DNA of 64,000 bases, taken from NCBI GenBank assembly GCA_028277445.1, contig JANQGG010000005.1, positions 62,001 through 126,000 of the forward strand, written 5' to 3'. The position numbers were made by a program, and so were the translations under genes. Origin of the DNA: Chloroherpetonaceae bacterium (GTDB lineage: Bacteria; Bacteroidota; Chlorobiia; Chlorobiales; Chloroherpetonaceae). Below the pieces are notes generated by a model. That model ran no database searches and had not been told where the DNA came from. It saw only the letters and a program-made list of their open reading frames with translations. Below, in pieces: positions 1 to 64,000 of the stretch (positions within the stretch are counted from its first letter, which is position 1; every line of letters begins with the position of its first letter).

Positions 1-1
1 T

Positions 2-862
2 GAAGATCATGCTTTTTTACGCCTAGGTTTTTCAGAACCTATTTCCCCATTTGAACTTAATGCATCCAATATTGTTGTCAAACATCAATCAGGCCTAAGC
101 CTCTCACCGGCAAGCCTTACCTTGGCCAAAGGCGGTTTGGGTATGATTGCGTCGTTTAAATCTTTGCCCTTAGCGCCTGGCGACTATACCGTTGAAGCAC
201 ATTCGCTTGTGGATATTTACCAGGGAAAGCTTGATACACTCTACCGCTCGCTTCCCTTTAGCGTTGAGGAACGTTCTACTTCCTTATTCTATATCGTTGG
301 CAGCAACATCGTATCGAAGCAGAAACTGAGCATTGAGTTCAATAAACCGGTTTTAGCCTCATCAGCCGAAAACTTTTCCAATTACCAACTCTCTCCTTTT
401 GGAGAAGTTACCGGCGCTCAATTAAGTAATGCCAATAAAACCCTCACGCTTACCATTTCCGGGGTAGAACTTGGTGGTTTGGGTTTTTCACAAACTCTTG
501 AAATTCAACAGTTATTGAGTGAGGACGGCTCAACCATAGACTCTCAAAACGGCGGCAACATTATTTCTTTTGATCAGGTTAAAGAGAATCTTAAGAATGC
601 TTTCGTATATCCGAATCCTTATCGTATATCGGGAAACTCTGCCGATATCGTGTTTGCCAATCTCACTCAATCGGGAACGATTGATATTTATACCCTCAGC
701 GGCAAGCATATCCAACGCATTATCTACAACACGAAAAACGGTGGGGCTCAATGGAATGCCAATGCGAAAGATGGAAAAAAGTTAGCAACGGGGATTTATA
801 TCTACCGGATCAAAAGTTCGAACGACGAGGAAAAATTCGGCAAACTGGCCATCATCAAATAA
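2..862 (+). CDS. Secreted protein with T9SS C-terminal sorting domain, 5' truncated
   Basis: The reading frame is open from base 2, so the gene starts upstream of the window; the TTG at 122 is not the real start. The last ~85 residues form a type IX secretion sorting domain: the YPNPY signature (codons around 608-622), a beta-sandwich with a Y-T-L-S-G-K strand, a G-I-Y-I-Y-R strand and the terminal K-L-A-I-I-K. Proteins of this kind cross the outer membrane through T9SS and are then cleaved or anchored. The remaining part is beta-rich with no recognised enzymatic motif, and may be an Ig-like or adhesin-type region. The stop codon overlaps a dispersed repeat. Confidence 0.8.
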   Translation, partial: EDHAFLRLGFSEPISPFELNASNIVVKHQSGLSLSPASLTLAKGGLGMIASFKSLPLAPGDYTVEAHSLVDIYQGKLDTLYRSLPFSVEERSTSLFYIVGSNIVSKQKLSIEFNKPVLASSAENFSNYQLSPFGEVTGAQLSNANKTLTLTISGVELGGLGFSQTLEIQQLLSEDGSTIDSQNGGNIISFDQVKENLKNAFVYPNPYRISGNSADIVFANLTQSGTIDIYTLSGKHIQRIIYNTKNGGAQWNANAKDGKKLATGIYIYRIKSSNDEEKFGKLAIIK

Positions 863-1249
863 ACTACGCCGCTGCCAGCCACTGGGATATCAGACAACAT
901 GGGAATAGCCTGTTGTTTTCGAGGCCACTTTCTGTGGCGGACAAAACTTGTCATTACCTATTTGTATTTGGCTTGTCCAAATAATTAACTGCTAATGATG
1001 AGGTTTTGTTTTTGTCGCTCCTGCGAAAGCAGGAGCCTATGGATACCTGCGTGCGCAGGTATGACCTGGTTGGTTGATGAACTTTAAATGAATGACTTCG
1101 TCATTTCTTTTTTGTGTTTTTGGCTTCCATTGCCAAAAATTCACCCTCAGCATGACTAATACATATGTTTTTGGTTATTGACGCCAAAAATTTCCGATTG
1201 CTAATGACGATTCACTAATAAGCTGCGCGATATTGAACCCTAAACAGAA
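860..1249. repeat. Composite palindromic repeat (REP/BIME-like), degenerate copy
   Basis: Begins with TAAACTACGCCGC at the stop codon of the T9SS protein and ends with a GATATTGAACCCTAAA segment near 1230-1246. Copies with the same two ends occur at 17768-17922 and 45213-45360. Between the ends lie small palindromes, such as the inverted arms CTCCTGC/GCAGGAG (about 1018-1034) and ACCTGCG/CGCAGGT (about 1044-1060), the segment shared inverted with 53901-53942, and GCTAATGACGA at 1200-1210. I see no gene in this 600-bp gap. Confidence 0.55.
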
Positions 1250-1253
1250 TAAA

Positions 1254-1284
1254 AAAAGCTACCGGGGTTTAACCGGTAGCTTTT
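1254..1284. terminator. Bidirectional intrinsic terminator
   Basis: A perfect 12-bp stem AAAAGCTACCGG (1254-1265) pairs with CCGGTAGCTTTT (1273-1284) around a 7-nt loop. It is flanked by an A-run and a T-run, so it can act in both directions. It lies between the repeat island and the short-chain reductase gene. Confidence 0.7.
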
Positions 1285-1492
1285 AAATTCTAAACGAATT
1301 TTTTCCTGCATATCTCACGAAAGAACATCACATTTAGTACTTAACCAAGGTCGAAAATATTCAATCAACACGTTGTGATTTTTGTCACAACTTATTGTTT
1401 TTCATTTTAAAAACAACCAACGATAAAAAACGATTTTTTTAACTGTGCCGTTTTTAAGTCCATATATCTTTTAATTCAACGTGACTGCAACG

Positions 1493-2374
1493 ATGACAAA
1501 ATCACAACTGAAAACAAAACCCATACAAGAGACTACATTTTTGATATCTGGCGCAACGGATGGTATTGGGAAAGTCACCGCATTAGAAATCGCTAAATTA
1601 GGCGCCAAAGTAACGCTGATCGGGCGAAATCCCGATAAAACCAAGCAGGTAACCGATGAAATACGAATGCTTTCCAATAATGAAGCGGTGGATTATTTCA
1701 TTGCGGATTTGTCCATTCAGGAAAACATTTACAACTTAGCTGAGGCCTACAAATCGCGACATTCGGTTTGCGATGTTCTCATAAACAATGCCGGAGCGCT
1801 ATTCACCTCCAGAAAGGAAAGTCATGATGGCATTGAAATGACTTTTGCGCTTAATCATTTAAACTACTTTTTGCTTACTCATTTGATGCTGCCATTAATG
1901 CCCCAAGATACGCACAGCCGGATTATCAATGTTTCTTCGATGGCGCACATGAGCGGTCGCATTAATTTTGATGATATTCAACAGCGCCGATTTTATAATG
2001 GTTGGGCAGCCTATGCTCAATCCAAGCTTGCCAATGTACTTTTGGCCGGAAAGCTTGAACAGACTTCAATTTCAACCAACGCATTGCACCCTGGAATTGT
2101 AGCCACAAAATTTGCAGCCAATAATGGTTTTATGGGATCGCTTTTAAGAAACGCCATGAACCTTTTTTCAATATCTCCGGAAGAAGGCTCCAAGACATCA
2201 ATTTATTTAGCCACTTCGGAGGAGGTTGTTGGTATTAACGGTAAGTATTTTGATAACATGAAAGCCCTTCGTTCGTCAAGCGAAAGTTACGATAAGGCTA
2301 TTGCAAAACGGCTTTGGGAGCTTAGCCTGGAAATGACCGGATTAAAAGAACCTTATGTTCAAAAAGCCGCCTAA
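1493..2374 (+). CDS. Short-chain dehydrogenase/reductase (retinol dehydrogenase-like)
   Basis: NAD(P)H-dependent Rossmann-fold oxidoreductase of the SDR family, cytoplasmic, substrate unknown. From the ATG at 1493 the glycine-rich cofactor loop G-A-T-D-G-I-G is at residues 20-26, NNAG at 98-101, the catalytic serines at 148/149 and the Y-A-Q-S-K active site at 174-178. The motif set and the H-P-G-I-V-A-T-K segment after it resemble the RDH11/retinol dehydrogenase-like branch. A GTG four codons upstream (1481) is an alternative start; neither has a Shine-Dalgarno. The gene stands alone, with a terminator upstream. A role in lipid or quinone reduction is possible but cannot be read from the sequence. 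Confidence 0.85.
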   Translation: MTKSQLKTKPIQETTFLISGATDGIGKVTALEIAKLGAKVTLIGRNPDKTKQVTDEIRMLSNNEAVDYFIADLSIQENIYNLAEAYKSRHSVCDVLINNAGALFTSRKESHDGIEMTFALNHLNYFLLTHLMLPLMPQDTHSRIINVSSMAHMSGRINFDDIQQRRFYNGWAAYAQSKLANVLLAGKLEQTSISTNALHPGIVATKFAANNGFMGSLLRNAMNLFSISPEEGSKTSIYLATSEEVVGINGKYFDNMKALRSSSESYDKAIAKRLWELSLEMTGLKEPYVQKAA

Positions 2375-2510
2375 TTTTTTTGATGCGCAAGCCTATCCCC
2401 CGATTCTTGCTTTAAGGTTATTAGAAATTTTCCGGTTATTTTATTTCAGGATAGCCTTGAAGAAATTTTCGGGCTATCGCTTTATAACGTATTAAATCAT
2501 TATCACTTAC

Positions 2511-3095
2511 ATGAAAAGTATTTGTGTGTTTTGTGGCTCTAATTCCGGTTCAAATTCCATCTACAAAGAAGCGGCCATTCAATTAGCACGCTACCTTGCC
2601 GGGCGCAACATCAAGCTTGTTTATGGCGGCGGTAGCATCGGGTTAATGGGCGCGATCTCCGAAGCGGTTCTTCAGCAAGGTGGTCAGGTTATCGGTATTA
2701 TCCCAAAATTTCTTGCAGAAAAAGAATTGGCGCAAACCAATGTAACTCACCTTCATATTGTTGATTCTATGCACGAACGTAAAGCCTTAATGGCTGAACT
2801 TTCGGATGGATTTATTGCATTGCCCGGTGGCATTGGCACTTTGGAAGAGCTGTTTGAAGTCTATACTTGGGGGCAACTTGGATTGCATATTAAACCTTGT
2901 GGCCTATTGAATATCAACGGGTATTACAATCATCTGATTTCATTTTTACATCACATGGTTGGCGAGCAATTTTTGAAACCGATAAACCTGGATATGTTAT
3001 TGATTGATCAGACGCCCGAAGGCCTTCTTGAAAAAATGGCGGGGTACCAATCACCAAAAGTTAATAAATGGATTGAAAGTCAAAGCCAAACTTAA
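2511..3095 (+). CDS. LOG family protein (TIGR00730 type)
   Basis: 194 residues, the usual length of the family. The Rossmann-like fold shows GGGSIGLMG at 39-47 and the diagnostic PGGIGTLEE at 105-113. Members in plants and some bacteria are cytokinin riboside 5'-monophosphate phosphoribohydrolases; in other bacteria they act as general nucleotide 5'-monophosphate nucleosidases. The arginine of the S-M-H-E-R-K segment (residues 86-91) is also conserved in active members, so enzymatic activity is likely. The substrate cannot be deduced. Wrongly called lysine decarboxylase in older annotations. Confidence 0.88.
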   Translation: MKSICVFCGSNSGSNSIYKEAAIQLARYLAGRNIKLVYGGGSIGLMGAISEAVLQQGGQVIGIIPKFLAEKELAQTNVTHLHIVDSMHERKALMAELSDGFIALPGGIGTLEELFEVYTWGQLGLHIKPCGLLNINGYYNHLISFLHHMVGEQFLKPINLDMLLIDQTPEGLLEKMAGYQSPKVNKWIESQSQT

Positions 3096-3121
3096 AGCTT
3101 CAAACGCTAACAAATAAAAGT

Positions 3122-3472
3122 ATGACCGATCACCTTTTCTTTATTCTTGGCCTCTCATTGCTCCTTGTTCATGAAATGGACGCCATACGTTGCAAAGAAT
3201 GGAAAATGTTTCCGGGATTATCTCTTCTGGATGATAAAACGGGATATATTGTTTTTGTGGCGGCCCATCTTCCGCTATTAGTTTTTATCCTTTATGGTCT
3301 TTTACTAACCAACGTCGGTGACTTCGCCCATGCCGTCAGTTACTTTCTGATCGTTCATTTTGGTTTGCATCTTTTGTTTTTAAAACACAAAAACAACGGA
3401 TTTAAAGATATTTTTTCATGGCTGATTATTTCAGGCGCAAGTTTGTGCGGCCTTTTACACCTTACGCTTTAA
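3122..3472 (+). CDS. Small membrane protein, DUF6713-like
   Basis: 116 residues with four predicted membrane segments (about 5-20, 41-62, 70-87 and 97-115). The N-terminal H-E-M-D-A-I-R motif sits at the end of the first segment and recalls the DUF6713 family. Function unknown. It begins 26 bp after the LOG gene and may share its transcript. Confidence 0.6.
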   Translation: MTDHLFFILGLSLLLVHEMDAIRCKEWKMFPGLSLLDDKTGYIVFVAAHLPLLVFILYGLLLTNVGDFAHAVSYFLIVHFGLHLLFLKHKNNGFKDIFSWLIISGASLCGLLHLTL

Positions 3473-3652
3473 CCAATATCACCCAGTTCCCACTGATTCG
3501 CCTTTCGTTATAAAATTTGAAACTTTCTCAATAAAGAGGGCTTAGAAAGAAAAATAGATCGCTTTTTGTCGATAAATCTTACATGCAATTTGTTTGAAAT
3601 CCATAACGAATAGAGTAGATTTAAATAGGCATTCGGTTTTTTAACATTCAAA

Positions 3653-4207
3653 ATGGTATTTATCATGCTTTATAATCGTTTTATCCGAATAATTGAAAAT
3701 CATGCTGACTCTTTAACCAAAAATTGGATTAAAGAGATCAAATCAAATTCTGGCACTCAAAATTACGCCAAATTAACTGATGCAGAACTGCACAATATCG
3801 TTTATGATGTTTATAAAAAGCTGGGGCATTGGATAACCAAGGATGAGCATTTGCTGAAAGAAATATGCGAGTATTTTGTTGCAAACGCCCGAAAATTAAG
3901 TAAAGAGAATTTTAAACTCAGTGAAGTTATTTACGCAACCATTCTAGCCAGGGTTGAATTATGGAAGTATTTGACGTCTCAAGGTATGATAAGCGATGCC
4001 GTGGATTTAAACCGTGCTATGGACTTTTCCCAACGCATTAATTACTTTTTTGATAAAGCCATTTATTTTACCACCATCGGTTTTGAAACCACTCATTTAA
4101 ACGATGATGACCTTAATGAGCCGGATGGGTTCTTTGATAAACTATTTGAATCGTTTAAAATTTTGCTCATTAAAGACGCAACCGAAAATCTACCGGACAA
4201 AATTTAA
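3653..4207 (+). CDS. RsbRD N-terminal domain-like protein
   Basis: 184-residue, mostly helical soluble protein. Its start (R-I-I-E-N-H-A-D-S-L-T-K-N-W) and the helical pattern resemble the RsbRD_N domain found at the N-terminus of stressosome RsbR paralogues, but no STAS domain follows. It may be a stand-alone sensor of the general stress or anti-sigma network; an RsbW-like kinase is encoded at 56620-57045. ATG 3665 is a second possible start. It ends 6 bp before the next gene, so the two are probably co-transcribed. Confidence 0.5.
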   Translation: MVFIMLYNRFIRIIENHADSLTKNWIKEIKSNSGTQNYAKLTDAELHNIVYDVYKKLGHWITKDEHLLKEICEYFVANARKLSKENFKLSEVIYATILARVELWKYLTSQGMISDAVDLNRAMDFSQRINYFFDKAIYFTTIGFETTHLNDDDLNEPDGFFDKLFESFKILLIKDATENLPDKI

Positions 4208-4213
4208 CCGGTT

Positions 4214-4792
4214 ATGTCTAAACGGCTTCTGGTCCCCCATTTTGTTGTTTTTGGTTCAGCGCATCAATCCGGTAGCTATATCCTTTGTATTGAAATCACA
4301 ACGCCAATTTTTCTTTCCATCGGCCGTTTTAAAAACGGCCAAAAACTTTTGTTCGAAAAAGGCCAATACATTTATATCGGCTCAGCTATGGGTAGTTATG
4401 CCCGCTATCCCCTTTATCGTAGAATTATTCGGCATGCCAAGCGTTCGGAGCATGGGTGTGATCAGCCCATATTAAGTCGGCTTCAGGAAGATTTGTTAGG
4501 GTGTGGTTTAGGAAAAGAAAATCTAGCCTTTTCTACAAAAAACTTGTTTTGGAATATAGATTACCTTCTGGAATGTAAGGAATGCATTATAAACCGGGTT
4601 TATGCTCTGCGATCTGAAACACCATTGGAAACCAAATTGGTCTGTTCTATTCAAAACCACACCGATGTTTCAATACCCCATAACGGATTAGGCGCCAACG
4701 ACTCCCCAGGCAACACGCACTTTTTGAAAGTACCCGGAAATGATAAGTGGTGGAACGGCCTCGAACGAAAGCTTAATCTACTTATGGAATAG
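4214..4792 (+). CDS. GIY-YIG-like DUF123 domain protein
   Basis: 192 residues. Visible family features are the G-S-Y-I-L-C strand near residue 20, the G-Q-Y-I-Y-I-G-S-A-M-G motif (about 49-59, the GIY-YIG equivalent), an arginine-rich helix with R-I-I-R-H-A-K, the N-I-D-Y-L-L segment and a C-terminal G-L-G-A-N-D-S. DUF123 proteins are predicted nucleases related to the endonuclease III-associated domain of archaea, and biochemical function is unproven. Convergent with the HU gene, with only 4 bp between the stop codons. Confidence 0.7.
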   Translation: MSKRLLVPHFVVFGSAHQSGSYILCIEITTPIFLSIGRFKNGQKLLFEKGQYIYIGSAMGSYARYPLYRRIIRHAKRSEHGCDQPILSRLQEDLLGCGLGKENLAFSTKNLFWNIDYLLECKECIINRVYALRSETPLETKLVCSIQNHTDVSIPHNGLGANDSPGNTHFLKVPGNDKWWNGLERKLNLLME

Positions 4793-4796
4793 ATAT

Positions 4797-5105
4797 TTAG
4801 TCTTCCAAGTTCAACGTATCGGGCTTGTAACTTTCACTAACGGCTGTTTTAAATTCTTTGGAGATTTTAAATGTAGGAACGAACTTCTCTTTGATGGTTA
4901 CTTTTTCGCCAGTTCTTGGATTTCGAGCCAAACGTTTATTTTTTTTCCGGACATTATATGTGCCGAAACCTCTAATTTCAATACGTTCACCTGCTTTTAA
5001 AGCCTCTATCACCGATTCAATAAAACCATCAACTACCGTTTCTGTTTCCTGTTTGGTTAGGCCGGTTCTTGAAGCAATGATACTGACAATATCTGCCTTA
5101 GTCAC
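4797..5105 (-). CDS. HU/IHF family DNA-binding protein
   Basis: 102-residue nucleoid protein that bends DNA as a dimer. N-terminal helices M-T-K-A-D-I-V, the I-R-G-F-G-T-Y turn and the arm R-N-P-R-T-G-E (about 61-67), whose proline intercalates between bases, are all present. An acidic C-terminal tail (L-N-L-E-D) extends about ten residues past the usual HU end. HU versus IHF cannot be decided from sequence alone. The 117-bp gap to the next minus-strand gene can hold its promoter. Confidence 0.92.
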   Translation of the reverse strand: MTKADIVSIIASRTGLTKQETETVVDGFIESVIEALKAGERIEIRGFGTYNVRKKNKRLARNPRTGEKVTIKEKFVPTFKISKEFKTAVSESYKPDTLNLED

Positions 5106-5222
5106 GGTTCAATGAATTAAAAGTTCGAAAGAATTACGTGTAAATCAATTGATAAAACATACACAATAAATAGTTTTAAATCAATCACTTACATATTATA
5201 AGCTTAAAGATAGCATTTTCAG

Positions 5223-5597
5223 TTATTTCTCAAAAAAAAGAATTTTAAGAGAAACCACAAATAAAAGCACCCCAAAGCTTTTCTTTAAAACAAGGCTGGG
5301 AATAGAAACGGAAATCTTGGAGCCCAAAAACGCGCCAAAAAACAATCCTAACGCTATTAAGAGCCCATATCGGACATGATCAACTGCAATCTTACCGGAT
5401 AAATAATACTCCATAGCGCCAAGAATCCCTACGGGCAAAAGCAATGCAACCAGCGAAGTGCCGCTGGCTTCGTGTTGAGTAAATCCAAGAAAAAGCAATC
5501 CGGGAATGATAATAAGACCGCCGCCAACACCAAATAAACCGGAAAGAACTCCGGCGGCAAGGCCTATGATCAACACCCACAAAATTGTTATATCCAT
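5223..5597 (-). CDS. Half-size TauE/SafE family membrane protein
   Basis: 124 residues with four membrane segments, matching one half of the usual ~250-residue sulfite exporter TauE/SafE (DUF81) fold. It carries one copy of the G-V-G-G-G-L-I-I-I-P motif and A-S-G-T-S-L. Full-length members have two such halves, so this one may work as a homodimer. Its start is 3 bp from the ftsH stop codon, so it is most likely the last gene of an hpt-ftsH-tauE transcript. Substrate unknown. Confidence 0.78.
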   Translation of the reverse strand: MDITILWVLIIGLAAGVLSGLFGVGGGLIIIPGLLFLGFTQHEASGTSLVALLLPVGILGAMEYYLSGKIAVDHVRYGLLIALGLFFGAFLGSKISVSIPSLVLKKSFGVLLFVVSLKILFFEK

Positions 5598-5600
5598 GAG

Positions 5601-7601
5601 TTAGACGGCTGTTAGCGTTTCGCCTTTGATTAATTTTTCAATCTCTTCCGAATCCAAAACTTCGCGCTCAACCAAGGCCTTAGACATCCGATGCAAGACA
5701 TCAATATTCTCAATGAGAATGTTTTTTGCATTTGTCATGCATTGCGTAACGATGTGACGTATTTCGATATCTATCTGCGTTGCGGTTTCTTCGCTATAAT
5801 CGCGGCCCTGACTCATTTCGCGCCCCAAAAACACTTCATGCCCGGCATGGCCATAATTGACCGGCCCTAGCTTGTCGCTCATTCCCCATTCACAAACCAT
5901 TTTCCGTGCCAGTTCCGTAGCGCGCTCAATGTCGTTACCGGCGCCCGAACTGATCTCCTTGAAAATAATTTCTTCGGCTGCCCGCCCACCCATTGCATAG
6001 GTAATCATGGCAATAAGGTACTTTTTATCGTAGGTGTACCTGTCTTCCAATGGTAAATACGATGTAACGCCCAGTGAACGGCCTCTGGGTATGATGGTTA
6101 CTTTATGCACCGGATCGGAACCTTCGGTATGCTTTGCCACCAACACATGACCGGATTCATGATAGGCCGTAATCTCTTTTTGTTTTGGGGTGATATAAAT
6201 GCTTTTGCGTTCCGGCCCCATTAAAACTTTATCGCGAGCCTCTTCAAAATTATCGATAGTCACCGTTTTTTGCGATTTACGCGAGGCCAAAATGCTGGCT
6301 TCATTAACCAGATTGGCCAGGTCTGCGCCAACAAATCCCGGTGTGCTTTTAGCTATGGTGGAAAGATCAACATTGCTATCCAGCGGCACTTTTTTTGTAT
6401 GTATTTTTAGGATTTCTTCTCGGCCAATAATATCGGGCTTATCGACCACAACCTGGCGATCAAAACGACCTGGCCTTAAAATCGCTGAATCTAACACATC
6501 GGGCCTGTTGGTTGCCGCAATCAAAATGACATTATCATTCGTGCTAAAGCCATCCATTTCAACCAAGAGCTGGTTGAGGGTTTGCTCACGCTCATCATGG
6601 CCGCCGCCTAAGCCGGCGCCACGCTGGCGGCCAACGGCGTCAATTTCATCAATAAAAATAATACATGGCGAGTGGCGTTTGGCTTGTTCAAAAAGGTCTC
6701 GCACGCGCGAAGCGCCAACCCCGACAAACATTTCCACAAAATCAGCGCCGGACATTGAAAAATAAGGCACGCCGGCTTCGCCGGCTACCGCTTTGGCCAG
6801 CAAGGTTTTACCGGTTCCCGGAGGGCCTAGAAGCAACACGCCTTTTGGGACTTTTCCACCCAAACGCTGGAATTTTTCGGGTTCTTTTAAAAACTCAACA
6901 ACTTCGCCAAGCTCTTCTTTGGCTTCATTAACACCGGCGACATCTTTAAATGTGGTTTTAATATCGAACTCGGAGATCATTTTGGCGCGGCTGCGGCCAA
7001 AATTAAAAATGTTCTTTGCCGGGCCATTTTGATTTGAAACGCGCCGAACCACAAAATAATAGATGAAGCCAAGCAATATCCAGGGCCCTAGCATGATCAA
7101 TAAGTTGATCCATCCATCACTGGCCGGCTTTACTTCAAAACGAACGCCTTTTTTAACAAGCTCATCGGCAATAGCGGTATTAAACTCCGGCAAACGAACC
7201 ATAAACCGAAGCTGGTTTTTAACACTTTTATCGGTAAGCTCAATTTTTTCGTATCGCTTTAGCTCGCCGTATAATACGCTGGAACCTTCGCCACTGACTT
7301 CAACCACACATTCAGCAATATTATTGGTAGCCAATAAACGAATAAATTCGTTGTATGTGATTTCGGGCTCTAAATCGGACTTAAACACTTTTTGCAGCAT
7401 GACAAAGATCACCAAAAACATCATGCTAAACAGTAGGATTCTTATGATCCGCTTGAACCCGTCGTTTTGAGCGCCGCCGCCCGTTCCAAAACCTCCCGAA
7501 TTAAAATCCTCGTCCTGGACAGGCTTAAACCGGTTTCTTAAATCCTGCTTTTTCTTGTTTGGTGTTTGGGTAACTTGTTTTTGCTTTTCGTGATCTGACA
7601 T
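5601..7601 (-). CDS. ftsH: ATP-dependent zinc metalloprotease FtsH
   Basis: Membrane-anchored AAA+ protease that degrades unassembled membrane proteins and regulators. The ORF can be opened at 7616, but the second methionine (M-S-D-H-E-K at 7601) is the better start. Counted from 7616: first membrane helix ~56-77, periplasmic domain, second helix ~171-190, Walker A GPPGTGKT 264-271, Walker B with F-I-D-E ~321-324, second region of homology ~368-386, and the zinc site H-E-S-G-H at 486-490 (alanine replaced by serine). Length is normal for Bacteroidota-type FtsH. Lies downstream of hpt, an arrangement also common in other phyla. Confidence 0.97.
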
Positions 7602-7634
7602 ATAAGTTAATCTCAATCCATTAATGTTTTCTAA

Positions 7635-8213
7635 TTACAACTCCTGATTTAGACTGTAAATGCTTTTTAAGTTGCGTTTGAGTTGCTTGTAATCTAAACC
7701 ATAACCTATTACAAATTGTTTCGGAATCCTAAAGCCGACATAGTCCAACTCAAACTCCAAATTTGCGACCTCTTCTTTTAGTAATAATGTGCAAAATCGC
7801 AGACTTTTCGGATTGTGCTTTAAAATTTCTTTTCGGATGTAGTGCAAAGAAAGCCCAGAATCAACAATATCTTCAACGACCAGTACATCGCGATTTTCAA
7901 TATTGGCATCAATGGATTTAAGCAATCTGATCTGTCCCGAAGATATCTTTTCATTACCATAACTGGAAAGTTTGTAGAAATCAACTTCCAGGTCTATGGC
8001 CTCTATTGCTCGAATTAAATCGGAAAGAAAAACAAACGACCCATTCAGAATGCCAATGAAAATCGGATGACTCCCCAAATAATCCTGCTCAATTTCTGTA
8101 CCCAATTCCCGAACACGCTTTTGAATTTGCGCCTCACCGATAAACTCCCGAAACTCATCCTGTTCGATACGGATCATATTCGTTGATAAATGAACCGATT
8201 GCTTTTCATCCAT
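7635..8213 (-). CDS. hpt: Hypoxanthine phosphoribosyltransferase
   Basis: Purine salvage enzyme that converts hypoxanthine (and guanine) plus PRPP to IMP/GMP. The PRPP-binding motif V-V-E-D-I-V-D-S-G is clear (about residues 112-120 from the ATG at 8213), preceded by the G-I-L-N-G-S-F loop and K-L-S-S-Y segment. The frame could open at 8243; M-D-E-K-Q at 8213, or a methionine 12 residues further in, gives a length nearer the usual ~175-190. Upstream of ftsH with a 33-bp gap, probably one operon. A terminator-like hairpin sits in its leader (8309-8327). Confidence 0.93.
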   Translation of the reverse strand: MDEKQSVHLSTNMIRIEQDEFREFIGEAQIQKRVRELGTEIEQDYLGSHPIFIGILNGSFVFLSDLIRAIEAIDLEVDFYKLSSYGNEKISSGQIRLLKSIDANIENRDVLVVEDIVDSGLSLHYIRKEILKHNPKSLRFCTLLLKEEVANLEFELDYVGFRIPKQFVIGYGLDYKQLKRNLKSIYSLNQEL

Positions 8214-8300
8214 AACGCCATTGAAGTTTCTTTTAAAATACAATAGCCTGTAATATACAAATTTAATTAGTCAATTGAATTTCAAACGGTAAATGAATGC

Positions 8301-8327
8301 ATAAAAAAAAGACCTTCGGGTAGTCTT
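8301..8327 (-). promoter_or_regulatory. Terminator-like hairpin in the hpt leader
   Basis: On the minus strand an AAGAC/GTCTT stem with a C-G-A-A apex (8309-8327) is followed by eight T residues (8303-8310). It lies about 90 nt before the hpt start codon, inside the divergent hpt/yicC spacer, so it would act as an attenuator of hpt or stop antisense transcription. Confidence 0.35.
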
Positions 8328-8404
8328 ATCATATAAAATTCATTATATTGAAAGATTTTCAAAAAGAGCCCTTCTTAAATTAAGCATAGATTTTCTGAAG
8401 CACT

Positions 8405-9292
8405 ATGATAGAAAGCATGACAGGATTTGGTTCCGGGGAATGCTCTGAAGAAGGTTTCAGAGCAACGGCTGAAGTCAGGTCTGTTAACAACCGATTTACC
8501 GAAATATCCATTAAACTACCCAGGCAATTCACCACAAAAGAGCTGGATGCAAAAGAGCTGATTCGGAAAAAAATAAAGCGCGGTAAAATAACCGTTCAAA
8601 TTCAGTTGGAACGCGGCATTGAAACTCAGGCGCCTATTCGGGTAAAAGAAGATATGGTAAAAGCTTATTCAAATTTACTCTCTAAAATTCGCGAGCTTTC
8701 AGGCATTCAAGAGCAGGTCAAACTGGAGCATCTCTTGAAATTTTCAGATATCTTTGAACCGATCATCAATGAATCCGATGAGCTTGAAAAGGAGTGGCAA
8801 ATTATAACCCAAGCTTTGGATTCGGCGTTAGATTCGTTGCGAGAAATGCGTTGCAAAGAAGGCCTTGAACTGTTTCATGACTTTCAGTCGCGGATTGCCA
8901 CCATTAATCATTTGCTTACCGAAATTCAGGAACTTTCCATAAACAGTATAGAAGAAACAAAAGACAAGCTCCGGCAGAAAGTTCGTGAAGTTTTGGAAGA
9001 CGAGTCTAAACTAAGCCGTGAGCGCTTGGAAATGGAAGTGGTGTTGATTGCCGATAAGTTGGATATTACTGAAGAATGTGTCAGGTTTCGAAGCCACAAC
9101 AAGTACTTTTTGGATGCTTTGGAAAATGATGAACCCGATATCGGGAAAAAGCTTAATTTTTTGCTGCAAGAGCAAGTACGTGAAGCCAATACCATTGCAT
9201 CGAAATCGCAACATTCGGATATCTCTCAAAAAATTGTTCTCATAAAAGAAGAGTTGGAAAAATTGCGTGAACAAGTCCAAAATGTCCAATAA
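8405..9292 (+). CDS. yicC: YicC/YloC family endoribonuclease
   Basis: 295 residues, the usual family size. The N-terminal signature M-I-E-S-M-T-G-F-G is exact, and the conserved C-terminal half includes the R-L-E-M-E-V segment, the E-E-C-V-R-F-R-S-H region and G-K-K-L-N-F-L-L-Q-E. E. coli YicC is a metal-dependent endoribonuclease implicated in small-RNA decay. First gene of a tight yicC-gmk-rpoZ-VOC group (gaps 12, 12 and 27 bp), a conserved gene order in many bacteria. Confidence 0.93.
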   Translation: MIESMTGFGSGECSEEGFRATAEVRSVNNRFTEISIKLPRQFTTKELDAKELIRKKIKRGKITVQIQLERGIETQAPIRVKEDMVKAYSNLLSKIRELSGIQEQVKLEHLLKFSDIFEPIINESDELEKEWQIITQALDSALDSLREMRCKEGLELFHDFQSRIATINHLLTEIQELSINSIEETKDKLRQKVREVLEDESKLSRERLEMEVVLIADKLDITEECVRFRSHNKYFLDALENDEPDIGKKLNFLLQEQVREANTIASKSQHSDISQKIVLIKEELEKLREQVQNVQ

Positions 9293-9304
9293 ACCCAACC
9301 ATTC

Positions 9305-9901
9305 ATGATTGCGACTTCCGAAAAACATGCTGCAAAAGGAAAACTTATTGTTCTTTCGGCGCCATCGGGCACTGGCAAAAGTACGATTGCAAACGCTATG
9401 CTTGAAGAAATACCTAATTTAAGATTTTCTACATCGGCAACCACCCGAAACATTCGCGAGGGTGAAATTGATGGTCGGGAGTATTATTTTTTATCCGAAG
9501 TTGATTTTAAAGAAAAGATCGAAGCCAGCAGCTTTATTGAATACGAAAGCTTTTTTGGCAATTATTATGGCACTCTAAAAGAAAAAACCAATGAAGCGCT
9601 CTATAGCGGAGACAACCTGTTAATGGATTTGGATGTTAAAGGCGCGCTAAATGTCAAGAAAATTTACAAGAATGCATCGTTACTTATTTTTATAAAACCT
9701 CCAAGCCTGGAGATTTTAAAAGAGCGCTTGTTAAAACGCGCCACCGACTCCGAACAGCAAATTGCACATCGATTGAAACGAGCCGAATACGAAATGTCTT
9801 TTGCCGATCAATATGATGAAATTGTTATAAATGATGATATAACTGTTGCTATATCCACAATAAAAAGTTTAATTTATCAATTCTTAAATCTTAACGCTTA
9901 A
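9305..9901 (+). CDS. gmk: Guanylate kinase
   Basis: Phosphorylates GMP to GDP with ATP. P-loop A-P-S-G-T-G-K-S at 19-26, GMP-binding arm with R-x-x-R-E-G-E-I-D-G-R-E-Y (about 46-60), and the lid region R-L-L-K-R are present. 198 residues is normal. Placed between yicC and rpoZ, as in many genomes. Confidence 0.96.
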   Translation: MIATSEKHAAKGKLIVLSAPSGTGKSTIANAMLEEIPNLRFSTSATTRNIREGEIDGREYYFLSEVDFKEKIEASSFIEYESFFGNYYGTLKEKTNEALYSGDNLLMDLDVKGALNVKKIYKNASLLIFIKPPSLEILKERLLKRATDSEQQIAHRLKRAEYEMSFADQYDEIVINDDITVAISTIKSLIYQFLNLNA

Positions 9902-9913
9902 CTTGAAGCAATT

Positions 9914-10231
9914 ATGTCTATAGAACCTGTAAGTTTTGAACAGATCAACAAAGACTCCAGCAATATTTATGAAATTACCGCCGCGCTTTCGCTTCGCTCA
10001 AAACAGATCAATGAGGAATTAAGAAGCGAGCTTGAAGAAAAGTTGGCGCCATTTCAATTGAAAATCAAAAATCCTTCCGAAGGAGAAGCCGATAAAGTGT
10101 TTCCCGAACAAGTTGCGATTACGGTGAAATACGAGCAAATGCCAAAACCCACACGAATCGCATTGGAAGAGCTTAAAGATGATGATTTTGAGTTCAAATA
10201 CCAGGAATCTTCCGTTCGTCGTCGTCAATAA
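9914..10231 (+). CDS. rpoZ: DNA-directed RNA polymerase omega subunit
   Basis: 105 residues. The pattern S-N-I-Y-E-I-T-A-A-L-S-L-R-S-K-Q-I-N matches the conserved helix of omega that wraps the beta' C-terminus. Omega helps RNA polymerase assembly and, in many bacteria, the response to ppGpp. Position directly after gmk supports the call. The C-terminal half is acidic and lineage-specific, ending in S-V-R-R-R-Q. Confidence 0.85.
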   Translation: MSIEPVSFEQINKDSSNIYEITAALSLRSKQINEELRSELEEKLAPFQLKIKNPSEGEADKVFPEQVAITVKYEQMPKPTRIALEELKDDDFEFKYQESSVRRRQ

Positions 10232-10258
10232 AACATTACAACTCAAAAAACCCTTATT

Positions 10259-10768
10259 ATGCTCAAATTAACAGGAATCAATCAAATCACGCTTCGTGTA
10301 AATGATTTGCGAGTTTCTGAGGAGTTTTACATGAACCTTTTGGGATTTAAGCTTCACCATCGTCTTGGCATTAACATGACCTATTTGGTTGCCGAAGACG
10401 ATATGTTGGTTCTCGTTCGAGCAGAAACCCCAAGTCCAAATGAAGCCAGGGACATCCGAGTAGACCATTTTGGCCTAAAATTAGAAACCGATGAAGAAGT
10501 TGACGAAGCAGCCATTAAGCTTCGGGAAAAACATGTTCATTTGCTCACATCCCCGGCAAAACGCCGCGATGGACGAGCATTTTTTATTATGGACCCCGAC
10601 GGCAACATGATTGAAATTTACTCGTCAACCGGTGAAGTGTTTCCGAACGACGACACATCGTTGGAATTGCCATTGGTTAGCAAACGAGGGAGAAAAGCAA
10701 AGTCTCCGGTCAAAGAAGAGTCGGAACTGGAAACCGAAGGACAAAAGCGTCGGCGTAGCAGAAAATAA
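10259..10768 (+). CDS. VOC family (glyoxalase/dioxygenase fold) protein
   Basis: 169 residues: a complete vicinal-oxygen-chelate domain (about 1-125) with two beta-alpha-beta-beta-beta units. Candidate metal ligands are H in V-D-H-F-G-L (middle) and E in N-M-I-E-I-Y (end). The last ~40 residues are a charged basic tail (K-R-G-R-K-A-K, K-R-R-R-S-R-K) unusual for the fold, which may bind nucleic acid or be disordered. Possible activities include glyoxalase, dioxygenase or fosfomycin-type thiol transfer; none can be singled out. Ends 1 bp before the convergent kinase gene. Confidence 0.75.
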   Translation: MLKLTGINQITLRVNDLRVSEEFYMNLLGFKLHHRLGINMTYLVAEDDMLVLVRAETPSPNEARDIRVDHFGLKLETDEEVDEAAIKLREKHVHLLTSPAKRRDGRAFFIMDPDGNMIEIYSSTGEVFPNDDTSLELPLVSKRGRKAKSPVKEESELETEGQKRRRSRK

Positions 10769-10769
10769 C

Positions 10770-11579
10770 TTAACGAATTTGTTTTAGAAGCTCTGTTTTG
10801 TAAAACGACTCGCAATCCACCAAACCGCCATAAAATTGGATTTTACAATTATGATCATGCGGAAGTTTTTCTTTTAAAGCTTCCACATAGTGTTTTACTT
10901 CATGCGCCTCATTCTTCAGGATTCTCCGCGCCGTATCATTGCCGCGATCTGCCAACTCAAACACCGGGTAAGTTAGTGTTTGCAAGGGGTAGCCTTCCTG
11001 GTAGACTTTATGGATCACATCGTTTTTCGACTTGAAAATCTCATGAAATGAACCGGCAAATTCATGATCCTCAACCACACAATCCATGTGCTTGAGCAAT
11101 GCCAATACCGCTTTATGTCCAATCGCGTAGCCGCTTCCCGGATCAAGCAACGCTTTGCCATATCCACCGACTTTGATGATTTCATCCATGATTTTTGCGG
11201 CAAATACCGACCCGGTGCCTAAAATTGCCACAATGCCATTTTGGTTCGAAAAATACAATTGAAAGACAAGATCAAGATCGCTCCCAATAAACACATGTTG
11301 TGGTTTTTCAGGAAGGTCAGCGTTTAAAATTGTCTCTTTTAGGGTGATTTTGTCATTCTCCGAAACCAGACCGGCAAGACCAAGGTAAATGTATTCAAAC
11401 GGATATCGACTTAAAATCTCCTTTAAAGATGCAAACAGCAGCTCTCGGCAACCCGATTGCACATTAAAATTACCATCAATTTTCACGAGAAATTGTTTGC
11501 ACCGATGGTTAGAGTCTATTGTAAACGCTTTAAGAGACGAACCGCCGCCATCTATATAAAGCGAGCCGCGAATTGCCAA
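10770..11579 (-). CDS. BadF/BadG/BcrA/BcrD-type ATPase, likely N-acetylglucosamine kinase-like
   Basis: 269 residues of the ASKHA (actin/hexokinase) fold. Phosphate-1 motif D-G-G-G-S-S-L-K near residue 10, phosphate-2 with G-T-G-S-V near 110, and G-G-Y-G-K-A-L-L-D-P-G-S-G-Y-A-I-G typical of the eukaryote-like GlcNAc kinase branch. Predicted to phosphorylate an amino sugar recovered from peptidoglycan or chitin. Shorter than the usual ~300 residues, and the region after the last G-G (residue ~252) is brief. Followed downstream on the same strand by nothing; preceded by the ABC ATPase gene (21 bp). Confidence 0.72.
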   Translation of the reverse strand: MAIRGSLYIDGGGSSLKAFTIDSNHRCKQFLVKIDGNFNVQSGCRELLFASLKEILSRYPFEYIYLGLAGLVSENDKITLKETILNADLPEKPQHVFIGSDLDLVFQLYFSNQNGIVAILGTGSVFAAKIMDEIIKVGGYGKALLDPGSGYAIGHKAVLALLKHMDCVVEDHEFAGSFHEIFKSKNDVIHKVYQEGYPLQTLTYPVFELADRGNDTARRILKNEAHEVKHYVEALKEKLPHDHNCKIQFYGGLVDCESFYKTELLKQIR

Positions 11580-11600
11580 TTTCAGATGAGTTTGGTTTGC

Positions 11601-12620
11601 TTAAGTCTTCTTGAACAATGAATATTTTTTGATAACCACAAGGGCTTCGGTACCCAGGTCTTCCGGCGCATACATTTTTAATTGCGCGCCTTCAATATCC
11701 AGAACATATTCAAAGGTGTTGCCTTTAAAAAATCGCTCTACAACTTTAGCTTTAAACACATTCCCCGTGGTCGTTTTTTGCGCCGGAGCGATATGCTCAG
11801 GGCGAATGACAACTTCAAAATATTTGCCTTGCAACTCTTCATCATGCTGCAAAAGCAAACCGTGATCTGTTTTGATCAATTGCTTATCCAATCGCTGGGC
11901 GCTTAAAACATTGGCATGGCCTAAAAAGCTAGCCCCATAGCGGGTTTTTGGAAATTCATACACTTGTATCGGAGAGCCCAGTTCGCAAACTTCTCCCTGA
12001 TTTAAAATCATCAATTTATCCGATAGCATTAAGGCCTCTTCCTGATCCGGGGTAACAAAAATAAATGTTCGTTTGGTTTGCTTTTGAATTGCCCGAATCT
12101 CTTTTTGAAGGTCTTTTCGAAGCTGCGTATCCATATTGGCGAACGGCTCATCAAACATCACCACACGGGCTTTTACAACCAATGCCCGTGCAATAGCCAC
12201 ACGTTGCTGCTGATCCAATGTCAGCTCAGAAATCTCACGAAACATCACCTCATCAATAGTCAAGGTCTTTAACATATCCAATACCTTTTCGCGAATTTCT
12301 TTTTCCGGGATTTTTTGCTCGCGCAATCCATAAGCCACATTTTCAACCACATTTAAATGTGGAAAAAGCGCGCGGTTTTCAAAGACCATTACGGCAAACC
12401 GTTGATGCGCCGGGAGAACATCGATATCTTGCTCATTAAAAAAAATCTTTCCTTTATCGGGTTTTTCCAATCCGGCAATTATCCTCAATAAGGTGGTTTT
12501 ACCGCTCCCCGCTTCGCCTAAAATGGAAAAAAACTCGCCATCGTGACAGCTAAAACTAACATCGTTTAAAACCGTTTTACCCCCTATCGTTTTTGTTATG
12601 CCTTCAACTTTGATTCTCAA
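11601..12620 (-). CDS. ABC transporter ATP-binding protein (PotA/FbpC-like) with degenerate catalytic motifs
   Basis: 339 residues: an ABC ATPase domain (1-~230) and a C-terminal TOBE-like domain, as in sugar, polyamine and ferric-iron importers. Walker A GEAGSGKTT (35-43) and Walker B with D157-E158 are intact. Three other motifs are not: the Q-loop glutamine is Glu81, the LSGGQ signature reads L-T-L-D-Q (133-137), and the switch histidine is Pro191 (V-T-P-D-Q-E-E). I checked these on the nucleotide sequence. No permease or binding protein is nearby; the neighbours are a sugar kinase and deoC. ATP binding seems possible, normal hydrolysis doubtful. It may be a regulator rather than a transporter part. 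Confidence 0.85.
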   Translation of the reverse strand: MRIKVEGITKTIGGKTVLNDVSFSCHDGEFFSILGEAGSGKTTLLRIIAGLEKPDKGKIFFNEQDIDVLPAHQRFAVMVFENRALFPHLNVVENVAYGLREQKIPEKEIREKVLDMLKTLTIDEVMFREISELTLDQQQRVAIARALVVKARVVMFDEPFANMDTQLRKDLQKEIRAIQKQTKRTFIFVTPDQEEALMLSDKLMILNQGEVCELGSPIQVYEFPKTRYGASFLGHANVLSAQRLDKQLIKTDHGLLLQHDEELQGKYFEVVIRPEHIAPAQKTTTGNVFKAKVVERFFKGNTFEYVLDIEGAQLKMYAPEDLGTEALVVIKKYSLFKKT

Positions 12621-12637
12621 AATGCTGTGTGTTTAGA

Positions 12638-13306
12638 TTAAAGTGGTTTTTTAGCCATTGCTTCCTCAATAATTTTCACCGATGCGCTGGCTCCGATTCT
12701 TGTTGCGCCATGCTCTATCATTAGCATCGCTGTTTTTAAATCCCGAATACCACCGGAAGCTTTTACCCCCAGTTTATCACCAACGGTTTGCCTGAGCAAA
12801 GCCACATCTTCCGGGGTTGCTCCGCTGGCCAAAAATCCTGTTGAAGTTTTCACAAAATCGGCGCCGGCTTCCATAGCTAGTTGTGCCGCCAAAACTTTTT
12901 CCTCTTGCGTTAATAACCCGGTTTCCAATATGCATTTAACTTTGGCTTCAAATGAATGCGAAACCCTTGCCACTTCCTTGATATCATTTAAAACCACATC
13001 GTTTTGGCCCGATTTTAACGCCCCAATATTAATCACCATATCAATTTCACCGGCGCCTTCCTGGCAAGCAAGTTCGGTTTCTTTAACCTTAACTGGCGTA
13101 AGATTGGCGCCAAACGGAAAACCCACTACCGTACAAACCAAGACCTGCGATGCGTTTAAAACCTTAGCACATTTGGAAACGTAATACGGATGAACGCACA
13201 CGCTGGCAAAGTTGTATTGCAAAGCTTGGCGGCAAAGCGTTTGGATATCGCCGATTCCGGCATCGGGTTTTAATAAGGTATGATCAAAATACTTTGAAAA
13301 GTCCAT
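12638..13306 (-). CDS. deoC: Deoxyribose-phosphate aldolase
   Basis: Class I aldolase splitting 2-deoxyribose 5-phosphate into acetaldehyde and glyceraldehyde 3-phosphate. 222 residues, normal for the short DeoC type. The catalytic set is complete: Asp89 in E-I-D-M-V, Schiff-base Lys153 in F-V-K-T-S-T-G-F, and Lys182 in V-K-A-S-G-G-I-R. Lies 17 bp upstream of the ABC ATPase gene and 29 bp downstream of ftsY on the minus strand. Confidence 0.96.
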   Translation of the reverse strand: MDFSKYFDHTLLKPDAGIGDIQTLCRQALQYNFASVCVHPYYVSKCAKVLNASQVLVCTVVGFPFGANLTPVKVKETELACQEGAGEIDMVINIGALKSGQNDVVLNDIKEVARVSHSFEAKVKCILETGLLTQEEKVLAAQLAMEAGADFVKTSTGFLASGATPEDVALLRQTVGDKLGVKASGGIRDLKTAMLMIEHGATRIGASASVKIIEEAMAKKPL

Positions 13307-13335
13307 AAATCAGAATTGCGCTTCAGCTTATGAGG

Positions 13336-14277
13336 TTAATTCAACAAGGCTTCAAGAAACTTCTTGCGATCAAAAATTTGCAGATCATCTATTTTTTCGC
13401 CTACGCCAATGTATTTAACCGGAATATTCAGCTCTTTTGAAATTCCGATCACTACGCCGCCTTTGGCTGTTCCATCCAGCTTGGTTAAAATTAACCCGGT
13501 CACATTGACTGCTTTTAAAAACTCTTTGGCCTGGTTAATGGCATTCTGTCCGGTTGAAGCGTCCAAAACCAACAGGACTTCATGCGGGGCATCCGGGACT
13601 TTCTTTTTTGCAACGCGCATGATTTTTGAGAGCTCATCCATTAAATGCGATTTGTTGTGAAGCCTTCCGGCCGTATCAACCAAAACCACATCCATATCTT
13701 TGGCTATCGCAGAACTTACCGAATCAAACACAACCGATGCCGGATCGGCGCCCTGGCCCTGGCTGATCATCGGCACGCCCGCGCGCTCGGCCCAAATTTC
13801 CAATTGTTCGGTAGCAGCGGCACGAAACGTATCGGCGGCGGCAATCAACACCTTCTTGCCGGCTTCTTTGTAATTATAGGCCATTTTGCCAATGCTGGTA
13901 GTTTTACCAACCCCATTGACGCCTACAATCAAAATGACATAAGGTTTTTCTGGCAGAGATTCTTCAAAATCCACAACATGCGATTCTCTGGCATCGGCCA
14001 ACATGTTTTGAATCTCATCAATTAACATGTTGTTGAGTTCTTCTTCAGAACTGTAGCGTTCTTTTTTAGCGCGTTCGGAAATTTTTTCAACAATATCCAG
14101 CGTGGGGTGAACGCCAACGTCGGCGGCAATTAAAATATGCTCCAGTTCCTCGAGAAAATCATCGTCGATGGTCGTTTTGCCTTTAACAAGCTTGTTAATT
14201 TTTGTGGTGAGGTTTTCACGGGTTTTGCTGAGTCCTTCTTTAAGGCGTGAAAGCTTTAATTTGTCAAAAAATCCCAT
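13336..14277 (-). CDS. ftsY: Signal recognition particle receptor FtsY
   Basis: SRP GTPase that docks ribosome-nascent chain complexes at the membrane. N domain 1-~105, then the G domain with G1 GVNGVGKTTS (119-128), D-T-F-R-A-A-A (149-155), D-T-A-G-R (201-205) and T-K-L-D-G-T-A-K-G-G near 265-275. 313 residues is the short form without the acidic A domain. Probably heads the ftsY-deoC-ABC-kinase gene run. Confidence 0.97.
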   Translation of the reverse strand: MGFFDKLKLSRLKEGLSKTRENLTTKINKLVKGKTTIDDDFLEELEHILIAADVGVHPTLDIVEKISERAKKERYSSEEELNNMLIDEIQNMLADARESHVVDFEESLPEKPYVILIVGVNGVGKTTSIGKMAYNYKEAGKKVLIAAADTFRAAATEQLEIWAERAGVPMISQGQGADPASVVFDSVSSAIAKDMDVVLVDTAGRLHNKSHLMDELSKIMRVAKKKVPDAPHEVLLVLDASTGQNAINQAKEFLKAVNVTGLILTKLDGTAKGGVVIGISKELNIPVKYIGVGEKIDDLQIFDRKKFLEALLN

Positions 14278-14384
14278 TTAAGCCAGATCTAGAGGATTAA
14301 AAAATTTTTTTCTTATATGTAAAATTGTAGCTTAAGCGTTTAGCTTTGTTGCAATTTTGCCTGAATATAAAACTTCTTTGAGTA

Positions 14385-15503
14385 ATGTCATTTACCAAAA
14401 TTTCCGAAATCGGCGAATTTGGTCTTATTGATAAAATTTCTACCATTGTTTCTGAAACAGCACAGCAAACGCCGCTACTTTCAAGCGGTATTGGCGACGA
14501 CTGCGCGGTTTATGTGCGTGATAAGAACACCTACGAAGTTATCACCACCGATCTTTTAATTGAGCATGTCCATTTTGATCTGCTAACCACCCCAATGGAA
14601 CATTTGGGCGGAAAATCCTTAAGCGTAAATGTTTCGGACATCTGCGCCATGAATGCAACGCCGTTATACGCGGTTGTCTCAATTGCCATTCCCAATTCCA
14701 TATCCGTTGAAATGATAGAAGCCTTTTACACCGGCATGAAAAATGCGGCCATGCAATATGGCGTTGCAATTGCCGGCGGCGATACATCGGCTTCGACTTC
14801 AGGCTTAATGATTTCGGTAACAGTGGTAGGTGAGGTTTCTCAACAAAAACTCGTTAAACGAAATACTGCAAAACCCGGCGACTTCATTTGCATTTCAGGA
14901 GAATTGGGCGGCTCAAATGCCGGACTTCTGGCGCTTATGCGTGAAAAGCAGCTCATGTTGGATCATATGCACGACGAGCAAAACCAAAGCGACTTTCAAA
15001 CCAACCTGGAAGATTATAAAGATGCGGTTTCCAGACATTTATTGCCTAAAGCCCGATTGGATGTTGTCAAGAAATTAGCTCAACTGGATATTGTGCCCAC
15101 AGCAATGATTGATGTTTCGGATGGATTGGCTTCCGAAACAAAACATATCTGCCGACAATCCAAAACCGGTGCGGTGCTGTTTGAAAATAAAATTCCCATC
15201 ATGAGCCACGCACGAGAAATTGCCGATGAATTCAAGGATGATGTGATCTCGTATGCGTTATTTGGCGGCGAAGACTACGAAATTCTGTTTACCGTATCAC
15301 CAAATGATCTCAAAAAGATTGAAGAAAAAGACGATCTTACGATTATTGGCCAAATCAAACCGGAAGATGAAGGGATCAAACTGGCAGATATGTTTGGTAA
15401 AACCATTGATTTGGAAAAACTCACCGGATTCCAACACTTTATTCCCCATAAAGATGATGAAGACTTAGCAGACGAAGAAGATATTTGGGGTGAAGAAAAC
15501 TAG
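14385..15503 (+). CDS. thiL: Thiamine-monophosphate kinase
   Basis: Makes thiamine pyrophosphate from thiamine phosphate, the last step of the pathway. AIR-synthase-like fold with the N-terminal G-I-G-D-D-C-A-V metal/phosphate site (about 36-43), D-L-L-I-E-H-V-H-F-D, G-G-D-T-S-A-S and the later I-D-V-S-D-G-L-A motif. 372 residues, longer than the usual ~320-350 because of an internal insertion (around M-H-D-E-Q-N-Q-S) and an acidic tail. Not in the thi cluster at 44-49 kb and no riboswitch is seen in front of it. Confidence 0.93.
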   Translation: MSFTKISEIGEFGLIDKISTIVSETAQQTPLLSSGIGDDCAVYVRDKNTYEVITTDLLIEHVHFDLLTTPMEHLGGKSLSVNVSDICAMNATPLYAVVSIAIPNSISVEMIEAFYTGMKNAAMQYGVAIAGGDTSASTSGLMISVTVVGEVSQQKLVKRNTAKPGDFICISGELGGSNAGLLALMREKQLMLDHMHDEQNQSDFQTNLEDYKDAVSRHLLPKARLDVVKKLAQLDIVPTAMIDVSDGLASETKHICRQSKTGAVLFENKIPIMSHAREIADEFKDDVISYALFGGEDYEILFTVSPNDLKKIEEKDDLTIIGQIKPEDEGIKLADMFGKTIDLEKLTGFQHFIPHKDDEDLADEEDIWGEEN

Positions 15504-15514
15504 CCTAAATCAAG

Positions 15515-16006
15515 CTATTTATGATGATCGGGATTGATATCCTCGCAAATATCGATATCAAATGAGGGACTATCCTCATCTGAATGTTCAACGACTTCTT
15601 TATCGTAATTCAGCATTTTATTAACCGCGTCGTATTCGGTGATGTAAGTTTTAATTGTGTTTTTTACCATATCAAACGACGGCTCGGTTTCTTTGAAGCT
15701 TTTGCAACTAAACTGGAAGTTCGGGCAAAAGGTCTCCAGGAAAAAACCGGTGTAAGGGATATCTTCTCCCTCATCATTTAATGTATAGGCTTCCCTGATC
15801 TCGAGGGCATAGCTTAACATATAACTATTGTTTTTATCAAAAACTGCAAACGCGTACATGATAGGATTTTCATCCAAATGGTCGGCAATTAATTCATCGG
15901 TAGGAATGCTGCTGCAGTAAGCATCGATAAAATAATCCTCTGTTTCAATTTCTTCTACTTTCACCAGCCTTGCCCATCTTGGGCTCAATTGTTTCTCCCT
16001 CGTCAT
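15515..16006 (-). CDS. Conserved-looking hypothetical protein
   Basis: 163 residues, acidic, soluble, no signal peptide or membrane segment. I do not recognise a family. Two cysteines lie in F-C-P-N-F-Q-F-S-C and one in the C-terminal I-C-E-D region. Codon use fits its neighbours. Convergent with thiL with an 11-bp gap; it could be monocistronic. Confidence 0.6.
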   Translation of the reverse strand: MTREKQLSPRWARLVKVEEIETEDYFIDAYCSSIPTDELIADHLDENPIMYAFAVFDKNNSYMLSYALEIREAYTLNDEGEDIPYTGFFLETFCPNFQFSCKSFKETEPSFDMVKNTIKTYITEYDAVNKMLNYDKEVVEHSDEDSPSFDIDICEDINPDHHK

Positions 16007-16201
16007 AAATTCAAATTTGATTTCACCTGTATTAATTAACTATTAAACGATAACACGGTTTTGAATCGTTCTCCCAAAAACCAAATGGTTCATAGCATAA
16101 AATTAATGGCGATTTTCCTGAAATAAAAATAAAATTAACCGCTTAATACCTTTGATTTTTTTTTCGTATATGTTAAATTTTGTGCTTTACTCTTGCGATT
16201 T

Positions 16202-16287
16202 GCCGAAGTGGCGGAATTGGTAGACGCACAGGACTTAAAATCCTGTGTTCATTTTTGGACGTGCGGGTTCGAGTCCCGCCTTCGGTA
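16202..16287 (+). tRNA. tRNA-Leu (UAA)
   Basis: 86 nt class II tRNA. Acceptor GCCGAAG (16202-16208) pairs with CTTCGGT (16280-16286), discriminator A at 16287. Anticodon stem CAGGA/TCCTG encloses the loop CTTAAAA, anticodon TAA at 16236-16238. A variable arm (GTTCATTTTTGGAC) and the T-loop GGTTCGAGTC follow. CCA is not encoded. It decodes UUA/UUG. Confidence 0.95.
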
Positions 16288-16937
16288 CTCAGTATTCCTC
16301 TTTTTCCTACCTTAACCTATAAAAATTTAATCAGGGCAAAAGCCAACCAAAAATTTTGTATTTGCCTCATGCAATTAGGCAAATGCCGCACCCAAAAAGC
16401 ATGATAACGACATAAGAATTTCGTGTGTAAAGAAGCGTAGCCGAAACACCGATTTTAAATGTTCTGTTCGGCTGTGTTTCGGCGGGCTCGATAACAAGTG
16501 GTTGCAACCCCTTGTTATAAGTATACTTATGCGTCATTAGCAATCGGAAATTTTTGGGTGGATACCCAAAAAGATAAACAGGCAATGACGAACTACTTTT
16601 TAATAGGTCATCGCGAGACCATTTTTTTGACGACCAAAACACAAATTGATAAAGACGATTAATAAAAACGGGTCATGCTGAACTCGTTTCAGCATCTCAA
16701 ATAATTCTCAAAGTATCTTAGACCCTGAAATAAATTCAGGGTGACCTAAAAAGTAGACTCGTCATTAGCAACGCCTGTAAGGCGTGCGGCGATCCAGAAA
16801 ATGCGTCTGGATTGCTTCACTTCGTTCGCAATGACTTCATATAAAGCATATGCTCATTTACCAATTCGTCATTAGCGGCACCATATCAGTTAGCCAAATA
16901 AGTTCCAATGTAAAAAAGCGCCTCACCAAATATACTT
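16288..16937. repeat. Mosaic island of palindromic dispersed repeats
   Basis: 650 bp with no convincing gene. It is a patchwork of small palindromes: TGCTGA/TCAGCA (about 16677-16695), ACCCTGAA/TTCAGGGT (16721-16743) and CGATCCAGA/TCTGGATTG (16791-16815). They are separated by copies of TCGTCATTAGC (16759-16769, 16866-16876; CGTCATTAGC at 16532-16541). The 11-mer also occurs inverted at 1200-1210, and similar words appear at 53789 and 54130. The reading frame on the minus strand here has no protein-like features. Confidence 0.55.
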
Positions 16938-16991
16938 ATGCGACGACCACTTTTTTGGTTTTCGTTGTTTTCAATATCTTTCACAAAAAAT

Positions 16992-17288
16992 ATGAAAAAA
17001 TTGAACCCAAAATTAAATAAAGCCCTTTTTTGGGAAATAGATTACCAAACGATTGATTATGAAAAGCATGCCCGGTTTGTGATTGGACGAGTTTTAACTC
17101 GCGGCAACTGGGAGGATTGGTTGGAACTGAAACGGTATTATGGATTTAAAATCCAACATGAAGCCCTTCAAATACGCTATTTAGATAAAAAAACGCTAAA
17201 CTTTTGCCACACTTTTTTTAATATCCCTAAGGAGCAATTCAGATGCTACAATACAGAGCCGTCCCTCCGAAAACTTTGGAATTACTAA
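16992..17288 (+). CDS. DUF6922-like protein, probable antitoxin of an AbiEii-type pair
   Basis: 98 residues from the ATG at 16992 (the frame is open from 16938, but the first 18 residues look non-native). The core K-A-L-F-W-E-I-D-Y, H-A-R-F-V-I-G-R-V-L and N-W-E-D-W-L-E-L-K-R-Y-Y-G matches the DUF6922 family, often encoded directly before a nucleotidyltransferase toxin of the AbiEii type. That partner survives here only as a 30-codon remnant overlapping its 3' end. Confidence 0.6.
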   Translation: MKKLNPKLNKALFWEIDYQTIDYEKHARFVIGRVLTRGNWEDWLELKRYYGFKIQHEALQIRYLDKKTLNFCHTFFNIPKEQFRCYNTEPSLRKLWNY

Positions 17289-17335
17289 AAAAATTCAATG
17301 TAACAATTGATAGGGGTGAGGTTTCGGTATTTTGA
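17243..17335 (+). pseudogene. N-terminal remnant of an AbiEii-type nucleotidyltransferase toxin
   Basis: Starting at ATG 17243, overlapping the DUF6922 gene, the frame reads M-L-Q-Y-R-A-V-P-P-K-T-L-E-L-L-K-K, the characteristic opening of AbiEii toxins, and then hits a stop after 30 codons at 17333-17335. No G-G-T-S nucleotidyltransferase motif follows, so the toxin is lost. Confidence 0.45.
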
Positions 17336-17415
17336 AAAAATTTGGTTGGATCGTTGTACAACAGTAAGTTAACCATTTATTGCTCATACAATTTTCACAT
17401 TAAAGAATTGTTACC

Positions 17416-17616
17416 ATGGCTAGCGCTTCACTATTTACAAAAATAAATTCATTGCCTGAAAGTCTGAAAGTTGAGGTTAATGACTTTATTGATTTTCTGA
17501 TTTCAAAGAAAAAATTGTCAGAAAAAAAAACCAGGAAAGCTGGTTTTCTAAAAGGTAAAATTGAAATGAGTCCGGATTTTGATGAACCATTAGACGATTT
17601 TAAAGAATACATGTAA
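17416..17616 (+). CDS. DUF2281 family antitoxin
   Basis: 66 residues. The L-P-E-S-L-K-V-E-V-N-D-F-I-D-F-L helix near the start and the C-terminal G-F-L-K-G-K-I ... F-D-E-P-L-D-D-F-K-E-Y-M are hallmarks of DUF2281 proteins, the antitoxins of VapC-like PIN toxins. Its stop overlaps the ATG of the truncated PIN gene (TAATG). Confidence 0.82.
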   Translation: MASASLFTKINSLPESLKVEVNDFIDFLISKKKLSEKKTRKAGFLKGKIEMSPDFDEPLDDFKEYM

Positions 17617-17753
17617 TGAAATTATTACTTGACACCCACTCTTTTTTATGGTTTAGTGAAAATAATTCTAATCTCCCTTTTGATGGATTAGTAAAATCCA
17701 AACTTCTTAAATCAGAATCACGGATGAAAAGGATTAAAGGATGCTACGGATAA
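17616..17753 (+). pseudogene. Truncated PIN-domain (VapC-like) toxin
   Basis: The ATG at 17616 opens M-K-L-L-L-D-T-H-S-F-L-W-F, the exact start of a PIN ribonuclease with its first catalytic aspartate. After about 30 codons the frame runs into repeat-like sequence (AATCACGGATGAAAAGGATT) and stops at 17751-17753. A full VapC is ~125 residues, so the toxin is dead. Confidence 0.6.
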
Positions 17754-17767
17754 ATTCTTTGGATGAA

Positions 17768-17922
17768 TGAACTACCCCGCCGCGTCTAACTAAGGGTATC
17801 AGAAGTCATGCCGGACTTGATCCGGCATCCGGAATCATAACGCTTTAACCATTAATGGTTTCCGGACTGCGCCGGAATGAAGATTCCTGAGCAAGCTGAA
17901 GGATATGAACCCTAAAGCAACA
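17768..17922. repeat. Composite palindromic repeat (REP/BIME-like), copy 2
   Basis: Left part AACTACCCCGCCGCG with GGGTAT, followed by GTCATGCCGGACTTGATCC and its palindromic arm GGCATCC. The right part reads GCAAGCTGAAGG then ATGAACCCTAAAG. The left block and the GTCATGCCGG palindrome recur at 45213-45275; the right block recurs near 1221-1249 and, more loosely, 45331-45360. Confidence 0.6.
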
Positions 17923-17929
17923 AAAAACA

Positions 17930-17955
17930 AGGGACGCTGGTTTGCGCCCCTCTTT
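17930..17955 (-). terminator. Intrinsic terminator of clpC
   Basis: Stem AGGGACGC (17930-17937) pairs with GCGCCCCT (17944-17951) with one mismatch. On the minus strand it is followed by a T-rich run (complement of the A-run at 17922-17929). It lies 30 bp past the clpC stop. Confidence 0.55.
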
Positions 17956-17980
17956 TATTTTAGGATTTTAAACGACCGTT

Positions 17981-20551
17981 TTATTTCTGATCTTCAACCG
18001 TTTCATCGGTGGGTTTCTCAGGCTGATCGTCCTGGTTTTGAGATTTTTCAGTTTTATCAGCCTTTGCATCCTCAAAAACCAAGGAATCCGACTTCTTATC
18101 GTACTTGATTTTGACGGCGCTGCCTTCGCCAAACTGCCCTTTCAGCACTTCCTCGGCAAGCGGTTCTTCAACATAGCGTTGCAACGCCCTGCGAAGCGGT
18201 CTGGCGCCAAACTGTTGATCGTACCCTTTATCGACAAGGAAGTCTTTGGCGCGTTTGAGAATTTCAATATGGATGCCCATATCGCGAATTCGCTTAAACA
18301 AGCGTTCGGCTGAGATATCGATAATCTTGTAAATATCGTCTTTCTCCAACTGATGGAACACCACAACATCATCAATACGATTCAAAAATTCAGGATTGAA
18401 CACGCGTTTCAGGGCGTCTTCAATGGTTGACTTCATGGTATCGTACTTGCTCTTGTGATCGGAAGCCGTTGTGAATCCCATGCCCGTACCCATGTTTTTA
18501 ATATCGCGGGCGCCAATGTTGGAAGTCATGATAATGACGGTATTTCTGAAATCCACCCTGCGTCCCAAACCATCCGTTAGGATGCCGTCATCCAGAACTT
18601 GCAGTAAGATGTTGAATACATCGGGATGCGCTTTTTCAATTTCATCCAACAATACAACCGAATAAGGTTTGCGGCGCACTTTTTCCGTAAGCTGGCCGCC
18701 TTCTTCATACCCCACATATCCCGGAGGCGCGCCAACCAATCTGCTCACAGAGAATTTCTCCATGTATTCACTCATATCAACCCGGATCAGGCTTTCTTCC
18801 GTATCAAACAAATAACGCGTAAGCGCTTTAGCCAGCTCTGTTTTTCCAACACCCGTCGGGCCCAAGAAAATAAACGAACCAATCGGGCGGTTCGGATCTT
18901 TCAATCCCGCACGTGTTCGCTGAATGGCCTTGGTTACTTTTAATACGGCTTCATCCTGACCGATAACTTCGTTCTTAAGCGCTTCATCCATCTTTAAGAG
19001 TTTTTCGGATTCGGACTGCGCAACCTTTAGGACCGGAATGCCCGTCATCATAGAAACCACGGAAGCGACATCGGGTTCATTGACATCATAAACCATTTCT
19101 GCCGTTGTTTTTTCCCAATCCTGTTTAGCTTTTTCAAGCGTTTCAAACAGTTTCTTTTCCTGATCTCTTAACCGGGCGGCTTCTTCAAAATTCTGGGATT
19201 TAACCACCTGATTTTTTTCAACCTTTATTTCTTCGATCTTTCCTTCCAAATCCAGAATTTCTTTTGGTACATGGATATTGGACAAATGCACCCTGGCGCC
19301 GGCTTCATCCAAAACATCAATGGCTTTATCGGGCAAGTGACGGTCTGTGATGTACCGATCGGAAAGCTTTACGGAGCTATCAATAGCTTCCGGCGTATAA
19401 AGCACATTGTGATGGCTTTCGTATTTTTCCTTGATGTTATTTAAAATGCTGATGGTTTCTTCAACCGTGGTCGGTTCAATCATAATTTTTTGGAACCTGC
19501 GATCCAACGCCCCATCTTTTTCGATGTACTGGCGGTACTCATCGAGTGTGGTTGCGCCAATGCATTGAAGATCTCCCCGAGCCAGAGCAGGTTTGAAAAT
19601 ATTGCTGGCATCCAAAGAGCCCGAAGCGCCGCCTGCGCCAACAATGGTATGAAGTTCATCGATGAACAAAATGACATCTTTGGACTTTTCAAGCTCGTTC
19701 ATCACGGCTTTCATGCGTTCTTCGAACTGACCGCGATATTTGGTTCCGGCAACAAGCGCCGCCAAATCAAGGGCAACAACCCGTTTATCGTACAATACAC
19801 GAGAAACTTTTCGTTGAACGATTCTTAATGCCAAGCCTTCCGCAATAGCGGTTTTGCCCACGCCCGGCTCGCCGATTAAAACCGGATTGTTTTTCTTTCT
19901 GCGACTAAGAACTTGGGCTACGCGCTCAATTTCTTTTTCCCGACCAATAATCGGATCGAGTTTATCTTCCATGGCGAGCTTGGTTAAATCTCGTCCAAAG
20001 TTATCCAGTACCGGCGTTTTCGTTTTTTCCATCTTTCGAGATTCATATTGTTGTTGATATTGCCCACTGCCACCTTGTTGTTCGGGCGCATCAGAGGCGA
20101 CTGTAGTTCCTGATTTGCCGCTCATGATGTTTTCAAGTTCTTCCCGAACAGTATCATATCTAATGCCGTATTGCGATAAGATTTGTGCTGCAATGTTTTC
20201 TTCATCCTTTAATAATGAAAGCAAAAGATGTTCGGTTCCGATGATATCGGATTTGCAAATCTTTGCTTCCAAATAGGTTATTTTTAAAACCTTTTCAGCT
20301 TGTTTGGTTAAGGGAACATTGCCCAGGGTTAGAGTCCCTCCGGTTGATCTTACCGCATCCTCAATGGAGCGTTTCAACTTGTAAAGATCACAACCCAGAT
20401 TTTTAAGAATTCTAACGGCAATTCCTTCACCTTCACGAATAATTCCTAAAAGTAAATGTTCAGTGCCAATGTAGTCGTGCCCGAGGCGTAAAGCTTCTTC
20501 ACGACTGTACCTGATGACATCCTGAACTCGATTTGAAAAATTTCCTTCCAT
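17981..20551 (-). CDS. clpC: ATP-dependent Clp protease ATP-binding subunit ClpC
   Basis: 856-residue AAA+ unfoldase that feeds ClpP and can act with adaptor proteins. Two Clp-N repeats (starting around 1 and 80, each with I-G-T-E-H-L-L-L), first AAA module with GEPGVGKTA (about 228-236), a UVR-like middle segment ([10 protein letters not shown]) and second AAA module with GPTGVGKTE (about 569-577). The second Walker B and sensor [10 protein letters not shown] are intact. A lysine/glutamate-rich acidic tail of ~40 residues follows. Single gene with its own terminator. Confidence 0.96.
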
Positions 20552-20758
20552 ATTAATTTTGGACTTATAACCCAGTGAATAAGTTTTTTGCGTATCTGAT
20601 AATTAATTAACTGTTTGGTATCCCCAATTCATTCCATGTCTTTACATTAGATTTGTGTTCTTCATCAATTTTTCGGGTAACGCTCACATCTATAATCACG
20701 TTCATGATATGAGTATAATACAAGAATGATGCATTTACAACACGCGTTCATAACTCAG

Positions 20759-22192
20759 TTAAAACTGAAAGTTAATTGCCACTCGCGGCTCTACACGCCT
20801 GATCGGTGAATAACCGATAATATCATCATTACTATCTCTTAATGGCAAATAGGTCCATTGATATACGATAGATAATAACATATACGGTTGCGGATAATAG
20901 CCAAATTCGATAATCGATAAACTTCTGTCGTCTAATTTAAATAGATCGGACTCCGCAGTAATATCTCGCTTATAATAATCGGCTTTGAACATAACCTTGG
21001 GAATTAATTCTTTTAATCCCGCGCTCAGATGCAACAAACCACCTCGCTCAGTTTTGTATAAGCGTTGATAGCTGCCAAATACTTTAACCACATTCAACAC
21101 CGATGCGCCCAAATCGCCATAAATGCCCGGGCCGGGAGAGGTGTGATTTGCCAGTTCATTGGCCCTGGTTAAGACAAAATCATTTTGTCCGCTCACAACC
21201 GTTTGAAACCTGTCTTGTTCGTAAAGCGCATCGAAATAAGAAAACTGGAACTGATCGCCTAACACCCGATGCTCAAGTTTAGCCGATAAGGTAAAAAGCT
21301 GACTTAAGTTTTTAACATTGGCGCTTACGCCTAAAAGTCCTCCTGAACCAAAATCCTGGATCTTCACAAAATCCACATAGGTTAAAATATCCAGAAAACG
21401 GGTTTTAAGAATCGGTAAACCCAAATCAAAACCCCATACCGTCAGTCCGTTTTCCCGAGTTGCCAACGCCGGGTTGAAGGCAATCTGGCCATTTTCTTCA
21501 ATCAAACCTAGACTGGCAGGCGTTGCTACAAGATTGGTATTATCCCGGAAATCCCTGACCCAAGTAAAGCCAACTTCCAAATTCTTCAGCAATGGCAATT
21601 GCGTTTTTAACAAGGGTCTGGCATAAGGCCTGACAGCCAGAATATGAAATCCTGAGATGTCGTTAATCATGGATTCAAAACCATATTGCCCGAAATCAAG
21701 ATCGAATTCCAAACCCAACTTGCGCGTATCATAGCTTCCATTGTTACGATACAAATACACAATTGAACCATGCCCTAACTTGGTATTTTCCAACTGGCCT
21801 AAACGCGCATACACACTGTCGTATTTTTGCCCGTACCTGACATAACGAATCAGCCTTAAAAAGCTTGATGCGCCATCATCCCAATCTTCATCGCGCAGCT
21901 CGCCGTCGGTATCAATGCGAAGATTAACATCCAAACCTACGCCGACTTTACCAAAAACAAGTTCAGGCGCTAAATAAACATTGTAATAAACTTCATCATC
22001 AAAAACCGTAATGCCCAAACCACTTGTGAATGCATTTACGGTTGGATTTTCCTGGTAAATTGAAAAGCTTTCCGAAGAAGTATTTTTATTCTCCGAATCA
22101 TCTTTCGCATAACCGGTTTGCATTAAAAAAAAGCAGCAAAACAAAAAAAGAGTAATATGTTTACCGATAAATGTTGAATACTTTAATTGCAT
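20759..22192 (-). CDS. Outer-membrane beta-barrel-like protein with signal peptide
   Basis: The likely start is the methionine at 22192: M-Q-L-K-Y followed by a hydrophobic stretch and a cleavage site near G-Y-A-K-D. The mature ~450 residues alternate aromatic and polar residues with many glycine/asparagine turns and end in A-I-N-F-Q-F, a typical terminal aromatic of outer-membrane proteins. No known family name comes to mind. Probably a porin-like or assembly protein of the outer membrane. It faces no close partner; the upstream spacer to the next plus-strand gene is about 100 bp. Confidence 0.6.
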   Translation of the reverse strand: MQLKYSTFIGKHITLFLFCCFFLMQTGYAKDDSENKNTSSESFSIYQENPTVNAFTSGLGITVFDDEVYYNVYLAPELVFGKVGVGLDVNLRIDTDGELRDEDWDDGASSFLRLIRYVRYGQKYDSVYARLGQLENTKLGHGSIVYLYRNNGSYDTRKLGLEFDLDFGQYGFESMINDISGFHILAVRPYARPLLKTQLPLLKNLEVGFTWVRDFRDNTNLVATPASLGLIEENGQIAFNPALATRENGLTVWGFDLGLPILKTRFLDILTYVDFVKIQDFGSGGLLGVSANVKNLSQLFTLSAKLEHRVLGDQFQFSYFDALYEQDRFQTVVSGQNDFVLTRANELANHTSPGPGIYGDLGASVLNVVKVFGSYQRLYKTERGGLLHLSAGLKELIPKVMFKADYYKRDITAESDLFKLDDRSLSIIEFGYYPQPYMLLSIVYQWTYLPLRDSNDDIIGYSPIRRVEPRVAINFQF

Positions 22193-22294
22193 GGTTTTTA
22201 AAATCAATTTGACGAGTTTCAAGACGCTTAAATCTACTAAGGTTTCCAAGAAAGAAAAACGACAATATGATCTTTCTTATAAATCCGCACACTT

Positions 22295-22777
22295 ATGCCT
22301 CAAAAATCTGTTTATAAAAAAATCCAACTTGATGATAGCAAAAGGCTTCATCGGGAATTATCTATCTATCGCGAAGGGACAATTAACCACATAAATATTC
22401 AGGATGAATCTCATATCACTTATGCCAGCCTTGCTATTTCCGCTCACAATTATGCTGCACTGTTTCACTATGGCATTATTGAACGCTTAAATGCATTGCC
22501 ATTTATTTCCGAAACCAATAATGGCTTGGATAGTTGGGACGAAGCCATTTTACCGAACGCCATGCTTAATCAACTAACCGAATTGCTTACCAATGAACTT
22601 AAGTCGCTGGAGCAAAAAGAAGACGAAAATATCATGTTAGGATGGGTGGAAAAACCCGAAAAAATCAGTTTTTGGCGTCAGATTCATATCACAGAATTTA
22701 GGGGGTTCATGACCGAACTGATCGTGTTTTGCAACTCGGCAATAACGCGAAGTTATGATATTGAGTTTATACTCTGA
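22295..22777 (+). CDS. Hypothetical protein
   Basis: 160-residue soluble protein of unknown family, with mixed helix/strand composition and no export signal. Conserved-looking W-R-Q-I-H-I-T-E-F-R-G-F-M-T-E-L near the end. An overlapping frame starting at 22191 is shorter and less protein-like. Ends 27 bp before a convergent tRNA-Pro gene. Confidence 0.5.
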   Translation: MPQKSVYKKIQLDDSKRLHRELSIYREGTINHINIQDESHITYASLAISAHNYAALFHYGIIERLNALPFISETNNGLDSWDEAILPNAMLNQLTELLTNELKSLEQKEDENIMLGWVEKPEKISFWRQIHITEFRGFMTELIVFCNSAITRSYDIEFIL

Positions 22778-22803
22778 ATAGTATGATTTATCATGAATAA
22801 GGG

Positions 22804-22877
<74 letters not shown>

Positions 22878-23091
22878 AAGATCAATGAACTGACTCGCTG
22901 CAAGCAGACGGGGTATTGAACTCACAACAGGATAAAAACGTAAATATACAATCATTTCTCAACTTAGCAAGTGTTGCCCGGGTATTTTAAGTTAGCATTT
23001 CATTGGCAAACCCATATTCATTCCGTAAATTTTTTGTTATATAAAATCACACGTTTTTTATCAAACGATAAAAATTTAACACGATTTAATT

Positions 23092-23982
23092 ATGGGTTAT
23101 TTGAAAACATCCAAAAGCGAAGTTTACTATGAAGATTCGGCTGAACAATTTCCGGAGGTTTTTGACAAACCGGTTGTATTGTTTATGAATGGCTGGGCGC
23201 TTTCTTCACGATATTGGACGCCGGTTATAGAAAAACTCACCCCGGATTTTCGATGCGTAACGCTGGATCAAAGCGGGACGGGCAGGACAAAATTGATCTC
23301 TTCGCTTCACGATTACACCATACCTTACTTTGCCGATGAAGTTTCCTCGGTCATTGAGCATTTAAAGTTAAACCAAGATAAACGCATGCATGTTGTCGGC
23401 CATTCGATGGGAAGCATGGTAACAACAGAAATACAACATCGATACCCCGAAGCCACAGCATCTGTAACCATCATCGCCTGTGGTATTTTTGACTATAACT
23501 GGATCCAAATGCAAATTTTAAGTTGGTTTGTGGAAACATCCATGAACTTCAAATGGATTTTTAATCTGGGGCCGTTTAAAGATGGGCTGATTGAAAAAGC
23601 CACCACCCAACCCATAGATCCAAAATATGCCGATATTATTGTAGAGGACTTTTTGAACACCAATTCCGAAGCCGCTTCACAAGTTGGAACATTATCGTTA
23701 GACAAACATGCGCTGGATGTCTATACAGCCCAAGCCGTTGCCATTCAATCGCCGGTATTGCTGTGTGTTGGAAAAGATGATCAGACCATTCCGCCTGAAG
23801 GCATGGTTACCTTGTATGAAAAACGCTGTCAGCATGAATCGCTTGAAACAAAACTGATCCAGTATGATAACATCGGGCATTTACCCATGCTTGAAGTTAC
23901 CGATGAGTTTTCAAAAGCGCTGCACGAGCATTTTAACAAAAGTATGGAATCGGTAAGCGAGTTAAAGCCTACCGGCGCTTAA
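23092..23982 (+). CDS. Alpha/beta hydrolase
   Basis: 296 residues with a complete catalytic triad: nucleophile Ser in G-H-S-M-G-S (about residue 105), Asp in G-K-D-D-Q-T-I-P, and His in N-I-G-H-L-P. The oxyanion region F-M-N-G-W replaces the more common H-G. No signal peptide, so cytoplasmic. Substrate unknown; esterases, peptidases and cofactor-independent dehalogenases share the fold. Monocistronic. Confidence 0.82.
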   Translation: MGYLKTSKSEVYYEDSAEQFPEVFDKPVVLFMNGWALSSRYWTPVIEKLTPDFRCVTLDQSGTGRTKLISSLHDYTIPYFADEVSSVIEHLKLNQDKRMHVVGHSMGSMVTTEIQHRYPEATASVTIIACGIFDYNWIQMQILSWFVETSMNFKWIFNLGPFKDGLIEKATTQPIDPKYADIIVEDFLNTNSEAASQVGTLSLDKHALDVYTAQAVAIQSPVLLCVGKDDQTIPPEGMVTLYEKRCQHESLETKLIQYDNIGHLPMLEVTDEFSKALHEHFNKSMESVSELKPTGA

Positions 23983-24112
23983 TCCGGGTTTGCATGAGCG
24001 AATTTTGGGTTAATGTTTTTAAACTATTGTTTACTACTTTAGGACTTTGTTAAGTAACACTAAATTTATAAATACACCGCTAACATTTATATTTGGTTAA
24101 GTTAAGTTTGAT

Positions 24113-26470
24113 ATGTCCATAGAACCGAATTCTGATAAGTCATCCGAATCATCGTATTCTTCCAAATCACGAGAAGCATACTTTAACGATCCATCTTTTC
24201 GAAAAAAACTCTCCAAACAACGGCTTTGGATGCAGCGACTCTACGCAACCTTTATGGGTATCTTGGGCATCGGTATAATTACCGGTTTGGGGATTATGAT
24301 CTACCTTTCTCAAACACTGCCCAGCCTGGAGCAACTTGAAAATCCAAAACCGGAACTAGCCACAACGGTCTATTCGGCGGATGGGAAACTGCTTTCTAAG
24401 TATTTTCTCAAAAACCGCACAAGCGTCCCTTTGGATTCCATTTCACCCACTGTTGTCAAAGCATTGATTGCGACCGAGGATGTTGAGTTTTATGATCACT
24501 GGGGGTTCAACACCCGCCGGTTTATTCTAGCCATGATTGAAAACGTGATTACCATGCGCAAGCACTGGCATGGAGCCAGCACAATCACTCAACAGCTTGC
24601 CCGAAATCTTTATCTTTCTTTGGATAGAACGGTTACCCGAAAAATCCGAGAGCTTTTAACAGCCATACAAATTGAGCGTCGCTACACCAAAGATGAAATT
24701 TTGTGGCTGTATCTTAACACCGTCTATTTTGGAAATGGCGCCTGGGGAATTGAAGCCGCCGCATGGACGTATTTTGATAAACCCGCCATCAACCTGACAG
24801 CCGAAGAAAGCGCACTCATGATTGCGCTCCTGAAAAGCCCCCGTGATTACGACCCGATCAAAAATCCGAAAAATGCCAAATCCCGACGCAACCTTATTCT
24901 TCGTCTAATGGCTAAAGCCAATTTCATCTCACCTGATGAAGCCAAGGCATTTTCGGAAAAAGAGATCACCCTTCAGTTTACTTCTGTAACCGATATTGGC
25001 GATGCCCCTTATTTTACCGAATACATTCGCCGAAAACTGAAAGCTGAGTCCGAAAAGTATGGCTTTGATATTTATAAAGACGGGCTAACGATCTACACCA
25101 CGCTTGACACGCGCATGCAGGCTTATGCCGAAAAGGCCGTATCCGAACACCTGCCATGGGTTCAAGAACAGTTTGACGACGATTGGCGCTGGCCATGGGA
25201 ATTGAAACGTGCTATCATTCGTGAGTCGGCGCGATTTAAAAAACTTCGTAAAGAGGGCGTCACGGAAAAAGAGGCGCTGAAAACCCTGAAATCGGATAAA
25301 GACTGGTTGGAAAAGTTGCTTTATGAAAAATCCAGGGTTGAAGTAGGTTTTGTTGCCATCGAACCTTCAACCGGCCACATCAAAGCCTGGGTGGGTGGAA
25401 AAGATTTCAAACCGGAAGATTACAAGTACCAGTTCGATCATGTTTGGCAAGCCAAACGCCAGCCAGGCTCAACCTTCAAACCGTTTGTATATACGGCTGC
25501 CATTGATGAAGGCATTCCTACAAACTATCAGCTCTTAAATCAACCTTTGGTGATTAAAACCAAAGATCGGGTATGGACGCCGGAAAACTCCGATAAAGCT
25601 TCCGGTGGTATGACAACCTTGCGCGATGCCATTAAAAAGTCGCTTAATCAGGTTACCATACGATTGGTCAATGAATCCATCACCCCGTCTAAAATTATTG
25701 AATACGCCCGGCGAATGGGGATCAAATCACCATTAGATGAAAATTTCTCAATTGCATTGGGAACGTCAGTAGTTACTCCATTGGAACTGTGTTCGGCATA
25801 TGGCACATTTGCCAACAATGGCGTTCATGTTGAACCGATCAGCATTATTCGGATTGAAGATAAGTTCGGCCAGCCCATTGTGGAATATAAACCCGAACAG
25901 AACAAAGCGTTGGATCCGAGTTCCAACTATGTTATGGTTTCGATGTTAAAAGGCGTCATTAATGGCGGTACCGGTTTGGCATCGCGCACCCGATACAAAT
26001 TTCATGAAGAAGCTGGCGGCAAAACCGGGACAACACAAAACAATAAAGACGCCTGGTTTGCGGGATTTACGCCGCAACTTGCAGCAGTTTGCTGGACAGG
26101 GTTTGATGACGAGCGCATTGCTTACACGTCCATGAAGTATGGTCAAGGCGCCCGTGCATCCCTGCCTATTTGGGCCAAGTATATGAAGTATTGTTATGAT
26201 GATCCTGTGCTAAAACTTAAATCCCGATATTTTCAAAAACCATCCTCTGTTCGCGGCGTTCCGATCTCCAAAAGCTCAAACTTACCAGCCGCTGCCGGTG
26301 ATCAGGATTCTTATGTGGAGTACTTTACACGAAAAGGATGGCTAAATTACCAAAATTCAATAGGTGAATTCAAACAATTTAACAGGCTTGATACTTTAAG
26401 CGGACGAAGACGGCCTAGCGCTTTAAATATCGGCCCGAGAAAACCCAAGCGCGGCGAAGGCCAGTTTTAA
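24113..26470 (+). CDS. Penicillin-binding protein 1A (bifunctional glycosyltransferase/transpeptidase)
   Basis: 785 residues. A cytoplasmic basic tail and membrane helix (about 44-66) are followed by the GT51 domain with catalytic Glu122 in A-T-E-D-V-E-F and G-A-S-T-I-T-Q-Q-L-A-R-N (154-165). The transpeptidase domain has S-T-F-K (453-456), S-L-N (510-512) and K-T-G-T (637-640). It polymerises and cross-links peptidoglycan in the periplasm. Between the domains sits a tryptophan-rich insertion near 350-362. Followed by guaA after 33 bp. Confidence 0.95.
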   Translation: MSIEPNSDKSSESSYSSKSREAYFNDPSFRKKLSKQRLWMQRLYATFMGILGIGIITGLGIMIYLSQTLPSLEQLENPKPELATTVYSADGKLLSKYFLKNRTSVPLDSISPTVVKALIATEDVEFYDHWGFNTRRFILAMIENVITMRKHWHGASTITQQLARNLYLSLDRTVTRKIRELLTAIQIERRYTKDEILWLYLNTVYFGNGAWGIEAAAWTYFDKPAINLTAEESALMIALLKSPRDYDPIKNPKNAKSRRNLILRLMAKANFISPDEAKAFSEKEITLQFTSVTDIGDAPYFTEYIRRKLKAESEKYGFDIYKDGLTIYTTLDTRMQAYAEKAVSEHLPWVQEQFDDDWRWPWELKRAIIRESARFKKLRKEGVTEKEALKTLKSDKDWLEKLLYEKSRVEVGFVAIEPSTGHIKAWVGGKDFKPEDYKYQFDHVWQAKRQPGSTFKPFVYTAAIDEGIPTNYQLLNQPLVIKTKDRVWTPENSDKASGGMTTLRDAIKKSLNQVTIRLVNESITPSKIIEYARRMGIKSPLDENFSIALGTSVVTPLELCSAYGTFANNGVHVEPISIIRIEDKFGQPIVEYKPEQNKALDPSSNYVMVSMLKGVINGGTGLASRTRYKFHEEAGGKTGTTQNNKDAWFAGFTPQLAAVCWTGFDDERIAYTSMKYGQGARASLPIWAKYMKYCYDDPVLKLKSRYFQKPSSVRGVPISKSSNLPAAAGDQDSYVEYFTRKGWLNYQNSIGEFKQFNRLDTLSGRRRPSALNIGPRKPKRGEGQF

Positions 26471-26503
26471 CCATCAACACGACTTTTTAACTTTTTTACA
26501 TTC

Positions 26504-28054
26504 ATGAATTCAGTTTTAGTTCTTGATTTCGGTTCTCAATACACCCAGCTCATTGCCCGTCGAATTCGGGAAATCGGCGTCTATACCGAAATCGTTCCAT
26601 TTAGCGCCTCTCTTGAAGACATTAAATCGCATCAGCCCAAAGCAATCCTGCTTTCAGGCGGCCCAACCAGCGTTTATGACCAGTTCGCTCCAATGCCTGA
26701 TGAGGCTATCTTTTCGCTGAATATCCCGATTCTCGGAATCTGTTACGGGCTTCAGGTGATCGCTAAACATTTTGGCGGAAAAGTGGATTCGGCGCCAAAG
26801 CGTGAATTCGGTCGAGCCCATATCAACATTTATAAGGATGCGAACTCTCAGAGGCCGACAAGTTGCCTGTTTGAAGATGTCCCGGATTCGGTGGTTTGGA
26901 TGAGCCACAGCGATAAAGTTCATCATTTACCGGAGAGTTTTCATGTTACGGCTAACACGGATAATTCCGAGTTATGTGCCGTAGAGGTCTCTCTGTCTAA
27001 TTCAATGCCCAAAATTTTCGGGGTTCAGTTTCACCCGGAAGTTCACCATAGTGAATTTGGCGCCAAAATTCTTTCCAACTTTGTCATTAATATTGCCGGA
27101 ATAGAACCCAACTGGTCGCCGGAAAGTTTTGTAGAAACCGAAGTGCAGCGTTTGAAAGAAGAGCTTGGCGATCAAACCGCCATTTGTGCTCTCAGCGGCG
27201 GGGTCGACTCAACCGTTGCAGCCGTATTGGTAAGCCGGGCCATTGGCAAAAACCTGCATTGCGTGTTTGTGGATAATGGGCTCTTACGAAAAAATGAAGC
27301 CAAAATTGTTGAAGAAAAGCTGAAATCCTTGAACCTTCAACTCACCGTAGCCCACTCCCAGGATCTGTTTTTAAGCCGTTTAAAGCATGTGGTTTCCCCG
27401 GAAAAGAAACGCAAAATCATTGGACGCGCCTTTATTAAGGTGTTTGAAGAACACATTCATCAGGAAAAGTTTTTGGTTCAGGGTACACTGTATCCTGATG
27501 TTATTGAAAGTGTGAGCGTTAAAGGCCCGTCTCAAACCATTAAAACCCACCACAATGTTGGCGGCCTGCCAAAGCGCATGAAGCTCAAACTGATTGAACC
27601 GCTCAAAGAACTCTTTAAGGATGAAGTGCGCAAAGTGGGTAAACTGTTGGATATCCCCGATGAAATTCTGGGGCGGCATCCGTTCCCCGGACCGGGTTTG
27701 GCGGTACGAATCTTAGGCTCGGTCAGCAAAGATCGGCTTGATATTCTCAGGGAAGCCGATGCGATCTATATTGAAGAACTCAAAAAACATGACCTCTACA
27801 ACAAGGTTTGGCAAGCTTTTACGGTGCTTCTGCCGGTTCAAACCGTAGGCGTCATGGGCGATAACCGCACTTACGAAAATGCTGTAGCATTGCGAGCCGT
27901 AAATTCCATGGACGGGATGACCGCCGACTGGTCGAAACTTCCCTACGATTTCCTCAATCATGTTTCCAACCGCATCATCAATGAAGTTCGGGGCATCAAT
28001 CGCGTAACTCTGGATATATCCTCAAAACCACCTGCAACCATCGAGTGGGAGTAA
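26504..28054 (+). CDS. guaA: GMP synthase (glutamine-hydrolysing)
   Basis: 516 residues. Glutamine amidotransferase domain with catalytic Cys80 (G-I-C-Y-G) and the F-H-P-E-V-H-H histidine/glutamate, then the PP-loop A-L-S-G-G-V-D-S-T near residue 230, and the dimerisation domain ending I-E-W-E, as is invariant in GuaA. Converts XMP to GMP. serB begins 9 bp after its stop. Confidence 0.97.
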
Positions 28055-28063
28055 AAAACCATA

Positions 28064-29275
28064 ATGAAAGATATTATTCTCTTTGTATTTACCGGAGAAG
28101 ATAAAAAGGGATTAACCTCTTCTCTGACCGAAGTTTTTGTGAAGTACCATATTGATATTTTGGATATCGGCCAGGCCGTGATCCAAAATTCACTGTCGCT
28201 TGGGATGTTGGCGCATATCCCCAAAGAGTATGAGTCGGCCCCGATTTTAAAAGATGTTCTGTTTCGGGCTCATGAATTGGGTATTCATGCAAAATTCTAC
28301 CCCATTGAAAACAACGACTATGAAGCATGGGTAGATCAACAGGGCAAACCGCGCTATATCATTACCTTGCTTGCCCGGAAAATGACCTCCGAACATGTGG
28401 CGCGAGTCTCCAGGATTTTGTTTGAAAACGATCTTAATATTGAGCAAATCAGCCGCTTGACCGGTCGTATACCGCTGGAAGAAACGTTAAATCCAACACG
28501 TGCGTGCATTGAACTTTCTGCGCGCGGCAAGCCAACGGATCCGGTAAACATGCGCGGCAAGTTCCTGGAACTAACCGATGAGTTGGGCCTGGATATTGCG
28601 TTCCAGGAGGATACCATTTTCCGCCGTTTCCGCAGGATGGTCTGTTTTGATATGGACTCAACCCTGATTGAAGTGGAAGTCATAGATGAACTGGCCAAAG
28701 CAGCCGGCGTTGGCGAGGAGGTCGCTAAAATCACCGAATCGGCCATGCGTGGCGAAATTGATTTTAACGAAAGTTTCCGCCGCAGGGTAGGGCTCCTAAA
28801 AGGCCTTGATGAATCCGTTTTGGAAGGCATTGCCGAAAGATTACCGATTACCGAAGGCGCCGAACGGCTTTTTGCCACATTGAACTCTCTGGGCTTTAAG
28901 ACCGCCATTTTGTCGGGCGGTTTTACATACTTTGCGCGCCATTTACAAAAAAAGCTTGGTGTTTCAACCATTCATGCCAACGAGCTAGATATTGCGAAGG
29001 GCAAAGTTACTGGTGAAGTGAAAGGCCAAATTGTGGACGGCCAGCGCAAAGCCGAACTTTTGAAAGAAATCGCAAAAGCCGAAGGCATTCGTTTGGAACA
29101 AGTCATTGCCGTTGGGGACGGCGCAAACGACCTGCCCATGCTCAGTGTTGCCGGTCTCGGCATTGCCTTCCGCGCCAAGCCTATCGTCAAAGAAACCGCC
29201 GAACACTCCATTTCAACCCTTGGCCTGGATGGCATTTTGTACTTGTTAGGATTTCGGGATGTGGAGACGGGTTAA
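28064..29275 (+). CDS. serB: Phosphoserine phosphatase with N-terminal ACT domains
   Basis: 403 residues. Two ACT-like regulatory modules (about 1-180), then a HAD phosphatase with D-M-D-S-T (Asp196 nucleophile, Asp198), L-S-G-G-F motif II, and G-D-G-A-N-D-L-P-M motif III/IV. Final step of serine synthesis. The tandem ACT arrangement is the form found in actinobacteria and Bacteroidota. Likely co-transcribed with guaA. Confidence 0.95.
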   Translation: MKDIILFVFTGEDKKGLTSSLTEVFVKYHIDILDIGQAVIQNSLSLGMLAHIPKEYESAPILKDVLFRAHELGIHAKFYPIENNDYEAWVDQQGKPRYIITLLARKMTSEHVARVSRILFENDLNIEQISRLTGRIPLEETLNPTRACIELSARGKPTDPVNMRGKFLELTDELGLDIAFQEDTIFRRFRRMVCFDMDSTLIEVEVIDELAKAAGVGEEVAKITESAMRGEIDFNESFRRRVGLLKGLDESVLEGIAERLPITEGAERLFATLNSLGFKTAILSGGFTYFARHLQKKLGVSTIHANELDIAKGKVTGEVKGQIVDGQRKAELLKEIAKAEGIRLEQVIAVGDGANDLPMLSVAGLGIAFRAKPIVKETAEHSISTLGLDGILYLLGFRDVETG

Positions 29276-29671
29276 AGGCGCAAAACAATCCCCTCTTTTC
29301 CTTTTCGGATAACGGAATCGAATGCGGCTGGAAAGCAAATCATGTGACAGCCCCGAACTGAATAAAGCGTATTCAAAAGATTTAATTCATATATTTTTGA
29401 AGAGAATTGCTCCGATAAATCAAAAATGACACAATTCTTTTTCAGACATTAACCGCTATTTTTTCGTGATAAACAAATTTTTGGTATAGCATATTTTCCC
29501 GATAAATGCAATTTCGTTTATCCCGATGTTGGCTGTGATTTAAAAAAGTATTCTTCCAGAATTGATTTCTCATTCAATCAATTGTATTACATTATGAACT
29601 GTACTTATATTGAAAAAAATGTGCTATTTCAATTTTTTATTACGCCTTTATTTTAATTATTAAAAAAATAA
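29276..29671. other. AT-rich intergenic spacer, left edge of accessory segment
   Basis: About 395 bp with no gene, tRNA or clear terminator. Base composition drops sharply toward the right, where long A/T runs lead into the AT-rich membrane-protein gene. I searched for a third attC-like site here and did not find one. Confidence 0.5.
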
Positions 29672-30400
29672 ATGGATAGACTTGATTATATAATAGATTG
29701 GTATCATAAAGAGAATGAAAGGCAGAATTCTCTAAATAACTCACTAAATATTCCTATTGGAATACTAACAGGTATCTTTGCTTTAATGTTTTATATGTTT
29801 ACTAGTTTCTCATTTTCAAAAGAAACTAATTATTTATTAGAGTTTTCATTCATAGTATTAATTATTTTATCTATTTTTTTGTGGTTCATAGTAGTTTACT
29901 TCTTGTTTAAGTCTTATAATAATCTATTTAATAATTATGAGTATAAAGCCATTCCATTTCCAACTGAATTGAATGAACAATATGAAAAATTGGAAGCTTA
30001 TGTAATTAAAAACAAAGAATTATTGGATGATAAAACAACAGCTAACTCATTATATGAGAAACAATTTTTGTTAATGATATCTGAATATCTTAATAGAAAT
30101 ATTGAAAATAATGACACAAAATCATGGTACCTTCATTTAGCAAAAAAGTTTCTTTTAGTTTGTATTATTTCAATAATACTTTGTGCTATACCTTTTACTA
30201 TTCATTATTGGTTAAATAAAGAAATTGAAAATATTCAAAAAGTTGAGATAATTAATTTGCCAAAAAAATCAATTATAATTAATAATCTAGATAACACTCA
30301 AAAAAATGAAAATTATGAGCGACAAAGAAAAGAATCAGCAAAAGCCGACTCCACCACCACCACCGACTCCACCACCACCAAGGTTAATAAGGGAAGGTAG
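29672..30400 (+). CDS. AT-rich membrane protein of unknown family, cassette-borne
   Basis: 242 residues. A 26-residue amphipathic start, two adjacent membrane segments (about 28-47 and 54-79), a ~75-residue cytoplasmic or periplasmic helical region, and a third segment (about 160-181). The tail is polar and ends in a threonine/serine repeat where an 18-bp DNA repeat is read. The 2TM-plus-helix layout recalls membrane effectors such as SLATT, but I cannot assign it to that family. Much lower G+C than neighbours, which suggests transfer. A proline-rich ORF overlaps its 3' end in another frame, and an attC-like site follows. Confidence 0.65.
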   Translation: MDRLDYIIDWYHKENERQNSLNNSLNIPIGILTGIFALMFYMFTSFSFSKETNYLLEFSFIVLIILSIFLWFIVVYFLFKSYNNLFNNYEYKAIPFPTELNEQYEKLEAYVIKNKELLDDKTTANSLYEKQFLLMISEYLNRNIENNDTKSWYLHLAKKFLLVCIISIILCAIPFTIHYWLNKEIENIQKVEIINLPKKSIIINNLDNTQKNENYERQRKESAKADSTTTTDSTTTKVNKGR

Positions 30401-30434
30401 TGAGCCGCCAAAAGCACCTAAACCCAAAAATTAA
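30315..30434 (+). CDS. Nested proline-rich small ORF
   Basis: 39 codons from ATG 30315 to TAA 30432-30434, overlapping the last 86 bp of the membrane-protein gene in a different frame. It starts M-S-D-K-E-K-N-Q-Q-K-P and then has P-T-P-P-P-P-P-T-P-P-P-P-R, a hydrophobic L-I-R and a proline/lysine end. The stop lies 14 bp before the attC-like site. It could be a small co-translated partner of the membrane protein. Alternatively, slippage in the CCA-rich repeat could fuse the frames. Confidence 0.4.
   Translation: MSDKEKNQQKPTPPPPPTPPPPRLIREGSEPPKAPKPKN
30348..30383 (+). repeat. Two 18-bp tandem repeats rich in CCA
   Basis: Units 30348-30365 and 30366-30383 both begin ACTCCACCACCACCA and differ in the last three positions. 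Because the unit is a multiple of three, gain or loss changes tail length but not frame; loss of single CCA triplets would do the same. Confidence 0.7.
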
Positions 30435-30447
30435 AATATTAAACTAC

Positions 30448-30579
30448 AGCCAACGGTAGGGCTATAGGCTATGGCAGTGATTGTGCATGCCTTCGTGACG
30501 GATTCACGCTGACTTTTTTCGTCCTTGCGGACGGAAAGTCACTCTGAATCCGCCACTCCACATAGCCAAACCGTTAGCA
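30448..30579 (+). repeat. attC-like recombination site A (132 bp)
   Basis: Outer arms AGCCAAC (30448-30454, R''-like) and GTTAGCA (30573-30579, R'-like). Inner arms GGCTAT (30460-30465, and again 30467-30472) and ATAGCC (30562-30567) are 5 bp from the outer boxes. The centre is a long imperfect hairpin with arms GTGACGGATTCA/TGAATCCGCCAC and an apex CGTCC/GGACG. Order and orientation are those of an attC site behind a cassette gene. The right arm closely matches that of site B. The boxes do not fit RYYYAAC/GTTRRRY perfectly. Confidence 0.5.
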
Positions 30580-30601
30580 TTTATTTGAAAAAGAGCATTG
30601 C

Positions 30602-30627
30602 AATTCTCTCGCAGTTGTGAGAGAATT
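30602..30627 (+). promoter_or_regulatory. Perfect inverted repeat before the NotI-like gene
   Basis: AATTCTCTC (30602-30610) and GAGAGAATT (30619-30627) around an 8-nt loop, ending 15 bp before the ATG at 30643. It may be an operator or an RNA hairpin that limits translation of the endonuclease. Confidence 0.45.
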
Positions 30628-30642
30628 TGAATAAATTTGAGC

Positions 30643-31527
30643 ATGGCAAAAAAAGCATTAAATAAAAGCCCTCTTGTTGAAGTTTTTGGCTTTCCTATTG
30701 AAAATGACAGCTCAAAAGCACAACGGTATCGAAAGCAGAAACTTTGTCCTTACAACAACAAAGTTCCAAACTGCACGAAGGACAAAGCAAACAATCCACT
30801 AGGAGTTTGCAGTGTTTGGCACAATGGAACATCTGTAATAACATGTCCAACCAGATTTAGAGAAGATTGGCTTATTGAACAGGCTGCTGAATTTGCATTT
30901 GGCAAAAAAACTACCTGGACATCCTTGTCTGAAATTAAACTTGTTGACAAAAATGGACAATCTGCGGGCAACATAGACTTTGTTCTCGTACGTTACAACG
31001 ATAAGGGTCAACTGATTGACTTTGCTTCGTTAGAAGTTCAAGGAGTATATATTTCGGGTAATCTTAGAAATCCATTTGAAGCATATATTAAAAAGCCTTC
31101 TAAAAACTTTGAATGGTCATCAGGATATAACTACCCTAAACCAGATTACCTGTCATCATCACGTAAACGACTTATTCCCCAAATGCTGTACAAGGGTGGA
31201 ATTTTTCAATCATGGAATAAGAAACAAACTGTAGCTCTTCAAAAATCATTTTTTGAAACTCTTCCTTCGCTTCCTGCAACCACTAAATCAAAGGCTGACA
31301 TTGCTTGGTTTCTATACGATCTTGCATACGATAAGGAGTCAAAGCAAAACAATCTCGTACTAACTGAAACAGTTTACACTGAATTTGAACCTGCACTATT
31401 AAGGGTCACAACTCCTGAACCAGGCGACATGTTTGACTTGATCAATATTTTACAAACCCGTCTTGACGAGCATTTGGACAAAAACCCACCAGATGCCCCG
31501 TCATTGGAAGACATAATAAGCAGTTAA
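30643..31527 (+). CDS. NotI-family type II restriction endonuclease
   Basis: 294 residues from ATG 30643 (a TTG two codons earlier is less likely). It opens with a segment V-F-G-F-P and then four cysteines at 35, 44, 56 and 68, which match the iron-binding Cys4 motif known in NotI. A PD-(D/E)xK-type active site is visible as Asp112 (N-I-D-F-V-L-V) and E131-V-Q133, with glutamine where most members have lysine, as in NotI. Predicted to cut unmodified DNA at a specific site. The adenine methyltransferase gene starts 2 bp after its stop, forming an R-M pair. Confidence 0.78.
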   Translation: MAKKALNKSPLVEVFGFPIENDSSKAQRYRKQKLCPYNNKVPNCTKDKANNPLGVCSVWHNGTSVITCPTRFREDWLIEQAAEFAFGKKTTWTSLSEIKLVDKNGQSAGNIDFVLVRYNDKGQLIDFASLEVQGVYISGNLRNPFEAYIKKPSKNFEWSSGYNYPKPDYLSSSRKRLIPQMLYKGGIFQSWNKKQTVALQKSFFETLPSLPATTKSKADIAWFLYDLAYDKESKQNNLVLTETVYTEFEPALLRVTTPEPGDMFDLINILQTRLDEHLDKNPPDAPSLEDIISS

Positions 31528-31529
31528 GC

Positions 31530-32405
31530 ATGGACGAACAATTATCAATATTCGAAACCAAACAGAAAAAAGAAACGCCAAAGGTTGTAAATGTGGCTTC
31601 AGTTCCACAGAGAAGTCCATTCAGGTATCCAGGTGGAAAGACATGGCTAATTCCTGTTGTGAGAAAATGGCTGAAACAATCAAAATGTAGCAAAACGTTA
31701 ATCGAACCTTTTGCAGGTGGGGGAATTGTTAGCCTTACCACTGCATTTGAGCATTTAGCTGACAAAATTGTAATGGTTGAACTAGACCCTGAAGTAGCTG
31801 CCGTCTGGGAAGTAATCGTCAATGGTGATCATGACTGGTTGGCAGATAAAATCTATTCGTTTGACCTTACCCCTGAAAATGCAAACTTGATTCTTCAAAA
31901 AGAAGATAAAACGATAAAGGAACAAGCTTTTAGTACCATTCTTAAAAACAGAATCTTTCATGGGGGAATTATTACCAAAGGATCAGGACTAATCAAAAAT
32001 GGTGAAAATGGAAAGGGAATAAAGTCTCGATGGTATCCCAAAACTCTACGAGACAGGATTAAAGCTGTTTACCATGTTAAGAAAAATATGAAATTCATAA
32101 CTGGTGACGCATTTACTGAATTAGAGAAAATCAAGAATGATGTAAATGCATATTCATTCATTGACCCTCCTTACACGATTGCAGGAAAACGACTTTATAC
32201 TCATTTTGAAATAGACCATGACGCGTTATTTGCTCTGACGGCAGAACTTAAAGGGAAGTTCATGCTTACTTATGATGACACTGATGAAATCAGGGGACTA
32301 GCCAAAAAATATAATCTTGACTTTAGGATAATACCAATGAAAACCACTCATCACATTCAAAAGAATGAAATCATCATTTCAGACAATTTTGGATGGTGGG
32401 AATGA
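31530..32405 (+). CDS. DNA N6-adenine methyltransferase (Dam/D12 class)
   Basis: 291 residues. AdoMet-binding F-R-Y-P-G-G-K (31-37) and E-P-F-A-G-G-G (59-65), acidic V-E-L-D-P (83-87) and the catalytic D-P-P-Y (212-215), in the order of the D12 (alpha) class. It should protect host DNA against the NotI-like enzyme in front of it. The first ~28 residues are a variable extension. Followed by attC-like site B 9 bp after the stop. Confidence 0.9.
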   Translation: MDEQLSIFETKQKKETPKVVNVASVPQRSPFRYPGGKTWLIPVVRKWLKQSKCSKTLIEPFAGGGIVSLTTAFEHLADKIVMVELDPEVAAVWEVIVNGDHDWLADKIYSFDLTPENANLILQKEDKTIKEQAFSTILKNRIFHGGIITKGSGLIKNGENGKGIKSRWYPKTLRDRIKAVYHVKKNMKFITGDAFTELEKIKNDVNAYSFIDPPYTIAGKRLYTHFEIDHDALFALTAELKGKFMLTYDDTDEIRGLAKKYNLDFRIIPMKTTHHIQKNEIIISDNFGWWE

Positions 32406-32414
32406 AAAACACTG

Positions 32415-32546
32415 ACCCAACAATGGCTATAAGTAATTGCTTTAGTTGGTTAAGATGAGGTACATTTCTCACTCTCAACAAAAATCTGAAATAACTGAAA
32501 ATAAAAGAATAAAAAACGCCACTGCTCATAGCCCGAACCGTTGTAG
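32415..32546 (+). repeat. attC-like recombination site B (132 bp)
   Basis: Outer arms ACCCAAC (32415-32421, fits RYYYAAC) and GTTGTAG (32540-32546). Inner arms GGCTAT (32425-32430) and ATAGCC (32528-32533). Same length as site A, and the right half (GCCACTGCTCATAGCC, then GAACCGTT) is nearly that of site A. The centre is AT-rich and unlike site A, as expected for attC sites that keep structure rather than sequence. The bracketed unit 30574-32540 would be one cassette. Confidence 0.5.
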
Positions 32547-32639
32547 CCAATTAAAAAAACTGCCATTCAAATAGCAACACTATTTCATAAGCTTATGTAA
32601 ATGAAATAGCGCCTATAATAGTCAGTTTTAATTTAGAAT

Positions 32640-33644
32640 TTAAGCGCTCAAAATACTCTTTACAGACGCAGCGGTATCCAAAATCATTTTTTCAAATGGA
32701 ATTGGTTCCCAGTTAAAAATGTTTTTTGTTTCAATTACATCAGCTTTATACTTTTTACCTACATATGGCAACATTCCTTTCATTTCACTATTGAAATTGG
32801 CTAATAATTTAACCATAAAATTTGGAGCTACTTTGGTGCTTACTTTTTCATATCCATTAGCTTTTAACAGCTCTGTTATCTCCTGATAAGAATGAGCTTT
32901 TTCGGTTGCAACTATAATACGTTTAGCATTCACTTGCATGTTTTCTAAAGCCATCACATGAATTTTAGCCACATCTCTCACATCTGACATATTGATACTT
33001 GCATGAATCATTTGCTTAAGTTCAGCGGTAATTATCCGTTTAAATAAAGTCATAGATTCTCCGGATAAATCATTGGAAAGTGTTGGGCCGTAAACAGGCC
33101 CGGGATGCACTGTAACCAATTCTAATTCTTTGTCTTTAACAAACTCCCAGGCGCTTTTTTCAGCTAATGTTTTACTTTTTATGTAAGCTGTAGCATTTTT
33201 CGCATTCACATTTGTCCAACTCTCTTGGTTGATATTTTCATCACCTATAATATCTCCTAACATTGCCACCATGGAAGAAGTCAGCACTACACGCTTAATT
33301 CCTGCTTTGTGTGCAGCTTTCAAAGCTTTCATGGTTCCTTCAACCGCTGGCTTGATAAGTTCATTTTCGTCTTTAGGTATTCTAGAAAAAAACGGAGATG
33401 CAACGTGCATCACAAAATCACAATCTGATACAGCCTCTTCCCAACCATCGTCTTTTAATAAGTCCAACTCACAGAATTCTAAACTTCCTTTTGGATTGAT
33501 GAACTTTTTAATTGTGTTGGTTAGTTTTTCAGCTTTTGACAAACTTCTTATGGAGCCTTTAACAGCATAACCCTGTTTTAGCAGTTCAACCGCACAATGC
33601 AAACCAATATACCCTGATACCCCTGTTAATAGTACTTTTTTCAT
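32640..33644 (-). CDS. NAD-dependent epimerase/dehydratase (dihydroflavonol reductase-like extended SDR)
   Basis: 334 residues. N-terminal T-G-V-S-G-Y-I-G cofactor loop (7-14), D-L-L-K-D-D near 61-66, H-V-A-S-P near 81, catalytic S-S (about 124) and a Y-x-x-x-K as Y-I-K-S-K (about 154-158). This is the branch of aldehyde/ketone reductases related to dihydroflavonol 4-reductase. Divergent from the HxlR regulator gene with twin operators between them, so it is probably the regulated target. Confidence 0.85.
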   Translation of the reverse strand: MKKVLLTGVSGYIGLHCAVELLKQGYAVKGSIRSLSKAEKLTNTIKKFINPKGSLEFCELDLLKDDGWEEAVSDCDFVMHVASPFFSRIPKDENELIKPAVEGTMKALKAAHKAGIKRVVLTSSMVAMLGDIIGDENINQESWTNVNAKNATAYIKSKTLAEKSAWEFVKDKELELVTVHPGPVYGPTLSNDLSGESMTLFKRIITAELKQMIHASINMSDVRDVAKIHVMALENMQVNAKRIIVATEKAHSYQEITELLKANGYEKVSTKVAPNFMVKLLANFNSEMKGMLPYVGKKYKADVIETKNIFNWEPIPFEKMILDTAASVKSILSA

Positions 33645-33670
33645 CTGATTATAATTAACCTATTAAACCT

Positions 33671-33724
33671 ATTACTTTTATTTTGCAAGTAAAAATAAAT
33701 ATATTACTTTTGTTTTGCAAGTAA
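33671..33724. promoter_or_regulatory. Twin operators in the epimerase/HxlR spacer
   Basis: Two 22-bp direct repeats, 33671-33692 and 33703-33724, differ at one base. Each is a dyad, TTACTT and AAGTAA around 10 bp. The centres are 32 bp apart, about three helical turns, so two dimers would bind the same DNA face. The second ends 13 bp before the HxlR start codon. Confidence 0.7.
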
Positions 33725-33737
33725 TAATTATAGAAAT

Positions 33738-34187
33738 ATGAAAAATACTTTTCGGTGTAAATGTCCAATTACCTCAGCTCTAGATATTCTCGGAGATAAA
33801 TGGTCTTTGGTTGTGATTAAACAAATACTTTTTGAAGGGAAAAGCACATTTAAGGATTTTACTGAAAGTACAGAATCAATTGCTACCAACATACTGTCTA
33901 CAAGATTGAAAATGTTAGAGGATTTTGGAATAATTGAAAAGCAAAAACTGCCTACAAATAGAAAAACCAACATTTATACCTTAACTGTTAAGGGATTATC
34001 GCTCGTGCCTGTTCTAATGGAACTCACGTTTTGGAGCAAACAACATATTGTTGAGTTTAACCCCGGTTTGAACTTAGATGAAAAATTAGAATGGGCAGAA
34101 GCAAACAAAAAAGAGGCATTCAAGCTGATTACTGAAAATTATAACAAATACAAACAATCACTTTTAAAAAATAATAATGATGAATAA
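33738..34187 (+). CDS. HxlR family winged-helix regulator
   Basis: 149 residues. The family signature C-P-I-T-S-A-L-D-I-L-G-D-K-W (about 9-22) is exact, followed by the wHTH with F-K-D-F-T ... N-I-L-S-T-R-L-K-M-L and G-I-I-E-K. The N-terminal Cys in C-K-C-P is where redox or electrophile sensing occurs in related regulators. The C-terminal ~40 residues are longer than usual. It overlaps the next gene by 11 bp. Confidence 0.9.
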   Translation: MKNTFRCKCPITSALDILGDKWSLVVIKQILFEGKSTFKDFTESTESIATNILSTRLKMLEDFGIIEKQKLPTNRKTNIYTLTVKGLSLVPVLMELTFWSKQHIVEFNPGLNLDEKLEWAEANKKEAFKLITENYNKYKQSLLKNNNDE

Positions 34188-34668
34188 AGCAAAACGACCA
34201 AAAATTAATGTTAAAAATCACTTACAGGAAAATTGGACAAAGCAGGAAACAGAAAATGTAAAAGTAGTAGTGGACTTTTTTCAACATTTAATGAATGAAC
34301 ATAATTTCGAATATACGCTTCAAAATCATGCTGGAGGTTCATATACTCAGCACAACAGGGCAATCCCAAATGAAATCACAGGTCTTGTTGGTTATGTAAG
34401 GATCTTAACTAAGAGATTTCCAGAATATTCATTTGATGTAAAAATGATATTTGCCGATGGCGATTATGTCATATTACATAGTCATACTACTATGATAGCT
34501 AAACACAGGGGTAATGAGAAAAAAGGATTTATTATTACGGATACCTTTAGACTGGAAAATGGAAAACTAGTAGAACATTGGGATGCCATTCAGCCCATTG
34601 ACCTCTTTTCAAGGTTTTTGGTCTTGATAACAGGAGGTAGCATAGGAAACAATAATTCTACATTTTAG
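34177..34668 (+). CDS. SnoaL-like (NTF2 fold) protein
   Basis: 163 residues. A short basic start, then a SnoaL/NTF2-like fold: V-V-V-D-F-F-Q-H-L-M, the Y-T-Q-H-N segment with a histidine, G-L-V-G-Y-V, V-I-L-H-S-H and the closing D-T-F-R-L-E-N-G-K-L-V-E-H-W-D-A-I-Q typical of the family. Enzymatic role (cyclase, isomerase, dehydratase) not predictable. Translationally coupled to the HxlR gene. Start at 34177 or one codon later. Confidence 0.8.
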   Translation: MMNKAKRPKINVKNHLQENWTKQETENVKVVVDFFQHLMNEHNFEYTLQNHAGGSYTQHNRAIPNEITGLVGYVRILTKRFPEYSFDVKMIFADGDYVILHSHTTMIAKHRGNEKKGFIITDTFRLENGKLVEHWDAIQPIDLFSRFLVLITGGSIGNNNSTF

Positions 34669-34698
34669 AGAAATGTTCTCTTGATAATAACTGTCTAT

Positions 34699-34805
34699 AA
34701 TCGAGTAAACGGCTGACGGACGGACGACCGCCAGTACACCTCTCACACTAACGTAAATTCGAGTATTCTCGAATCAAGTTCGGGACAGGCTCAATCGGGC
34801 GGTTC
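34699..34805 (-). mobile_element. Possible group II intron 3'-end remnant (domains V-VI)
   Basis: Read on the minus strand, the segment has GAACCGCC at its start, GTGTGAGAGGT in the middle, a G+C-rich hairpin (CTGGCGG/CCGTCAGCC) and ends TTTACTCGATTAT. This order matches the conserved tail of bacterial group II introns behind their maturase gene. No reverse transcriptase frame is left on either side. Confidence 0.45.
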
Positions 34806-34860
34806 ATTAACCCCGGCCAGATTTGTTGATGGTAAGCTAGCATAGACATATACTGTAAAA

Positions 34861-35223
34861 TCATTTCAACCTCACCGCCGGCAAGCGTTTCAAGCGTTGG
34901 TTTTTCGGATCAATTTCAATACCAACCGACTCTAATGCCGTTACGCCTAAAATGGGTTCAACATCATCTTTGCCAAAAATAACCGTTGTTCCAACCATTT
35001 CACCCATAAATTCTACTTGGGCTACTGCAATATCCATGTCAATTTTAGACCCGTCAGCTAATTCATATTGCCTTTTACCTTTCGGCGCTATTCCAATTTT
35101 TTGTAATTGATTTCCCGGCACAAGACATTCTGTTGCCCCTGTATCTACTAAAAATAAACCTTCCCATCGCTTTTCAGGATCAGCCGGATTGCAAACCGCT
35201 ACGGTAACTTGTGTGATACCCAT
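34861..35223 (-). CDS. Retropepsin-like aspartic protease domain protein
   Basis: 120 residues. Catalytic V-D-T-G-A-T at 26-31, a second strand with E-L-A-D-G-S and the hydrophobic-hydrophobic-G element I-L-G-V-T-A-L-E, as in small bacterial clan AA proteases. Active as a dimer in known relatives. No signal peptide. Substrate unknown. Starts 40 bp past the alaS stop on the same strand, so possibly co-transcribed. Confidence 0.8.
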   Translation of the reverse strand: MGITQVTVAVCNPADPEKRWEGLFLVDTGATECLVPGNQLQKIGIAPKGKRQYELADGSKIDMDIAVAQVEFMGEMVGTTVIFGKDDVEPILGVTALESVGIEIDPKNQRLKRLPAVRLK

Positions 35224-35262
35224 ATTTATCTCCCAGATAAAAATTACATGAAATACAGATAC

Positions 35263-37917
35263 TTACGACAATTTTTCATGAATGATTTGTTTGAATAACG
35301 TCATCGCCTCTTCAAGCTTGGAAGGATCCTTCCCACCAGCAGTGGCAAAATTGGGGCGACCGCCACCGCCACCTTTTACGGTTTTGGCCACTTCACCGAC
35401 AAGCTTACCGGCCTGCAACTGTTTGGTCAGATCATCAGACACCATAGCTACGAGGGAGACTTTTTCACCAACCACCGCTCCTAATAATGCCGCCCCGTTT
35501 TTAAGCTTGCTGTTTAAGGCCTCGCCGAGTTGTTTCAACTCATCAGCGCTGGAAGCTTGCATCACTTTAGCCAGAACTTTAATGCCATTAATCTCTTCTG
35601 CTTCCTTTAAAAGATCATCCATTTTTGAAGCGGCCAGCTGCATTTTCAGCTTTTCAAGCTCTTTTTCAAGGTCTTTGCGATCATCCAACAACTTTTGAAC
35701 TTTTTCTTTCACCTGCATCTCGGATTGCGCATTGAGCATCTCGCGCATGGCTTTTAATTGCAGATGCTCCTCTCGAAACATCGCTTCGGCTGCATCACCG
35801 GTGATAGCTTCCACACGCCGGATACCCGAGGCTATGGACGATTCACTGATGATTTTTAGCATACCGATCTGGCCAATGTTATCCAGATGCGTACCGCCGC
35901 AAAATTCAACCGAATAACCCGGCACTTCAACCACGCGAACGCGGTCGCCATATTTATCGCCAAAAAATGCCAACGCGCCCATTTTTTTTGCGTCTTCAAA
36001 CGCTACATCTTCATGCTTGGTAACCGCTTTAGCAAGCCGAACCTCTGCATTGACCATTTCTTCAATTCTGGAGATATCCTCATCGGTGAGCCGCTCAAAA
36101 TGGCTGAAATCAAACCGCAAACGATCCGGGCCAACCAATGAGCCTTTTTGCTGGACATGATCACCCAAAACCTTTCTTAAGGCTTCATGAAGCAAGTGCG
36201 TGGCGGTGTGGTTTCTAGCGGTATCGGCCCGAAGGTTTTTTTCTACTGAAGCATCCATAATTCCGGAAAGCTCAGTGAACTTGAACGAGCTGAGATCAAC
36301 CTTGGCGCCGGTTCGTTTATTTTCAATGGCGGTAACAACATGAACGATCTGTTCGCCATCTTTTTGGGTATCGCTAACTGTTAAGCGATAATTCTCGTTT
36401 TCCAATTGACCTTTATCACCCACCTGACCGCCGCTTTCGGCATAAAACGGGGTACGGTCCAATACCAAAAGAATACTTTTTTCACCGTGCTTGGCCTTAC
36501 GCACCACCGATTTGGAGATTAACTGTTTATACCCCAGAAATTCCGACTCCGGGCCTTCCGAAAGCACGTCCCAAGTACTATTTTCATGCACTGATGCTGT
36601 TTTTTCCTTACGATCTTGCCGGGCACGATTTTGCTGCTCCTGCATATGCGTTTCAAAACCCGCTTCATCCACGCTGAAACCAATTTCAGTAGCCATTAAA
36701 CGCGTTAAGTCCAAAGGGAAACCATACGTATCATAAAGCTTAAAGGCATCGGCGCCCTCAATTTCCGTTTTACCCTTTTTCTTTTGCAACTCAACCACTT
36801 CCGAAAATATCTCTACGCCGCGATCCAGCGTTGCTAAAAAGCTGGCTTCTTCCGATTTAATGATCCGTTCAATCAGCTCTTTCTGTTGAACCAGTTCCGG
36901 GAACACCTCGCCCAACGTTTCACAAAGCACGCCTGTAAGCTTGTATATGACAGGTTCGTTTTTGCCAAGCTTCCTGACGTATCTCACCCCACGGCGCAAA
37001 ATTCGTCGCAAAACATACCCGCGCCCTTCATTGCTCGGCGTGCCGCCATCGGCAATGGCAAACGCCAAAGTTCGAATGTGATCGGCAATCACGCGCATGG
37101 CCATATCGGATTCGCTATCCATCTTACCGGTATAGGTTGTTCCGGTAATTTTGCCGATCTCATCCAGAATCGGGGTGAAAATGTCCGAATCATAATTGGA
37201 AGTTTTTCCCTGCAAAACGGCTGTTACGCGTTCAAACCCCATCCCGGTATCCACATGCTTGTTTGGCAAGAGTTCAAGCTCGCCATCCTGCTTGCGGTTG
37301 TATTGAATGAAGACCAGATTCCAAATTTCTATGACAAGCGGGTTATCGGCATTAACAAACCCCGCGCCGGATTTATCGGTGGTTAAATCGATATGAATTT
37401 CCGAGCACGGGCCGCACGGGCCGGTTTCGCCCATTTCCCAAAAGTTATCTTTTGCGCCGTGTCGCTGAATATGATCAGGATCGATATCGGTGTGATGTCG
37501 CCATATCTCGAACGCTTCATCATCATCCTCAAATACGGTGGCGTAGAGTCGGTCTTTAGGAAGCATCCAGACATCTGTGAGCAGTTCCCACGCCCACATG
37601 ATGGCCTCTTTTTTGTAATAATCGCCAAACGACCAGTTGCCAAGCATTTCAAAAAATGTGTGGTGATAGGTATCGCGACCAACATCTTCCAGGTCGTTAT
37701 GCTTGCCGGAAGCACGTATGCATTTTTGGGTGTCGGCAGCACGCGTGTATGGACGCGAGCCAGTTCCTAAAAACACGTCTTTAAACTGGTTCATGCCTGC
37801 ATTGGTAAATAGCAAGGTTGGGTCTTCAGCAGGTATGACGGGCGCCGAGCGAACAATTTCATGCCCTTTTTGTTTAAAAAAATCAAAAAATGATTGGCGT
37901 ATATCGGATGACTTCAT
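35263..37917 (-). CDS. alaS: Alanine-tRNA ligase
   Basis: 884 residues, full length. Class II catalytic core from M-K-S-S-D-I-R with motif 1-3, the [10 protein letters not shown] segment, [13 protein letters not shown]; editing domain with H-T-A-T-H-L-L-H and C-G-G-T-H zinc/editing site; C-terminal DHHA1 domain with K-G-G-G-G-G-R. Charges tRNA-Ala and clears Ser- and Gly-tRNA-Ala. Confidence 0.98.
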
Positions 37918-38245
37918 GAATGTCTTGAACTAAAAACGGTTATAAAAACTCTTAACTCAAATGCAGGTAAAACCTGATTTAACTAAAGTTAAGAAATTCA
38001 ACGCCCAAACATAAATGAAGGTTTAGATTTGGTTAGTGATTGTTAGGAATTATCAGAGGTTGATTTTGGCAATATTGGATCGCTTTTGATTTTTGCCCAT
38101 TTCACTGGAGGTTGTTTTGCTTGTAATGATAAAGATTACTATTTTTTTATTCTAAAATACTATAATACCAAAATCCTGTGTGTGCATTTTATGATTTTTC
38201 TTTGATTTTGGGCTGTACTTCACATGAAACCCAAGGAGGTGATTA
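37918..38245. other. Intergenic spacer between alaS and a lipoprotein gene
   Basis: 328 bp that must hold the divergent promoters of alaS and the lipoprotein gene. Apart from the strong ribosome-binding site at its right end I see no hairpin with a T-run, no tRNA and no reading frame of note. Confidence 0.5.
38233..38243 (+). promoter_or_regulatory. Near-perfect Shine-Dalgarno of the lipoprotein gene
   Basis: AAGGAGGTGAT is fully complementary to the usual 3' end of 16S rRNA, with GGAGG six bases before ATG 38246. It fixes the start. Almost all other genes in the window lack such a site. Confidence 0.8.
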
Positions 38246-38713
38246 ATGCTTCAAAAATTAAATCTACTCATCGTAAGCCTTTGTTTGCTTTTGTTGATCA
38301 GTTGCGACTCTGATGATGATGATAATCCGTCTGATCAAAATGGCGATGGTAAACCTCCGGCCGAAATGGTTGATACTTGGGTTTTTCAATCGGTTAAAGT
38401 AAATACTGTTCCTGACAATCTGGCTAGTGTTATGGACTGGGAACAGGATGCTGTTCAGGCTCGCCTTCATATCTATGAAAATAGCGCCTATGTTTATGAA
38501 CAAGTTAATATTGCCGGCGGACAGCTTTTTGCAGAAAACGGCTTTGTTTTTGTAGATGGCAATGAAATTGATGTCAATGTTCAATTCGATAGCGATGGAA
38601 ATCCCGTAAATGAAATCGTTTACCTAACGTACATTCTTGAGGTAGATACTTTGCAGTTGCAGGAAATTGACGAAGGGGATGTTATTGATTATCGCCTCTT
38701 AAGAAACAATTGA
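38246..38713 (+). CDS. Small lipoprotein
   Basis: 155 residues. Signal peptide with a lipobox L-I-S-C (cysteine at residue 20), then a D-rich linker S-D-D-D-D-N-P-S-D-Q-N-G-D-G. The mature part is a small beta-rich domain with T-W-V-F-Q-S and ends L-L-R-N-N; it resembles lipocalin-like or META-type lipoproteins only in general pattern. Likely anchored to a membrane in the periplasm or at the surface. Its 3' end overlaps the convergent RAYT gene by 25 bp. Confidence 0.72.
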   Translation: MLQKLNLLIVSLCLLLLISCDSDDDDNPSDQNGDGKPPAEMVDTWVFQSVKVNTVPDNLASVMDWEQDAVQARLHIYENSAYVYEQVNIAGGQLFAENGFVFVDGNEIDVNVQFDSDGNPVNEIVYLTYILEVDTLQLQEIDEGDVIDYRLLRNN

Positions 38714-39355
38714 CTTTCTTGGTGAGAAGCATTTTGGGATTCATGATCTAAAGCCCATTTCATAGGATTATGTTGTATGTATTTTCGGATATTATTCAAT
38801 CCTTTCTCATTTCTGATGATGCGTTCATAATAATTTGCCTGCCAAAACCGCTTCTTAAACCTCGGCCATCCTTTTTCTTTAACGCCTTTGATATAATAAT
38901 TCGTAGATAACGATTTATATGCGCCTACGATATCGCCAATCGTTGGATCCGTTGTGTTAGGCCTGGTTGAGTCAGGTCTCGTGCCTGACGCTTCTCTCTG
39001 GGCAACCACGAGGGTCGCCACGCCTTCAAGTTTTGTTTCGTCATCAAGCATTGGATCAGTTTCAAGACTTTCCTGTCCCGAATCTTTTATCCAAATAATC
39101 CCATGTAGATGATTGGGCATCAGAATGAATTCATATAATATGATATTTGGGAAGCGTTTGGGAATGTTTTGCCAAATTTTACAAAAGCCTATTCCACAAT
39201 CATTAAGATGCATTCTATCATTTTGGATTTCTCCAAACCAGCTGATACGATTCTCAGTAACCAAAGTAATGAAATAAGCGCCGGGTTGTGAATAATCGTA
39301 ACCTTCAAGTCGAATGGATTTGCGTCGATAATTTTTGGGGGTTGATACGATTCAT
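38689..39355 (-). CDS. REP-associated tyrosine transposase (Y1_Tnp/RAYT), frameshifted near its start
   Basis: Single-strand HUH transposase related to IS200/IS605. The M-P-N-H-L-H-G-I motif gives the HUH metal site, and the late K-R-F-W-Q-A-N-Y-Y-E-R-I-I segment carries the tyrosine, with N-I-R-K-Y-I-Q-H-N-P-M-K-W after it. ATG 39355 is in the wrong frame: a run of five C (39337-39341 complement) has one base too many. With four C the protein reads M-N-R-I-N-P-K-N-Y-R-R-K-S-I-R, the family start. As it stands, translation could begin only at a TTG (39264), without ~30 residues. Between the two motifs an insertion is encoded by REP-like palindromes. Lies 5 bp behind the toxin-antitoxin pair. 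Confidence 0.75.
38971..39019. repeat. Two REP-like palindromes inside the RAYT coding sequence
   Basis: GTCAGG and CCTGAC arms (38971-38989) and GGCAACC and GGTCGCC arms (39001-39019), separated by 11 bp. They are read in frame as part of the protein insertion V-A-T-L-V-V-A-Q-R-E-A-S-G-T-R-P-D-S. Both are the kind of short palindromes that are usually intergenic. Confidence 0.6.
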
Positions 39356-39360
39356 TTTAA

Positions 39361-39657
39361 TCATTCCTTATTAACTAAGGATCCATTTAAATAATTATGT
39401 ACAAGTCTGGAAATTAATGCCTGAGAAGAAAGTCCTTCTTTATTGGCTCTGGACTTTATGTTTTCATAATCTTCTCGCGATAACGAAATCTTAAGACTTT
39501 GTTTCTCTCTCAAAGTATTTTGAGCTGCCTTTCTGGCTTTTTCTTTTTCTTCTTTAAGATTTTTTACAGAACGCCACTCCCCTCGCTCAATGGATTCCAA
39601 AAGTTTTTTCTCTTCTTGGTCTATGGGTTCAAATGCTTTTTTGTCGATGCTTTTCAT
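39361..39657 (-). CDS. CopG/BrnA-like antitoxin
   Basis: 98 residues. Charged N-terminal half (E-E-K-K-L-L-E-S-I-E-R-G-E-W, toxin-binding type) and C-terminal ribbon-helix-helix motif Q-S-L-K-I-S-L-S-R-E-D-Y-E-N-I-K with the helix A-L-I-S-R-L-V-H. It lies 5 bp behind the toxin gene, the normal order of BrnT/BrnA systems. Confidence 0.78.
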   Translation of the reverse strand: MKSIDKKAFEPIDQEEKKLLESIERGEWRSVKNLKEEKEKARKAAQNTLREKQSLKISLSREDYENIKSRANKEGLSSQALISRLVHNYLNGSLVNKE

Positions 39658-39662
39658 ACTAT

Positions 39663-39929
39663 TTACTCCTCTAAACCATACTTTTTGGTGTATTTGCGGC
39701 TTGGAAATGCTGTTTTTAGATAAATTTCGTGTTCATTTTCAACATACGGAACAACAATCGCATAGTTATTAGAATTCAATATATACATTTTTTGATTAGA
39801 GTAATTTGGATTTTCTTCAATCCCTATGATCTGTCCTGACTCTATCATCAATACAATTTCTTCAAAAGAGATTCCCCTTGTTTCTTTCAATATCTTATTC
39901 TTATCAATACTCCAATTGATCAATTTCAT
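39663..39929 (-). CDS. BrnT-like toxin
   Basis: 88 residues. The fold pattern I-N-W-S-I-D-K-N ... G-I-S-F-E-E-I-V, the central beta strands N-Y-A-I-V-V-P-Y-V and the C-terminal F-P-S-R-K-Y-T-K-K-Y-G match small ribonuclease toxins of the BrnT/RelE-like type. Likely autoregulated by the antitoxin. The 267 bp upstream hold no gene. Confidence 0.72.
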   Translation of the reverse strand: MKLINWSIDKNKILKETRGISFEEIVLMIESGQIIGIEENPNYSNQKMYILNSNNYAIVVPYVENEHEIYLKTAFPSRKYTKKYGLEE

Positions 39930-40187
39930 TCAATTAATATTTATTTCTTTTTAAATAGAATCTTATGATTTTTTAACCAATTAGATTTTAAGATTTAATC
40001 ATCAATTTAGGGATCACTTGAATACGATTGTTTCAATTAAAATTTAAAGTTTTTGACTGGTTTTAGCTCTAATTGATTTCTAATTTCTTTTGGGAGACAA
40101 CTTGAAATTTTGGAGACACCGTTGCCGTTTGCATATCTTTAGTGCTTTGTTAATGTTCATATGGTTCAATATCATAAATAGATATAG

Positions 40188-42873
<2,686 letters not shown>

Positions 42874-42943
42874 AATTCACTGTAACATTTTAGTTTGTAC
42901 TTTTGTTGATTATATTTGAAATGATAACAAAGAAATTTATCCC

Positions 42944-43165
42944 ATGGCTAAAAATCATCCATTTTTGAATCGTCCCATTTTGTCAGGTATTGCCAGTGTT
43001 TTCAGTTTACCTGGTAATTATTTTTCTGACTTCGCATTCGAACAGGATGATTCTAAAGCGCTTGCTTCGGATTGGGTAATCGTAGGTCATGATTTAAATA
43101 AGGCTTTAGAATCATTTAAAGAACATCAAAGTAACAGACAGCTTGAATTAAAGTTTGATGAGTGA
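42944..43165 (+). CDS. Small hypothetical protein upstream of DUF2335 gene
   Basis: 73 residues, no known domain, with an amphipathic region G-I-A-S-V-F-S-L-P-G-N-Y. It overlaps the DUF2335 gene by 8 bp (ATGAGTGA), a sign of translational coupling, so the two probably work together. Confidence 0.55.
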   Translation: MAKNHPFLNRPILSGIASVFSLPGNYFSDFAFEQDDSKALASDWVIVGHDLNKALESFKEHQSNRQLELKFDE

Positions 43166-43670
43166 TTTAAAATCCCCCAACCCCAGCGATCTTACACCAA
43201 AAGAGATTAAACAAATTGTAGAAACGTTTCCAGCCAATAAGAAAGCTGAGCTACTTGAAAACTTATTTGATAATCTTCCTGAAAAAGAGCGCTCCCAAGT
43301 TTCACAAAGATTTAGCGTTTCAATTGAAAGCCACAGCGGCCCGCTTCCAAGTCCTGAACAATTAAAATTCTATAATGATATTATACCTAATGGAGCTGAT
43401 CGCATCATGCAAATGGCTGAGAATCAATCAAAACATCGAATAGGACTTGAACAACTTGTTGTTTCCTCGCAAATCAAAGAAAGCCAACGCGGTCAGTTAT
43501 TTGCTCTAATAATCTCTGTATTCAGCTTATGTACGAGCTTAATATTAGGTTTGAACGGCCATGATACAGTAGCTGGTGTAATTGGAGGTTCAACGATCGT
43601 CAGCTTGGCTACAATATTCATTTATGGGAAAAAAACTCAAAAAAAGGATAGTGAAAACCAGAATTCTTAA
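43158..43670 (+). CDS. DUF2335 family membrane protein
   Basis: 170 residues from ATG 43158 (a TTG one codon earlier is possible). The first ~110 residues are cytoplasmic with the family motif S-G-P-L-P-S-P-E-Q-L and R-I-M-Q-M-A-E-N-Q-S-K-H-R; two membrane segments follow (about 116-134 and 138-158) and a lysine-rich tail. Function of DUF2335 is unknown; members are frequent in phage- and defence-rich regions. Confidence 0.75.
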   Translation: MSDLKSPNPSDLTPKEIKQIVETFPANKKAELLENLFDNLPEKERSQVSQRFSVSIESHSGPLPSPEQLKFYNDIIPNGADRIMQMAENQSKHRIGLEQLVVSSQIKESQRGQLFALIISVFSLCTSLILGLNGHDTVAGVIGGSTIVSLATIFIYGKKTQKKDSENQNS

Positions 43671-43852
43671 TTCCTTAAAAATTTGATTACCCCACTTTAA
43701 CATTTCCTCATATCATCAGCAAGGTTCAGCAAAAAATATCCATAGCGCTGCTAACGGTAAAATCCAGCGCATTTATGCTTAGCGCTTCAATAAATTTTCA
43801 TTGGTAACTTCAAAATCAATGAAATTTTCAGCCAAAGACAATTGATTGGTAT

Positions 43853-43880
43853 TTGCAAAATTCACTCGGTTGATTATCTT
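43853..43880 (+). promoter_or_regulatory. Candidate promoter of the thi operon
   Basis: TTGCAA (43853-43858), 16-bp spacer, TATCTT (43875-43880). Predicted start of transcription about 43887, just before the riboswitch P1 helix. Confidence 0.35.
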
Positions 43881-43891
43881 CCAAGAAGATT

Positions 43892-43990
43892 CCGTTAGGG
43901 GTGTCTGTTCAATTTTTGAACAGTCTGAGATTATACTCTTGGAACCTGATCTCGACACGCGCCATGCGCCATGCGAGCGAAGGGAAACGG
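43892..43990 (+). promoter_or_regulatory. TPP riboswitch (THI element)
   Basis: P1 CCGTT (43892-43896) pairs with AACGG (43986-43990). The THI-box blocks are in order: TTAGGGGTGTC, CTGAGA, CTTGGAACCTGATC, and GCGAAGGGAAA. An optional P3a-like hairpin CTGTTC/GAACAG is present. It senses thiamine pyrophosphate and sits in front of thiO. Confidence 0.92.
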
Positions 43991-44014
43991 GAAATGGTTA
44001 GCAAATTCAAGTTT

Positions 44015-44064
44015 AACCGTTTTCTATGCCAAGGCCACTCGCCCCATAGAAAACGGTTTTTTTG
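44015..44064 (+). terminator. Riboswitch-controlled intrinsic terminator
   Basis: Perfect 14-bp stem AACCGTTTTCTATG (44015-44028) with CATAGAAAACGGTT (44045-44058), then T7. The 3' strand of riboswitch P1 (AAACGG, 43985-43990) can instead pair with CCGTTT (44017-44022), and GGTTA (43996-44000) with TAACC (44014-44018). Ligand binding, which keeps P1 closed, should therefore favour termination. Confidence 0.85.
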
Positions 44065-44086
44065 TTAACCATTTTTCCAAATTACT

Positions 44087-45214
44087 ATGACTGCATCTGA
44101 AAAACCTATCCTGATTGTTGGCGGTGGCATCATCGGCCTTTCCATCGGCTGGCAGCTTCTGCGGCAAGGGTTTGAGGTAACCATTTTGGAACGCGATACA
44201 GCCGGACACTCCGCAAGCTGGGCTTCAGCCGGTATGATTGCGCCACATGCCGAAGCCGGTTTTGAAGACATGGACCTCTTAAAGCTCGATCACGCCAGCC
44301 TTGAAGCTTACCCACAATTTTTAGACGAACTCAAAGAAGATACCGGAACCGATGTGGTATTGGATCAACGAGGCACGTTGATTGTCGGGCTTGATCGCGA
44401 TGATACGCTTTGGCTTCGCCGTCTTTACGATTTTCGGGAGCATTTGGGCTTTCCATTGGAATGGATGTCGGGCTCTGAAGCGCGTGAAAAAGAGCCCTCA
44501 CTATCGCCAAAAGTTGTTTCGGCAATGTGGCTGCCTAAAGACGCTCAAATTGAAAATCGCGAATTACTGACTGCGCTTCGCACCGCTTTTTTAAACAAAG
44601 GTGGCAGACTGTTGGAACAGTGCGAAGTCACCGAAATTTTAGTTAAGGATGGCAAGGCGTATGGCGTAAAAACAGCGCAAGACCAAATTGAAAGCCAAAC
44701 AATAATTTTAGCTGCTGGAAGCTGGTCGCGTGAAATCCCAGGCATTCCCGAAGTATTGCGCCCCCCGGTTCGTCCCGTAAAAGGCCAGGTTATGACCGCC
44801 CGCCGCGATGAAAGCTGCCCGCTTGAATGCATGATCCGATCACCCAGAATCTACCTTGCACCTAAGCTGAACGGACGCTTAAGCATCGGGGCATCAACCG
44901 AAGAAAAAGGTTTTCATACCATCCCTACCATTGGCGTTTTCCGCGACATTTTAGATGAAGCCTGGCGGGCGGTGCCTTCAATCTACGATCTGGAGATTGA
45001 AGAATTCATTGCCGGTTTGCGTCCCGGTAGCCGCGATCACGCACCAATTATCGGAAAAACCAAATTAGAAAATCTAATTTATGCAACCGGTCATTACCGT
45101 CATGGGATTCTCTTAGCGCCAATTACGGCTTATGAAATCATCAAACTTTTGAAAGGATTACCATCGGAGCTGTTGCAACCATTTTCGCCAAATCGCTTTT
45201 TGGTAAAAGCATAA
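44087..45214 (+). CDS. thiO: Glycine oxidase ThiO
   Basis: 375-residue FAD enzyme that oxidises glycine with O2 to the dehydroglycine used for the thiazole ring. FAD site I-V-G-G-G-I-I-G-L-S near the N-terminus, S-A-G-M-I-A-P-H motif, and the closing G-H-Y-R-H-G-I-L-L-A-P loop of ThiO. First gene after the riboswitch; its stop is followed at once by a dispersed repeat. ThiO replaces the anaerobic ThiH. Confidence 0.92.
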   Translation: MTASEKPILIVGGGIIGLSIGWQLLRQGFEVTILERDTAGHSASWASAGMIAPHAEAGFEDMDLLKLDHASLEAYPQFLDELKEDTGTDVVLDQRGTLIVGLDRDDTLWLRRLYDFREHLGFPLEWMSGSEAREKEPSLSPKVVSAMWLPKDAQIENRELLTALRTAFLNKGGRLLEQCEVTEILVKDGKAYGVKTAQDQIESQTIILAAGSWSREIPGIPEVLRPPVRPVKGQVMTARRDESCPLECMIRSPRIYLAPKLNGRLSIGASTEEKGFHTIPTIGVFRDILDEAWRAVPSIYDLEIEEFIAGLRPGSRDHAPIIGKTKLENLIYATGHYRHGILLAPITAYEIIKLLKGLPSELLQPFSPNRFLVKA

Positions 45215-45360
45215 TAAACTACCCCGTGGCAAGCCTCGGGGTATAAGAAGTCATGCCGGACTTGATCCGGCATCCTGAAGGATAATCTTTGCTCTTTCAC
45301 TAAGATTCTGACCTGTTTTAGATTGTCTATTCGCAGCAAGCTGTGAGGTATTGAAACCAC
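45213..45360. repeat. Composite palindromic repeat inside the thi operon, copy 3
   Basis: Starts AATAAACTACCCCG at the thiO stop, with CGGGGTAT as partner arm, then GTCATGCCGGACTTGATCC as at 17806-17824. The right end is CGCAGCAAGCTGTGAGG, then TATTGAAACC. It separates thiO from thiS by 159 bp in an otherwise compact cluster, and may alter mRNA stability between them. Confidence 0.6.
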
Positions 45361-45373
45361 TTCAGAATAAACT

Positions 45374-45577
45374 ATGATGAAAATTACACTAAACGGTCGC
45401 GAGGAAACCCTGGAAAACGCTAAAACATTAGCTGAGCTTGTTCAACAGAAAAATCTGAGCCAAGCCGGTATTGCCATTGCCAGAAACGGCGAAGTGGTTT
45501 CTAAAGCGAATTGGCCAACAACAAAAATCCAATCCGGCGACCGGATTGAAATTATTCACGCTGTACAAGGCGGTTAA
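45374..45577 (+). CDS. thiS: Sulfur carrier protein ThiS
   Basis: 67 residues, ubiquitin-like fold, ending in the obligatory Gly-Gly (V-Q-G-G) that becomes the thiocarboxylate. Start at the first of two ATGs, 45374. Sits 18 bp before thiG, its partner. Confidence 0.93.
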   Translation: MMKITLNGREETLENAKTLAELVQQKNLSQAGIAIARNGEVVSKANWPTTKIQSGDRIEIIHAVQGG

Positions 45578-45595
45578 CTTTAACCTAATATTTTT

Positions 45596-46378
45596 ATGGA
45601 CCACTTAACAATTGCCGGAGAGCACTTTACTTCTCGCTTGATTATGGGAAGCTCACGTTACCCAAACCCACAAGTGATGATGGAAGCGTTGGAGGCCAGT
45701 GAAACCGAACTGGTGACGGTAGCCATACGCCGTGTGGATTTATCTAAAAACTCCGAAGAAAACATGCTTAGATTTCTGAACAAAAAAAATTATAAGCTCT
45801 TGCCAAACACAGCCGGATGTTACACTGCAAAAGATGCTGTTTTAACGGCCGAGCTTGCCCGCGAAGCATTAGGAACAAACTGGATTAAGCTGGAAGTTAT
45901 CGGTGATGATGAAACCCTGTTTCCCGATATTCCCGAACTTTTAAAGGCGACTGAAATCCTTTTAAACAAAGGTTTTGTGGTACTTCCTTATACCAACGAC
46001 GACCCTATCACCTGTAAAAAACTTGCCGATATGGGCTGTGCTGCCGTAATGCCTCTTGGTGCGCCCATCGGTTCGGGTATGGGTATTCGGAATCCGTACA
46101 ACCTGCAAATTATCCGTGAGCTTGTCGATATACCGCTAATTGTGGATGCCGGCGTAGGCACGGCCTCTGATGTTGCGATTGCATTTGAGCTTGGTGTGGA
46201 TGGGATTTTGCTCAATACTGCTGTTGCTCAGGCTGAGCATCCGGTAGAAATGGCCCGCGCCATTAATTATGCGGCAAAAGCAGGTCGATTGGCTTATGGC
46301 GCCGGGCGCATTCCCAAAAAATTGTATGCCACCGCTTCAAGCCCATTGGAAGGCATCATCGGCTCAAAGGTTGATTAA
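45596..46378 (+). CDS. thiG: Thiazole synthase ThiG
   Basis: 260-residue TIM barrel that joins DXP, dehydroglycine and ThiS sulfur to the thiazole phosphate. Start [32 protein letters not shown] and [12 protein letters not shown] are family landmarks. The lysine for the DXP imine is in the I-K-L-E segment. Two bases before the next gene. Confidence 0.96.
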
Positions 46379-46380
46379 CC

Positions 46381-46998
46381 ATGAAAAAACAAGGCTTACC
46401 TCGTCTCATGCTCATCACCGATAGCAATCAATGTGATGAGCCTTTGAGCGAGCGAGTTGCAAAAGCATGCTCAGCCAGTATTGGCTTGGTTCAGCTTCGC
46501 GAAAAACATCTATCCGCAAAAGAGCTTTTTGACTTAGCCAATCAACTCAGGGCGATCAATCACACATATGGATCAACGCTCATCATAAACGACCGGGTAG
46601 ATATTGCATTGATGACCGAAGCTGATGGGGTGCACCTGCCCGAATCGGGTATTCCTATCCAGGTTGCAAAACATTGGTTAAACAGAAAATATGTCGGTAA
46701 AAGCGTTCATTCCATTCAAGCCGGTATTGAAGCATCCAACCAAGGCGCTGATTATATCTTATTTGGCCCGATCTTCGATACGCCTTCCAAACGACCATTT
46801 GGCGCGCCGCAAGGTCTTGAAAAGCTAAAAGAACTTTGCCAACATGTCAGTTGCCCGGTATTTGCCGTTGGCGGCTTAACGCCCGAAAATGCTAAAGAAT
46901 GCCTCAATGCCGGGGCTTATGGATTGGCTGCCATCGGAGCGCTGATGTTAGCAGACGACTTACATAAAACTGTTCGCAACTTTTACAAAAATTTTTAG
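46381..46998 (+). CDS. ThiE/TenI family protein, first copy
   Basis: 205-residue TIM barrel. L-V-Q-L-R-E-K, I-I-N-D-R-V-D-I and F-G-P-I-F-D-T-P-S-K ... A-P-Q-G-L-E are conserved. The loop after the phosphate-binding segment differs from the second copy (D-T-P-S-K rather than P-T-S-T-K). It lacks the histidine that follows F-G in the second copy. One of the two is probably the synthase ThiE and the other the thiazole tautomerase TenI; sequence alone does not settle which. Confidence 0.8.
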   Translation: MKKQGLPRLMLITDSNQCDEPLSERVAKACSASIGLVQLREKHLSAKELFDLANQLRAINHTYGSTLIINDRVDIALMTEADGVHLPESGIPIQVAKHWLNRKYVGKSVHSIQAGIEASNQGADYILFGPIFDTPSKRPFGAPQGLEKLKELCQHVSCPVFAVGGLTPENAKECLNAGAYGLAAIGALMLADDLHKTVRNFYKNF

Positions 46999-47003
46999 CC
47001 CAG

Positions 47004-47636
47004 ATGAATCCAGCCATTTCACCCTTATGCGTGATTACGGATACCGCCATCCAATCCCGTTTTTCGCATATTGAACTTGCCAATGCCACGCTTAAGGCAG
47101 GCGCAAAACTTATCCAGTTTCGCGATAAACAGCTTGATGATTCCCAATTTCTTCGCATTGCAAAAGAACTCAGAGCATTGTGCCAGACTTACGATGCCAA
47201 ACTGATTATCAACGACCGAGTAAAAATTGCGCTTCAATGCAATGCCTACGGCGTACATTTAGGTCAGGGTGATATGCCCATTCAAACCGCGCGAAAATGC
47301 TTTGGCCCTAATAAAGTGATCGGGGCATCGGCTTCATCACTTCAGGAGGCTAAACAAGCTTATGAAGATGGCGCTTCCTATATTGGATTCGGGCATATTT
47401 TTCCAACATCAACCAAACACAAACCGATGCCGGCTCTTGGTTTGGAGATGATTACTGCGGTTAAAACCACGATCCCGATCCCGGTTATGGCTATCGGTGG
47501 AATTACCAAACAAAACGTCAGCGATGTATTAAACGCAGGCGCAGATAGTGTTGCCGTTGTTTCTGCAATTTGCAGCGCTGAAAATCCTGAGCATGAAACG
47601 CGAGCGTTTCTTGAGGTTATGAGCGCTTTCGGCTAA
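47004..47636 (+). CDS. thiE: ThiE/TenI family protein, second copy
   Basis: 210 residues. I-Q-F-R-D-K-Q, I-I-N-D-R-V-K-I, V-H-L-G-Q-G-D-M-P, F-G-H-I-F-P-T-S-T-K and M-A-I-G-G-I. The H-L-G-Q-x-D-M and P-T-x-T-K motifs are those of thiamine phosphate synthase. The histidine in F-G-H, however, is at the position described for the TenI catalytic residue, so a mixed role is possible. Directly after the first copy (5-bp gap); the two share only moderate identity and are not a recent duplication. Confidence 0.75.
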   Translation: MNPAISPLCVITDTAIQSRFSHIELANATLKAGAKLIQFRDKQLDDSQFLRIAKELRALCQTYDAKLIINDRVKIALQCNAYGVHLGQGDMPIQTARKCFGPNKVIGASASSLQEAKQAYEDGASYIGFGHIFPTSTKHKPMPALGLEMITAVKTTIPIPVMAIGGITKQNVSDVLNAGADSVAVVSAICSAENPEHETRAFLEVMSAFG

Positions 47637-47670
47637 ATGATGTTTCCTGGATCCGAATACCGGATTGGCT

Positions 47671-48099
47671 TTATTGGACGATTTGAAACATACCGGGAGC
47701 ATTCTTATCACGCGTCTTGAACCCAAAGGTCTCATAATATGGTCCGAGACCTTTGGCTGCCATGAGTCCAACAAATGCGCCGGGTTTTGCATTCGTATGG
47801 ATGAAAGCCATCAATTCATGCATGAGCTTTTTACCCAACCCTTTTTTTTGATGATCGGGATGAACCATCACATCCTGGATATAAAAGTACAGGCCACCAT
47901 CGCCAACAATCCGGGCGCATGCTTTTATTCGCCCATTTTCTAACGCGATCACTGAAAACAATGACCCATTTAAGGCTGTTTCAATGCTTTGTTCATCTAC
48001 CAAATGCCAGCCTACTGAGTTTCTTATAGACTGATATTCAGAAACGGTCGGCAATCTTTGTTCAATCAGAATCATATTTCTTTCATTTCTTTGATCCAT
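47671..48099 (-). CDS. GNAT family N-acetyltransferase
   Basis: 142 residues from ATG 48099 (the frame extends to a TTG at 48129). Acetyl-CoA loop V-H-P-D-H-Q-K-K-G-L-G-K-K-L (about 90-103), and the terminal P-Y-Y-E-T-F-G-F-K of the fold. Substrate unknown. It lies inverted between thiE and thiD, breaking the thiamine cluster, so thiD must have its own promoter. Confidence 0.85.
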   Translation of the reverse strand: MDQRNERNMILIEQRLPTVSEYQSIRNSVGWHLVDEQSIETALNGSLFSVIALENGRIKACARIVGDGGLYFYIQDVMVHPDHQKKGLGKKLMHELMAFIHTNAKPGAFVGLMAAKGLGPYYETFGFKTRDKNAPGMFQIVQ

Positions 48100-48221
48100 C
48101 AACTCATATTGCAGTCTCCGGTACCCCAAAAATCAAGTAAAAATCATCGGAAAGTTATGAAATGGGCTATAAATTTAAAATCTTTGAGATAGACAGGTAT
48201 CATTAACCAATCACCCAACAC

Positions 48222-49028
48222 ATGAGTAAAACCTTCACCAAAATCTTAACAATAGCCGGCTCGGATAGCGGCGGCGGCGCAGGCATTCAAGCCGATTTAA
48301 AAACCTTTTCAGCGTTAGAGTGTTATGGCATGTCGGCCATTACGGCGCTAACCGCACAAAACACTATGGCAATTGAGGGTGTGTTTCAAGTTCCTGCCGA
48401 ATTTGTCAAAGCCCAAATTGATATGGTTTTTGATGACCTTGGCGCTGATGCTGTGAAAATCGGGATGTTAAACACATCTGATATTATTCTAACCGTTTCC
48501 GAATGTTTAATGATGCACGCGGCTAAAAACATTGTTTTGGATCCTGTTATGATCTCCAAAAGCGGCGATCCACTGTTAAAACGATCGGCAATCAATGCCT
48601 TGAAAGAAACCCTGATACCCATAGCTTCAATAATCACACCAAACATTCCTGAAGCTGAAGTTTTATTGGAACACAGTATTGAATCGCTGAAAGATATGGA
48701 AAAGGCTGCTTTCGATCTTAAGCACCTTGGAGCGCAAGCCGTACTGATTAAAGGAGGGCATGCTACGAGTGATACCAGCACGGATTGTTTGCTTACAACG
48801 GATGATCATATCCATTGGCTAGAATCGCCCCGAATATCATCAAAAAACACACATGGAACCGGTTGCACGCTTTCTTCAGCGATTGCCTCGTACCTTGGAA
48901 AAGGCCAATCGCTTAAAGATGCCGTAACAAAAGCAAAAAATTACATTTCGCTCTCAATTGAAGCGGCTAAAGACATCCAATTAGGGAAAGGCCATGGGCC
49001 GGTTCATCATTTCTTTAATTTTTGGTAG
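48222..49028 (+). CDS. thiD: Hydroxymethylpyrimidine/phosphomethylpyrimidine kinase
   Basis: 268 residues, ribokinase fold. N-terminal I-A-G-S-D-S-G-G-G-A-G-I-Q-A-D and the anion hole G-T-G-C-T-L-S-S are diagnostic. Phosphorylates HMP twice for coupling with thiazole phosphate. No second riboswitch is visible in the 92 bp before it. Confidence 0.95.
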   Translation: MSKTFTKILTIAGSDSGGGAGIQADLKTFSALECYGMSAITALTAQNTMAIEGVFQVPAEFVKAQIDMVFDDLGADAVKIGMLNTSDIILTVSECLMMHAAKNIVLDPVMISKSGDPLLKRSAINALKETLIPIASIITPNIPEAEVLLEHSIESLKDMEKAAFDLKHLGAQAVLIKGGHATSDTSTDCLLTTDDHIHWLESPRISSKNTHGTGCTLSSAIASYLGKGQSLKDAVTKAKNYISLSIEAAKDIQLGKGHGPVHHFFNFW

Positions 49029-49234
49029 GCCTTACCAATTAATAATTGATTTTTTCGGCATCAATCGTTTGCATAAAAAATTATATGAGCGATCCTAATG
49101 GCTGATTTTTTGCAAATGCCTCTAATATCATCGTTTTGTAAGGGTTTGATTTGCAGGAGAGCAAAAGTATTTTATATTTATTAACCTTAACAGTATCGTA
49201 ACATACGATACCCTAAAACCAAACCACAGTAGTT

Positions 49235-50539
49235 TTGATCGCTCGATACTCACCTTCCGATATAGCCGCCATCTGGTCTGACCAAGCCAGATTGGAGCGT
49301 TGGCTAAAAGTTGAACTTGCGGCTGTAGAAGCCCGTGTTAAGCTCGGTGAAGTCCCCAAGAAGGATTACGATATCATTCGTCGTAAAGCCAAGTTTAATG
49401 TTAAACGAGTTCTGGAGATTGAAAAAACCACCAAACATGATGTTATTGCGTTTTTGACCAATGTTGCCGAGAATGTGGGTAAGGAGTCGCGCCATATTCA
49501 TCAAGGGATGACATCTTCGGACGTTCTGGATACTGCACTTGCCATGCAAATGCGCGATGCAGGCAAAATCATTGAAAAAGACATTGAGAAACTTTTAAAG
49601 GTTTTGGCCAGAAGGGCTAATGAGTTTAAATATACCTTACAAATTGGCCGCACTCATGGCGTTCATGCCGAGCCTATTACATTCGGCTTAAAACTGGCGC
49701 TATGGTACGAAGAAATGCAACGCAACATTAAACGGTTGAAACGTGCCATAAAAGTTGTTTCTGTTGGAAAAGTTTCCGGCGCTGCAGGCACCTACCAACA
49801 CCTTCCACCATCGGTTGAAGAAAGCGTTTGCAAGAAATTAGGTTTAAAACCCGCACCGGTTTCAACTCAGGTTTTACAGCGAGACCGTCACGCTGAATAT
49901 TTAACAACGCTGGCCATTATTGCCTCATCCATCGAGAAATTCTCCGTAGAATGCAGGCATTTGCAACGCACCGAGGTTCTGGAAACCGAGGAGTATTTTT
50001 CTTCGGGGCAAAAAGGTAGCTCTGCAATGCCTCACAAACGCAATCCGATCACATTTGAGCGTTTAAGTGGAATGGCGCGCATTATTCGTAGCAATGGAAT
50101 TGCGGGCATGGAAAACATGCCGCTATGGCACGAGCGCGATATTTCTCACTCTTCGGTAGAGCGAATCATTATGCCGGATTCTACCATTGCCACATGCTAT
50201 ATGTTGCGTCAATTTACGGATGCGATTGATAAACTTTTGGTTTATCCTGATCAAATGGTTGATAACTTTAATGCGTCTTATGGACTGACGTCTTCGCAAA
50301 CCATTTTATTAAAATTAACCAGTAAAGGCCTAACTCGCGAAGTGGCCTATCAATTGGTTCAGCGAAATGCCATGAAATGTTGGAAAGAAAAAATCCCACT
50401 TTTAGACCTTATTCTGCAGGATGGCGATATTATGAAAATTCTTGGTAAAGCTGAAGTTGAAAAAGCCTTTACATCAGAAGAGATATTAAAAGGTATTCGT
50501 AAAAATGTCGATTACATTTTTAAGCGAATTAAAATTTAG
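49235..50539 (+). CDS. purB: Adenylosuccinate lyase
   Basis: 434 residues of the fumarase/aspartase superfamily. Signature [11 protein letters not shown] near 261-271, T-S-S-D-V-L-D near 90 and G-R-T-H-G-V-H near 138 are present. It acts in two steps of purine synthesis. The start is the TTG at 49235 (L/M-I-A-R-Y-S-P), which matches the family N-terminus; no ATG is near. Confidence 0.95.
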
Positions 50540-50561
50540 TGATTTGCTGTTTAGAGATTCT

Positions 50562-50936
50562 TTAAACCGATATTGTCGTTTTTATCATTGCTAACACATC
50601 CTGAATTTGATAAGGTTTAAATATAAATCCATGCACCCCTCTGCTTTCAAGCCTGCTTTGCTCATCCTTTTCCAAATGTCCTGTTGTCATCAGACATTTT
50701 ATTTGAGGATTTAACAATTTTAGGTTTTCATACAATTCCGAACCATTCATTTTTGGCATATTAATGTCGGAAATGACAAGATCAATCGTATCTTCTGAGG
50801 TTTCTATGATTTTGAGGGCTTCATGACCATTACCGGCTTCAAAGACTTGAAAATTGAACGCAGTTAGGATTTTCTTCAGAATTTGACGCAACCGCACTTC
50901 ATCTTCAACCAATAGAATCGTCTTTTGTTGAGACAT
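50562..50936 (-). CDS. Single-domain response regulator (CheY-like)
   Basis: 124-residue receiver domain with E11/D12, phosphoacceptor Asp57 in I-S-D-I-N-M-P, Thr in M-T-T-G-H and Lys near 107. No output domain. Its kinase is not next to it. Downstream of the TIGR03790-type gene on the same strand by 35 bp, so they may be co-expressed. Confidence 0.9.
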   Translation of the reverse strand: MSQQKTILLVEDEVRLRQILKKILTAFNFQVFEAGNGHEALKIIETSEDTIDLVISDINMPKMNGSELYENLKLLNPQIKCLMTTGHLEKDEQSRLESRGVHGFIFKPYQIQDVLAMIKTTISV

Positions 50937-50971
50937 TTTTTAACCCAATTAAATTTCTGACAATCATCTTC

Positions 50972-53413
50972 TTACTTGATCAGAACCATTTTTTGTGTTT
51001 TGACTCGATTAAGTGAATGCAATCGATAAATGTAAGTTCCTGATGATAAATGCCTGGCATCAAAATTAATCGTATGGTTTCCAGGCTGCACTTCTTCATT
51101 GACTAGGGTTTTAACTAAACGACCAAGCAGATCATATACATCTAATCTGACATGAGAAACCTTATCCAGAGAAAAAGGAATCTGAGTTGTCGGGTTAAAG
51201 GGATTTGGGTAGTTCTGATTCAGTTTATACGAATATACATTTTTCTGTGTTTCTTTTTCAGAAATATCATTAAGATTTATGGTTACACTAAACTCATAAT
51301 CATGTATCTCGCCGGAATAATCGACACTTCTAATTCTGTATTCGTAAGTATTGCCTTCATAGGCATTGTAATCGGTAAAGGTGTAATCATTTTGTGAAGT
51401 GGCTGTGCCATTACCTTTAAGTTGATGGTTGTAGTTATAATGAGCCAATTCTTTACCATCTCTTAGCACGATAAATCCTTCATTGTCCGTTTCAGAAGAC
51501 GTCGACCAATTCAGTTTAACGCCATGCTGAACTTTTGCTGCGTTAAAGCTTAAAAGACTTACCGGTAAAATGTAATCTTGGGAAGGATCGTAGATTGCCC
51601 ATACGCCGGCATTGGTAACGCCATCATAGGTTATGGTATTGTTTAGCGTATCAAGTTCTCCGCCAATTTCAACCCAATTGTAACCATCGTTAAACATTAA
51701 AGTTAGATTTTTCTCTTTAATTGCATCTGACTTGATATCAGACTCATCGTAGGGCAGCACAACTTTGGCCTGAAAATTATTGTCTTCTACTTCAATATTG
51801 TAATAACGATGCAGTACTTTTTCTGTCTGCACGTTCGAAGGCAAGCTATTGGCAATAGATTGAATTGCAACTTCGCTGGATTGATCGATTTGAGAAAAGT
51901 TAATTTGACCCAATTCATTTTGTGTGCCCGAAACAAAATTAACCGGTTCATTCTGACTTGGATTCTCTATCAATGTTTTTAAGATTGCGCCTTCTTCCAA
52001 TATCAAGTTTGCACCCGGCTGCACATACAACTTCGATGAACCCATGAAAGTAATTGTATTGCCGCTTGAAACAGTCAAAGTATTACCCTGCGTTAAATAA
52101 ACATCGCCAGTTACCATCAAATCCTGCTCCCAGAATGTATCTTGGGTAATACCATCTTTGGCTTGCGCAATTGTGGTAAATGGATCGCCGATAACGGTTT
52201 GCACCCATCCCAAATATGGAATGCTCATGTAAGCTGCTTCCACCAATGAATATCCCATGGCATAAGCGGTAAAAAATATGGATGTTCTTGCAATACTTCC
52301 CGAATAAGGCTCTTGAACATTGGCAATACCTCCGGTTCCACCCATGCCAATAAAATCGGCCAGCAAACCTTGATTTTTAGCTTCGCGTTGATTAAATGTC
52401 CAACCGTTGAAACTTTCAGCCGTATTGAACACTGCGCCTTTTGCATATGAAAAGTTTAACTGGTTTATCACATAATCCTGAGGCAAACCGGCATGAATTC
52501 CATGAGAAGAATATCCCATAATATTTTCTGCATGGGTGGTTACATGCTGGCTGTTAGTATTAAACTCTGTTTGGAAGTTTTTGTTTGTTAAATACAGATT
52601 GGCGCCTTTTAAATCCAAATAGCGATTGTATGAGTCTTTATCATCCAAAACAAACAGATGCGATCCACTTTTATCAGGTGAACATCCGTTATCAATCGCT
52701 TGCTTGATAATTTCAAAGTTGTTAGGATATACCCCTCCATCCAAGCGAGAAACCAAATAACTCAAATGAAATCTCCCGTTGCTAAAATGGTTGCTTTTAA
52801 AACGGTAGTCAAATGTGTAGTTCATATCCGTAGCGTAATATGCATTAAACTGCGTCCGGTAGTGCGTGCCATATAAATCCATGAAATCTTGAAATAATAA
52901 ACACAGTAACGCATCTACGGCTGCATTGTAATGATATTGATCGCTATATGATCCGGTAGCATTCAGGGTTTGTGGAATACCTCTGACAACAACGATAAAC
53001 CGTGCTTTATTTCTTAATTTCTCACCATCAATTGTTCTTGAATCCATTTCATTCATAAGAGGCGTTTCAATGTACTTCTCATAAAATTTCCAAATCGATT
53101 TGTTGTTTGCCGGTCCTGAAATCTGGCCAGTTCGACTATCATATGTAGCTCCGTATTCAGAAGTATTATCCGGAAGATCAATTCCAATGACATTGCTTGA
53201 AGGGATGTTTCTTTTTTCGATGTAGTAATTTTTAACAGAATCCGATATGGCTAATGCTGTGTTATATACGACAACCACTTCTTGTGGTGTTACCGAAGAT
53301 AGAAATGTTTGCGTTCGGTTCCAGGGTATAGGGTTGTCGTAAGCTGGCTTTCCATAACTATTGCATATCATTGTAAATACCAGCGCGATACATATACTTA
53401 CGACTTTTTTCAT
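50972..53413 (-). CDS. TIGR03790-like secreted protein with T9SS sorting domain
   Basis: 813 residues from the methionine at 53413, with a signal peptide ending near N-S-Y-G-K-P-A. The N-terminal half carries the TIGR03790 pattern: V-V-V-Y-N, S-V-K-N-Y-Y, R-N-I-P-S-S-N-V-I-G and V-V-R-G-I-P. A beta-rich middle with a fibronectin-like segment (L-P-V-S-L-L-S-F-N-A) follows. The last ~85 residues are a T9SS sorting domain with N-Y-P-N-P-F-N-P-T-T and L-S-S-G-T-Y-I-Y-R. Exported through T9SS to the surface or medium. The biochemical role of TIGR03790 proteins is unknown; a peptidase C25 relation is possible. Confidence 0.8.
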   Translation of the reverse strand: MKKVVSICIALVFTMICNSYGKPAYDNPIPWNRTQTFLSSVTPQEVVVVYNTALAISDSVKNYYIEKRNIPSSNVIGIDLPDNTSEYGATYDSRTGQISGPANNKSIWKFYEKYIETPLMNEMDSRTIDGEKLRNKARFIVVVRGIPQTLNATGSYSDQYHYNAAVDALLCLLFQDFMDLYGTHYRTQFNAYYATDMNYTFDYRFKSNHFSNGRFHLSYLVSRLDGGVYPNNFEIIKQAIDNGCSPDKSGSHLFVLDDKDSYNRYLDLKGANLYLTNKNFQTEFNTNSQHVTTHAENIMGYSSHGIHAGLPQDYVINQLNFSYAKGAVFNTAESFNGWTFNQREAKNQGLLADFIGMGGTGGIANVQEPYSGSIARTSIFFTAYAMGYSLVEAAYMSIPYLGWVQTVIGDPFTTIAQAKDGITQDTFWEQDLMVTGDVYLTQGNTLTVSSGNTITFMGSSKLYVQPGANLILEEGAILKTLIENPSQNEPVNFVSGTQNELGQINFSQIDQSSEVAIQSIANSLPSNVQTEKVLHRYYNIEVEDNNFQAKVVLPYDESDIKSDAIKEKNLTLMFNDGYNWVEIGGELDTLNNTITYDGVTNAGVWAIYDPSQDYILPVSLLSFNAAKVQHGVKLNWSTSSETDNEGFIVLRDGKELAHYNYNHQLKGNGTATSQNDYTFTDYNAYEGNTYEYRIRSVDYSGEIHDYEFSVTINLNDISEKETQKNVYSYKLNQNYPNPFNPTTQIPFSLDKVSHVRLDVYDLLGRLVKTLVNEEVQPGNHTINFDARHLSSGTYIYRLHSLNRVKTQKMVLIK

Positions 53414-53443
53414 GACTAATGTTTTAATTATTCTTGTATCCAA

Positions 53444-54266
53444 ATCGTCAGAACAAGAATACAGTCATGAACTAAGCATGCTCTTAGAGACTACTAAATA
53501 CGGGGTTAATTATCCCTAACTAATCCTCAATTAACTGCTAACTATTTTATAAGTCCCGTCTCCATTCAAGCAATAAAACGTTGAACGTTTACCCGTGTTT
53601 TAATTGAATACTAATTGGAGTGTTAGGTAGATCGAATCATTTTTAAGTCAAAAAAAATTCATTTTATGATCCTTTGTTTGCATTTTATTGACAAAAACAA
53701 CCGGTGAATGGTGCATTTTGTCTAACACTGTTGGAGGTTGTTTTCCTCACTTGACCTTCGGCAACCATCTCAAAGAACGGAGCGCTTTTCGTCATTAGTT
53801 TTCGACCAATTATTTATTAATTCGACAAATCCTTTATGACTGTCATCATAAGTTTTCATGTTTAGCAATAAACACACAGGTAATGACGCGTTACATATCC
53901 AGTCATGCTGAGGGTGAATTTTTGGTAAAGAAAGCCAAAAACATAAACGGAGAATGATGAATTTTCCTCTCCCGGCCTATCGGCCACCCTCTCAGAGAGA
54001 GGGACAATAAAACACAATTCGGTATTAGAATTTATGACTTCAATAAACTATCCTCCGCTGGCGGAGGTGGCTTCGAAGAAGCCGGAGGTGGAAAACACAC
54101 TATATCCTTATATTAATTCGTTTGCTAATTCGTCATTGGAAGCATTGATGTGAAAAACGGAATGGGCAGATACCTAAAAGGTATTTAAAATAGTTATTTG
54201 CACCTGTTAGTATTGAGGCGGGGAAATGAAATCAATAATAGCTTTTCGAAGCCAAAGTAGAATGTT
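53444..54266. repeat. Repeat-rich intergenic region
   Basis: About 800 bp with no gene. It holds a segment (53901-53942) that is an inverted copy of 1116-1158. It also holds TCGTCATTAG (53789-53798) and TCGTCATT (54130-54137), CCTCTC.../...GAGAGG arms (about 53965-54001), and CCTCCGC/GCGGAGG (about 54053-54067) followed by a GGCTTC/GAAGCC palindrome. The last 60 bp before the flavin reductase stop are unremarkable. Confidence 0.5.
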
Positions 54267-54893
54267 TTAAAATTTTGGACGGGGTACTTGAAAACGATCT
54301 CTTGTTGTGCTATACCACAACCCGCCCATACGACCAATTGGTTTCAACACCTCCGGATCGATTTTGCCATCTTTAAATACCGTATCGGAAAGATGAACTT
54401 TTACTATATCACCTAAAATCAAACTCCCACCCATCGGCTCACTTCCCAGCTCCAAAATGTCGCGCAATGTGCATTCATAATTAACGAGGCTTTCAGCCAC
54501 ACATGGCGACTTCACTAAGCTGGATTCCTGGATAGACAAGCCTGCTTTATCAAACTCGCTAACACCATGAGGATACTCTAAACTGGTTTGATTCATTTGA
54601 TCCATAGTATCTTCGCCAACGATGTTTACAACAAAGTCTTTTGTTTGAAGAATATTGACCAAGGTATCTTTTGGCGCAGGCTTGCCGTCTTCATCTGGCT
54701 TGAACGATGGTGAAAAGCATAAAATAGGCGGCCTAGCGCTGGCAACGGTAAAAAATGAAAACGGGGCAAGATTTGTTTGCCCAGATTGACTTATGGTAGA
54801 TACCCAGGCAATTGGCCTAGGCAAGATTGAACCTATTAATAATTTATAAAACTCTTTCGGTGACTTTTCTTTAGGATCAACAACAATTTTCAT
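54267..54893 (-). CDS. Flavin reductase family protein
   Basis: 208 residues. Flavin-binding split-barrel with L-P-R-P-I-A-W-V-S-T, N-L-A-P-F-S-F-F and F-V-V-N-I-V. Members bind FMN and reduce flavin or act as NADH:flavin oxidoreductases for monooxygenases. Three bases downstream of pgi, thus probably in the same transcript. Confidence 0.88.
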   Translation of the reverse strand: MKIVVDPKEKSPKEFYKLLIGSILPRPIAWVSTISQSGQTNLAPFSFFTVASARPPILCFSPSFKPDEDGKPAPKDTLVNILQTKDFVVNIVGEDTMDQMNQTSLEYPHGVSEFDKAGLSIQESSLVKSPCVAESLVNYECTLRDILELGSEPMGGSLILGDIVKVHLSDTVFKDGKIDPEVLKPIGRMGGLWYSTTRDRFQVPRPKF

Positions 54894-54896
54894 GAA

Positions 54897-56540
54897 TTAT
54901 TTGTTATGAGCTTTATAAAAGTTGATCAGGCCATTTGTTGAAGAATCGTGCGTTGTAATTTGATCCGGTGTTTCAAGTTCCGGCAAAATCTTTTTAGCCA
55001 GTTGCTTACCCAATTCAACGCCCCATTGATCAAATGAGTTTACATTCCAGATGACGCCTTGCACAAATATTTTATGTTCATACATCGCGATCAAAGACCC
55101 CAAGGTTTTTGGCGTTAAACGTTTATACATAATAGAGTTAGTGGGTTTGTTGCCCGGGAAAACTTTGTGCGGGAGAAGCGTTTTAATTTCTTCAGCGCTC
55201 ATACCGGATGCTTCAAGCTCAGCCCTGGCTTCCTCAATGGTTTTACCTTTCATTAAAGCTTCGGTTTGAGCAAAAAAATTCGATAAGAGCATTTGATGCT
55301 GATCATCCATTGGATTGTGAGAAAGAATTGGCGCAAGAAAGTCCGATGGAATCAGCTTTGTGCCCTGATGAATGAGTTGGTAAAAGGCATGCTGGCCATT
55401 GGTGCCCGGTTCTCCCCAAATAATTGGGCCGGTTTGATAATCAATCGGTTGATTGTCTTTACTGACCGATTTACCGTTACTTTCCATATCGCCTTGTTGA
55501 AGATATGCTGAAAATCGATGCAGATATTGATCGTAAGGTAAAATGGTATAGGATTCGGCGCCAAAAAAATTGTTGTACCAAATCCCCAGTAAAGCCAAAA
55601 TCACGGGGATATTCTTATGGAAAGGCACCGAGTTAAAATGCGTGTCCATTTCAAAAGCGCCTTGCAAGAGTTCCTCGTAATTGTCCATACCAATAAACAG
55701 CGCAATGGATAACCCAATGGCTGACCATAACGAATACCGGCCGCCAACCCAATCCCAAAATTCGAACATATTTTTCGGATCTATGCCAAAGGAAGTCACC
55801 GCCGGAGTATTTGTTGAAACTGCCACAAAATGCTTAGCGACAGCCGATTCATCGTTGATATGATTTAAAAACCATTTTTTGGCTGATTTTGCATTGGCGA
55901 TGGTTTCATGCGTGGTGAATGATTTCGAAGCAATAACAAACAATGTTGTTTCGGCTTTGACTTTTTTTAAAGTCTCTGCCAAATGCGTACCATCCACATT
56001 AGAAACAAAATGAACATTCAAACCGGTTTTTCCGTAAGGCATTAGCGCTTCACAAACCATATATGGCCCTAAATCTGAACCGCCGATCCCGAGATTTACA
56101 ATATCCGTAATCGATTTTCCGGTTGCGCCTTTCCACTCGCCGCTCCTGACTTTTTCGGTAAATGCCCTCATTTTTCCAAGTACGGCATTGACGTTAGGCA
56201 TCACATTTTGGCCATCAACATAAATTGGCGCATTGGCTCGATTTCTTAGCGCCACATGCAATACGGCTCGTTTTTCAGTGTGGTTAATCGCATCACCGGA
56301 AAACATTTTCTCGGTCCATTGTTTAAGACCGGCTTGAGTGGCCAGTTCAACCAAAAGTTCAAGTGTTTTTTCAGTGATTCTGTTTTTGGAATAGTCAAGC
56401 AGAATATCACCAAATTCCACAGAAAATTTGTTGAACCTTTCGCTATCGGATTTAAACCAGTCGTTTAAATGAATGTCTTTGATCTGTTGATAATGTTGAT
56501 GCAATTCTTGCCAGACAGGCAAACTGATTGGATTGGGCAT
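54897..56540 (-). CDS. pgi: Glucose-6-phosphate isomerase
   Basis: 547 residues from the methionine at 56540 (M-P-N-P-I-S-L-P); the frame extends to 56576. Catalytic and sugar-phosphate motifs: [31 protein letters not shown] and D-Q-W-G-V-E-L-G-K. Converts glucose 6-phosphate and fructose 6-phosphate. Long (bacterial/eukaryotic) form. Confidence 0.97.
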
Positions 56541-56619
56541 GGATTTTTCAATTGTGCTGTTGAATGATTTTCTCAAATTTAAACGCAGATATGAAATACG
56601 TATAAACTAAAACAATTAT

Positions 56620-57045
56620 TTAATGCTCTCGCTTTAAAAAAAGCTTTACGGTGGTTCCGTTTTCTGAAAAAACAAAATTCACTTTGGCAAATTGCTTCAT
56701 TAGAAACACACCCCGACCTGAAGGTTTTAAAAGATTTTCTTTTGATAATGGATTCGGAAGTTTATCTACATCGAAACCTGCGCCTTGATCTTTAACCTCA
56801 ACAATCAAATCATCATGTTTAACACGTTTGCGAACAATGCATTTTAAAAACGCCTGTTTTGAATGATCTTGGCAATTTCCATGAATAACCGCATTATTGA
56901 TGGCTTCGGTAACTACAAGCATTAAATCGTATAGGAATGACTCCGAAAATTGATGCAAATTAGCAATATCTTTGATAAACTGTTCGACACGCCGGATTTC
57001 TTCAAGCTTACTATCAATCACCAACTCATATATTTTCTCAGGCAT
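56620..57045 (-). CDS. RsbW-like anti-sigma factor ATPase (HATPase_c_2)
   Basis: 141 residues with the GHKL ATPase boxes: N box E-A-I-N-N-A-V-I-H-G-N (47-57), G1 D-Q-G-A-G-F-D and G2 G-R-G-V-F-L-M. No transmembrane or sensor part. Such proteins bind sigma factors or anti-anti-sigma proteins, or act in partner switching. Divergent from the response regulator gene with 216 bp between. Confidence 0.88.
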   Translation of the reverse strand: MPEKIYELVIDSKLEEIRRVEQFIKDIANLHQFSESFLYDLMLVVTEAINNAVIHGNCQDHSKQAFLKCIVRKRVKHDDLIVEVKDQGAGFDVDKLPNPLSKENLLKPSGRGVFLMKQFAKVNFVFSENGTTVKLFLKREH

Positions 57046-57261
57046 GTGTTAATAAATTTTTATTTTAGCCATTGAAATGATTAAATTTCTAGTTCATTTG
57101 ATCTGTCAATTTTTTTGCTAGCATTTACAGGATTCACCATCATTAGCTATAGAAGATGTTTGTTTAACAGGTGGTTTAATAGAATAGCAAAATCATTATA
57201 ACATCCAAATTTTTGATACCATGTACGCTAACCGGCGTAAGTTGTTAAACAAATTTTCTTA

Positions 57262-58479
57262 ATGACTGAAACAGCGGAATATACTGCTATAAAAATCCTC
57301 CTAATCGATGACGATCAGGAAATTTGTTCCATCTGCAAAGATATTCTTGATGAAGAAGGCTACGAGGTTGATACTGTTGCTAATGGCGAAGATGCCATTA
57401 AACTGTTTCAACAAAATCCATATGATATCATTTTCATCGATATTTTTCTACCCGATATTGAAGGTTTTGATGTTCTGAAATACATTAAGTCCAATAGCGA
57501 CGTCCCGGAAATCGTTTTGTTTTCCGGATTCGGCAACATGGAACTCGTGATCAGAGCCATGCGAGAAGGCGCATCGGACTTTTTAAACAAACCATTTAAT
57601 AAAGCCGAATTTCTTAAAGCGGTTAAAAATGCCGAATCACGCTTTTTTAGAAAATCAAATCAAAATAAATCAGACGCTAGCTCAACAAAATCAAGAGCTT
57701 GTGTTACAGATCAAAAAAACCCAACCATAGAAATTTGTGCGTTTGGCAATCTTCTATTGAAAGTAACCGATAGGAAAATCACTGTTTCGGATTGGCCAAG
57801 CCATAAAACCAGCTCTGTTTTCAGATTGCTTCTGATTAACCATAAGTCTTCAATCCTTATCGATACATTTATTGACAAGCTATGGCCCGATGCCCAACGA
57901 CGGAGTGCAGAAGTCATGCTATACTCTGCAATTTCAACCATTCGTTATTTTCTTGAACCGGATTTAAAACATGCTCGTGATTCCAAATACCTTAAAACTG
58001 TAGAAAAAGGTTACGAACTTAATTTGGGTGAGTTTGGAAATGACTATTATTACGATGTTGAAGATTTTGAATACTTTTATAATTCGGCAATTGAAGGGCT
58101 TGATCCCATTACAAACTTTGCCAATGCAATTTCCGTTTATAAAGCAGACTTATTTCTCAATGAGCTTTATGAAGATTGGACGTTTTATCCCCGTCAAAAA
58201 TTAAAAGATGAGTACTTGCATGCCTTACAATCTTTATCCATTCATCAATTGGAAAGCAACAACATTCAAGCGTCCATTAACTACTCCCGGATGATTTTAG
58301 AAGCAGACAACACTTCAATCAAAGGATACGAGTTATTAATTGACGCTTATCTGAAATCAAATCGCATAAGTGAAGCTTACCGCGTCTATCAAAAATGCAA
58401 AGATTTTTTTGAAAAGGAATTCAACCTGCCATTTCCTGAAGAACTATCTAAAAAGTTTACCCAACGAAAAGATAATTGA
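57262..58479 (+). CDS. Response regulator with wHTH and BTAD output
   Basis: 405 residues: receiver domain (1-~130) with Asp60, then a winged-helix Trans_reg_C domain (about 155-250, I-C-A-F-G-N-L-L-L start and Y-L-K-T-V-E-K-G-Y-E-L wing), then the helical BTAD domain (about 260-400). Receiver plus SARP-like BTAD in one chain is an unusual output arrangement. The kinase is not adjacent. A near-palindrome after the gene (58573-58590) could be its target. Confidence 0.85.
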   Translation: MTETAEYTAIKILLIDDDQEICSICKDILDEEGYEVDTVANGEDAIKLFQQNPYDIIFIDIFLPDIEGFDVLKYIKSNSDVPEIVLFSGFGNMELVIRAMREGASDFLNKPFNKAEFLKAVKNAESRFFRKSNQNKSDASSTKSRACVTDQKNPTIEICAFGNLLLKVTDRKITVSDWPSHKTSSVFRLLLINHKSSILIDTFIDKLWPDAQRRSAEVMLYSAISTIRYFLEPDLKHARDSKYLKTVEKGYELNLGEFGNDYYYDVEDFEYFYNSAIEGLDPITNFANAISVYKADLFLNELYEDWTFYPRQKLKDEYLHALQSLSIHQLESNNIQASINYSRMILEADNTSIKGYELLIDAYLKSNRISEAYRVYQKCKDFFEKEFNLPFPEELSKKFTQRKDN

Positions 58480-58572
58480 TATTTACCCCACATTTTTTCT
58501 CTGTTTATCAATTCATTATCAACGGTTTATCAACTCTTTATACATAGTTTCATAGGTTTTTTCAATTTAGAA

Positions 58573-58590
58573 AAGGAGTCTAGGCTCCTT
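58573..58590. promoter_or_regulatory. 18-bp near-palindrome before the WD40-cytochrome gene
   Basis: AAGGAGTCTAGGCTCCTT matches its own reverse complement at 16 of 18 positions. It lies 27 bp before the WD40 start codon. It may be an operator or a weak terminator of the upstream gene. Confidence 0.35.
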
Positions 58591-58616
58591 ATCAATTATT
58601 AAACCACAATGATACC

Positions 58617-60143
58617 ATGAAAAAACTTTTTCTTACCAGTTTATTTGGGCTTGTATTCTTTCTGATGTCCAATATCAATTTTAACCAGAGTTCTTCATGT
58701 TCTGCAAGCTCACCAATGGATGCCTACACGTCAAAATCTGGTTTAAAGGTTTCCTCAATTTTTTCAAGGGTTTCGGACCAAACGTCAAGCCTAATTAAGC
58801 ATGGATTTATTTCAGGCGCTCAAGCAAAGCCATCAAAAGAATATTCTTCATCATCCTATAATTCATCATCAGGTTCAGATAAGGACGATTTGGTTTTTAC
58901 ATTTAAGGGTCATTCTGCCAGTGTATCAACAATGTGTTTCAGCCACGATGGTAAAATGCTTGCCAGTGGCGGTTGGGATAACTCTGTTAAAGTTTGGGAT
59001 GTTCAAAGCAAAAAATTGATCTTTGATTTAAATGCACATACCGGCGGTATTACATCATTAGCCTTTCACCCAAAGCGCCATCTCTTAGCCAGCACAAGCT
59101 TAGATAGCAGTATTCGAATTTGGGAGATTAAAAATGAAATGATGAATGTTAATAACATCGATGCTTCTCAAAACAACTATTATGCATCTACCACTTCCAA
59201 GTCTGGCTCATTGAATGCTAACAATTATAAAATTTTTCCAGTCTTAACTATCAATCAAGCCCACAAAAACTGGATAAATACAATTGCTTTTAGCCCTAAT
59301 GGACGGTATATCGCTTCAGGTGGTTGGGATAATAATGTTAAAATTTGGGACGCACAAACCGGTAAATGCGTCAAAACCTTCAAAGGCCATAATTCAGCCA
59401 TTTTGGATGTTGCCTTTGCTAAAGATGGTAAAACGTTAATTAGCAGCAGTAAAGACGAAACCATTAAATTCTGGTCGATTGCTCATGGTACGGTTATTCA
59501 TCAAATTACCGGTCACTCAGGATGGATCATGTCAATTGGATTAAATGTCAATGGCAGCATTTTGGCCAGTGGCGGTTCTGATGAGACGATCAGTCTTTGG
59601 GATCTTGCTGCTAAACAAGACACTGCATTGGAATTAAGACGCTTTCTTGGTCATAAAGACTATGTACGCTCGCTAACTTTTTCTCCAAATGGCGACATTT
59701 TAGCCAGTGGTGGGGACGACAACAAGCTTAAGTTTTGGAATTTAAAAACCGGTAAAGAAATCTACGAAATTGAAGGTCATACAAGCTGGGTTCGCAGCGT
59801 TGCTTATAACCCTTCAGGTAATTTGATTGCATCAGCCGGGGATGATATGATGATTAACCTTTGGAAAGCCGATAAAGCTGTAGAATTGATGAAACAAAAT
59901 GCGGCAATAGTTAAAAAGAAGACCGTATCAAAAGCTAAAAAGATTGCTTACCGTCGCAAGGCATTAATCAAACGAAAATGCAACAGATGCCATACATACC
60001 GCGCAGTTGAGTCGAAATTCACGCCAAGAAATATTACTTCGGTTGTTGAACGAATGAGGAAATATCCAAACTCGGGTTTCACTAAAAAAGAGTCGCGTGA
60101 AATCATTCGCTATCTTAAAACTACAATCAAAAGTAGATATTAA
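58617..60143 (+). CDS. Exported WD40 beta-propeller fused to a c-type cytochrome domain
   Basis: 508 residues. An N-terminal signal peptide (M-K-K-L-F-L-T ... F-F-L-M-S) and a Ser-rich linker to ~95 are followed by about seven WD40 repeats (~97-430), each with G-H ... W-D/W-N type endings. The C-terminal ~75 residues start with basic K-K-K-T-V-S-K and contain a heme c motif C-N-R-C-H at 455-459. Met480 (V-E-R-M-R-K) is a possible distal ligand, in a sequence like other single-heme domains ending in I-I-R-Y-L. The protein should sit in the periplasm, with the propeller as a binding platform and the heme for electron transfer. Followed by a strong terminator. Confidence 0.82.
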   Translation: MKKLFLTSLFGLVFFLMSNINFNQSSSCSASSPMDAYTSKSGLKVSSIFSRVSDQTSSLIKHGFISGAQAKPSKEYSSSSYNSSSGSDKDDLVFTFKGHSASVSTMCFSHDGKMLASGGWDNSVKVWDVQSKKLIFDLNAHTGGITSLAFHPKRHLLASTSLDSSIRIWEIKNEMMNVNNIDASQNNYYASTTSKSGSLNANNYKIFPVLTINQAHKNWINTIAFSPNGRYIASGGWDNNVKIWDAQTGKCVKTFKGHNSAILDVAFAKDGKTLISSSKDETIKFWSIAHGTVIHQITGHSGWIMSIGLNVNGSILASGGSDETISLWDLAAKQDTALELRRFLGHKDYVRSLTFSPNGDILASGGDDNKLKFWNLKTGKEIYEIEGHTSWVRSVAYNPSGNLIASAGDDMMINLWKADKAVELMKQNAAIVKKKTVSKAKKIAYRRKALIKRKCNRCHTYRAVESKFTPRNITSVVERMRKYPNSGFTKKESREIIRYLKTTIKSRY

Positions 60144-60162
60144 TACCAAAGTGCAATTAACA

Positions 60163-60204
60163 AAAAAAGCCATCTCATGATTTAATATTTGAGATGGCTT
60201 TTTT
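60163..60204 (+). terminator. Intrinsic terminator of the WD40-cytochrome gene
   Basis: 15-bp perfect stem AAAAAAGCCATCTCA (60163-60177) with TGAGATGGCTTTTTT (60190-60204), loop of 12 nt. T-tail on the plus strand. Confidence 0.85.
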
Positions 60205-60235
60205 GCTTTTGGAGATAAAACGTTCATTATAACGC

Positions 60236-60264
60236 AAAAGAGCTACGCTCTCGGTAGCTCTTTT
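60236..60264 (-). terminator. Intrinsic terminator of the 60309-60689 gene
   Basis: Stem AAAAGAGCTAC (60236-60246) with GTAGCTCTTTT (60254-60264), flanked by A on one side and T on the other, so it works on the minus strand. Similar in sequence to the hairpin at 1254-1284. Confidence 0.65.
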
Positions 60265-60308
60265 AAAAAATTCTGACTTCTTTCCGGTTAAATGTAAATG
60301 TCGTTTTT

Positions 60309-60689
60309 TTATTTAAAAAACCTGTCTAACGACATGATTTGCCCGTCAAATTCAATCGAAAGGTCTTCCGTATTTGGATTGATAAATATTGGCATTTCTC
60401 TGACCGTGCATCTTACACCTCGATCATCAAAATCTGTAACATAGCGTTCTTCATTTGATTTAACGGCGCCTTCAACATCAACGGCAATGTTTGGGTTGGT
60501 TGTTAACACAAACAAATTAATTTCTTTACTCTTTATTAAATCAAGAATCTGGTTGGTGTTGGTTAGCTGTCCGTAACCACCAGCTGAAGAAATGGTTAAT
60601 TTAAGCTGCCCAAGTTCATCACGCTCAGTATTGGTAATAAAATATTTATCAACCTTATGAACGGCGTTTCCTGTTCTCCATATCGACAT
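60309..60689 (-). CDS. Hypothetical protein, between WD40 gene and dnaK
   Basis: 126 residues, soluble and beta-rich by pattern, no signal peptide and no family that I recognise. Features include S-S-A-G-G-Y-G-Q-L and the terminal F-D-G-Q-I-M-S-L-D-R-F-F-K. Framed by its own terminator and 90 bp from the dnaK terminator. Confidence 0.55.
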   Translation of the reverse strand: MSIWRTGNAVHKVDKYFITNTERDELGQLKLTISSAGGYGQLTNTNQILDLIKSKEINLFVLTTNPNIAVDVEGAVKSNEERYVTDFDDRGVRCTVREMPIFINPNTEDLSIEFDGQIMSLDRFFK

Positions 60690-60776
60690 TGTTAAATATG
60701 GTTTTAGTTAAAAGAAAATGTCCTCCGATAGCACCACTTTCAAAGTTTGCTTCAAGTTATAAAACGATTTTTAAAT

Positions 60777-60809
60777 AAAAAAGGGTTGCCCAATCAGCAA
60801 CCCTTTTTT
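60777..60809 (-). terminator. Intrinsic terminator of dnaK
   Basis: Stem AAAAAAGGGTTGC (60777-60789) with GCAACCCTTTTTT (60797-60809), 7-nt loop; T-run on either strand. It lies 29 bp past the dnaK stop. Confidence 0.8.
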
Positions 60810-60837
60810 TATCGATATTCTTAACCGGAGATAAGAA

Positions 60838-62751
60838 TTATTTATCGTCGACGACTTCAAAATCAGCATTTTTAACTTCTCCATCCTGATCTTTGCTTTT
60901 CGCACCATCAGCTCCGGGCGCTCCTTGAGGCTCTGCTCCCGGTTGAGCTTGATCGCCGGTACCGTACATTTTGGTGGCGGCTTCGTTCCACTCTTTGGTT
61001 AGCTCATCCATAGCCGGCTTGATGGTTGATACATTTCCGGTTTTATGGGCTTCTTTCAACCGATCCAAAGCGCCTTGGACTTTAGAAAGAGATTCGGCAG
61101 GTAATTTATCGCCAATTTCCTTGATTTGCTTTTCGGTTGAGAAGATCAACGCATCGGCAGAATTACGAACTTCAATTTCTTCCTTCTTCTTCTGATCTTC
61201 CTCAGAGTGGGCTTTGGCATCTTCTTTCATTTTTTCGATTTCAGCATCGGTAAGCTTACCACTTGCTTCAATTCTAATGCTTTGCTCTTTGCCTGTAGCT
61301 TTATCTTTAGCCGAAACATGCAAGATACCATTGGCATCAATATCAAATGTTACTTCAATCTGTGGAACCCCACGAGGCGCCGGCGGTATATCGGCCAGGA
61401 AGAACTTACCCAACGTTTTATTATCACCAGCCATTGGCCTTTCACCCTGAAGCACATGAATTTCAACGGATGTTTGATTATCTGCAGCCGTTGAGAACAC
61501 TTCATTTTTCCGGGTCGGAATGGTTGTGTTGGCTTCAATCAGTTTCGTCATTACACCACCCAGAGTTTCAATACCAAGCGAAAGCGGCGTAACATCCAAC
61601 AATAACACATCGGTAACATCGCCTTGCAATACGCCGCCCTGTATAGCAGCGCCAACCGCAACAACCTCATCAGGATTTACCGACTTGTTGGGTTCTTTGC
61701 CAAAAAAGTCTTTAACCAGTTCCTGAATTTTTGGAATTCGTGTTGAACCGCCAACAAGAACGATTTCATCAATTTCGCCAACGTTTAGTTTTGAATTTTT
61801 CAATGCACGTTTACATGGCTCTAAAACTCGATCAAAAAGCTCTGAGCACAGTCCTTCAAAACGAGCTCTTGAAATCGTAAGCACAAGATGCTTCGGACCA
61901 TCCTGAGTAGCCGTAATGAACGGCAAATTAACTTCGGTTTCATTTCGTGAAGAAAGCTCAATTTTTGCTTTTTCGGCGGCTTCTTTTAAACGTTGCAGCG
62001 CAATCGGATCTTTTCTTAAATCAACCCCTTCTTGCTTTTTAAAGTCCTCTGCCAGGTAATTGATCAAGACCTGATCAAAGTTATCACCACCAAGGTGCGT
62101 GTCGCCATCGGTTGAACGTACTTCAAAAACGCCATCGCCTAATTCAAGAATGGAAATATCAAATGTACCGCCACCAAGGTCGAACACCGCTACTTTTTCA
62201 TTTTCTTTTTTCTTATCCAAACCATAAGCCAAAGCGGCTGCTGTTGGCTCGTTAATGATACGTTTTACATCCAAGCCAGCAATTTTACCGGCGTCTTTAG
62301 TTGCCTGACGCTGAGCGTCATTAAAGTATGCAGGGACGGTAATTACAGCTTCCGTAACGGTTTCACCCAGAAACTCTTCAGCAGTTTGTTTCATTTTTTG
62401 AAGGATCATCGCTGAGATTTCCTGCGGCGAATAACTTTTATCATTAATGTTGACTCTAATCTGGTTGTTTTCATTAGCAACGCCATAGGATACGATTTTA
62501 ACTTCCTCCGGAACTTCATCCAATGATCGCCCCATGAATCGCTTAATTGAAAAAATTGTGTTGGTGGCATTTGTAATCGCTTGACGTTTTGCGGCATTTC
62601 CAACCAGTCGCTCCCCCGATTTGCTGAACGCAACCATTGAAGGCGTTGTACGATACCCTTCAGAGTTTGCAATAACTTCAGGCTCCTTACCCTGCATAAC
62701 CGCTACACAAGAGTTCGTAGTACCTAAGTCTATTCCTATAATCTTACCCAT
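60838..62751 (-). CDS. dnaK: Chaperone DnaK (Hsp70)
   Basis: 637 residues. N-terminal G-I-D-L-G-T-T-N-S, phosphate-2 [17 protein letters not shown], the L-L-D-V-T-P-L-S-L linker start of the substrate domain, and a C-terminal lid with a glycine/proline/alanine-rich tail ending V-V-D-D-K. No dnaJ or grpE in the window. Two hairpins lie between it and hsp20. Confidence 0.98.
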
Positions 62752-62832
62752 TATTAATTTCCTTTTTATTAATTATTGGTTAAAAAAACATGCCGGAACA
62801 ATGATTCAACGTAGCGATTGTGGTATAAAAAA

Positions 62833-62869
62833 AGTGCTTTCACAGATGAACCATAACTGCGAAAGCACT
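62833..62869 (-). promoter_or_regulatory. Terminator-like hairpin in the dnaK leader
   Basis: Minus strand: AGTGCTTTC (62869-62861) with GAAAGCACT (62841-62833), extended by CAG/CTG inside, followed by T7. It ends about 80 nt before the dnaK ATG. An attenuator or a stop for hsp20 read-through; it does not match the CIRCE consensus. Confidence 0.45.
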
Positions 62870-62968
62870 AGAAAAAAGGAGAATAACTATGAACTATCAC
62901 TTTTAACTGGCTTTTCGCTGACAAAGTTCCAAAAAAACTTGAGATTTTTACTTTTTACTTACTCTTAC

Positions 62969-63001
62969 AAAAAAGAGAACCTTTCGTAGGTTCTCTTTTT
63001 T
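62969..63001 (-). terminator. Intrinsic terminator of hsp20
   Basis: Perfect stem AAAAAAGAGAACC (62969-62981) with GGTTCTCTTTTTT (62989-63001), 7-nt loop. It begins 11 bp past the hsp20 stop. Confidence 0.85.
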
Positions 63002-63012
63002 AGTCTCTTCAT

Positions 63013-63444
63013 TTACTTTACTTCAATCTGTTTGCTTGATTTAGGCATTTCTAACTTAGGCAACATGAGCTTAAGAACTCCATTATCATATGTTGCGTCA
63101 ATATTTTCCTTATCAATATTATCGCCTAATCTAAAGCTTCTTGAGAAATTACCAAATATTCTCTCAACACGATGATAATTTACCTTTTTTTCTTCAGTTT
63201 CTTGTTTCCGTTCTCCGCTAATGGTCAGTACATCGTCATCAAGATTTAATTTGATCTCTTCCTTTTTTACACCGGGAAGTTCGGCTTCAATGTAAATTGC
63301 TTTTTCATCTTCCGAAATATCCGACCTGAAAGCGCCGCTTAACTCCGGTGAAGTAAATGCATTTGACGGTGTTGAAGAAGTCCACACATCATCAAACAAT
63401 CGATTAATTCGTGTAAAAGGATCACGATTGAATTTTACTAACAT
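63013..63444 (-). CDS. Small heat shock protein (Hsp20/alpha-crystallin)
   Basis: 143 residues from the ATG at 63444, which has AAGGGAGATGAT just upstream; the frame stays open to 63525 but without a start signal. Alpha-crystallin domain with E-A-E-L-P-G-V-K-K-E-E-I and the final I-D-A-T-Y-D-N-G-V-L-K-L-M-L-P-K. ATP-independent holdase. Same strand as dnaK, with its own terminator. Confidence 0.93.
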   Translation of the reverse strand: MLVKFNRDPFTRINRLFDDVWTSSTPSNAFTSPELSGAFRSDISEDEKAIYIEAELPGVKKEEIKLNLDDDVLTISGERKQETEEKKVNYHRVERIFGNFSRSFRLGDNIDKENIDATYDNGVLKLMLPKLEMPKSSKQIEVK

Positions 63445-63840
63445 ACGATCATCTCCCTTCTTAAAACAATAAGGTTTACGTGTTACAAATACCATGATTA
63501 AATTTTTATAAGTGCTTAAAAACATAGTTTAAAATCACTTATATAATTACAATTTCCGTGCCAAAACCGCAATCCCTTTGTTTACCTGCATTTCATCAAA
63601 AAATTACACCAACATTGAAAACTCTGACGTTTTTTTCATCTCAATGTCTGTATTATGCGATCAGATTTACAGGTAGTAGGACAGGTGTGATTGTGTCAAA
63701 ATGTCATACATGACATTCAACCCAATAAAACTTATATATAGGCTAAGCTATACCAAATATTTTAAACCAATTTTTTATTCAGCGCTGACGGCTCAGGAAA
63801 ATTGCTGAGGGATTACAAAGCAGTTATTTAAAGAAAAGGC
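63445..63840. other. Intergenic region with dyad symmetries upstream of hsp20
   Basis: Contains AATGTCA-TACA-TGACATT (63700-63717, perfect 7-bp arms) and a near-palindrome ATAGGCTAAGCTAT (about 63740-63753). No gene. The dyad is about 256 bp from the hsp20 start. Confidence 0.45.
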
Positions 63841-63999
63841 TTATTGTGTTAATGAATCGTTCTTATTATTAATCCATTTTAGCCGATGCTTCATATTATT
63901 TTCAATACTTTTTGAGATAAGACCGCATACTTTAAACACATTGTCATCAGCAAGCCGGTAATAACACTTCAAACCATCTTTTCGTCGTTCCACTAAACC
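63841..63999 (-). CDS. ArsR-family winged-helix regulator, 3' end only
   Basis: The minus-strand frame runs in from the right edge and stops at 63841-63843. 52 residues are visible: G-L-V-E-R-R-K-D-G-L-K-C-Y-Y-R-L-A-D-D-N, the beta-wing of an ArsR/SmtB-type repressor, and then an amphipathic helix with a C-G-L-I pattern. The N-terminal helix-turn-helix lies outside the window. Confidence 0.6.
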   Translation of the reverse strand, partial: GLVERRKDGLKCYYRLADDNVFKVCGLISKSIENNMKHRLKWINNKNDSLTQ

Positions 64000-64000
64000 A

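Follow-up and report, generated by a model that had tools for sequence, protein, structure and literature searches.

The 64,000-nucleotide stretch of a Chloroherpetonaceae genome analysed here, which we call the window, very probably holds a recombinase-less remnant array (CALIN-like) of an integron-like system that is widespread in the phylum Bacteroidota. The cassettes are flanked by serB and an epimerase gene, and the layout falls under the CALIN definition, with two sites and no recombinase nearby; neither an attI-like site nor a recombinase was seen in the window. The features are as follows.

29528..29536, + strand: predicted start of cassette 1, G|TTGGCTGT, with the crossover between 29528 and 29529 (9-base reverse complement of the site 1 left box)
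29529..30573, + strand: cassette 1, about 1045 bp, with an attC-like site at its 3' end (G|TT rule of 135 site pairs)
29672..30400, + strand: cassette 1 gene, 242 aa (ORF list, family scans)
30448..30579, + strand: attC-like site 1, left box AGCCAAC, right box GTTAGCA, predicted crossover after the G at 30573 (R1 match and fold)
30574..32540, + strand: second unit (cassette 2), about 1967 bp, with a restriction-modification pair; right end set by site 2
30643..31527, + strand: NotI-family restriction endonuclease, 294 aa from ATG, with a TTG start at 30637 (PF12183, E 1.5e-51)
31530..32405, + strand: D12-class N6-adenine DNA methyltransferase, 291 aa (PF02086, E 1.8e-13; PADLOC methyltransferase models)
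32415..32546, + strand: attC-like site 2, left box ACCCAAC, right box GTTGTAG, predicted crossover after the G at 32540 (R1 match)

A preliminary description of this DNA had placed two 132-bp sites just behind plus-strand genes, and both points held. The bounds returned by R1, a site model seeded with 36 copies aligned on the bottom strand, are exactly 30448-30579 and 32415-32546, and the upstream genes end 52 bases (site 1) and 14 bases (site 2) before the AAC of the site. R1 scores site 1 at 71.5 bits on the bottom strand and 29.9 on the top, and site 2 at 78.5 and 19.0 bits, a strand preference that is not independent because the model was trained on bottom strands; both window sites were among the sequences that went into it. 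The right half CGCCACTnnnCATAGCC is common to the two sites, and a window scan found zero-mismatch copies only there. The near-identical right halves and the arms are present as described, but the spacer between inner and outer arms is not uniform, varying between sites and between sides, and the R'-like box GTTGTAG of site 2 pairs with its R''-like box only over GTTG/CAAC. Pairing of this limited extent would follow from the bases after G|TT being part of the neighbouring DNA. An exact pattern scan of the same genome, in which background matches dominated, missed site 1 with its 2-base spacer. The bottom strand of site 1 has a fold energy of -34.2 kcal/mol, as compared to -31.2 for the top strand, and folds far better than shuffles (z -6.2). 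Site 2, whose centre is AT-rich, shows no significant overall fold relative to shuffles (z -0.35), although its arms pair. The preliminary description had proposed a look for extrahelical bases; a G at the expected position on the L'' arm is absent from both window sites and occurs on the expected side in about one third of the 36 seed sites.

Both window sites belong to one covarying hairpin family. Among the 36 copies, 64 two-sided cells of compensatory change were counted as compared to 37.6 in shuffles, with 11 pairs showing two-sided changes, and arm pairing reached 84.9% as compared to 33-52% when the alignment was slid. At three positions the bottom strand has a fixed G-T wobble where the top strand has an A-C mismatch. 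When named genomes were scanned with a pattern, 47 further stretches with the right half came up, of which some were clearly fortuitous matches within genes and were excluded; the carriers are mostly Bacteroidota, including Sphingobacterium, Psychroflexus, Lutibacter, Mesohalobacter, Olleya and many metagenome assemblies. R1 matches about 20 places in the genome from which the window comes, and at least six sites on its contig C6 all share one orientation. In the phylum sampled, R1 sites were detected in 173 of 395 genomes and 99 of 171 genera, mostly as one-directional arrays (e.g. Mesohalobacter halotolerans, L071, and Flavobacteriaceae 14752, L068). The full RYYYAAC consensus is found in 24 of 243 sites and GTTRRRY in 25 of 243, the AAC/GTT core having been required by the site search. 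Further, three IMG/VR viral contigs (L089, L091, L092) carry R1-type sites about 200-400 bp apart, with one gap of about 1.1 kb, and some of these adjoin start codons of opposite-strand ORFs; they are possible phage-borne cassette arrays.

The arrays follow the cassette logic of integrons. When the bases after G|TT at one site were compared with the left box of the next, the mean match over 135 consecutive site pairs was 5.05/6 with 91 perfect pairs, while a site's own following bases gave 2.52/6 and shuffled partners 2.12 +/- 0.11; a few of the loci overlap, so not all 135 pairs are independent. The rule fails to some degree in 44 of the 135 pairs, and it fails for window cassette 2. In 116 of 126 cassettes the longest ORF lies on the strand of the site, with its stop a median of 22 bases before the AAC, and the median cassette measures 1171 bp. 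Cassettes shared between loci whose surroundings differ break at the same point: the first cassettes of loci L190 and L249 are 97.6% identical and diverge on the left exactly at GTT and on the right just after ACCGTT, and those of loci L047 and L082 are 99.8% identical with the right divergence again just after ACCGTT. The latter stretch, of 1069 bp (noted at L047 1090-1222 and L082 4022-4154), occurs both in a small contig attributed to Pseudomonas yangonensis MY50 and in a metagenome assembly from Bacteroidota, and reflects either contamination or recent cassette transfer. When only the arms are folded, a comparison that is in part independent of R1 training, the bottom strand comes out as the more stable one at 198 of the 220 sites that gave a decision (p 1e-36). 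This favours, but does not prove, use of the folded bottom strand as in integrons.

Within the window, the first cassette conforms exactly. The start predicted from the left box of site 1, GTTGGCTGT, is found at 29528 with 0.008 occurrences expected by chance in 3.5 kb, where G|TTGGCTGTG is the exact reverse complement of the left box ACAGCCAAC; therefore, cassette 1 is placed at 29529-30573. Both the integron cassette layout and the status of the AT-rich left gene as a further cassette, which the preliminary description had inferred, are borne out, and the identification of the window sites as integron-type cassette-end sites is supported by these sequence comparisons. The 242-aa gene of cassette 1 has no Pfam or PADLOC match, and hydrophobic stretches judged by eye suggest a membrane protein.

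The second unit was confirmed as a restriction-modification pair by the matches to PF12183 and PF02086. Its endonuclease is a clear member of the NotI family; the unit differs from NotI restriction-modification in that the endonuclease is paired with a D12-class adenine methyltransferase and lies inside an attC-bounded unit. The proposal that 30574-32540 is a mobile cassette stands for its right end but not for its left junction. The start predicted from site 2 (GTTGGGTCA) was found neither at site 1 nor within 3.5 kb upstream; site 1 is followed by GTTAGCATT, whose six bases AGCATT match the predicted GGGTCA at one position of six. Clean cassette status was rejected on this ground, and the unit, with its sound right end and unmatched left junction, perhaps arose by deletion or fusion. 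The bases after site 2 (32540; GTTGTAGCCA) equal the predicted start of a cassette that ends at the site at L299 8874 on contig C56 of the same genome, hinting that a third cassette may once have lain downstream. Near 19 other loci of the restriction endonuclease, R1 gave one weak site (35.6 bits), and the idea that its homologues are cassettes elsewhere was rejected. In the family-mate G001, a glutamine synthetase gene directly follows serB, with no cassettes at that place; this genome was rejected as an empty-site comparison, as synteny is not kept and hence it offers no true empty site.

The gene that adjoins the arrays in relatives encodes a XerA-like tyrosine recombinase, which matches NF040815 and TIGR02249 below or near cut-off. 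A profile search detected it in 116 of 395 genomes, and 76 recombinase loci were examined, seven of which are alignment seeds or come from the same first pass. In all 52 loci with usable sites the recombinase stands at the 5' end of the array, reading in the cassette direction in 44 and divergently in 8, and never downstream. In 25 of 45 loci with a placeable start, the first cassette begins 75-106 bp downstream of the stop codon of the recombinase gene, and an attI-like motif, ..TATAAAcAaG|TT, precedes the crossover in 27 loci, often after an inverted repeat. Presence of R1 sites and of the XerA-like gene is strongly associated across the 395 genomes, the relatedness of which was ignored (odds ratio 12.6, p 1e-24). 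The KGxKDR-to-LRHS distance is 63-71 residues in the array recombinases and 108 in IntI, from which they are separate as IntI forms a clade of its own; they have no insertion of about 41 residues that holds the I2 helix in IntI, and the IntI motif was found in 0 of 76. The solved structures closest to them by sequence and fold are XerA (5HXY, 4A8E) and IntI4 (2A3V), the structure model of one recombinase (pLDDT 76, pTM 0.48) having a catalytic core usable at moderate confidence and serving for the nearest fold only. Many array (A3) recombinases, e.g. L190 6734-7864, are extended at the N-terminus by a further domain of about 90-200 residues that matches no Pfam family, and short forms lacking it read away from the array.

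The genome of the window itself has no TIGR02249 match over cut-off and no intact integrase. Its contig C57 carries the C-terminal part of a recombinase and, behind it, G|TTATGGGC, an ORF of 339 aa and an R1 site, the left box of which, GCCCATAAC, exactly matches the G|TTATGGGC start. As only this fragment is present, the window is read as a recombinase-less array, and the earlier proposal of a CALIN-type array without an integrase fits. More generally, 77 of the 173 R1 genomes give no recombinase match under the strict cut-off, and 63 lack both the XerA-like gene and IntI at the cut-offs used, which recombinase-less arrays, fragmented assemblies or the cut-off itself may explain.

Such genomes would also fit an element that gathers after genes without mobilising them, either a REP/BIME-like dispersed palindrome or a transcription terminator, as would the dispersed, palindromic character of the family and its place after stop codons. 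The preliminary description had named a dispersed palindrome family of Bacteroidota as its alternative, and the distribution agrees with this, but the nature does not, since the copies obey cassette rules. A non-mobilising repeat gives no reason for the junction rule, the shared cassettes with G|TT breaks, the single-orientation arrays or the position of the recombinase in 52 of 52 loci, and we regard this explanation as highly improbable.

On the integron-like reading, cassettes would leave and enter through a crossover that falls between the G and the TT of the right-hand box (ACCG|TT). The excised circle would carry one site, its left box (xxxxxxAAC) matching the right box (GTTxxxxxx), and the bottom strand would be the one folded and used, as the three fixed G-T wobbles suggest. 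In complete copies, cassettes would enter the attI-like site, most often 75-106 bp after the stop of the XerA-like recombinase. In the window, off-target insertion or decay of the platform probably left the cassettes between serB and the epimerase gene. From the positional and statistical link we infer that the XerA-like recombinase would perform the cassette reaction. It would act on a folded single strand.

The sites could instead be classical attC sites moved by a normal IntI with an I2 helix, now or once present elsewhere in the genome or in relatives, which would make the window an ordinary CALIN. Full-length classical IntI genes do exist in 105 of 395 phylum genomes (e.g. L093-L112), and the R-box logic and G|TT crossover are the same as in integrons. 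In G001, moreover, four R1 sites lie 4-6.5 kb from a decayed IntI gene and another lies near a second decayed one, and given this genome IntI may use R1 sites too. One of these IntI genes lacks the end bearing the catalytic tyrosine and the other is full of stops (L113 18708-19829 and G001:C1:1688646-1689395), with R1 sites within about 4 kb on the 3' side. Against this, the IntI genes of G001 lie at the 3' end and not the 5' end; no R1 site at E <= 1e-4 turned up in 18 IntI loci, each about 20 kb long; and R1 sites track the XerA-like gene and not IntI (odds ratio 0.73, Fisher p = 0.21, relatedness of the 395 genomes again ignored). Classical IntI had at first been favoured as the cognate enzyme from G001, and was rejected as a general rule by the 18 loci and the genome-wide association. 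In addition, R1 finds no classical attC, and a classical attC model made from seven resistance cassettes, of low sensitivity, has no match in the window; the same model gives weak matches near some phylum IntI genes, which seem to have another type of attC. The attC identity first proposed for the sites is retained in its integron-type cassette logic, but not in a match to the small classical model or in a tie to IntI. We consider movement by a normal IntI improbable.

A more serious contender, though still an unlikely one in our judgement, is that the XerA-like enzyme acts on the 130-bp sites as ordinary duplex DNA, as XerC/XerD do with pdif modules, and that the hairpin is incidental. The I2 helix that the enzyme lacks is what docks the extrahelical bases of folded attC in IntI (PMC7790495), few R1 sites have a consistent extrahelical base, and the inverted repeats of the attI-like site resemble a duplex core site. 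The covariation of the hairpin arms, the G-T wobbles fixed on one strand, which is also the more stable strand in 198 of 220 sites, the length of about 130 bp rather than 28, and the bipartite layout of R-box and inner arm known from attC all speak for the folded site. The array recombinases are closest to XerA (archaeal 5HXY and 4A8E; NCBIfam NF040815) by sequence and fold and share its catalytic spacing without the insertion, whereas XerA and XerCD resolve chromosome dimers at a single dif site and the array gene heads cassette arrays, is often N-terminally extended and is present beside housekeeping Xer genes. In the pdif modules of Acinetobacter, genes are likewise moved as modules by Xer-type recombinases (XerC/XerD), but the sites there are short duplexes in alternating orientation, unlike the covarying hairpins of about 130 bp in one orientation described here.

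The likeness to integrons and CALINs extends to one-ORF cassettes with a 3' hairpin site, G|TT crossover, R-box pairing, bottom-strand bias and one-directional arrays headed at their 5' end by a recombinase and an attI-like site. In contrast to integrons, the array recombinase lacks the IntI-specific I2 insertion and mostly reads in the cassette direction, and the R1 sites are of conserved length (mostly about 130 bp), mostly without a consistent extrahelical base, rarely fit RYYYAAC/GTTRRRY fully and are missed in the window by the small classical attC model. Published work regards the I2 helix as a requirement for cassette capture that no other protein shares (PMC7790495), and IntI is defined by this additional domain (PMC9668308). 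Because the array recombinase has no such insertion, the system is therefore integron-like and fails one defining feature.

Bacteroidetes have been credited with few integrons, only In0 at first and then a single complete one, that of Salinibacter ruber (PMC9024848), and taxon-specific attC models left them out (PMC8352920). No description of such arrays was found in the open-access PMC literature that was searched. We think it reasonably probable that the phylum carries a second widespread class of integron, with folded attC-like sites, an attI-like platform and a XerA-like recombinase without I2, which would represent either gene capture that arose independently of IntI or a survivor from before I2. 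If so, capture of genes at folded sites would not need I2, and these arrays would offer a living comparison for the origin of integrons. They would also form a large reservoir of mobile genes, here including a restriction-modification pair, in about 40% of the sampled genomes of the phylum, which searches based on IntI or classical attC may miss.

Follow-up and report, generated by a model that had tools for sequence, protein, structure and literature searches.

The gene at 58617..60143 on the plus strand of the window (the whole stretch of 64,000 nucleotides analysed here) runs from an ATG start and encodes a 508 aa protein in which a seven-bladed WD40 propeller is joined to a C-terminal domain that is, judging from its sequence, of the P840 reaction-centre cytochrome c-551/cz (PscC) type. 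The pairing of WD40 and cytochrome c domains is already known, from Verrucomicrobia, whilst its form here, with a heme domain of the PscC type, appears to be new; a photosynthetic-type heme module is here joined to a WD40 scaffold outside the groups in which we found such a pairing reported. We put at roughly 40% the probability that the protein is an exported two-module electron carrier, composed of a propeller scaffold and a PscC-type heme, which relays electrons in the periplasmic photosynthetic chain. The anatomy is solid and its reach modest, at two genomes; the pairing of the two modules suggests a small, lineage-specific addition to the electron-transfer chain.

Modules of the protein

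An earlier note on this DNA had described a WD40 propeller of about seven repeats with a signal peptide, a CxxCH motif near the end and a candidate Met ligand, and had proposed modelling the fold, searching genomes for the architecture and inspecting the neighbouring genes. From the N to the C terminus, and all on the plus strand, the protein consists of a hydrophobic N-terminus, a linker, the propeller and a domain with a CNRCH motif and a distal methionine. Seven stretches are matched by PF00400 (WD40; E 5.5e-81, 264 bits), and a full-length AlphaFold model, built with a two-row alignment (A2) of the window protein and its one orthologue, has 28 strands in residues 92-417 (58890..59867), which make seven blades of four; both the series of G-beta repeats and the closed propeller of a WD40 protein are found. 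The propeller, CxxCH motif and candidate Met described earlier are therefore confirmed by the profile matches, the 28-strand model, CNRCH at residues 455-459 and M480. Confidence in the model is high for the propeller, with ten-residue mean pLDDT mostly 84-96 and lower values in a loop near 171-203 and near 331-340, and the linker and heme tail are uncertain. The loop between blades 2 and 3 (residues 174-203; 59136..59225) is variable and poorly conserved, with pLDDT below 50 at residues 176-201, as is the low-complexity, Ser/Asn-rich linker (residues 21-91; 58677..58889), pLDDT being below 50 for residues 1-87. The top Foldseek match to the propeller is 5yzv_B (E 3.6e-30, TM 0.95 on the target); this thermostable prokaryotic WD40 domain from Thermomonospora is the closest solved propeller, and its title mentions no heme part.

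The N-terminus carries KK and then a hydrophobic stretch at residues 4-18, where the 12-residue mean hydropathy is 2.39; residues 1-20 (58617..58676) are presumed, from hydropathy alone, to be the core of a signal peptide. Past residue 40, no 12-residue mean exceeds 1.17 and no 19-residue window averages more than 0.88. In the orthologue the corresponding stretch is less hydrophobic, with a 12-residue mean of 2.02 at residue 5, and the top 19-residue window of that protein falls inside the propeller and not at the N-terminus. Of the signal peptide described in the earlier note, the KK and the hydrophobic stretch can be seen, but no cleavage site or lipobox was evident by eye. Since a hydrophobic N-terminal stretch occurs together with CxxCH, the protein is probably exported and periplasmic. 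Another WD40 protein of the same genome (L002, G000:C16:68218-68853) has a signal-like N-terminus without CxxCH, hence exported propellers may not be rare in this genome. Elsewhere in the window, a large protein encoded on the minus strand (50972-53443) has a Por secretion C-terminal sorting domain (PF18962), which suggests the presence of a type IX secretion system.

The predicted heme c attachment motif, CNRCH (residues 455-459; 59979..59993), has its two cysteines and histidine invariant in alignment A1. The presumed distal ligand, M480 (60054..60056), is invariant in both A1 (nine rows) and A3 (18 rows), and aligns with M182, the sole methionine after the heme motif in the 206 aa PscC of another genome (G102). 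Only 0.0013 CxxCH motifs would be expected by chance from the composition of the protein, and this is the sole open frame of more than 100 residues in the 64 kb that contains C-x(2-4)-C-H. The orthologue (L060:1468-3012), found in the other genome of the family (G005), is 53% identical over residues 6-506; the sequences KRKCNRCHT and VERMR are identical between the two proteins, and whilst the window protein has five cysteines and the G005 protein three, the only ones in common are the two of the heme motif. Loss of CxxCH from orthologues, which the earlier note had held would count against its reading, is not seen: CNRCH is kept in both members of this pair, the G005 protein being the one other orthologue found. 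Heme would hence be covalently attached at CNRCH with His-Met ligation, the distal ligand being assigned through the alignment of M480 with an invariant methionine.

Affinity of the heme domain with PscC

The heme domain (residues 436-508; 59922..60140) matches PF10643, the profile of P840 reaction-centre cytochrome c-551 (PscC), at E 4.5e-7 and 30.1 bits, above the cut-off of 27.1; in genome searches the window protein (28.2 bits) and its orthologue (27.4 bits) clear the same cut-off by a thin margin. The match spans profile positions 153-213 of 216, which is the heme part only. Matches above the cut-off occur in 46 of 198 genomes of the phylum, none of those listed being outside the order, and in none of 14 control genomes, whilst four genomes outside the order with matches at E <=0.01 reach at most 17.3 bits. 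The only matches among PDB sequences at E <=1 are PscC chains, namely 3a9f (E 0.0012) and 7uea chain C (E 0.0068). Modelled by itself, from related heme domains aligned in 18 rows, the domain gives a confident four-helix structure (pLDDT 89.4), for which 3a9f comes first by fold (Foldseek E 0.027, probability 1.00), although that alignment contained PscC rows and the fold result is hence not independent of the sequence result. VIA-align placed the model on 3a9f with Z 9.3 (rmsd 2.6, 66 aligned), whilst the heme subunit of a sulfite dehydrogenase came second (Z 6.6) and helical chains of unrelated proteins scored around 5; as Z below about 13 for helical models may reflect merely a common arrangement, this is moderate evidence.

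The domain shares with PscC the CxxCHT sequence, the invariant methionine, a P-x-S motif and four helices. Unlike PscC, however, the protein has no N-terminal membrane helices, the propeller occupying their place, and a stretch of 5-6 residues between the heme motif and the methionine is missing. The mono-heme cytochrome proposed in the earlier note thus survives as a CNRCH/Met domain, but it appears to be of the PscC type, in a phototroph, rather than a generic one.

Pairwise local alignments of the domain with 45 other heme domains gave scores of 207 for the orthologue and 140 for a fragment from G148, followed by 73-114 for PscC of the Chlorobiaceae type; the PscC of G005 scored 97 and that of the window genome itself 73 (z 14.1). 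PscC-like domains of another family of the order (f3) scored 46-63, and second PscC domains 26-31. Six of seven heme frames from outside the order fell at 27-34, whilst the seventh, a 104-residue frame from G004, reached 76 (z 11.3), a raw score above that of the genome's own PscC; hence this type of heme fold is not exclusive to PscC. A first tree of heme domains (46 rows) joined the second PscC heme domains to the WD40 rows (support 43/97, branch 3.73), and a second, of 42 rows, dropped both of these along with G004 and G176. Against an outgroup of five rows, the WD40 rows group with PscC at a support of 100/100, but AU tests on the second tree rejected neither their placement in the outgroup (p 0.353) nor their placement beside the PscC of G148 (p 0.354); with too few columns, the trees fail to settle the source of the domain.

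The net charge of the domain is +18 over 69 residues, as against +8 in the orthologue and +1 to +6 in four PscC domains; on shorter windows the orthologue has +6 and the PscC-like domains of G148 and family f3 have +6 to +7. So basic a domain would suit an acidic docking face, but in the orthologue the charge is not distinctive. In excerpts of PMC10968294, Lys168 and Arg181 of PscC are reported at the P840 docking face; PMC9529944 does not mention these docking residues by name. The counterpart of Arg181 is R479, beside the methionine and kept in both orthologues, whilst Lys168, which lies beside a gap, has no firm counterpart, the residue being R471 in the window protein and Glu in G005. As the genuine PscC proteins of both genomes lack the arginine, the argument from this residue is a weak one.

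Comparable arrangements exist in other groups. According to the available portions of PMC5615132, WD40 is among the domains of proteins with planctomycete-type cytochrome c (PSCyt) domains in Verrucomicrobia and their relatives, so that WD40 and c-type heme occur in one protein there too; the contrast that the earlier note had drawn with mostly cytoplasmic WD40 scaffolds does not make this architecture unique. PSCyt1-3 are, however, other families of heme domain, in different phyla. No PSCyt family is among the six Pfam matches of our heme domain at E <=10, a search in which HMMER filters drop most weak matches; we take PF07635 to be PSCyt1. The alpha subunit of quinohemoprotein amine dehydrogenase (PF09098, TIGR03908) likewise has a heme c domain with similar motif spacing. 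The complete enzyme there also includes a propeller, and its modules are arranged in another order than those described here. TIGR03908 scores 22.6 bits, far under its cut-off of 274.35, and only model positions 7-71 of 510, its N-terminal heme portion, are aligned.

Distribution and other cytochromes

The only other genome of the family in the sample, G005, is a single contig of 3,293,456 bases in which the orthologous gene lies at C1:3240173. The search of genomes for the architecture used the last blade and heme domain at E <=1e-8 against 98 genomes of the order that were at least 50% complete. Ten matched, two of them (the window genome, G000, and G005) from blade to heme and eight in the heme part only; seven of these eight are in frames about as long as those of PscC (226-251 aa), and the last is a fragment at a contig edge in G148. 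The fusion is therefore present in two of 98 genomes, both in one family (two of two there), at a threshold that a more diverged copy could escape. When genome contigs were searched with the whole protein, one locus was returned, a WD40 region in Poribacteria whose inspected frames contain no CxxCH. After the G148 fragment (L037) comes a protein that looks similar, by eye, to the GHL10 gene succeeding PscC in the window genome, so that this fragment probably represents the end of PscC in G148.

The idea that the WD40-heme protein stands in for a lost PscC was considered and discarded: both genomes of the family keep a separate, genuine PscC above the PF10643 cut-off, on contig C31 of the window genome (L091) and at C1:2218057 of G005 (L092). 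The WD40-heme protein is therefore an addition and not a replacement. The PscC frames of these two genomes (L091:3563-4576, and a 360 aa frame in L092) have a second, C-terminal heme domain of the cbb3 type (CAMCH), whilst the Chlorobiaceae-like frames L100 and L101 stop after a single heme domain. A wholesale replacement of the soluble cytochromes can likewise be set aside, as PF00034 finds further class I cytochromes in both genomes. It matches eight stretches in the window genome and five in G005; some are inside PscC or long multi-domain frames, the others being in frames of 123-164 aa and 133-186 aa, respectively.

Further PscC-related proteins were observed in the order. On the minus strand of G005 (L094, C1:3170503-3170913), a 212 aa frame encodes a small protein in which a pair of PscC-type heme domains stand in tandem, the spacing in the first being CxxxCH; no counterpart was seen in the window genome at E <=0.1. 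The PscC-like proteins of family f3 (L096-L099, L102-L104) are frames of 337-386 aa that contain a long insert and whose heme domain (CxxCHS) is divergent; their PF10643 matches fall under the cut-off.

Possible roles and gene neighbourhood

In the reading that we favour, the propeller would act as a docking scaffold fixing the protein to a partner, whilst the C-terminal domain would carry one electron through its His-Met heme, on the periplasmic side, from quinol:cytochrome c reductase or sulfide oxidation towards PscC and P840. Historically, a PscC-type heme domain is likely to have been copied, without the membrane helices of PscC, onto a secreted propeller in the Chloroherpeton-like family. 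Export, heme attachment, electron transfer and this history are what the modules lead us to infer; the partner and the direction of electron flow are a guess. Electron transfer is the best reading of the two roles offered in the earlier note, sensing having little specific support, and the location 'at a periplasmic complex' is putative. Donation to P840 itself is a possibility, and a more specific arrangement we consider rather unlikely, namely that a soluble PscC-like heme, held by the propeller on the periplasmic face, gives Chloroherpeton-like green sulfur bacteria an extra donor to their type I reaction centre, working in parallel or in series with the two-heme PscC; we did not find it described for green sulfur bacteria.

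In Chlorobaculum tepidum, from which electron supply to P840 in green sulfur bacteria is mainly known, two PscC subunits with mobile heme domains supply P840, the quinol oxidoreductase and sulfur oxidation being the sources of the electrons, according to the portions of PMC10968294 and PMC11108878 available. No WD40-heme protein in green sulfur bacteria was evident in the titles and abstract openings of open-licence PMC articles among the matches listed; the main text of PMC9318685 mentions none of WD40, WD-40, cytochrome, PscC or P840, and PMC9342728 does not mention WD40. The protein offers a concrete test of extra docked donors to type I reaction centres in a family apart from the well-studied Chlorobiaceae.

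The same protein might instead serve respiration, sulfide or peroxide chemistry, or another periplasmic redox enzyme, the PscC-type domain having merely been at hand. This we regard as doubtful, though the role of the protein may be minor or unrelated to photosynthesis since both genomes have other class I cytochromes, which make it probable that the chain is branched. Around the G005 orthologue (L095), inspection by eye, supplemented by Pfam for two of the neighbours, revealed nothing recognisable as a reaction-centre gene, and similar small heme domains occur outside phototrophs (PF09098, E 9e-4; TIGR03908; the G004 frame). Against this, the top matches by family, by PDB sequence and by fold are all PscC.

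The heme might also report redox state or a gas, the propeller signalling to a membrane partner and the upstream regulator belonging to the same circuit. A response regulator with a BTAD domain (57262..58479, plus strand; PF00072, PF03704) ends 137 bases upstream of the gene, and in G005 a 47% identical relative likewise lies upstream of the orthologue, separated from it by two genes, one of the MerR type by Pfam and the other a reversed gene resembling, by eye, a sugar-nucleotide reductase. However, the invariant methionine would fit a six-coordinate electron-transfer heme better than an open ligand site, and no adjoining kinase gene was recognised among the open reading frames listed. Relatives of the regulator at E <=1e-40 are found in at least eight of 61 genomes of the order (the best 30 candidates being scored in many), none in the Chlorobiaceae-like family f2, and six of those genomes lack the fusion. 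The link between the regulator, a loosely linked candidate, and the gene is thus suggestive at most, and a sensor appears unlikely.

A little less probable again is a role in assembling or attaching the photosynthetic apparatus, in which the PscC-like domain holds a place or receives heme and electron transfer is incidental. WD40 propellers are typically scaffolds, and a PscC-type domain could compete for, or mimic, the site of PscC, but the fully kept heme motif and methionine would be needless in a pure scaffold. Most WD40 proteins are cytoplasmic, and the merely moderate hydrophobicity of the G005 N-terminus and the lack of an evident cleavage site would fit a cytoplasmic scaffold with CxxCH as a chance or metal-binding motif, but conservation of the motif, the methionine and the whole domain, the hydrophobic N-terminus of both orthologues and the low chance expectation make this very improbable.

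Among the neighbours, which the earlier note had proposed inspecting, the regulator lies upstream here and has a relative upstream in G005, and adjacency to pscD is absent in G005. In the window, pscD, encoding a reaction-centre subunit (60309..60689, minus strand; PF10657, E 1.8e-36), is the convergent downstream neighbour; it was found in 37 of 148 genomes of the phylum, all being the window genome or others of its family or order, so that the window comes from a green sulfur bacterium, broadly defined. In G005 pscD is at C1:1482340, beside a dnaK-like frame and far from the WD40-heme gene. A functional link to pscD was accordingly rejected, the genes being convergent here and apart in G005, and their adjacency is probably a coincidence; comparing the window with G005, no conserved operon was seen around the WD40-heme gene. 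The window pscD itself adjoins a dnaK-like gene (by eye), an arrangement kept in G005 (L010). Promoter and terminator scans gave results at or below chance. The interval separating the WD40-heme gene from pscD contains an inverted repeat flanked by A and T (60162-60205), noticed by eye; it is likely to be a shared two-way terminator, its loop being longer than the terminator scan allows.
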